Source: Rhodobiaceae bacterium (lineage in GTDB: Bacteria > Pseudomonadota > Alphaproteobacteria > Parvibaculales > Parvibaculaceae). Taken from it: a stretch of 32,962 nucleotides of DNA. Shown in pieces: positions 1-32,962 of the stretch (positions are counted from its first letter, which is position 1; each line of letters starts with the position of its first letter). The stretch covers positions 1 to 32,962 of the forward strand of contig PAZY01000020.1 of assembly GCA_002715765.1 (NCBI GenBank). Reading direction: 5' to 3'. The position numbers were made by a program, and so were the translations under genes. The notes beneath the pieces were generated by a model. That model searched no databases and was not told the origin of the DNA. It was given only the letters and a program-made list of their open reading frames with translations.

Positions 1-1
1 A

Positions 2-595
2 GAGGAAAGCATCGCAGCCCGCGCCGCTGCCAAGGGCATCACAGCACTTGAATATGCCTATGAAACAATGATGGAAAATGACGGCCAGCGGCTCATCTAT
101 TTCCCACTCTTCGGCTATTCAACGAATGACTTCACCGCCATTGAAGAGACGCTCCGCCACCCGCAGACCGGCATCAGCCTGGCCGATGGTGGCGCGCATG
201 TCGGCGCGATTTGCGACGGTGGAACACCAACCTTCATGCTGACCCACTGGACGCGGGACCGCACACGCGGCACCAAAATCGCGCTTGAGGATATGGTGCG
301 CATTCAGACACGCGATACAGCAGAACAATATGGCTTGCTGGATCGCGGCCTACTCGCGCCCGGCATGAAAGCCGACATCAACGTGATTGATTATAACAAT
401 CTGAAAATGCTGCAGCCAAAAATGGTATTCGACCTGCCAGCCAATGGCCGTCGCCTCCTGCAAAAGGCAGAAGGCTACAAAGCCACCATCGTGAGCGGAA
501 AAGTGGTTCTGCGGGATGGAGAATTCACGGGCGAACTGCCAGGCAAGCTGCTACGCGGTCCAAAAGCAGCACCCACAGCCCTCGCCGCTGAATAA
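2..595 (+). CDS. Amidohydrolase family protein, C-terminal part (N-acyl-D-amino-acid deacylase-like)
   Basis: The gene is cut by the left edge, so only about the last 197 residues are present; the frame is open from base 2 to a TAA at 593-595. The fragment has the end of a metal-dependent amidohydrolase barrel: a DGGAHVG segment whose Asp is the usual late metal ligand, then THWTRD, then a C-terminal beta-sandwich region with GLLAPGMKADINVID and GKVVLRDGEFTGELPG, typical of the COG3653 group (D-aminoacylases and related hydrolases). The substrate cannot be told from this part; many relatives of this type sit in catabolic clusters. It ends just before a strong terminator, so it is the last gene of its transcript. 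The family call is firm and the specific activity is not. Confidence 0.8.
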   Translation, partial: EESIAARAAAKGITALEYAYETMMENDGQRLIYFPLFGYSTNDFTAIEETLRHPQTGISLADGGAHVGAICDGGTPTFMLTHWTRDRTRGTKIALEDMVRIQTRDTAEQYGLLDRGLLAPGMKADINVIDYNNLKMLQPKMVFDLPANGRRLLQKAEGYKATIVSGKVVLRDGEFTGELPGKLLRGPKAAPTALAAE

Positions 596-620
596 AACAA
601 CTCAACATATCGCGAACCGA

Positions 621-660
621 AACGCGGAGCCCCAACGTGACAAAGGCTCCGCGTTTTTTA
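621..660 (+). terminator. Rho-independent terminator after the amidohydrolase gene
   Basis: A perfect 11-bp stem (AACGCGGAGCC at 621-631 pairing with GGCTCCGCGTT at 645-655) closes a 13-nt loop and runs into a T-rich tract ending at 659. It lies 25 bases after the amidohydrolase stop codon. Confidence 0.9.
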
Positions 661-666
661 ATGGCC

Positions 667-698
667 CTTGAAAGACTTGGCACTTGAAAGACTTGGCA
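667..698 (+). repeat. 16-bp perfect tandem duplication just upstream of the permease start
   Basis: CTTGAAAGACTTGGCA occurs at 667-682 and again at 683-698, directly followed by the ATG at 700. The duplication fills the place where a ribosome binding site would be, and no good Shine-Dalgarno sequence is seen there. Confidence 0.85.
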
Positions 699-699
699 T

Positions 700-1482
700 A
701 TGACTGACCTGCTTGACCTGTTCACCACCGACATCCTGATGCCCCACAATATGGGGTGGGACGATCTGGCCTTCGCCGCAGCCGCCATCTTCTTTGCGGG
801 TGCCTTGCGAGCCTATGCGGGATTTGGCTTTGCGCTCGCGGGCGTCCCGCTTCTCGCAGCCACCGCAGGCCCAGCCGCCGCCGTGCCCATGATCCTCGCG
901 CTGGAAATCCTGAGCGGCCTGCAAATGCTGCCGAAAGTGCGCCGCGATGCTGACTGGAAATCCATCTGGCTCATTCTGCCAACGGCAATCCTCGCCGCCC
1001 CGCTGGGCGTCTACCTGCTGGCGGTCTTGTCGGCTGACACGCTCCGCATTCTCATCGCCCTCACGCTTTTGAGTGCCGTTGCGCTGATGGCCTCCGGCCT
1101 CAAGCTTCCCGGACGATTGCCCGTTCCCGCCACACTCAGCATCGGCGGTGTGTCCGGCCTGCTCGCTGGCTCAACGGCCATGGCGGGCCCGCCAGTCCTG
1201 CTTTATTTTCTGGGGAGAGGCGACACGCCGGCTACCGCGCGCGCGTCCATGTTCATGTATTTCTCGCTGACCGGTGCCACGACGCTTCTCGTTGGCGTCG
1301 CCTCCGGCGTAGTCGCGCTTTCAACCATGTTGCTCACGCTCGTCCTCGCGCCAGCGCTCTTCTTGAGCAATCTGGCAGGCCATTCGCTCTTTCATGTGAT
1401 GGGCGACAAGCACTACCGCCCCATCGCCCTCACGCTCCTCACCGTCATCGCGTTCGTGACGCTCTGGCGGGCACTCGCCTAA
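700..1482 (+). CDS. Sulfite exporter TauE/SafE family (TSUP) permease
   Basis: A 260-residue, very hydrophobic protein with about eight predicted membrane segments. It has the TSUP hallmarks: an early small-residue-rich segment (AGFGFALAGVPLLA, about residues 41-54) and a second half-repeat with GGVSGLLAGSTAMAGPPVLL (about 149-168). The length is normal for the family. TSUP proteins are inner-membrane transporters of small sulfur-containing or organic anions such as sulfite, taurine-derived sulfoacetate or thiosulfate; the substrate cannot be predicted here. The ATG at 700 gives a short N-terminal stretch before the first helix but lacks a clear ribosome binding site. It follows a terminator, so it probably has its own promoter. 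Downstream is a gene-free repeat region. Confidence 0.85.
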   Translation: MTDLLDLFTTDILMPHNMGWDDLAFAAAAIFFAGALRAYAGFGFALAGVPLLAATAGPAAAVPMILALEILSGLQMLPKVRRDADWKSIWLILPTAILAAPLGVYLLAVLSADTLRILIALTLLSAVALMASGLKLPGRLPVPATLSIGGVSGLLAGSTAMAGPPVLLYFLGRGDTPATARASMFMYFSLTGATTLLVGVASGVVALSTMLLTLVLAPALFLSNLAGHSLFHVMGDKHYRPIALTLLTVIAFVTLWRALA

Positions 1483-1496
1483 GCACTCATCACTAC

Positions 1497-2435
1497 GTCA
1501 CCACCGGACTTGTTCCGGTGGTCCATAGCCCCGCCGACACATTCCTCGACCTGTCACCCCGGATTTAATCCGGGGTCCACATAAACTATCCGCAGGCAAA
1601 TACACTGCCATCACCCGACTTGTTCGGGTGGTCCCCTATCAGTAGCGTGGGTGGCGTAATTCGTAGTCTTCTATCCTTGACTCTGGATTACCCGGACAAG
1701 CCGGGTAATGACAATGAGGAAGAAACTCTGAAGACACAAAACCATGTCATACTCAGACAGTCACCCCAGCAGGCCCCTCAATCTGTCATTGCCGGGCTAG
1801 TCCCGGCAATCCAGAGCCCCAAGCGAAAGCAGCAAAGTCAGCATGGATGCCCGGTAACCACGTCCGGGCATGACAGTCAAAAAGTGCGTCACCCCGGATT
1901 TAATCCGGGGTCCACATAAACCATCCGCGCACAACAAACGCATCATGGATCCCGGCTCGGTCTTTCAGACTGTCCGGGATGACGATCACGAAAAGTGGCG
2001 CCCCAGTTCGCCCTTCAACCTGTCATTGCCGGATTCATTCCGGCAATCCAGAGCTACAAACAAAAGAAGCACGTTCAGTACCGCACGCCCGGTAACCACG
2101 TCCGGACATGACGGGAACAAAAAACTGTCACCACCCGACTTGTTCGGGTGGTCCAGGAGCGTCATGCATAGTCTTCTATCCGTGGCTCTGGATTACCCGG
2201 ACAAGCCGGGTAATGACAATGAGGAGGAAATGCTGAAGACACAAACCCATATCATACCCAGAGCGTCACCCCGGATTTAATCCGGGGTCCACAATTCGCA
2301 GGCGCGCGGTCGCATAAGGCAAGCTTTCCCCACTCCCTACCTGTCATTGCCGGACTTGTTCCGGCAATGACAGGGCCGCAAGCGAAAGAAGCAAGTTCAA
2401 CACTGGATGCCCGGTAACCACGTCCGGGCATGACA
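1497..2435 (+). repeat. Cluster of about 15 oriented palindromic repeats (BIME-like) filling a gene-free gap
   Basis: No gene is supported in 1483-2448. The gap holds palindromes at 1497-1525, 1552-1579, 1609-1634, 1684-1713, 1784-1813, 1844-1875, 1888-1914, 1946-1983, 2021-2050, 2082-2113, 2126-2155, 2189-2218, 2265-2291, 2342-2372 and 2404-2435. Each has a left end TGTCA, an inverted-repeat arm, a 5-9 nt centre and a right end TCCA. Because the ends differ, each copy has an orientation, and from 1609 on the orientation mostly alternates. Arms fall into classes (CCCCGGA, CACCCGA, TTGCCGG, TTACCCGG, ATGCCCGG, ATCCCGG), each matched by its own complement. ORFs here are only translations of the repeats. 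Confidence 0.9.
1609..2268 (+). repeat. Imperfect duplicated blocks including non-palindromic spacers
   Basis: About 150 bases from 1611 to roughly 1765 recur at about 2131-2268: a CACCCGA-arm palindrome, a spacer containing TAGTCTTCTATCC, a TTACCCGG-arm palindrome, then ACAATGAGGA and CTGAAGACACAAA. A second unit (TTGCCGG-arm palindrome, spacer with AAGCGAAAG-like sequence, ATGCCCGG-arm palindrome) occurs three times, at 1784-1875, 2021-2113 and 2342-2435. The region therefore grew by duplication of pairs as well as of single palindromes. Confidence 0.75.
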
Positions 2436-2448
2436 GCAAAAAAGCCCC

Positions 2449-4445
<1,997 letters not shown>

Positions 4446-4447
4446 TG

Positions 4448-4476
4448 ATTGTGCACTTTTCACAGCAAACCGTCAA
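4448..4476 (-). promoter_or_regulatory. Sigma-70 type promoter for the thiC transcript
   Basis: On the minus strand TTGACG (4471-4476) and CACAAT (4448-4453) are separated by 17 bases. The predicted start near 4441 falls exactly at the 5' end of the TPP aptamer, which supports the call. A 6-bp inverted repeat, GGCACA/TGTGCC, at 4512-4531 lies further upstream in this divergent intergenic region; no regulator is known for it. Confidence 0.7.
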
Positions 4477-4594
4477 AGCCTCGCTCAAAGTCCGTGACAG
4501 AGCGGGCGTCAGGCACAAACATCTGTGTGCCAATGTGACTTGAAGAATCGCCCGCCAAAGCTCAAGTGTCGTCTGTGACCTTGCGGAGAAAAAA

Positions 4595-5680
4595 ATGCCT
4601 GACAGCCCCAAACCCCTATGGCCAGACACAAGACTGCTTGACCTGTTTGGCCTGACACATCCCATCATCCAGGCACCCATGGCCGGCGTATCAAGCACCG
4701 ATATGGCCATCGCCGCGGCCAACGCCGGGTGCATGGGGGCATTGGGATGCGCCATGACATCACCGTCAGACCTTGCAAAGCAGTTGGCGCAGGTCGTCCG
4801 GTCAACCAATGGGCCAGTCAATTTCAACTTCTTCGTCCATCAGGAGCCGGATATTGCCGGTTTCGACAACACGGAAATCAGAAAGGCACTGCAACCCGCT
4901 TATACAGCAGCAGACCTGGGTGAGGTTCCCGCCCCCACCGCAGGCGCATCAGCCTTTAGCGATGACATACTGGACATTCTCCTTGCCCGGCCGCCAAAAA
5001 CCGTAAGCTTCCATTTCGGCCTGCCAAAGCCACACGTCATCACAGCCTTGAAAGACAGGCAGGTGAAGCTGATCGGCTGCGCCACATGCGTGGCAGAGGC
5101 AAAAGCACTTGAAGCGGGCGGCATGGACGCCATCGTCGCCCAGGGCGCGGAGGCCGGGGGCCATCGCGGTACCTTTCTGGGCGAGCCCCACCTCAATGAC
5201 ATGGGAACCATGGCCCTTGTTCCTCTCATCGCAGATGCCGTGCGCGTACCCGTGATTGCCGCGGGCGGTATTTTCGATGGTCGCGGCATCGCCGCCGCCT
5301 TCATGCTGGGTGCGGCCGGGGTACAGATCGGCACCGCCTTCATGCGCGCAACGGAGGCAACGACCCATCCACTCCACAAACAGGCCCTTGCAACTTCACA
5401 CGACGCACAGACCCGCCTGACACGCCTTTTCTCAGGGCGCCCGGCCCGCTCGCTGCGCAACCGCCTGACGGATGAATGGGCGCACGCGGAAAACATCACC
5501 GCCCCTTTCCCCGCACAGCGCTCTCTCATCGCACCGCTGGCAAAAGCCGCACTCCAGGCAGGCAGCACAGACTTCCACAATCTGTGGAGCGGACAGGCAG
5601 GCAGCCGCGCAGCGGAACAATCAACCGCCGGAATCATCGAACATCTGGTGACAAGTGCTCTCACCCGACTGGCAAGATAA
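4595..5680 (+). CDS. Nitronate monooxygenase-like flavoprotein (2-nitropropane dioxygenase family)
   Basis: A 361-residue FMN-binding TIM-barrel protein. The N-terminal HPIIQAPMAGVSS (residues 22-34), the VAQGAEAGGHRG segment (181-192, with the His used as base by class I enzymes) and the phosphate-binding VIAAGGIFDGRGIAAAFMLG are all present. Class I members oxidise alkyl nitronates such as propionate-3-nitronate, using oxygen and FMN; others are annotated only as flavin oxidoreductases, so the physiological substrate is open. It is soluble and cytoplasmic. It is divergent from thiC and followed 66 bases later by a MAPEG gene on the same strand. The ATG at 4595 follows an A-rich stretch with GGAG upstream. 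Confidence 0.85.
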   Translation: MPDSPKPLWPDTRLLDLFGLTHPIIQAPMAGVSSTDMAIAAANAGCMGALGCAMTSPSDLAKQLAQVVRSTNGPVNFNFFVHQEPDIAGFDNTEIRKALQPAYTAADLGEVPAPTAGASAFSDDILDILLARPPKTVSFHFGLPKPHVITALKDRQVKLIGCATCVAEAKALEAGGMDAIVAQGAEAGGHRGTFLGEPHLNDMGTMALVPLIADAVRVPVIAAGGIFDGRGIAAAFMLGAAGVQIGTAFMRATEATTHPLHKQALATSHDAQTRLTRLFSGRPARSLRNRLTDEWAHAENITAPFPAQRSLIAPLAKAALQAGSTDFHNLWSGQAGSRAAEQSTAGIIEHLVTSALTRLAR

Positions 5681-5746
5681 ACACACTCGCCATTCCTCGA
5701 GAAAAAAGGCATGGTTTCCCCCTCAATCACAAAGGGAGGGAACCCA

Positions 5747-6139
5747 ATGTCAGTTGAACTATCCATACTCATGTGGAGCGGCGTCCTGTTGCTCGTTCTT
5801 ATATTGACCTCGGCCAATGCCAACCTCATGTCGATGGGTTTGAGCTGGGGACTGGGAAACCGCGATGACGCCGCCACACCTCCAGCCTGGGGTGCTCGGG
5901 CAAAACGGGCCTATATGAACCTTCTGGAAAACCTCCTGGTTTTCGCCGCAATCCTCTTGCCTGTCAGCCTGTCGGGCATCAGCAATGACATGACCGTCCT
6001 CGGTGCACAGATTTTCCTTGGCGCACGTATCGTACACGCCCTGGTATATGTCACAGGCGTTACGCTTCTGGGCATTCGCACCCTGGCCTACTTTGCAGGC
6101 ATTGCAGGCACCGTGATTATTCTGCTGCAAGCGCTCTGA
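5747..6139 (+). CDS. MAPEG family membrane protein
   Basis: A 130-residue protein with four hydrophobic segments and the MAPEG-type motif around RAKRAYMNLLENLLVFA (about residues 53-69), where the Asn/Glu pair normally contacts glutathione or helix partners. Eukaryotic MAPEG proteins are glutathione-dependent enzymes of eicosanoid and detoxification metabolism; bacterial short members have unknown roles. I chose the ATG at 5747, because AAGGGAGGG lies just upstream, over an in-frame ATG at 5711 that would place that site inside the coding region. It may be co-transcribed with the preceding flavoprotein gene. A terminator follows 12 bases after its stop. Confidence 0.8.
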   Translation: MSVELSILMWSGVLLLVLILTSANANLMSMGLSWGLGNRDDAATPPAWGARAKRAYMNLLENLLVFAAILLPVSLSGISNDMTVLGAQIFLGARIVHALVYVTGVTLLGIRTLAYFAGIAGTVIILLQAL

Positions 6140-6149
6140 TACAGCACCC

Positions 6150-6186
6150 GCAAAAAAGCCCGGTCATTTTGTGACCGGGCTTTGAT
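6150..6186. terminator. Bidirectional terminator between convergent genes
   Basis: AAAGCCCGGTCA (about 6155-6166) pairs with TGACCGGGCTTT (6172-6183) across a 5-nt loop. It is flanked by A residues on the left and T residues on the right, so it can serve both the MAPEG gene (+) and the lipoprotein gene (-). Confidence 0.85.
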
Positions 6187-6222
6187 CAGCGTAATTTGAA
6201 AGCAGTTACAGCCTGCTTTAAC

Positions 6223-6639
6223 CTAAGGCTGAGCAGCTTCGTCCGCTGCCTCTTCCACGGCTTCCGCGCCATCTTCTCCGGCTTCGCCCACAGCCTCACC
6301 TGCATCGCGCGTCGCCTCTTCAACGGCATTTACGGCATCACTTGCCGCATTATCCACCGCCTCCATCGCCTCATCAGCGGCATTTCCTGCCGCTTCTGCA
6401 GCCTCACCAGCTGCCTCGACAGCCGAATTTGCGGCCTCTCCCGCTGCATCAGCAGCTTCCCCCATGGCTTCGGTAGCCGATTCCATCATCGATGATGCCG
6501 CCCCCGTGCCTTCAGAACTGTCACTTTCCTCAGCCGCCGGCGTTGTTTCCTCATCCTCCGACGGATTGTCACAAGCCGAAACGAACAGCGCCCCGGCAAA
6601 AGCAAGCGAAAGAGCAAATTTATACGAAAGATTGGACAT
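6223..6639 (-). CDS. Alanine-rich acidic lipoprotein of unknown function
   Basis: A 138-residue protein with an N-terminal lipoprotein signal (hydrophobic run, then VSAC with Cys 23), an acidic Ser/Glu/Thr linker, and from about residue 48 to the end an almost uninterrupted Ala/Glu/Gly helix-forming region with repeating EAAGEAAxA-type units and very few basic residues. This composition predicts a long negatively charged amphipathic helix, as in LEA-like or apolipoprotein-like proteins; I do not recognise a named family. The ATG at 6639 has GGGGAGGGA just upstream, whereas the longer frame starts before this site. It lies downstream of purA in the same direction, 156 bases away. Confidence 0.75.
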   Translation of the reverse strand: MSNLSYKFALSLAFAGALFVSACDNPSEDEETTPAAEESDSSEGTGAASSMMESATEAMGEAADAAGEAANSAVEAAGEAAEAAGNAADEAMEAVDNAASDAVNAVEEATRDAGEAVGEAGEDGAEAVEEAADEAAQP

Positions 6640-6722
6640 GACGTCCCTCCCCTGATTGTGGATACACAAACGGCATCCCTTGCGTCCCCCGTTTTCATAT
6701 CGGAAGGGAAGCAAAGCACAGT

Positions 6723-6751
6723 GCCGGATACGGTTCAACCCCGTAACCGGC
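6723..6751 (-). terminator. Possible terminator hairpin downstream of purA
   Basis: An 11-bp stem with one mismatch (GCCGGTTACGG and CCGTATCCGGC read on the minus strand) encloses a 7-nt loop, about 45 bases after the purA stop. The tail is only mildly T-rich, so termination may be weak. Confidence 0.45.
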
Positions 6752-6795
6752 TCATGCTAGCGATCAAGTGTGACGCCCTAATCTCGGGGCAGATA

Positions 6796-8088
6796 TCAAT
6801 CCGCAAACGGATCATGCATAAGGATTGTGTCATCCCGCTCTGGTGAAGTGGAAAGAAGCGCCACAGGGCACTCGATCAGCTCCTCCACATAACGTACATA
6901 TTTGACTGCCGCCGCAGGCAGATCTGCCCAGCTCCGCGCCCCGTAGGTGCTCTCGGACCAGCCTTCCATTTCTTCATAAACAGGCGTGATCCGCGCCTGA
7001 AGCGCGGGCGTGGCCGGCAGATAGTCAATACGCTTGCCATCAAGCTCGTAGGCGACACAAATCTTGAGCGTGTCAAACCCGTCCAGCACATCAAGCTTGG
7101 TCAATGCGATACCTTGCATACCATTGGTTTTAAGCGCCTGGTTGACCAGCACCGCGTCAAACCAGCCACAGCGGCGCTTGCGCCCTGTCACCGTGCCGAA
7201 CTCACGCCCCCGTTCACCCAGGCGGATACCGTCATCATCATGCAGCTCAGTCGGAAATGGACCTTCACCCACGCGCGTTGTGTAGGCTTTGGTAATCCCC
7301 AGAACATATTCAACCGCCGACGGCCCCATGCCGGAGCCCGTGGCCGCCTGTCCTGAAACCACATTCGATGATGTGACAAAAGGATAGGTCCCATGGTCGA
7401 TATCCAGAAGCGTGCCTTGCGCCCCTTCAAACAGGATACGCTTGCCGGCCTTGCGGGCTTCCGCGAGGAAACGCCAAACCGTGTCCATATGCGGCAGAAT
7501 GCGCGGTGCCACGTCCATCAACGCCTGTACAATAGGAGCCGCTTCCATCTCCTCAACACCAAGGCCGGGACGCAGCGCGTTGTGGTGATCAAGCAGCTTC
7601 TCCACCTTGTCGCCCAACGTATCCGGGTCAGCCAGGTCCATCACCCGGATCGCACGACGCCCCACCTTGTCTTCATAAGCCGGGCCGATGCCGCGCTTCG
7701 TTGTGCCGATCTTTGTACCTGTGTTGGAGGTTTCGCGGATCACATCCAGTTGCTGGTGCACCGGCAGGATCAGAACAGCATTCTCCGCGATCTTGAGATT
7801 GGCAGGTGAAACCGCAACGCCCTGCTCTGCCAGCTTGTCAATCTCTGTGGTCAGTGCCCAGGGGTCGATCACCACACCATTGCCGAGCACAGACATTTTT
7901 CCCGGACGAACGATCCCGGAAGGCAGAAGAGACAGCTTGTACGTCACGCCATCAATTACAAGCGTATGACCTGCATTGTGCCCGCCTTGAAAGCGCACGA
8001 CGACATCCGCGCGCTCCGAGAGCCAATCCACAATCTTGCCTTTGCCTTCGTCGCCCCATTGGGAGCCGACGACCGCTACGTTCGCCAT
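6796..8088 (-). CDS. purA: Adenylosuccinate synthetase PurA
   Basis: A 430-residue GTP-dependent enzyme joining IMP and aspartate to adenylosuccinate, the first committed step to AMP; cytoplasmic homodimer. The N-terminal [11 protein letters not shown] (residues 8-18) carries the catalytic Asp 13, and GGHNAGHT carries the catalytic His. The IMP-binding [14 protein letters not shown] and the base-recognition region [21 protein letters not shown] are present. I start at the ATG at 8088 because [18 protein letters not shown] is the normal N-terminus; the frame extends 19 codons further without matching the family. A terminator sits between serA and purA, so purA is probably transcribed on its own. 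Confidence 0.97.
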
Positions 8089-8128
8089 AATAATCACCGG
8101 TTTTTCAAGGGGTTGAGAGACCCCAGAC

Positions 8129-8170
8129 ATGAAGAAAGCCCCCAAGGGACATTGCCCTGGGGACTTTCAA
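8129..8170 (-). terminator. Terminator between serA and purA
   Basis: Read on the minus strand, AAAGTCCCCAGGGC and CCTTGGGGGCTTT form an imperfect but long stem, followed by CTTCTTC. It lies about 75 bases after the serA stop codon. Confidence 0.7.
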
Positions 8171-8243
8171 GAGTTTTAAGCTGTTTGATCTGAAAAGGCC
8201 AGCCCAAAGGCAGCAATCAATCAAAATCCGGCATTTCCATGTT

Positions 8244-9824
8244 TCAGAACGTCAAGGCTTTTGCCTGCTTCACATGAGGCAGCGCCTGCACAGCCGCCAG
8301 CGCCTCTGCAGAGAGCGGGCAGTCTGTCTCAACCAGTGCAATCGCTCCGCCACCTGCTTCTTCACGGCCGAGGCGGAAATTGGCGATATTCACACCCGCA
8401 TTGCCCAGGGCCATACCCAGTGCGCCGATAAAGCCGGGCTTATCCTCGTTTGTGACATAAAGCATGTTGGTGCCCAGTTCGGCTTCCATGTCGATGCCCT
8501 TCACCTGGATAACCCGCGGACGATTGCCGGAGAAAATCGTGCCCGCAACAGATCGGTCCTGACGCTCCGTTTTCACCGTCAAACGGATATACGTTTCAAA
8601 AGCCCCGCGAGGTTCTTCACGCTTCACTTCGGTCAGTTCAATATCACGCTGCTTGGCAATGACCGGGGCCGAAACCATGTTCACGTCCGACAGCAATGGC
8701 TTCAGCAGACCGCAAAGAGCCGCATTCGTCAGCGCCCGCGTGTTGAGCCCGGCCACCTCACCTTCATATTCAATGGTCACAGCTTCAATGCCTGTTTCCG
8801 TCAGCTGTCCGGCAAAAGAACCAAGCTGTTCAGCCAGTGTCACATACGGGGCGAGCTTCGGTGCTTCATCAGCCGAAATCGACGGCATGTTGATCGCATT
8901 CGTCACCGCACCGTTCAACAGATAGTCAGCCATCTGCTCTGCAACCTGCAGCGCCACATTCTCCTGCGCTTCCGATGTCGAGGCACCAAGGTGTGGTGTA
9001 CAAATAACCTGCTCCATACCGAAAAGAGCATTCTCTTTCGCTGGCTCTTCCTCAAACACATCAAGCGCGGCACCTGCCACCTTGCCGCTTTCGATGGCAG
9101 CCTTCAGGTCAGCCTCAACAATCAGGCCGCCACGGGCACAATTGACGATACGAACACCGTCTTTCATCTTGGCAAAAGCTTTGGCGTCCAGAATGTTACG
9201 TGTCTTGTCAGTCAGGGGCGTGTGAAGCGTGATGAAATCAGCGCGCTTCAACAGCACATCCAGCTCCACTTTTTCAACACCCAAGTCAGCTGCCCGCTCC
9301 GGCGTCAGGAACGGATCGAAAGCAACAACTTTCATGCGAAGACCAAGTGCACGATCTACCGCAATCGAGCCGATGTTGCCACACCCGATCACGCCAAGCG
9401 TTTTCGCGGTCAGCTCAACGCCCATAAATTTGGATTTTTCCCACTTGCCCGCATGCGTAGACGCATTGGCTTGCGGAATGTCGCGCGCGAGCGCCATCAT
9501 CATCGAGATTGCATGCTCAGCCGTGGTGATCGAATTACCGAACGGCGTGTTCATCACAATGATGCCGGCGGCAGTCGCTGCGGGCAGGTCCACATTGTCA
9601 ACACCGATACCGGCGCGCCCGACGACCTTCAGTTTCTTCGCCGCTTCAATGACAGGCGGCGTCACCTTGGTTGCAGAGCGGATCGCCAGGCCGTCATACT
9701 GATCGATAATTTTGATCAGCTCATCACGATCAAGACCGGTATTCACATCAACTTCAATGCCGCGATCTTTAAAAATCTGAACAGCAGCAGGGCTCAACTT
9801 ATCGGAAATAAGGACTTTCGGCAT
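8244..9824 (-). CDS. serA: D-3-phosphoglycerate dehydrogenase SerA (long form with ACT domain)
   Basis: A 526-residue enzyme oxidising 3-phosphoglycerate to 3-phosphohydroxypyruvate, the first step of serine synthesis. The Rossmann motif GVIGCGNIG is at 144-152. The catalytic set is Arg 231 (NCARGG), Glu 260 (DVFEEEP) and His 278 (TPHLG). After the catalytic core come an intervening allosteric-type domain (about 315-450) and a C-terminal ACT domain (about 455-526), the usual serine-sensing arrangement. A strong AGGAGG-type site precedes the ATG at 9824. It lies 69 bases downstream of serC, separated by a GC-rich hairpin, and probably shares the serC promoter. Confidence 0.98.
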   Translation of the reverse strand: MPKVLISDKLSPAAVQIFKDRGIEVDVNTGLDRDELIKIIDQYDGLAIRSATKVTPPVIEAAKKLKVVGRAGIGVDNVDLPAATAAGIIVMNTPFGNSITTAEHAISMMMALARDIPQANASTHAGKWEKSKFMGVELTAKTLGVIGCGNIGSIAVDRALGLRMKVVAFDPFLTPERAADLGVEKVELDVLLKRADFITLHTPLTDKTRNILDAKAFAKMKDGVRIVNCARGGLIVEADLKAAIESGKVAGAALDVFEEEPAKENALFGMEQVICTPHLGASTSEAQENVALQVAEQMADYLLNGAVTNAINMPSISADEAPKLAPYVTLAEQLGSFAGQLTETGIEAVTIEYEGEVAGLNTRALTNAALCGLLKPLLSDVNMVSAPVIAKQRDIELTEVKREEPRGAFETYIRLTVKTERQDRSVAGTIFSGNRPRVIQVKGIDMEAELGTNMLYVTNEDKPGFIGALGMALGNAGVNIANFRLGREEAGGGAIALVETDCPLSAEALAAVQALPHVKQAKALTF

Positions 9825-9863
9825 GGAAATGCCTCCTGAAATATAAAACTGGATGGAAAAGCA

Positions 9864-9884
9864 GGGAGCGGCCTCACCGCTCCC
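9864..9884 (-). terminator. Hairpin between serC and serA (possible attenuator)
   Basis: A perfect 8-bp stem, GGGAGCGG at 9864-9871 with CCGCTCCC at 9877-9884, has a 5-nt loop. On the minus strand it is followed by TGCTTTTCC, a short T tract. It may partly terminate serC transcripts or protect their 3' ends, setting serC and serA at different levels. Confidence 0.5.
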
Positions 9885-9893
9885 TCAAAGCCA

Positions 9894-11066
9894 CTAGGCG
9901 GATACAAGTTCCGCGACAGCTGTTTCAAAGGCCCAATCAAGCCAGGGCGTCAGCGCCTGAAGGTCAGCAACATCAATCGTCGATCCTGCCCAGATACGAA
10001 GCCCCGCGGGTGCATCCCGGTAAGCCCCGATGTCATAGGCAATGCCTTCGGCATCCAGAAGCGTGACGATCTTCTTGGCCACAGCCTCCTGTACATCCGC
10101 CGGGAGAGCGGTAACACGCGGATCGACCACTTTCAGACAGACCGACGTAGACGAACGCGTCGCGACATCGACATTCAGAAAATCAACCCACGCCGTGCGA
10201 CCAACCCAGTCGGCCAGCAGCGCCAGATTGGCTTCCGAGCGACCGATAAGGCTTGAAAGCCCGCCAATCGACTCTGCCCATTTCAGCGTGTCGATATAGT
10301 CTTCGACACACAGCATGGACGGCGTGTTGATCGTCTCACCCTTGAAGATACCGTCGATGAGCTTGCCACCCTTCGTCATCAGAAAGATTTTTGGCATCGG
10401 CCAGGCCGGCACATAAGTCTCCAGCCGTTCGACCGCGCGTGGCGACAGGATAATCATCCCATGAGCGGCTTCACCACCCATCACTTTCTGCCAGGAGAAC
10501 GTGGTAACATCGAGCTTCGTCCAGGGCAGATCCATGGCAAAGGCGGCAGACGTCGCATCGCAAATCGTCAGCCCCTCACGGTCATCAGCAATCCAGTTGC
10601 CATTCGGCACCCGCACCCCTGATGTCGTACCATTCCAGGTGAACACCACATCACGGGTAAAGTCCACCGATCCCAGATCAGGCAGTTCGCCATACCCGGC
10701 TTCCAGTTTGCGTACATCCTGAAGCTTCAGTTGCTTGAGAACGTCAGAGACCCAACCGGAGCCGAAGCTTTCCCAGGCGAGCATATCAACGCCGCGCGCA
10801 CCCAGAAGTGACCACATGGCCATTTCCACAGCACCCGTATCCGACGCAGGTACAATGCCAATCTTGTAATCCGCCGGCACACCAAGGATCGCCCGCGTGC
10901 GATCAATCGCATCGGCAAGTTTGGCTTTACCGGGCTTGGAGCGATGGCTCCGCCCAAGACAGGCATCTTGAAGGTTTTGGAGATTCCATCCGGGGCGCTT
11001 GGCGCATGGACCGGAAGAGAAGTTTGGATTTGCCGGGCGCAAGGCCGGCTTGGTCGTCTGTGTCAT
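9894..11066 (-). CDS. serC: Phosphoserine aminotransferase SerC
   Basis: A 390-residue PLP enzyme that turns 3-phosphohydroxypyruvate and glutamate into phosphoserine, step two of serine synthesis. The N-terminus [14 protein letters not shown] and the LGRSHRS segment are typical of the alphaproteobacterial type. The PLP lysine is Lys 194 in [16 protein letters not shown], and the cofactor-contacting [13 protein letters not shown] is present. The ATG at 11066 is preferred; a GTG six codons earlier would lie inside the hairpin that carries the GAGG element. serA follows 69 bases downstream. Regulation is probably through the strong promoter and structured leader described separately. Confidence 0.97.
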
Positions 11067-11117
11067 ATCTGTATCTATCCTCACAGATAGTCGCCTCTCG
11101 GTGGGGAGAGGTGGCCC
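11067..11117 (-). promoter_or_regulatory. Structured serC leader (resembles the alphaproteobacterial serC RNA motif)
   Basis: On the minus strand the short leader contains CCTCTC/GAGAGG (11106-11111 with 11094-11099) followed by ATCTGT/ACAGAT (11083-11088 with 11067-11072). The loop of the second stem holds GAGG, the likely ribosome binding element, and the stem ends at the ATG. A third possible stem, CCCACCG/CGGTGGG (11115-11121 with 11099-11105), would exclude the first. Position and form fit the serC motif known from comparative RNA searches in Alphaproteobacteria; I could not check a covariance model. Confidence 0.55.
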
Positions 11118-11123
11118 ACCGCC

Positions 11124-11152
11124 GATATAGGCCTCAACATCAGACCTGTCAA
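11124..11152 (-). promoter_or_regulatory. Promoter of serC-serA
   Basis: On the minus strand a consensus TTGACA (11147-11152) is followed after exactly 17 bases by TATATC (11124-11129). The predicted start is near 11117, about 50 bases before the serC ATG. Confidence 0.75.
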
Positions 11153-11229
11153 TCTCCGCTTTCAGAAATCAGGACCGAATCCGCCTCGACTGCCGACAGG
11201 CTTAAGAAAATCCCAACGAAAGATCCCGC

Positions 11230-11323
11230 CTCATATGCGGATCGTCCCGGAGAGATAATCCACCGCACTGCCGCGCATGACCACACGATCCTCCGCCAGC
11301 GTGCAGAAAAGCGTACCCCCGCG
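11230..11323 (-). pseudogene. Orphan copy of the phzF 3' end (left direct repeat)
   Basis: This is 92/94 identical to 15240-15333. Translated on the minus strand it encodes the last 30 residues of PhzF (RGGTLFCTLAEDRVVMRG and on to SGTIRI) followed by the stop codon. It lacks the rest of the gene and any start. The two differences from the intact gene change residues (Glu for Gly, Val for Met). It marks the far edge of the copper island. Confidence 0.9.
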
Positions 11324-11363
11324 CCTGTAAAGCAGTATCAAAAAGACGAATGCAACTATTTTC

Positions 11364-11394
11364 TTGACCTTCCCCCTACTGGAAGGTGCATGCT
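11364..11394 (+). promoter_or_regulatory. CueR-type (MerR family) copper-responsive promoter
   Basis: TTGACC (11364-11369) and CATGCT (11389-11394) are separated by 19 bases, the overlong spacing typical of MerR-family promoters. The spacer region carries a perfect dyad, ACCTTCC at 11367-11373 and GGAAGGT at 11381-11387, with a 7-nt centre. This matches the operators of E. coli copA and cueO as I remember them. It drives the copper genes to its right. No cueR gene is in the window, so the activator must be encoded elsewhere. Confidence 0.85.
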
Positions 11395-11400
11395 TTCCCC

Positions 11401-11826
11401 ATGTTGAGAAAGCTGTTTTGCATGATATGTGTGCTCGCACTGGCTGTTCCTGCTTCTGCAGGTATGGCCGCCTCCGCGCATACAGATATGGTTCGTGAGA
11501 GCGCAAACGCCACACTTTTCTCAGCACATGCGGACGATACAGCATCAGCAATCCCGCACGCTCATTTTCCGATAAGTAGCGAACAGTCTGCCCATCCTTC
11601 CAAGATATACGGGACCATTACTAAACCAGCCCCCGCAGAAGCCAACGTGAGCCTAGACCCACACTGTTGCGAGAACAGAGCTGGGCATTGCGGGACGGTA
11701 GCTTTCCTCATTGGCAGTCGTTTTGACCTTCGCATCTTCTCACCCGAGAAGACCGTCAGGTACCCACAGACGACTTCCTGGCACAGCCTCGGTCCGGACA
11801 CAGAAACGCCGCCCCCAAAGGCCTGA
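11401..11826 (+). CDS. Small exported Cys/His-containing protein, first gene of the copper operon
   Basis: A 141-residue protein with a Sec-type signal (MLRKLFCMICVLALAVPASAG, cleavage probably after Ala-Ser-Ala or nearby). The mature part has His-rich stretches (SAHTDM; IPHAHFPISSEQSAH) and a compact cluster DPHCCENRAGHCG around residues 84-96, a possible metal site. I do not recognise the family. Start choice: a GTG at 11386 overlaps the -10 element and is rejected. ATG 11401 coincides with the predicted transcription start, so the message would be leaderless. ATG 11422, with GAGAAAG upstream, is a possible alternative that gives a shorter signal. It is directly under the CueR-type promoter and precedes the cupredoxin gene by about 93 bases. 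Confidence 0.65.
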   Translation: MLRKLFCMICVLALAVPASAGMAASAHTDMVRESANATLFSAHADDTASAIPHAHFPISSEQSAHPSKIYGTITKPAPAEANVSLDPHCCENRAGHCGTVAFLIGSRFDLRIFSPEKTVRYPQTTSWHSLGPDTETPPPKA

Positions 11827-11919
11827 ATTGAACAAGCGCCCCACTTGCCCATGCTTCCAAAAAGAAGCCGGTGGGCAAGAAGGTCTGATTTCACAGTTCA
11901 ACTAATGTCAGGGCATACT

Positions 11920-12504
11920 ATGTCAAAAATTTCTACGTCTTGTGGCACAATCGCCATTCTCGTTACCCTCACTGCTCCTGCAAGCATCAGTCTTGCAGAT
12001 GGTGCAAACGGCCACGCTCATCGTGCAAGTGCAGAAACGAGTTCCACCCCTCACGCCTCAATAAATGCGGGAAAAGCAGGCACTGCTGACAGCTCAGCAA
12101 GAACCATCAACATATCCATGAACGACAATTACTACGAACCCGAAAGCGTGAGCGTTAAAGCGGGCGAAACAATCCGCTTTGTCGTTCAAAACAACTGCGA
12201 CTTCGTGCACGAATTCAATGTGGGAACATCGGCGATGCATACATCACATCAAAGCGAGATGATGATGATGGTTCAACACGGCGTGTTGAGACCAAACTCT
12301 ATCAACATGGAAGCCGCAGAAGCCATGCAGGCTTCTATGGGACATGGCATGCATGATGAACCCAACAGCATTCTGCTGGAGCCCGGTCAGAGAGGCGAGG
12401 TTATCTGGACATTTCCAGCGTCGAGCGATGTTGAGATTGAGTTCGCCTGCAACGTGCCGGGACACTATGAGTCAGGCATGCTCGGTCATTTTTCTATCAA
12501 CTGA
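11920..12504 (+). CDS. Periplasmic cupredoxin, CopI-like, with a Met/His-rich insertion
   Basis: A 194-residue protein with a signal peptide (about residues 1-27), a His-containing linker and a cupredoxin domain from about 61. The type 1 copper ligands are visible: His 97 (FVHEFNVG) and the C-terminal CX4HX4M motif, Cys 177, His 182, Met 187 (CNVPGHYESGM). Between them a long insertion (about 105-147) carries several His and about a dozen Met, including MMMM and SMGHGMH, which could hold extra copper. This design recalls CopI, a cupredoxin needed for copper tolerance in Rubrivivax that is, as I recall, controlled by CueR. The start at 11920 is the Met directly before a normal signal peptide; earlier in-frame starts give non-signal N-termini. 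copA follows 68 bases later. Confidence 0.85.
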   Translation: MSKISTSCGTIAILVTLTAPASISLADGANGHAHRASAETSSTPHASINAGKAGTADSSARTINISMNDNYYEPESVSVKAGETIRFVVQNNCDFVHEFNVGTSAMHTSHQSEMMMMVQHGVLRPNSINMEAAEAMQASMGHGMHDEPNSILLEPGQRGEVIWTFPASSDVEIEFACNVPGHYESGMLGHFSIN

Positions 12505-12572
12505 ATATTGACGGTGTTCACCGGGGGGCAAAATCCGCCCGGTGACGAACAACACCGGAAAAGGAGACCAAA

Positions 12573-14387
12573 ATGGCTCATCTAAGATCTTCACGCGTCG
12601 CTTTTTTCAGCTCATGCTTGTTCATTGCATCCACCATTGGGGCGATGGCAGGCGAATACAACCTGACTGTCGATAGTTTGACCCTAGACACAGGGGAGTT
12701 CAGCCGCAGCAGTATTGGCTACAAGGGTAGCACCGAACCCACAACCCTCCGCTTCAAGGAGGGCGAAGAAGTCACGATCAACGTCACCAACAATCTCCCT
12801 GTCTCAACATCGGTACATTGGCACGGGCTGATACTACCGTTCAAACAGGATGGTGTCCCCGGCATTAGCTTCGACGGTATCGAGCCTGGCCAGACATTTA
12901 CCTACCGTTTTCCAATCGTTCAAAGTGGAACCTACTGGTTCCATAGCCATTCAGGGTTTCAGGAGCCGGATGGTGCCTATGGGGCCATCATTATTGAACC
13001 AAAGCGCCGAGAACCCTTCCGGTACGATCGCGAATATGTTGTTCAGTTAACAGACGCACACCCGCATTCCGGCGACCGCATCATGCGGAACCTTAAAATG
13101 ATGCCAGACTACTATAACCGTCAGCAACGGACATTCTTCGATTTTCTGGACTATGTAAAAACAGATGGCTTCGGCGCAGCGCTGACGGATCGTCGCGATT
13201 GGGGCGAAATGCGAATGATGCCAACGGATGTTGAAGATTTGCAAGGGTTCACACCACTCATCAATTCAAAGGGCCCCGCTCAAAACTGGACAGGTCTTTT
13301 CAAACCAGGAGAACGAGTGCGCCTTCGGTTTATCAACTCATCCGCCATGACATATTTCGACGTTCGTATTCCCGGCTTGAAAATGACCGTCGTACAGGCA
13401 GATGGCAACAATGTCCAACCCGTGCCCGTGGATGAATTCCGTATCGCAGTCGCCGAGACATACGATGTCATCGTGCAGCCGACTGAAGATAAGGCTTTCA
13501 CCATTTTCGCTGAATCTATGGCGCGTACAGCCTACGCGAGAGGCACGCTTGCCACCCGCCAAGGGATGGACGCGGCAGTTCCCGAACTCAGATCCCCTCC
13601 ACTTCTCACGATGGCCGATATGGGCATGTCGCATGCAGGCATGGATCACGCGAGCATGAACCACGACATGCCAGAACGAAGCGAGATGGATCATGCCACA
13701 ATGGGACACGTCAACACACCCGAAGAACGCGCACCTGCGACGCACACCATGCCGGATGGCACCGTGATGCCAGGTGCGAAACATGGCGGCGTGGATCATG
13801 CGAGCATGAACCACAGCATGCCGGAACAAAACGAGATGGATCACACAGCTCATCAGACTATGGCCCAACCCACCGATCCATTTTATGCGCCAGGCAGCGG
13901 GCTTTCGCCGAGCGCCGCAAATGGTGGCCGGTTCCTGTCCTATGCCGATCTCAAGGCTCAAAAGCCCCTGTATACAGACAGGGAGGCAACCAGAGAGATC
14001 GAACTACGCCTCACCGGCAACATGGAACGCTATTCGTGGTCCATCAATGGTGTGAAGTACGACGACTCAGACCCAATACGTCTTCAGTATGGCGAGCGTG
14101 TGCGGTTCAAATTTGTCAACGAAACCATGATGACTCACCCGATGCATCTGCATGGTATGTGGTCAATCCTCGACAATGGCAACGGCGCGTGGGATCCGGT
14201 CAAACACGTAATTAGTGTGGCGCCGGGGACAACTGTCTATTCTGAAACCGAAGTCGATGCACCCGGAGAATGGGCATTTCATTGCCACCTTTCCTACCAC
14301 GCGGAAAGCGGGATGTTTAGAAAGATTGTCGTCGAAGGTGGCCCATCCGAGCAAAGCGCAACAACAACCGAAGGAATGGAGGGCTAA
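12573..14387 (+). CDS. copA: CopA-type periplasmic multicopper oxidase
   Basis: A 604-residue protein with a signal peptide ending near AMA-GEYN (about residue 26); no twin-arginine pair is seen. Three cupredoxin domains carry all copper-binding segments: HWHG (82-85), HSH (124-126), HPMHLHG in the third domain, and HCHLSYHAESGM (570-581), whose Cys, His and Met build the type 1 site. Domain 2 is followed by a Met/His-rich loop (about 350-430) with MDHASMNHDMP-like units, typical of CopA/PcoA. These enzymes oxidise Cu(I) and sequester copper in the periplasm. AAGGAG precedes the ATG. copB follows after 2 bases, so the two are translationally coupled. Confidence 0.95.
   Translation: MAHLRSSRVAFFSSCLFIASTIGAMAGEYNLTVDSLTLDTGEFSRSSIGYKGSTEPTTLRFKEGEEVTINVTNNLPVSTSVHWHGLILPFKQDGVPGISFDGIEPGQTFTYRFPIVQSGTYWFHSHSGFQEPDGAYGAIIIEPKRREPFRYDREYVVQLTDAHPHSGDRIMRNLKMMPDYYNRQQRTFFDFLDYVKTDGFGAALTDRRDWGEMRMMPTDVEDLQGFTPLINSKGPAQNWTGLFKPGERVRLRFINSSAMTYFDVRIPGLKMTVVQADGNNVQPVPVDEFRIAVAETYDVIVQPTEDKAFTIFAESMARTAYARGTLATRQGMDAAVPELRSPPLLTMADMGMSHAGMDHASMNHDMPERSEMDHATMGHVNTPEERAPATHTMPDGTVMPGAKHGGVDHASMNHSMPEQNEMDHTAHQTMAQPTDPFYAPGSGLSPSAANGGRFLSYADLKAQKPLYTDREATREIELRLTGNMERYSWSINGVKYDDSDPIRLQYGERVRFKFVNETMMTHPMHLHGMWSILDNGNGAWDPVKHVISVAPGTTVYSETEVDAPGEWAFHCHLSYHAESGMFRKIVVEGGPSEQSATTTEGMEG
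13641..13844 (+). repeat. In-frame internal repeat encoding the CopA Met/His units
   Basis: Bases 13641-13694 recur with a few changes at 13791-13844, exactly 150 bases (50 codons) apart. The units encode DHASMNHDMPERSEMDH and DHASMNHSMPEQNEMDH. The arrangement points to duplication of a copper-binding unit within the gene. Confidence 0.8.
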
Positions 14388-14389
14388 TC

Positions 14390-15115
14390 ATGAGACACGT
14401 AAAATTGGAACTTTCGCTTCTTACGACCTTCTCTCTGCTCCTCTCTCTCTCTCTGACAATAGCGGCAGATGATGCACACGCTGAAAGCCTGATCTGGGGC
14501 ATTCAGGCCGAACAAGCGGAGTACCGCTATACCAGCGGCGAGCGTTTAGCCGCATGGGACTTCGATGCCCTGATCGGGAATGATGAGTTGAAGTTTGTCT
14601 GGCGCAGTGAGGCGGAGTTCAATACGCGCCATGATAATTTTGAAACGCTCGAAAACCAGTTCCGTATACAAGTACCGGTTTCGGACTTCTTCGATGCCGT
14701 TGCTGGGGTTCGGCTCGACACACCAGATGGTCCGGACCGCATCCATGGCGTACTTGGCCTCCACGGACTTGCAGAGCAATGGTTCGAAGTTGATGCTGAC
14801 ATCTTCTTTTCTGAAGACCCGTCTGCCCGATTTGAGATCGAGTATGAAGCGCTGGTAACCAACAGGCTGATTTTGACCCCCAGTTTCGAGGTGAACGTAC
14901 CGTTCACAGATGATGATAAATCAGAAGTTGGTGCCTGGGCACCCAGCATCGAGCTGGGTGCAAGACTGAGTTACGACCTCATTGACCGCGCGGTCTCACC
15001 ATATGTCGGGGTTCACTATGAACGTAGCTTCGGAGAGACAGCTCGAATTGCGGAGCGCAATGGCAGCCGGCAAGACGAGCTCTACATCGTCATAGGAACC
15101 AAGTTTATGTATTAA
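14390..15115 (+). CDS. copB: CopB copper-resistance outer-membrane protein
   Basis: A 241-residue protein with a signal peptide (cleavage probably after AHA, about residue 31) followed by a chain of alternating beta strands ending in an aromatic residue (IGTKFMY), as expected for an outer-membrane barrel. Conserved CopB segments include WRSEAEFNTRHDNFETLENQ and the stretch around VSDFFDAVAGVRLD. Compared with Pseudomonas CopB it lacks the Met/His-rich N-terminal region and is near the minimal barrel length. It is thought to bind or exclude copper at the outer membrane, working with CopA. It starts 2 bases after the copA stop and is the last gene of the operon. Confidence 0.92.
   Translation: MRHVKLELSLLTTFSLLLSLSLTIAADDAHAESLIWGIQAEQAEYRYTSGERLAAWDFDALIGNDELKFVWRSEAEFNTRHDNFETLENQFRIQVPVSDFFDAVAGVRLDTPDGPDRIHGVLGLHGLAEQWFEVDADIFFSEDPSARFEIEYEALVTNRLILTPSFEVNVPFTDDDKSEVGAWAPSIELGARLSYDLIDRAVSPYVGVHYERSFGETARIAERNGSRQDELYIVIGTKFMY
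14441..14454 (+). repeat. (CT)7 dinucleotide tract in the copB signal sequence
   Basis: Seven CT units, preceded by a further CT-rich stretch from 14430, encode the Leu/Ser run of the signal peptide. A change of one unit would shift the reading frame. Confidence 0.8.
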
Positions 15116-15140
15116 ATTGATTGCAGACGCATCCACGGTT

Positions 15141-15173
15141 GCACTCCGGATACCAACAATATATCCGGGGTGC
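15141..15173 (+). terminator. Hairpin downstream of copB
   Basis: GCACTCCGGATA (15141-15152) pairs with TATCCGGGGTGC (15162-15173), 12 bp with one G-T pair and a 9-nt loop, 25 bases after the copB stop. There is no T tract, so it may terminate poorly or act as a 3' stabiliser. Confidence 0.5.
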
Positions 15174-15239
15174 AGCTACCTGGCATGGAAGAGTGTCCAG
15201 CTTACAGACGTCCCGAAACGTTCCGGCATGAAGACATGA

Positions 15240-15333
15240 CTCATATGCGGATCGTCCCGGAGAGATAATCCATCGCACTGCCGCGCATGACCACACGATC
15301 CCCCGCCAGCGTGCAGAAAAGCGTACCCCCGCG
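15240..15333 (-). repeat. Right 94-bp direct repeat (functional phzF 3' end)
   Basis: 92/94 identical and in the same orientation as 11230-11323. It covers the last 30 codons and stop of phzF plus one base beyond. Similarity ends abruptly on both sides, which defines the island boundary. Confidence 0.9.
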
Positions 15334-16053
15334 TTTTGAAATCTGCCGCGCCACAATCTCATCCTTCCTCAGGCGTTTCGCCCAGAAAGGTACAATGCTT
15401 GTGTGCGCAGACCCCGTCACAGGATCCTCCACAATACCGACATGCGGGGCAAAGAAGCGTGAGGCACAGTCCCAGCCCAGGGCCGGATCACCTGGCGCCG
15501 TCGCAATAATACCGGCATCCGCCTCTACAGAAAACCGCGTGAGAAGGGCCACGTCCGGTCGCAGCGCCGCCACATCGCGCATGTCTTCAAACACGGCAAT
15601 ATAGTTCTTGCCCTTCAAAAGCATGGACGGCACAGCCCCCAATGCCTGCTCAAGCGCCGGTACCGCCACGGTCGGCTTCACCGGATTGGCAGGAAAATCC
15701 ATCTCATATCGCGCCCCGTCCCGCCGGACCGTCAAACGACCGCTCCTGGTGTCAAAATGAAGCTGCGGCGCATCGTACCCAAGGTGGGTATAAAGCACAT
15801 GCGCCGACGCAAGTGTCGCGTGACCACACAAAGGCACCTCGGCTGCCGGGGTAAACCAGCGCAATTCATAACCGTCGCCTTTCGCCACGAAATAGGCGGT
15901 CTCAGCCAGATTGTTCTCCATCGCAATCGCCTGAAGCACATCATCCGGCAACCAGCGATCAAGCGGCACAATAGCCGCCGGATTGCCCTCAAAAACCTTT
16001 GTCGCAAATGCATCGACCTGGAAAATCCGCAATTCCTTGCCCAGTTCAGCCAT
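15241..16053 (-). CDS. PhzF family isomerase/epimerase-like protein
   Basis: A 270-residue protein of the diaminopimelate-epimerase fold. It has FQVDAFATKVFEGNPAAIV at the start, MENNLAETAYFV with the catalytic-type Glu 51, the glycine-rich VPLCGHATLASAHV and, near the end, EDPVTGSAHTSIVPFW. Phenazine PhzF isomerises a dihydro-hydroxyanthranilate; most family members, like this one without phenazine genes nearby, have unknown substrates. The ATG at 16053 has AGGAGA upstream. It is divergent from a MocR regulator gene that may control it. Its last 30 codons are duplicated at the far side of the copper island, and its stop codon lies at the island junction. Confidence 0.9.
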   Translation of the reverse strand: MAELGKELRIFQVDAFATKVFEGNPAAIVPLDRWLPDDVLQAIAMENNLAETAYFVAKGDGYELRWFTPAAEVPLCGHATLASAHVLYTHLGYDAPQLHFDTRSGRLTVRRDGARYEMDFPANPVKPTVAVPALEQALGAVPSMLLKGKNYIAVFEDMRDVAALRPDVALLTRFSVEADAGIIATAPGDPALGWDCASRFFAPHVGIVEDPVTGSAHTSIVPFWAKRLRKDEIVARQISKRGGTLFCTLAGDRVVMRGSAMDYLSGTIRI

Positions 16054-16105
16054 GACGATCTCTCCTGCTTATGAAGCCTTCACACTTGTGAGGTTGATTT
16101 AGGCA

Positions 16106-16147
16106 TGACAATAAAGAGATACAATGTTATTTTTGTCACCATGACAA
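16106..16147 (+). promoter_or_regulatory. Candidate MocR operator at its own start codon
   Basis: TTGTCA (16133-16138) and TGACAA (16142-16147) form an inverted repeat centred on the start codon at 16141. A further direct copy of TGACAA lies at 16106-16111. A TACAAT -10-like element is at 16120-16125. The arrangement suits autoregulation by the MocR protein in this divergent promoter region; binding is inferred only. Confidence 0.4.
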
Positions 16148-17544
16148 TTTGGCAGACATTCCTGAAGACAAAAGCGCAAACCAAAGACCCTGCCTATCAG
16201 CGGCTTGCAGACGATATCCACCAGGCCATCGCGGAAGGTCATCTGGCCAGCGGCACCAAACTGCCCCCGCAGAGGGAATTGGCTTATGAACTGGGGGTGA
16301 GCATTGGCACCATCACCCGCGCTTACGACCTGTGCCTGCGCAGAGGAGATCTCGTAGCCACAGTCGGCCGCGGTACTTTCGTCCGCGAGCAGAGAGCCAC
16401 ACCAGATGCTCCCATCAATCTGCGCGTCAATATTCCGGCCGATATCGGTCAGGGGGTGGAGATCGCCCATGCGCTCGCCCGACGCCCCGCAGGCGAATTC
16501 ATGGGCTACATCCCGTTCGGGGGCGCTGACACAGACAGGGAGGCGGGAGCCACCTATCTCGCCCTTGGCGGCATGCAGGCCAATCCTGCAGATATGATCG
16601 TCACGGCCGGTGGGCAGCACGCACTGACCACCGCGCTCCTCACCGCAACCAAACCGGGCGACCTGGTTCTGTGCGAACCCCTGACGTTCGGTGGATTTCT
16701 GGACGGCGCAAAACTCATGAACCGCCGCGTCACAGGCATCCCTGCCGATGCGCAAGGCATCCTCCCGGCCGCCTTCGAGACCCTGTGCCAACAGGAAAAG
16801 CCCAAAGCCTGCTTTCTGACCCCAACCGCACAAAACCCTACCGGCACAACCCTGCCCTCCAAACGCCGCGAAGCCATTGTCGAAACCGCACTCAGACACA
16901 ATGTCATGATCATCGAGGACGCGCTTTACGACCCGCTCGTCACATCACCACCACTGCCGCTTTCCATGCTCGCACCCGACATTTGCTTCCATGTGGCCTC
17001 ATTCTCAAAAACCATCGCGCCGGGTTTTCGGGTAGGCTACCTCACCTGCCCGCAACATCTGCGCGCGCAGGCAAACGACATCCAGCACCTGCTCGGCATG
17101 GGTCCCCCCTGGGCTATGGCTGAAATCGCCTCAGAACTGATCCGGACAGGTGCCGCTGAACGGTTGACCCGCGCGCAGGCGACAGAGATCAAAGCGCGCC
17201 GCGCGATAGCGGCCGAAATTCTCGACTCCCCTGCCAAGGATCAAGTTCAGAACCCGGCGCACCGTCCGGCGCAGAGTATCCGCAAGGGGGATGCACCCCA
17301 CCTGTGGCTGGCCCTGCCTGATCATTGGACTGCAGAAAAATTTGTCGCATCAGCAGAGGTCCAGGGACTTCTTGTCTCGCCCGCCCATCATTTTGCCGCA
17401 GACCAACCTGCCGCCCGCCAGACGCAAAGTCACATCAGACTGTCGCTGGGGGCCGCACGGTCCAGGGACGTCCTGACAACCAGCCTGACAGCCATCCGTG
17501 ATATGATGCAAAGCCAGCCCACAAACACACAGCGGTCAATCTGA
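16141..17544 (+). CDS. MocR-type regulator: GntR winged helix fused to PLP aminotransferase-like domain
   Basis: A 467-residue protein. Residues 19-81 form a GntR winged helix-turn-helix (LADDIHQAIAEGHLASG, LPPQRELAYELGVS, VGRGTFV). The rest is a fold-type I aminotransferase domain with the PLP-binding Lys 290 (VASFSKTIAPGFRVGYL) and IIEDALYDPL holding the cofactor-contacting Asp and Tyr. MocR proteins use PLP or its adducts as effectors and control vitamin B6, GABA, taurine or amine genes. The target here may be the divergent phzF or the gene itself. ATG 16141 begins the usual family N-terminus; an in-frame ATG at 16105 lies upstream of the -10-like element and is less likely. It is convergent with thiD, only 7 bases apart. 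Confidence 0.88.
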   Translation: MTIWQTFLKTKAQTKDPAYQRLADDIHQAIAEGHLASGTKLPPQRELAYELGVSIGTITRAYDLCLRRGDLVATVGRGTFVREQRATPDAPINLRVNIPADIGQGVEIAHALARRPAGEFMGYIPFGGADTDREAGATYLALGGMQANPADMIVTAGGQHALTTALLTATKPGDLVLCEPLTFGGFLDGAKLMNRRVTGIPADAQGILPAAFETLCQQEKPKACFLTPTAQNPTGTTLPSKRREAIVETALRHNVMIIEDALYDPLVTSPPLPLSMLAPDICFHVASFSKTIAPGFRVGYLTCPQHLRAQANDIQHLLGMGPPWAMAEIASELIRTGAAERLTRAQATEIKARRAIAAEILDSPAKDQVQNPAHRPAQSIRKGDAPHLWLALPDHWTAEKFVASAEVQGLLVSPAHHFAADQPAARQTQSHIRLSLGAARSRDVLTTSLTAIRDMMQSQPTNTQRSI

Positions 17545-17551
17545 AGTCCGT

Positions 17552-18385
17552 TCAGTCCAGAACCTGAAATGGATGCATATGATTAAGCGGGCCGTGTCCC
17601 TTGCCAAACCCTGGCGCTGTACGGATCGCATCGTGCACATAGTCGCGGCCAATGGAGACTACCTCACGCATCGGGGCCCCCTGCGCCAGCAGCGCCGCAA
17701 TCGCCGATGCGAGCGTGCAGCCCGTCCCATGGGTATGAACACTGTCAATGCGCGGGCTCGACATGACTTCAAGACTGTCCGCCGTCACCAGCACATCATG
17801 CACCTGACCGGCATCGTCGCACCCATGCCCCCCCTTCACCAGAACGGCCTGTGGTCCAAGCCCCATCAACGCATCGCCCGCACGTTTCTGGTCGTCCAGC
17901 GTGCGCACCGGATGCCCGGTCAGAGCTTCAGCTTCAGGCATATTGGGGGTGAGAAGTGTCGCCTGGGGAACCAGGAAATTGCGTAGAACCTGTATCGCCT
18001 CCGCCTGGAGAAGCGACGCCCCACCCTTGGCAATCATAACCGGATCGACAACCAGTTGCAGACCTTCGCGGGCATCCAGCTCTGCGGCCACGGCCTCAAT
18101 AACCGCACTGGAATGCAGCATGCCTGTCTTCACCACATCTGCGCCAATGTCATCCAGCACGGCCCGCATCTGCGCCACAATCAGCGCAGGCTCTAATGGC
18201 AGCACATCCTGAACGCCCAGCGTATTCTGAACCGTAATGGCCGTCACCGCCGTCATCGCATAGGTGCCGAACATGGTCGCCGTTTTGATATCCGCCTGAA
18301 TACCGGCACCACCACCACTATCCGATCCGGCAACAATCAGCAGGCGGCCCAGCACAGAAGGATCAAAAATGTCTGTATCCGTCAT
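17552..18385 (-). CDS. thiD: Bifunctional HMP kinase / HMP-phosphate kinase ThiD
   Basis: A 277-residue ribokinase-fold enzyme that phosphorylates the ThiC-derived pyrimidine to HMP diphosphate. Hallmarks are LLIVAGSDSGGGAGIQADIK near the N-terminus, VVDPVMIAKGG in the middle, and the anion-hole motif VHTHGTGCTLASAIAA with its catalytic Asp region near residue 210. It starts 3 bases after the glmM stop, so the two are co-transcribed and probably translationally coupled. No TPP riboswitch precedes it, unlike thiC, so its supply follows glmM expression. The length is normal. Confidence 0.96.
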   Translation of the reverse strand: MTDTDIFDPSVLGRLLIVAGSDSGGGAGIQADIKTATMFGTYAMTAVTAITVQNTLGVQDVLPLEPALIVAQMRAVLDDIGADVVKTGMLHSSAVIEAVAAELDAREGLQLVVDPVMIAKGGASLLQAEAIQVLRNFLVPQATLLTPNMPEAEALTGHPVRTLDDQKRAGDALMGLGPQAVLVKGGHGCDDAGQVHDVLVTADSLEVMSSPRIDSVHTHGTGCTLASAIAALLAQGAPMREVVSIGRDYVHDAIRTAPGFGKGHGPLNHMHPFQVLD

Positions 18386-18388
18386 AGG

Positions 18389-19735
18389 TCAGGCAGCGGC
18401 CTTTTCAATGGCCGTGGCGATATCATTGACCACCGCCTCGACAAGCCCTTCATCGTCCCCTTCCGCCATGACGCGGATCAACGGTTCAGTGCCTGACTTC
18501 CGCACAACAATGCGACCACTCTCGCCAAGCCGGGCTTCACCCTCTTTGATCGCTTCCTGCACAAGCGCGCTCTCAAGTGGCGCACCGGAACGGAAACGCA
18601 CATTCTTCAGGAGTTGTGGCAAAGGCTCAAAAAGATCACACGCTTCGCTCACCGGCTTGTTTGTGGTCTGCAACACCGCCAACACCTGCAGCGCAGCCAC
18701 CAGCCCGTCGCCGGTCGTCGCAAAATCAGACAGCACAATATGGCCGGACTGCTCCCCACCCACATTGAAACCATGCGAACGCATATGCTCCACAACATAA
18801 CGGTCACCGACCTGCGTCCGCGCGAGCGACAACCCCTGGTCCTTCAGATAACGTTCCAGCCCCAGGTTTGACATGACCGTCGAAACAATCCCCGGCGCGG
18901 ACAGAAGCCCCATCTCTTTCCAGGATTGCGCCACAAGCCCCATAATCTGGTCGCCATCAATAATCTGGCCGTTTTCATCCGCAATAATCACCCGGTCCGC
19001 ATCACCATCAAGCGCGATACCGATATCAGCCCGGCGCTCGCGCACCAGCGAACACATCCGCTCCGGCGCTGTCGAACCACAACGGGCATTGATATTGGTG
19101 CCATCCGGGTCAACCCCGACCGTCACCACTTCCGCACCCAGCTCCCAAAGGGCGGTTGGCGCGACCTTGTAGGCGGCACCGTTCGCACAATCGACAACAA
19201 TACGAACACCTTCCAGGCTGAGATGTTTCGGGAAGGTACGTTTTGCAAATTCGATGTAGCGCGCCTGCGCATCTTCCAGACGCTTGGCCCGGCCGATCAT
19301 TTCAGGTTTGGCAAGGTGATCATGGATACCATTATCCATCATCCGCTCGATCTCATGTTCAACATCATCAGAGAGCTTGAAACCGTCCGGACCAAACAGT
19401 TTGATCCCGTTATCTTCGTAAGAATTGTGAGAGGCGGAAATCATTACCCCGAGGTCCGCCCGCATGGAGCGCGTCAGCATCGCAACCGCAGGCGTCGGCA
19501 ATGGCCCGAACTGGACGACATCCATCCCCACAGATGTAAAGCCCGCAACCAGTGCATTCTCGATCATGTAGCCCGACAGGCGCGTATCCTTGCCGATCAC
19601 GACCCGGTGTCGATGTTCACCGCGTGTAAAATAACGACCTGCCGCCATGCCCACGCGAAGCGCGGTCTCCGCCGTCATGTTTGAGCGGTTAGCCGTCCCG
19701 CGAATGCCATCTGTACCAAAATATTTCCGAGCCAT
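18389..19735 (-). CDS. glmM: Phosphoglucosamine mutase GlmM
   Basis: A 448-residue enzyme interconverting glucosamine-6-phosphate and glucosamine-1-phosphate on the way to UDP-GlcNAc. It has [13 protein letters not shown] at the start, the phosphoserine loop [13 protein letters not shown] with Ser 102, the magnesium loop [10 protein letters not shown], the sugar-binding GEQSGHI and the C-terminal phosphate-binding [13 protein letters not shown] use the ATG at 19735, which has TGGAG upstream and starts [10 protein letters not shown] as in other GlmM; the open frame continues 35 codons further but does not match the family. It lies 238 bases downstream of folP, a gap in which I see no gene or terminator, and is followed directly by thiD. 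Confidence 0.97.
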
Positions 19736-19973
19736 CGAACTCCACACATCCCCAAAAAAACAGGTTCCCCCCGCATGCCCCGACCCTGCCCTGCCCCGAT
19801 TGTCGGCGGCGTTTTTCGGGCGGAACCATGCGATCAACAAATCAGAGCCGCGTTTCTTGCCAGACAGACCTTAACGGAAATGCAGGCAGAACCCCCAACA
19901 GCTCAGAAGTCGCGGAAGTATAGCGCCGCGCGCGCGAGAAAGAGTTAAAGATTTGTTTCACTTCATGACGGGG

Positions 19974-20780
19974 TTAATGCCCTAAAGCCTGCCAAATGGC
20001 TAGCCCGTCGGCGATCTGCCGCGGTTCATGGGTGCGGATCATGTCAGCCCCCCCGGCCACGGCATAAAGCTCTGCAGCAAGCGTTGCCGCCGCAGATCCG
20101 CCAATTTCAGCACCTGTGAGCGTCCTCAGGAAGCTTTTCCGCGATACGGAAATCAGGATCGGCACCTGAAACCGCGCTTTGAGTGCCCGCAGACCGTTCA
20201 ACACTTCAAGAGAAGGGTCAGGCTTGTTGCCCAGAAAAAAACCCATCCCCGGATCAAGAATAAGACGGGACCGGGCAATCCCCGCTCTCTCCAGCGCGGC
20301 AAACCGTGCCTCAAAGAAGCGGCTTACATGGTCAACCATCGCGCCGGAGGGCGGCGCGGCGCGGGTCGCAGGCCCACGTCCTTGAATGGAATGCATGACA
20401 ACAAGCTTCACGTCGGGCGCATCCGCCAGCACCGGATAAAAACTCTCATCAGGGAAACCCTGAATGTCATTGAGATAATCAACGCCTTGTGACAAGGCCC
20501 AGCTTTGCGTCTCAGGCTGGAACGTGTCGATGGAAAGAGACGCCCCCATCTCCTTCAGCGCAGTCAACACGGATGAAAGCCGTTCAATCTCTGCTGCCGC
20601 ACTCACCGGCTGACTGTCCGGATGAGAGGAGGCAGGCCCTACATCCAGCACATGCGCCCCCGCGACAAGCAACCCACGCGCCTGAGCAATCGCCGCCTCC
20701 GGCTCAAGATACTTGCCGCCGTCGGAAAATGAATCCGCCGTGATGTTGAGAATGCCGAAAATCTGTACGCCGTCTGCCAT
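19974..20780 (-). CDS. folP: Dihydropteroate synthase FolP, Sul-like type
   Basis: A 268-residue enzyme that joins p-aminobenzoate and the pterin diphosphate to dihydropteroate, the target of sulfonamides. The active-site set is present: Asn 12 (GILNIT), Asp 85 (SIDTFQPETQ), Asn 104 (YLNDIQGFPD), Asp 176 (LDPGMGFFL), Lys 215 (SVSRKSF), Arg 249 and His 251 (IRTHEP). Ordinary FolP has GGESTRPGA and DPGFGFGK, whereas this protein has DVGPASSHPDSQPVS, FQPETQ, NDIQGFPD and DPGMGFFL. As I remember the Sul1 sequence, these match it nearly residue for residue, including the spacing between DPG and SRKS. It lies upstream of glmM with no mobile-element sequence nearby, so it looks like the resident folP. 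Reduced sulfonamide sensitivity is inference. Confidence 0.93.
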   Translation of the reverse strand: MADGVQIFGILNITADSFSDGGKYLEPEAAIAQARGLLVAGAHVLDVGPASSHPDSQPVSAAAEIERLSSVLTALKEMGASLSIDTFQPETQSWALSQGVDYLNDIQGFPDESFYPVLADAPDVKLVVMHSIQGRGPATRAAPPSGAMVDHVSRFFEARFAALERAGIARSRLILDPGMGFFLGNKPDPSLEVLNGLRALKARFQVPILISVSRKSFLRTLTGAEIGGSAAATLAAELYAVAGGADMIRTHEPRQIADGLAIWQALGH

Positions 20781-20822
20781 GCCTGCTTATAGCACTGCAA
20801 TTGATCGCGCGACCACACGTGT

Positions 20823-21276
20823 TGTCATCCCGGACGGGCGCGAGCCCGAGCCGGAATCCATAATGCAGAACAGAAAAACCAACCTGTCATTACCCGGCTT
20901 GTCCGGGTAATCCAGAACCTAAGTCTGAAGACAACGCATGACGCCCCTGGACCACCCGAACAAGTCGGGTGGTGACAATCGTTCTTTTCGAGCCACAATC
21001 GCCTCATCCAAAAATGTCATCCCGGACGGGCGGAGGCCCGAGCCGGGATCCATAATGCAGAACAGAAAAACCCAGATTGAAAATGGACCCCGGGTCAGGC
21101 CCGGGGTGACAGCAGAGCGTGAAAACCCTGCGGCACCAAAACCAACCCCAACCTGTCATTACCTGGCTTGTCCGGGTAATCCATGGAGCAGGTCGGCAAG
21201 ACACCAAGTCAGGACTGGATGCCCGGAACAAGTCCGGGCATGACGGCGGCCTTTGCGGCAACGTCCGGGCATCACA
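20823..21276 (+). repeat. Second cluster of oriented palindromic repeats between folP and ftsH
   Basis: The gene-free gap 20781-21361 holds palindromes at 20823-20860, 20885-20914, 20948-20977, 21015-21052, 21084-21111, 21154-21183 and 21216-21244, plus a half element near 21258-21276. They use the same TGTCA/TCCA end scheme as the 1.5-2.4 kb cluster and orientations forward, forward, reverse, forward, reverse, forward, reverse. The ATCCCGG-arm copies and their 3' spacer (ATAATGCAGAACAGAAAAAC) are duplicated at 20823-20879 and 21015-21071. Confidence 0.9.
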
Positions 21277-21307
21277 CCAAAAAGGCATTATCGGCACCCC
21301 ACACAAC

Positions 21308-21346
21308 AAAAAGCCCCGCTGTTGCCAGCAGGGCTTTTCAATTTTT
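21308..21346 (-). terminator. ftsH terminator
   Basis: On the minus strand AAAGCCCTGCTG and CAGCGGGGCTTTTT form a strong stem around a short GCAA-type loop, followed by T residues, about 25 bases after the ftsH stop. A T run on the other side (21341-21346 on +) could let it work in both directions. Confidence 0.85.
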
Positions 21347-21361
21347 TCTACCGCAAATGCG

Positions 21362-23278
21362 TCAGGTGCCTTGCGGCTCCGGATCGATACCACCAACAGG
21401 CCCGACCGTGGCACCCGCACTCGGTACCGATGAAGACGGTCCACTCGGAGCCTCAGGCTCCCCGCTGTCACGGTGCGGCGGCTCACCGCGCAAGAGCGCC
21501 TTGATCTCCTCACCAGAGAGCGTCTCATACTCAAGCAGGCCCTGAGCCAGGGTATGCAACTCATCCAGATGCTTGGTGAGCAGCTCCTGCGCTTTCTCAT
21601 ACCCTTCAGAGACAATGCGCTTTACTTCCTCATCAATCATGCGCGCCGTGTCTTCCGACATGGTCTGCTGACGGGCAACAGAATGGCCAAGGAATACTTC
21701 TTCCTCATTGTCCTGATAGGCAAGCGGGCCCAGCTTGTCGCTCATACCCCATTGCGTAACCATGGCTTTTGCCATCTTGGTTGCCATGGAAATATCAGAT
21801 GACGCACCGGACGTTACCTTGTCATGACCGAAGATCACTTCTTCCGCCACACGGCCACCCATGGCAACGGCCAGGTCCGCCTTGAGCTTGGAGCGCGTGA
21901 CCGACAATTGATCACGTTCCGGCAAACGCATCACCATGCCGAGCGCGCGACCACGTGGAATGATGGTGGCTTTGTGCACAGGGTCACTGTCTTCCATGTG
22001 AAGGGCAACCAGCGCGTGGCCGCCCTCGTGATAGGCGGTGAGCTTCTTTTCTTCCTCGGACATGACCATGGAACGGCGCTCCGCCCCCATCATTACCTTG
22101 TCTTTGGCATCCTCAAACTCAGCCATAGTGACCAGACGCCGACCACGACGTGCAGCAAGCAGCGCCGCCTCGTTTACAAGGTTGGCCAGATCAGCACCGG
22201 AGAAGCCGGGTGTACCGCGTGCGAGCGTCTTCACCTCAACATTCGGTGCGAGCGGCACTTTCTTCATGTGCACTTTGAGAATTTTTTCACGGCCCACAAT
22301 GTCCGGATTCGGCACCACAACCTGCCGGTCAAAACGGCCGGGGCGCAATAGCGCCGGATCCAGCACATCAGGGCGGTTCGTAGCAGCAATCAGGATAATG
22401 CTCTCATTAGGCTCAAACCCGTCCATCTCAACGAGCAACTGGTTGAGCGTCTGTTCGCGCTCATCATTGCCGCCGCCAAGGCCAGCACCACGATGGCGAC
22501 CGACCGCATCAATTTCGTCGATAAAGATGATGCAAGGCGCATTCTTCTTGGCCTGCTCAAACATGTCACGAACGCGGCTCGCACCAACACCTACAAACAT
22601 TTCCACAAAGTCAGAACCGGAGATTGTGAAGAAAGGTACGTTGGCTTCCCCCGCGATCGCGCGCGCGAGCAAGGTCTTACCGGTACCGGGCGGGCCAACA
22701 AGCAGCACACCCTTCGGGATATGCCCGCCCAACCGCTGGAATTTGGACGGATCGCGCAAGAAATCGACAATCTCTTCCAGATCATCCTTCGCTTCGTCGA
22801 TACCGGCCACATCCTCAAACGTCACCCGTCCATGGCGCTCCGTCAGCAGTTTCGCCTTGGACTTGCCAAAGCCCATGGCCTTGCCGCCACCGCCCTGCAT
22901 CTGGCGCATGAAGAAAATCCACACACCGATCAAAAGCAGCATCGGGAACCAGGAGACCAGAACACCGATCAGCGAAGGTGAGCCATCATCCGCGGGCTTC
23001 GCCGTAATCTCGACGCCCCGCGCGCTCAGCCGGTCCACCAGATTGGGATCCCCCGGATTGTAGGTGAAGAAGCTCCGCTGATCCGTAAAATGCCCGTTGA
23101 TCGTATCACCGGCGATGGTGACATCGCGCACATTCCCTGCTTCAACATCAGCCAGAAGCTGAGAAAAAGTGATCTCGTTCGAGGAGGCGCGTTCAACCGG
23201 GCTTTGGAACAGGTTGAACAGCGCAACGAGAAGAAGCGCCACAACGGCCCAGAGCACGAAATTCTTGAAATTGGACAA
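21362..23278 (-). CDS. ftsH: ATP-dependent zinc metalloprotease FtsH
   Basis: A 638-residue membrane protease that unfolds and degrades membrane and regulatory proteins as a hexamer. Membrane helices lie at about 5-23 and 103-123 with a periplasmic domain between. The AAA module has Walker A GPPGTGKT (195-202), Walker B IFIDEID (251-257) and the second region of homology [20 protein letters not shown]. The zinc site is HEGGH (417-421). The tail is Pro/Ser/Gly-rich. The start is a TTG at 23278: a TAG lies five codons upstream in frame, and [10 protein letters not shown] matches the family N-terminus. AGGA lies 10-14 bases upstream. It has its own terminator, and a repeat cluster separates it from folP. 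Confidence 0.97.
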
Positions 23279-23361
23279 AGCGTTCGTTTCCTAAACTCAC
23301 CGGCGAAAAACCATTGGGCCCCGCATCCGGCTATATTGGACTGGTTCTAAGTCTATAGAGA

Positions 23362-23402
23362 GATGGGGTCGAAACAAAGAATTACCAGACAACAACCCCA
23401 TC
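23362..23402 (-). other. Inverted repeat in the ftsH upstream region
   Basis: GATGGGGT (23362-23369) and ACCCCATC (23395-23402) pair perfectly across a 25-nt loop in the 203-base gap between tilS and ftsH. TATAGA just downstream on the minus strand could be part of an ftsH promoter, but no well-spaced -35 is seen. The role is unknown. Confidence 0.4.
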
Positions 23403-23481
23403 AAACCGCTGAAATTAGATAAAGAAATGCGTGATATCGCCTCATCGGGGCCGAAATCTGCCCCAAATCGGGAAATTGCGC

Positions 23482-24885
23482 CTATCCGTCGCCCCGGGGC
23501 CGGCCGCCAATAAACCGCGCCTCAAACACCCCGCCGCATTCAGGCGCAAAAAAGCCCAGATGCGGCTGCGCCCGAAGGCCCCCCTCCCGCCAATAGGCGG
23601 GCAGCGCGTGGAGCACTGGCCTGGGGACCTGATGCGGCAAATCACACCCGTAAGCCTGCGGGTTTTCGCGGGCAAGAGAAACCGCCAGTTTCAAACCATC
23701 CGCCCCGAGCGCCCGCACCTCGCCTGCAACCAGTTTTTTGGGCCGCATCACCCGAAACCGCCCATCCCAGACGGCCTGACCGCCCGGTTTCAGCGTCAAC
23801 GGTTCTGCTGGCAGGCCTGCCCCTTCCCGCAGAACGACCATCTCATCGCCGCTGTTCACCCCCGGCCATTTCCCGGCAGCAGACCATTTCGCCCCACCAA
23901 GGGTGCGCCCACCCTGGAGAGAGCCCGTGCGCACCGCCGTTAACAGGGCTTCCAACCCCTGCAGGCGCGGCGCATAAACAGATCCCGTCACCCCTTTCAG
24001 GATCCGGGCCAGCAAACGAAGGGCAATCTCATCGGGCACCTCCCGGAGCGGCCGAAGCGCCACACGGGCAAAACCCTCTTCACACCAGCAAACAGCAGCA
24101 CGTTCCACCTGATCGCACATATCATCAAGGGCCGCACGCGCACGCGTCATGCGAAGGGCGGTCTCCACCAGCCGATCGCGCGTCAGTCCCAATTCGTCAA
24201 GCAATGGTAGCGCCTTGCGCACCTGTACCCGCAGGAAACGCGCATCTTCATTGCTGGGATCCTCAACCCACTTTTGCTGATGCACCCGCAACGTCGCCCG
24301 CAGCCGTGCCTGCGGAACCGTCAGCAAAGGACGCAGAACACGCACACCGGCCTTCACCGAGACAGGCGTCATCGCGGCAAGACCATCCACCCCGCTGCCC
24401 CGTTGCAAGCGGATCAGAAACGTCTCCGCCTGATCATCCAGATGATGCGCAACAAGAAGGTCTGCCTCGCGAGCCCCTGCCCATCCGGTCAGCAAGCTGT
24501 ACCGGGCATCACGCGCGGCTTGTTGAATGTTCGCGGACGGTTTCTCCGCGGGCACCCATTTCAGGGTCTTGTGAGAAAACCCGAGCGCCCTCGCCCAGCG
24601 CCCCACCTGACGTGCTTCCTGGGCAGCCTCACGCCGCAATCCATGATCGACAGTCAGAACCGTCACATCCGGCACAGGCTGGTCTTTCTGGCCCAGCCAG
24701 TCACGCCACAAACTGACAAGCAACATCAGCGCCACGGAATCACCCCCGCCCGACACCGCAACACCCAGCTGCGGACCCGGGCGCAACGGCTTCATCAGCC
24801 GGTCAAATTGACGGGGCGAAAGTGCCCCTCGCCCGGATAAAGACGCGGGCGAAGACGATGAGCGGAAGCGAGGGCGACGGCTCAT
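23482..24885 (-). CDS. tilS: tRNA(Ile)-lysidine synthase TilS
   Basis: A 467-residue enzyme that attaches lysine to C34 of the CAU-anticodon tRNA-Ile so that it reads AUA; essential in most bacteria. The PP-loop ATP-binding motif AVSGGGDSVALML has SGGGDS at residues 45-50; VLTVDHGLRREAAQE and VAHHLDDQAETFLIRLQRGSG follow. The C-terminal part is less conserved, as usual. I use the ATG at 24885, 4 bases after the cpoB stop; a start 10 codons earlier would overlap cpoB. The arrangement cpoB-tilS-ftsH is common in Alphaproteobacteria. It is followed by a 203-base gap before ftsH. Confidence 0.95.
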   Translation of the reverse strand: MSRRPRFRSSSSPASLSGRGALSPRQFDRLMKPLRPGPQLGVAVSGGGDSVALMLLVSLWRDWLGQKDQPVPDVTVLTVDHGLRREAAQEARQVGRWARALGFSHKTLKWVPAEKPSANIQQAARDARYSLLTGWAGAREADLLVAHHLDDQAETFLIRLQRGSGVDGLAAMTPVSVKAGVRVLRPLLTVPQARLRATLRVHQQKWVEDPSNEDARFLRVQVRKALPLLDELGLTRDRLVETALRMTRARAALDDMCDQVERAAVCWCEEGFARVALRPLREVPDEIALRLLARILKGVTGSVYAPRLQGLEALLTAVRTGSLQGGRTLGGAKWSAAGKWPGVNSGDEMVVLREGAGLPAEPLTLKPGGQAVWDGRFRVMRPKKLVAGEVRALGADGLKLAVSLARENPQAYGCDLPHQVPRPVLHALPAYWREGGLRAQPHLGFFAPECGGVFEARFIGGRPRGDG

Positions 24886-24889
24886 CAGC

Positions 24890-25906
24890 TCAACAGCCGG
24901 CCTTGCCCCGTTCAAGTTCAGCCCGCTGGCTCACAGCCTGAGACGCCGAGGGGAATTGCTGCCGCAACTGACCAAGCGTTGCGCATGCCTGATCCCGTTG
25001 TCCAAGAGCAGACAATGTCATCCCAAGCTTCAAAAGACTGTCAGGTGCCTTCGACGATCCCGAATAGGTCGTATAGCCGACAAGAAAAGCCTCCGCAGCC
25101 TGCCGGTAGGCCCCGCGCACGTAATAAGTCTCACCAAGCCAGTACTGCGCATTACCCGCCAGATTATGGGTCGGATAGCGTTGCAGAAAATTCGACAGAT
25201 CTGCCTCAGCCGCATCAAACTGACCACGCTTGAGCTGGTTCATGGCCGCATCATAGGCATCTTCGGGGCCAAGCTCCGTGCCAGCCGCCGTCAGCGCCCC
25301 GCTCGCAGGCGGATAGGCAGACGCTACATCGTTCCCGCCATGCAAGGCCCCGTCGTTCCTTTGCGGTGCCAGTGGAATGGTCCCGAGCGTACCACCACTG
25401 CTTGCCAGCGTTCCCGCCCCGCGATCCGGTGCCGCAGGAGGGGTCAAACCGGTTGGCCCGGACGAAAGCGCCTGACCACCTTGCCCGCCAGACCCACCTG
25501 ACCCACTCAGCTCCTGAAAGCGGAATTCCGTATCCTCTGCAAACTGATTAAATCGCGCCTGTGTTTGGGAAAGATCGTAAGAGAGCTTTTCAAGCTGGCC
25601 CGTCATACCGCGAAGGCTCTCTTCCACGGCCTGCAAACGGAGTGAAAGGTCTGCCGCACTTGCCGGGTCCGGCCCGTATCCACTTGAGGAAAGACCGCCC
25701 GCTTGCGACCCGGCCTGAAAGGTCTGCCGCTGAACATCGATCAGATCACGTTCAATCGTTTCAAGGCGATTGTAGAGCGCCCGCATTTCCCCGGTTGTTG
25801 GCTCTGCAATCGCAGGTCCCCCGGTCAGCATCAAGACCAGACCACAAACACTCAGCAATGGTGACCCCATCATCCGGGTTTTCTTGAAGGGTTGAATTGC
25901 GCTCAT
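24890..25906 (-). CDS. cpoB: Tol-Pal system protein CpoB (YbgF)
   Basis: A 338-residue periplasmic protein with a signal peptide (hydrophobic LLSVCGLVLMLTGGPAIA), an N-terminal coiled coil (MRALYNRLETIERDLIDVQ and a second helix), a Gly/Pro/Ser-rich linker (about 140-205) and a C-terminal TPR domain (DAYDAAMNQLKRGQFDAAE, GNAQYWLGETYYVRGAYRQA). CpoB links peptidoglycan synthases with the Tol machine during division. The ATG at 25906 with AGGA just upstream is preferred; in-frame starts at 25927 (ATG) and 25939 (TTG) lack a ribosome binding site. It is separated from pal by a terminator and lies directly before tilS. Confidence 0.93.
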   Translation of the reverse strand: MSAIQPFKKTRMMGSPLLSVCGLVLMLTGGPAIAEPTTGEMRALYNRLETIERDLIDVQRQTFQAGSQAGGLSSSGYGPDPASAADLSLRLQAVEESLRGMTGQLEKLSYDLSQTQARFNQFAEDTEFRFQELSGSGGSGGQGGQALSSGPTGLTPPAAPDRGAGTLASSGGTLGTIPLAPQRNDGALHGGNDVASAYPPASGALTAAGTELGPEDAYDAAMNQLKRGQFDAAEADLSNFLQRYPTHNLAGNAQYWLGETYYVRGAYRQAAEAFLVGYTTYSGSSKAPDSLLKLGMTLSALGQRDQACATLGQLRQQFPSASQAVSQRAELERGKAGC

Positions 25907-26020
25907 CACATCCTGCTTTCCCGACATTTGCGTTCGCAAACGGTCATTTACCCCACGCCATGAAATCTGGCCAAAACTATAGCCCAGAGTTCGACGAAAT
26001 TGAGGCCATTCTTATGACAC

Positions 26021-26055
26021 AAAAACGCCCCCGAAAGTCACCCTTCGGAGGCGTT
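26021..26055 (-). terminator. Terminator after pal
   Basis: On the minus strand AACGCCTCCGAA pairs with TTCGGGGGCGTT over an 8-nt loop (12 bp, one G-T pair) followed by TTTG. It begins about 22 bases after the pal stop and separates the tol-pal genes from cpoB. Confidence 0.85.
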
Positions 26056-26077
26056 CATGCAATCAATTCAAAAGCTC

Positions 26078-26593
26078 TTAGGAGCTTGCGCCACCTGCAA
26101 CCACCGTCACAGTACGACGGTTCTGGCTCCAGCAGCTCTCATCAGAGCAAAGTGCAACCGGGCGTTCTTTGCCGTAAGAAATGGTGGCAATGCGCGATGG
26201 GTCCACACCAAGGCTCACCAGATAGCTTTTCGCAGCATTCGCACGACGCGCACCAAGCGCCAGGTTGTATTCCCGTGTACCGCGCTCGTCAGCATGACCT
26301 TCGAGCGTTACGCGGTTGGCAGGGTGCAGCTTCAACCAGGCTGCCTGACGGTCAAGCGTGGCGCGAGCGGATGAGTTCAGGTCGGACCGGTCCGTGTCGA
26401 AGAAAACACGGTCGCCAACGTTGACAACCAGATCCTGTTGCGAGCCAGGCGTAGGGCCAGGCTGCGTTTCGTACTGGCCGGACGTATTTGCATTGGCCGA
26501 AGCGTCTTCATCTGGCGTCGAGCTACAGGCTGCGACAAATACCATTAGGCCAGCTAGTGCTGTAATCCGCAGGCCTGCATTCAGGGTCTTCAT
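26078..26593 (-). CDS. pal: Peptidoglycan-associated lipoprotein Pal
   Basis: A 171-residue outer-membrane lipoprotein. The signal ends in the lipobox VAAC with Cys 23. A short Ser/Asn/Pro-rich linker follows, then an OmpA-like peptidoglycan-binding domain (about 57-165) with VFFDTDRSDLN, LEGHADERGTREYNLALG and the Arg-containing RANAAKSYL. It anchors the outer membrane to peptidoglycan and is positioned at the division site by TolQRAB. AAGGAG lies 8-13 bases before the ATG. The 229-base gap to tolB contains an AT-rich stretch and a small hairpin, so pal may have its own promoter in addition to read-through from tolB. Confidence 0.97.
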   Translation of the reverse strand: MKTLNAGLRITALAGLMVFVAACSSTPDEDASANANTSGQYETQPGPTPGSQQDLVVNVGDRVFFDTDRSDLNSSARATLDRQAAWLKLHPANRVTLEGHADERGTREYNLALGARRANAAKSYLVSLGVDPSRIATISYGKERPVALCSDESCWSQNRRTVTVVAGGASS

Positions 26594-26655
26594 GATTGAT
26601 GTCTCCTTACATCACGATTGCAAAGTCCGGCCTAATCCGGGCACGCGACTTAGTT

Positions 26656-26672
26656 GGTGCTGACTTAGCACC
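26656..26672 (-). other. Short hairpin in the pal 5' region
   Basis: GGTGCT and AGCACC pair around a 5-nt loop, about 65 bases upstream of pal and next to an AT-rich stretch (TTAATATT on the minus strand). It may belong to a pal leader. No clear promoter hexamers with good spacing could be assigned. Confidence 0.3.
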
Positions 26673-26822
26673 ACGTTCTTAATATTAAATGACACAATGT
26701 CTAAGTATTTGACGGAAGCATTCGAGCATTTCAGACGCCTTTTCGCGCTTAGTTCTCGGCAGTGAAACCTATCTGCGTCCTGACAATCCTGCAAGATAGA
26801 TCAACACAAAATTTCATGACGT

Positions 26823-28142
26823 TTATTCAAGACGGGGTGACCATGCCGGGTCAGAGGCAAAAGTCGGCGTGTAGACCGGCCGCTCATTATAGCCTGTGAG
26901 GTCAACGGACCAGAGGCTGGGGCCCCCGTTCTCTCCCCGTGTTTCGCGGAAAAACATAATTACACGCCCATTGGGAGACCAGGTGGGACCTTCATTATGA
27001 AAGCCTTCCGTCAAAATCCGTTCACCGCTGCCATCGGGCTTCATAACCCCGATCACAAAGCGGCCCTTAACCATCTTTGTAAATGCAATCAGATCACCCC
27101 GTGGGCTCCAGACTGGCGTTGCATAACGCCCGTCGCCATAGCTGATACGGCGAGGATTGGATCCGTCGGCGCCCATGACATAAATCTGTTGCGAACCACC
27201 CCGGTCACTTTCAAACGTCAGGTTCCGCCCATCCGGTGCATATGATGGTGACGTGTCAATGGCCGCCGTATTGGTCAGACGCCGGGTCTGACGAGACCGA
27301 AGATCCATCTCATAAATGTCGGAATTGCCGCCGCGTTGCAGGCTCATCACAATTTTCTGGCCATCGGGCGAAAACCGCGGGGCAAAAGTCATCCCCGGAA
27401 AATCTCCGACAACCTCCTGCTGACCTGTTTCAATATCAAGCAGATAGACCCGTGGCCGGTTCCCATAATAGGAAAGATAGGTGATCTCCTGGTTCGACGG
27501 GCTGAAGCGCGGGGTCAGCACAAGGTCAGCCCCGTTGGTCAACATGCGCGGATTGTGCCCATCCTGATCCATAATCGCGAGCCGCTTCACCCGACGGCCT
27601 TTCGGTCCGCTTTCCGATACATGCACAATCCGTGTATCGAAATACCCTTTCTCGCCCGTCAGCCGCTCATAAATGGCATCCGCGATAATATGCGCGACGC
27701 GACGCCAGTTTTCGGGTGTGGTGTAAAACTGAAGGCCGGTAATCTGCTGTTCGGCATAAATGTCCCAGAGCCGGAACTCGACCTTGAGCCGGCCGTCCGG
27801 CTCGATCAGCGTCTGTCCCGTTACCAGAGCCTGCGCATTGATCACGCGCCAGTCACCAAACCGGGGTTGTACGTTGACATCCTGAATACGCTCAATGAAA
27901 GAGGCCGACGCCAAAGGACGAAACAGGCCCGAGCGTTCCAGGTCCGCAGCAATGACCTGGGATACATCCGCACCGATCTTGCGATCCTGCTGACCTGAGC
28001 CCAGGAAATCGGTAATAGCCAGGGGTAAGGGATCGACATTGCCCTGCGTGATATCAATCTGCAAAGCAGCGTCCGCGCGCGAAACATGGATCAACGCGAC
28101 AAACAGGACCGCACAAAACGTCAGACCGGTACGCAAGAACAT
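26823..28142 (-). CDS. tolB: Tol-Pal translocation protein TolB
   Basis: A 439-residue periplasmic protein with a signal peptide ([20 protein letters not shown], cleaved near ADA), an N-terminal alpha/beta domain (about 25-165) and a six-bladed beta-propeller made of repeats such as [48 protein letters not shown] and [13 protein letters not shown]. It binds Pal through the propeller and TolA through its N-terminus. The ATG at 28142 has GGGGGA upstream and starts a proper signal peptide; the longer open frame has no signal-like start. It lies 129 bases after tolA, with nothing else recognised in the gap. Confidence 0.96.
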
Positions 28143-28271
28143 GTTTATTCCCCCATCGGGCATTGGGCCCGGATTGCAATATCTGAAGTCGCCCTGACCG
28201 CTGTCATGGCGCCACTCGCTATCAATAACACGCTCCACATGGCGGCATTATGGCAATGATCAGGATAATCC

Positions 28272-29144
28272 TTACCCACCCAACATCTCCCTTGGGTCAA
28301 AATTCAGATCAATTTCCTGCCAGGACGAGTATTTATCCGCCGGCATGCGGAACGGTGCACAGCGGCGGATCGCACGAAGCGCGCTTTCCGCTGCCGCCCG
28401 GTAATAGGTATCACCCGTCGCGATCCGGGAGGGATCACGCAAAACCGGTGGCTGCGCGAGAGATCCGTCAGGGCGAAGAAACACCTTAATCTGCACAATA
28501 AGGCTCGCCGCATTGGCCGCGCCCGCAGGAACGCTCCAGCAGCGACGCATCTGCGCTTTGAAAGCGTCAATCTCGGACATGGTGAGTTGAGCAGACGCAC
28601 CACTGGTCGCCGCCTGATTGCGACGCGGTTCCGGGCGCGGCGCATCAGGCATCTTGTCCAGCAGGGCCGCGATCTGCGTCGGGTCGAAAGCAGGCTTTGG
28701 CGTTTCCGTACGCTGAGGTGGTGTGGGTCGCTGTGGCGGTTCCGGACGCACTTCAGGTTTGGGCTCTGGCTTGGGTTCCGGTGCGGGAGCTGGCTCAGGC
28801 GCGGGCGTAGGTTCCGGCACGGGTTCAGGCTTGGGCGCCGGAGCAGGCTGCGGTGCCGGAGCAGGCTCAGGCTGTGGCTGTGGTTTAGGCTCCGGCTTCA
28901 GTTCCGGCTTGGGTTCCGGTTGTGGCTCTGGCTCCGGTTCCGGCGTTTCTTCCGCCTCCGGCGCAGGCTTGTCTTCAACCTTTGCCTGATTGCGCAAGTT
29001 CGTAAACTCCGCAATGGTGACAAGCTCCACCGGCAAAGCCGGACTGGGGGCCACATCAAACGGCTCGGCATCAGGCAGCACAACAAAAGTCAGGAGCAAA
29101 AGCCCCGCATGCAGCGCCGCCGAAAAAAGAAGCCCTTTGCGCAT
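28272..29144 (-). CDS. tolA: Cell envelope integrity protein TolA
   Basis: A 290-residue protein with one N-terminal membrane helix (about 5-24), a long central region (about 55-155) made almost wholly of Pro-Glu/Pro-Lys/Pro-Ala repeats, and a C-terminal globular domain (about 200-290) with [11 protein letters not shown] and [11 protein letters not shown], two cysteines probably forming a disulfide as in other TolA C-domains. It spans the periplasm and couples TolQR energy to TolB-Pal. The central part is a proline-rich rod, not the Ala/Lys/Glu helix of enterobacterial TolA, a variant also found in other Alphaproteobacteria. It lies 8 bases after tolR, so it is co-transcribed. Confidence 0.93.
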
Positions 29145-29152
29145 ATCGCCTG

Positions 29153-29608
29153 CTAACGCCGATCAGCGCTTGTTGGAGTTTCAGTCACCAGACCCACGCG
29201 GGAAAACCCGGCGCTGGAAATGGTGCCCATGACTTGCATCACCGTGCCATACTCGATTGTCTTGTCGGCCCGCACATAAATGCGTTCCTCATATCCGTTC
29301 TCGCCGATCGCCAGAAGCCGCGCGACCAGCTCGTCAACCTCCACCACCGTTTCCTGCAGATAGACCGTGCCATCTCCCTGCACCGTAATGGTGAGAGGCT
29401 CATCATCTCCCTGCAACGGTTCAGAACGGGTTTGTGGCAATTCAACAGGCACACCCACGGTGAGCAACGGGGCTGCCACCATGAAAACAATCAGCAACAC
29501 GAGCATGACATCCACCATCGGTGTGACGTTAATCTCGCTCATCGGTTGTGGCCGATGGCGCCGTCGGCTCCGTCCACCCGCGCCGCCTGATCCTAATGAA
29601 GCACCCAT
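29153..29608 (-). CDS. tolR: TolR, proton-channel subunit of the Tol-Pal motor
   Basis: A 151-residue ExbD/TolR family protein. A basic N-terminus ([18 protein letters not shown]) precedes the single membrane helix [19 protein letters not shown], whose Asp is the proton-carrying residue. The periplasmic domain carries [12 protein letters not shown] and [21 protein letters not shown] 29608 has GGTGAG four bases upstream. A GTG at 29617 overlapping the tolQ stop is an alternative that adds three residues. It is tightly linked to tolQ on one side and tolA on the other. Confidence 0.95.
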
Positions 29609-29613
29609 GGATC

Positions 29614-30336
29614 TCACCGATCATCCAGTTGGCGGGAAACAATAGCGGAAAACTCATCCGCAAACCCCTCCAGGCGGGAACCGAACCGGCCCACTTCACT
29701 GGAAAACTTGTTATAGGCAATCACAGCAGGGATCGCAGCCAGAAGCCCCAGCGCTGTTGCAAACAGCGCCTCGGCAATCCCCGGTGCAACCACAGCAAGG
29801 TTGGTATCTTTTGAAATGGCAATGGATGTGAAGGAATTCATGATCCCCCACACCGTGCCGAACAGACCAACAAACGGCGCGATCGAACCAACTGTTGCCA
29901 GAAAGAGAAGATTGCCTTCCAAAGACAGCATCTCCCGGTTGATGGTCACCGACATGACCTTTTCAACCCGCGCCTGCACGCCGGCAAAATGCTTGGACCC
30001 CGCTTCGGTCGAGCGTTTCCATTCCCGCATCGCCGATGAAAAAAGCAGCGCCATCGGATGGGTCGCCCGCTATCCCAGGTCTTGATAGAGATCATCCAGC
30101 GACCGGCCCGACCAGAAAGCGTTTTCAAAATTGTCCGCCTTGCGACGTACGCTCGACAGGCGCCACCATTTGTCGAACATGATCGCCCAGGACCAGATCG
30201 AGGCCCCGATCAAACCGATCATCACCGACTTGACGACCCAGTCCGCCCGAAAAAACAACGACCACATCGTAAATTCGACCTGATCCGTCACCAATTGTGC
30301 ATCGGTGACGATCTGGGCAGCATCAGTGGGTTCCAT
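29614..30336 (-). pseudogene. tolQ: tolQ interrupted by an in-frame TAG
   Basis: TolQ is the membrane subunit of the proton channel that drives Tol-Pal. The frame from ATG 30336 to TGA 29614 would give a normal-length protein of about 240 residues, but codon 89 (30070-30072) is TAG. Part one (88 residues) holds the first membrane helix (about 33-53) and ends FWSGRSLDDLYQDLG. Part two resumes in the same frame with RATHPMALLFSSAMREWKRS and carries the conserved channel helices (LATVGSIAPFVGLFGTVWG; AEALFATALGLLAAIPAVIAY). There is no frameshift, and both parts look under selection. An ATG at 30054, five codons after the TAG, could allow reinitiation as a 146-residue fragment. Sequencing error, a recent nonsense mutation, suppression or a split protein are all open. 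Confidence 0.85.
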
Positions 30337-30508
30337 GGAAACTCTCTCCGTCAGGCTGGAACGAGAAACAGCCGTTTATCCCGGCGGCTCTGCATAAAAC
30401 AGGCGCACCGCATCAACGAAGCGGATACCCCCTCTTTGTGGCAAAATTAGCCCAGCGATTGTGTCAAAACTGGGGCATATAGCCTGTTTTACGGCCTACA
30501 CCAACGAC

Positions 30509-30976
30509 TTAACGGGACTGTGACGGCTCGGACACATAAGCCCCGATCGCATTGATGATAGACACGGGCATACGCTTGGGTCGGCCCGCTCCATCGATAC
30601 AGGCCGCCCGCACCATGGCGCGCCAAATCGGCTGACCATCACGCAAGATCACTTGCTCAATATCAAAACGTGCGCCCCGGGCTGCGACATAGCGGGTCTC
30701 GACCAGCAATTCATCGTCAATCCGGGCGGGGGACAGAAACTCGATCTCCATCTTGTGAACGGCAAAAGCAAGCGGTGGATCGGCTTCCTGCAATTCGGAA
30801 TGGTGCACACCGGCAACGCGTAAAAAGTCCGTCCGCCCGCGCTCTGCAAACTTCAGATAGTTGTCGTGATAGACGATCCCGGTAAAGTCCGTGTCTTCAT
30901 AATAGACCCGGATCGGCAAATGATGGACCTTGCCTACAATGCGTCCCGCGAGATCTGGCCAGCTTGCGTCACTCAT
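30509..30976 (-). CDS. ybgC: Tol-Pal-associated acyl-CoA thioesterase YbgC
   Basis: A 155-residue hotdog-fold thioesterase (4HBT family). The active-site segment [23 protein letters not shown] (about 23-45) holds the catalytic Asp, and FEERGR-like and GRTDFLR positions follow. It hydrolyses acyl-CoA thioesters in the cytoplasm near the membrane; its role with Tol-Pal is unclear, but the linkage is widely conserved. Its ATG overlaps the ruvB stop (ATGA), so translation is coupled to the ruv genes. tolQ starts 172 bases downstream, in a gap with no recognised gene; a TTGACA at about 30457 on the minus strand could belong to a tolQ promoter, but no well-spaced -10 is seen. Confidence 0.93.
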
Positions 30977-32010
30977 GTATCACTCCCGTCAAACAATCCG
31001 CCCTGCCCCGCAGGCCCGGTTGCAACGGGCAACCCCAGATGCTGGAACGCAGCAGGCGTGAGAACGCGACCGCGCGGCGTCCGCTGCACCAGCCCGTTCT
31101 GGATCAGATAAGGCTCGACAATTTCCTCAATCGCATCCCGCGGCTCTGAAAGCGCGGCAGCGATCGTCTCGATGCCCACCGGCCCGCCTGAAAACTTGTG
31201 TGCAATCGCGGCAAGATAACGATGGTCGAGCGCATCCAGCCCCAGCCCGTCAACCTCCAGCCGCGTCAAGGCCCGGTCGGCAAGCGCCGCATCAATCACC
31301 TCTGCCCCTTCAACCGAGGCAAAATCACGCACACGGCGCAACAAGCGCCCTGCAATGCGCGGCGTCCCACGCGCACGGCGCGCAATTTCCCGCGCGCCAT
31401 CATCGCTGATCCCCATGCCAAGCACACCCGCACCACGACGCACAATGAGATCAAGCTCCTCAATCTCATAAAAATTAAGCCGGACAGGGATCCCGAACCG
31501 GTCCCGCAAGGGCGTGGTCAAAAGCCCGGTGCGCGTTGTTGCCCCGATCAGGGTAAAGGGTGCCAGCTCAATTTTGACAGAGCGCGCCGCCGGTCCTTCC
31601 CCAATGATCAGATCAAGCTCAAAATCCTCCATCGCTGGATAGAGAATTTCTTCAACCGCCGGGTTAAGCCGGTGTATTTCGTCAATAAAAAGAACGTCGC
31701 GCTCTTCCAAATTGGTGAGAAGAGCCGCCAGGTCCCCGGCTTTCGCGATCACCGGACCTGAGGTTGAGTGAAAATTCACACCCAGTTCCCGCGCGACAAT
31801 TTGCGCAAGCGTCGTTTTGCCAAGTCCCGGAGGTCCTGCAAAAAGCACATGATCCAGCGCTTCTTTGCGCTTCGCAGCCGCCTCGATGAAGACCGAAAGG
31901 TTTTCGCGCGCCTGCCGCTGCCCGGTAAATTCCGACAATCGCTGCGGTCTGAGTTGCGTTTCACTCAGATCATCATCCAACAGATCACTCCCCACCAAAC
32001 GCTCACTCAT
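30973..32010 (-). CDS. ruvB: Holliday junction DNA helicase RuvB
   Basis: A 345-residue AAA+ ATPase that drives branch migration with RuvA. Walker A is [14 protein letters not shown] (GPPGLGKT at 59-66), Walker B is [10 protein letters not shown], followed by the sensor [18 protein letters not shown]. The C-terminal winged helix (about 270-335) ends with [18 protein letters not shown]. The length is normal. It overlaps ruvA and ybgC by 4 bases each (ATGA), giving a tightly coupled ruvC-ruvA-ruvB-ybgC transcript. Confidence 0.98.
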
Positions 32011-32624
32011 CGGGCCAACTCCTTCAGGCCCACGCGAATGAGCGTTTCAGCGCTCGCGTCTCCATCAAGTGACTTACGCGCCGTCGCAATTGCGGTCGCA
32101 GCCTGGGCTTGCGCATAGCCCAGATTGACCAGGGCGGAGATCGCATCACGCACAGCGCTTCCGGCACCTGGCACACCATCAGGTTCATCGCCGCCGCCAA
32201 GTACCGCAGCCAGATGCTGCGGCGCCGGCGCCTTGCCTTGCAACTCACTGACAATCCGCGCGGCAAGCTTGGGGCCAACACCCGGTGCTTTGGTAATGGA
32301 CTTCTTGTCTTCCAGAGCAATCGCATCGGCAAGCCCTGACGGGCCCAGAGCGCCAAGCATCGCAAGCGCATGCCGTGCCCCCACCCCCTGAACAGATTGC
32401 AGCAGCCGGAACCAGTCCCGCTCATCCGATGTCGCAAAGCCAAACAGCCGCAACTGATCTTCGCGCACATACGTATCGATAAGGAGCGAAAGCAACTCTC
32501 CTTTCGCAGGGACTTTGCGTAGCGTGAAAGCCGAACAGGAAACGAGATAACCCACACCCCCGACATCAAGGATCAGCCAGTCCTCCCCGGCCTCATCAAC
32601 CAGACCTGTCAGTTTCCCAATCAT
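32007..32624 (-). CDS. ruvA: Holliday junction DNA-binding protein RuvA
   Basis: A 205-residue protein that forms the tetramer gripping the four-way junction. The OB-fold N-terminus [20 protein letters not shown] is followed by helix-hairpin-helix elements ([36 protein letters not shown]), an acidic/flexible linker (about 135-155) and the small domain III that contacts RuvB ([19 protein letters not shown]). It overlaps ruvC upstream and ruvB downstream by 4 bases each. Confidence 0.98.
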
Positions 32625-32962
32625 GCGCGTCGCGCCCCCGTCCTGAGCGTCGCGTCTACCTTCGCAAGATAGGCTGACGCTGTCCGGTTATGCGCATGGC
32701 AGATCGCCACCGCGAGCGCATCCGCTGCATGTTCACTCTTCGTACGGCATTGAGGTAACAGCATCTCGACCATCATTTTGATCTGCGCTTTATCAGCATG
32801 CCCCGCCCCGACAACCGTTTTCTTGATTTTGTTGGGCGCATATTCAGCCACATCCAGTCCAAAACGCGCCGGCACCAGCAAAGAGATGGCCCGTGCCTGC
32901 CCCAGTTTCAGGGCCGCCGCTGCATCCTTCGCGACAAAGGCTGTTTCCACCGCGGCCGTCGC
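32621..32962 (-). CDS. ruvC: Holliday junction resolvase RuvC, C-terminal part
   Basis: The gene runs off the right edge, so the N-terminus with the first catalytic Asp is missing; 113 codons remain. Visible are [35 protein letters not shown] and the late catalytic pair in [16 protein letters not shown]. Here the first acidic position is His, as in Thermus RuvC, with Asp three residues later. RuvC is the endonuclease that cuts Holliday junctions after RuvAB migration. The stop codon overlaps the ruvA start. A GTG near 32950 is internal, not a start. Confidence 0.95.

Follow-up and report, generated by a model that had tools for sequence, protein, structure and literature searches.

The CGTC-tagged REPs were defined by Di Nocera, De Gregorio and Rocco in 2013 and include dRS3 of Neisseria as well as RPE-4 and RPE-6 of Rickettsia; according to that paper, they have no association with transposase genes (PMC3733652). 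Repeats of this class carry an unpaired CGTC or TGTC at one end and a CCA-like tail at the other, enclose a loop of 4-5 nt in a stem of 8-9 bp that usually begins with A, and occur predominantly as head-head dimers, mostly heterodimers, in intergenic regions downstream of genes and rarely between divergent genes, clusters being rare (PMC3733652). The REPIN/RAYT and BIME systems, based on the GTAG REPs of Pseudomonas and the enterobacteria, are also comparable: oriented hairpins are copied in pairs, matching REPs flank a conserved gene of low copy number, and arrays grow. BIMEs are marked by alternating REPs that bind gyrase, IHF or Pol I, and alternation is present in this array. The repeats examined here are CGTC REPs, having the tag, stem, loop, tail, dimeric arrangement and intergenic, alphaproteobacterial location of that class; they depart from it in forming a large cluster of 15 copies, in including variants with long or 9-nt loops, and in having a candidate gene partner. 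They share with the REPIN/RAYT and BIME systems the copied hairpin pair, the flanked low-copy gene and array growth, but they carry a GTC tag in place of GTAG and are associated with a GIY-YIG nuclease in place of a Y1 HUH transposase. A literature search with the exact motif returned nothing relevant.

The window, meaning the whole stretch of DNA that was analysed, is a contig of 32,962 nucleotides from the draft assembly of a Rhodobiaceae bacterium (3.65 Mb in 59 contigs, 98.5% complete and 8.2% contaminated), whose named relatives are Rhodobiaceae MAGs and Alpha proteobacterium Mf 1.05b.01. The gap between a TauE/SafE family gene (700..1482, + strand; PF01925, 1.2e-23) and the convergent thiC gene (2449..4293, - strand; PF01964, 9e-186) is filled by a 940-base cluster of 15 oriented palindromes (1496-2435), which ends 13 nt from the stop codon of each neighbour. 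A blind hairpin scan found 14 perfect hairpins in this region, compared with a mean of 0.7 and a maximum of 3 in Markov resamples of it. A TPP riboswitch (RF00059, 69.6 bits; 4333-4446, - strand) is located upstream of thiC, as expected, and a serC leader RNA (RF00517, 67.7 bits) is present at 11070-11121 (- strand).

The order of copies in the cluster is F F F R F R F R F R F R F, followed by a symmetric copy and R. Two F copies stand at its start, a single one at 1496..1525 (+ strand), 13 nt past the tauE stop codon, and one of the 8-bp type at 1552..1579 (+ strand; ACCCCGGA). Five head-head units include F 1606-1635 with R 1684-1713 (1606..1713, spacer 48), F 1784-1813 with R 1844-1875 (1784..1875, spacer 30), F 1887-1914 with a long-loop R at 1946-1984 (1887..1984, spacer 31), F 2021-2050 with R 2082-2113, which has a degenerate tail (2021..2113, spacer 31), and F 2126-2155 with R 2189-2218 (2126..2218, spacer 33). 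Copy 13 is a single F of the 8-bp type (2264..2291, + strand), and the last unit (2342..2435) pairs the symmetric copy at 2342-2371 with R 2404-2435, 13 nt from the thiC stop codon. Two blocks recur on the + strand within the region as segmental duplications, one at 1654..1767 and 2159-2272 (89%) and the other at 1783..1895 and 2341-2455 (85%), and the array was probably enlarged in this way as well.

The unequal ends TGTCA and TCCA, ascribed to every copy by the sequence-only reading, are found in 12 of the 15; the copies at 1606 (TGCC..CCC), 2082 (..TGCG) and 2342 (TGTCA..TGACA) lack one of them. Alternation after the first three copies was borne out as far as copy 13 and is broken at 2342, the orientation of which cannot be scored because its ends are symmetric. 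At least seven arm types occur in this array, where at least six had been claimed, and base pairing is indeed kept as arm sequence varies: among 12 nine-bp copies, 100% of cells are paired, double-sided changes are present in 5 of 9 arm pairs, the covariation score was reached by none of 500 shuffles, and slid controls fail. A stem of 9 bp with a loop of 5 nt is found in 12 of the 22 copies in the window, the others being of 8/5, 8/9 or long-loop type. The sequence-only description, of oriented hairpins with compensating arms that form a REP/BIME-like array in an alphaproteobacterium, is supported.

The unit that is copied is an outward-tagged head-head pair of hairpins, approximately 92 bp long with a spacer of 29-34 bp, because the spacing from F to R is near-constant and homology ends at the ends of the unit. 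At least 73 matches to the REP model were found genome-wide among the best 150 of 4108 candidates scored, and their orientation, for which a genome-wide check had been proposed, is far from random: of 30 gaps between adjacent F and R copies, 27 measure 29-34 bp, compared with 9 to 109 bp for R-F gaps and 12 to 117 for gaps between copies of the same direction. Gaps of 27-36 bp account for 52 of 68 F-R intervals, 9 of 35 R-F intervals and none of 11 tandem intervals in three congeneric genomes. The head-head unit is also present in two congeners (G002 and G004), some loci of which have minor spacer classes of about 20 and 110 bp (L082, L084, L097, L100, L098, L099). Units at unrelated loci are in most comparisons homologous only up to their ends, give or take one or two bases; between 2126-2218 and 20885-20977 (89% over 93 bp) the homology ends exactly there. 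Since a head-head pair is its own mirror image, tandem copies must alternate, and the alternation, real as it is, carries no information of its own, being a by-product of the copied symmetric pair. Pairs with identical arms number 0 in 52 units, compared with 3.3 expected (P=0.03), an avoidance that is only suggestive because related units are not independent.

A second array in the window, between folP and ftsH (20823-21245), has seven copies in the order F F R F R F R. It opens with a long-loop F copy (20823..20860, + strand, read by eye), and its head-head units are located at 20885..20977, 21015..21111 and 21154..21245. REP sites number 20 in convergent, 32 in unidirectional and 2 in divergent intergenic regions, such that the 3' ends of genes are favoured. 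Occupancy of one and the same site differs between sister species and between haplotypes. The draft assembly is a strain mixture, containing a second haplotype of the locus (L054, contig C46, 1-8247, corresponding to 1-7807 of the window, contig C20, with 98% identity over thiC) whose tauE-thiC gap is free of REPs and is taken up by 1.37 kb of different sequence that appears to contain genes. Another pair of haplotypes (L067 on contig C51 and L068 on contig C53), 98-99% identical, diverges precisely where a REP cluster lies, and such clusters appear to be hotspots of variation among strains.

Filled and empty sites were also found among congeners, where a REP-bearing stretch of G004 was compared with G001-G003 (81-91% identical) and sites filled in one genome are empty in others. 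The filler at one G004 site is a 97-codon gene for a GIY-YIG domain (PF01541, 6.5e-14), with an F REP on one side and an R REP on the other; a filled/empty contrast was also observed at sites B and C. In Azospirillum lipoferum 4B, 617 bp between sufB and sufC are occupied by F R, a GIY-YIG gene and another F R, compared with a gap of approximately 90-130 bp with no REP and no gene in A. ramasamyi, A. oryzae and strain B510 (95-97% identical); this block is an insertion absent from the relatives. Shinella presents the same kind of contrast. Neither sites A-C nor Azospirillum showed a clean target-site duplication, and the boundaries between filled and empty sites are ragged.

The genome from which the window derives has a single homolog of this GIY-YIG subfamily, encoding 97 amino acids (contig C37, 1667-1960; locus L056) and located inside a head-head pair (F 1618-1647 and R 1981-2010 of that contig), and its orthologue in G002 and G004 has the same neighbour genes. 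F-R pairs separated by 150-1200 bp contain this gene in 4 of 5 cases in these three genomes. The catalytic residues Y19, R29, E66 and N85 are kept at 98-100% in 85 sequences including that of this genome, the PF01541 domain having the catalytic Tyr, Arg and Glu of GIY-YIG nucleases, and dN/dS values of 0.13 and 0.01 indicate purifying selection. The fold and the catalytic Tyr, Arg, Glu and Asn are common to the GIY-YIG homing endonucleases and to YhbQ/UPF0213; the REP-associated proteins are a separate subfamily, with a weak match to UPF0213 structures (E 0.001), and unlike the genes of homing endonucleases, theirs are flanked by REPs and not inside introns.

The association of REPs with this subfamily extends across genomes. 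A CGTC REP is present within 160 bp of 51 of 90 alphaproteobacterial subfamily genes, and on both sides of 28, of which 18 have the REPs outward (head-head), 7 inward and 3 in the same direction. Reversed sequences gave 1 locus of 90, and REPs flank none of the 20 genes examined from a different GIY-YIG subfamily, several of which come from these same genomes. A second sample gave 15 of 26 (null 0 of 26), including all 10 genes tested from other classes of Pseudomonadota. Named records with REP-flanked genes include A. lipoferum, Shinella, Rhizobium CIAT894, Sphingobium and Aeromonas caviae, and the GIY-YIG gene of N. gonorrhoeae is located within a dRS3 array; no REP link was found in the R. 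tumorigenes record, and none was clear in S. meliloti. The REP-associated proteins of A. lipoferum and Rhizobium sp. CIAT894 have the accessions WP_014249537.1 and WP_020920629.1. In a survey of 190 alphaproteobacterial genomes, with a REP model built from the genome of the window and top candidates counted, the GIY-YIG gene is present in 27 of 32 REP-positive and 29 of 158 REP-negative genomes (P=1.3e-12), negative meaning that this REP subtype was not detected; the co-occurrence holds when only genomes of 2.3 Mb or more are counted (P=1.5e-10) and with genome size in a logistic model (z=5.6). The left and right REPs of one locus match each other (0.72 compared with 0.36, P=1e-4) and their sequences differ between lineages, with a correlation between protein and REP similarity (Mantel r=0.20, P=0.007). 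One flanking REP pattern was found six times in the 190 genomes, always in its own genome. One alphaproteobacterial genome (G158) has 11 subfamily genes, several with a distinct REP pair of their own, a natural set for tests of specificity. Relatives of the GIY-YIG gene have other GTCAT-type repeats alongside on a Planktothrix agardhii plasmid (L261, 698-982) and in Spirosoma (L266, 686-979). The association may extend beyond Pseudomonadota, to a cyanobacterium and a member of the Bacteroidota.

We consider that the array, a CGTC REP cluster of head-head units, was probably copied in trans by this candidate nuclease, the product of a single-copy gene. The GIY-YIG nuclease would recognise an extruded REP hairpin by its unpaired GTC tag and CCA tail and would nick at the hairpin foot, after which repair or replication could copy the unit elsewhere, so that the nuclease would act on REPs and cause their spread. 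By analogy with RAYT/REPIN, the GIY-YIG gene together with its REPs may be an autonomous element from which the 92-bp pairs derive by deletion; copied in trans, these pairs would be non-autonomous, REPIN-like elements that have spread through the genome into the 3' ends of genes. The association is not absolute, because the REP-rich genomes G116 and G128 have no GIY-YIG gene and some subfamily genes, 39 of the 90, have no REP detected within 160 bp, which counts against this proposal. Some of the latter loci have hairpins with near-tags, but the mean number of 8-bp hairpins (0.44 per locus) is not above that of the control (0.8). It also counts against a copying role that filled and empty sites have ragged boundaries with no target-site duplication seen, and that we know of no strand-transfer function for a bare GIY-YIG domain of 97 amino acids.

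The main alternative is that the GIY-YIG gene is a homing-type parasite with REPs as its insertion targets, and that another amplifier spreads the REPs. GIY-YIG nucleases are classic homing endonucleases, and some IS elements use Pseudomonas REPs as insertion targets. The inward orientation of the nearest REPs in 7 of the 28 two-sided loci, as when a gene lies between two units, counts for this alternative and against copying by the nuclease, and the A. lipoferum gene, with a complete pair on each side, likewise looks as if inserted between units. However, both flanking REPs are whole and match each other, the gene takes the place of the spacer at fairly constant short distances, and it is usually present in one or few copies, syntenic within a genus and under strong purifying selection. 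The parasite explanation is disfavoured because RAYTs and their REPs show this pattern, and we regard it as unlikely.

A less probable explanation still is that REPs are host regulatory elements (stabilisers of mRNA 3' ends, terminators, or gyrase-type sites as in BIMEs) with only an incidental link to the GIY-YIG gene. The stable hairpins and the preference for convergent over divergent sites, near stop codons, are consistent with it, but a location at 3' ends equally fits a neutral refuge, the excess of terminator-like sites is weak (3 compared with 1.2 expected), occupancy of the same site changes between sister species and haplotypes, and neither the unit boundaries nor the association with the GIY-YIG gene is explained. 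Mobilisation by a RAYT (Y1 HUH transposase), suggested by the sequence-only reading and by a REPIN/RAYT-like architecture of tagged hairpins, head-head pairs and spread (PMC3733652), is unsupported and very improbable, now or before loss of such a gene, as a profile search that was positive in five control genomes found no Y1_Tnp gene (PF01797), REP-flanked or otherwise, in the genome of the window and none in G002 or G004, Y1 does not track REPs over the 190 genomes (6 of 32 REP-positive and 38 of 158 REP-negative genomes, P=0.65), and no CGTC REP was found beside a transposase by Di Nocera et al. (2013).

The GIY-YIG nuclease is thus a strong candidate for the missing enzyme that spreads CGTC REPs. 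No report of a link of GIY-YIG with REP, REPIN, dRS3, RAYT, MITE or inverted repeats was found among 5.39 million open papers, and the novelty of the link is provisional. There is perhaps an even chance that an unrecognised class of bacterial mobile element is represented here, in which a dedicated GIY-YIG nuclease copies units with palindromic ends (the CGTC REPs, dRS3 of Neisseria among them); it would be an independent counterpart of RAYT/REPIN, found throughout Alphaproteobacteria, in other Pseudomonadota and perhaps more widely. CGTC REPs belong to the short repeats that are common in Alphaproteobacteria, and the dense dRS3 arrays of Neisseria consist of them; they have been said since 2013 to lack a dedicated transposase. 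The presence of a small conserved nuclease gene between matching REPs makes the question of the missing transposase directly testable by biochemistry and genetics, and suggests that two or more unrelated nucleases were involved in the rise of REP-type elements.
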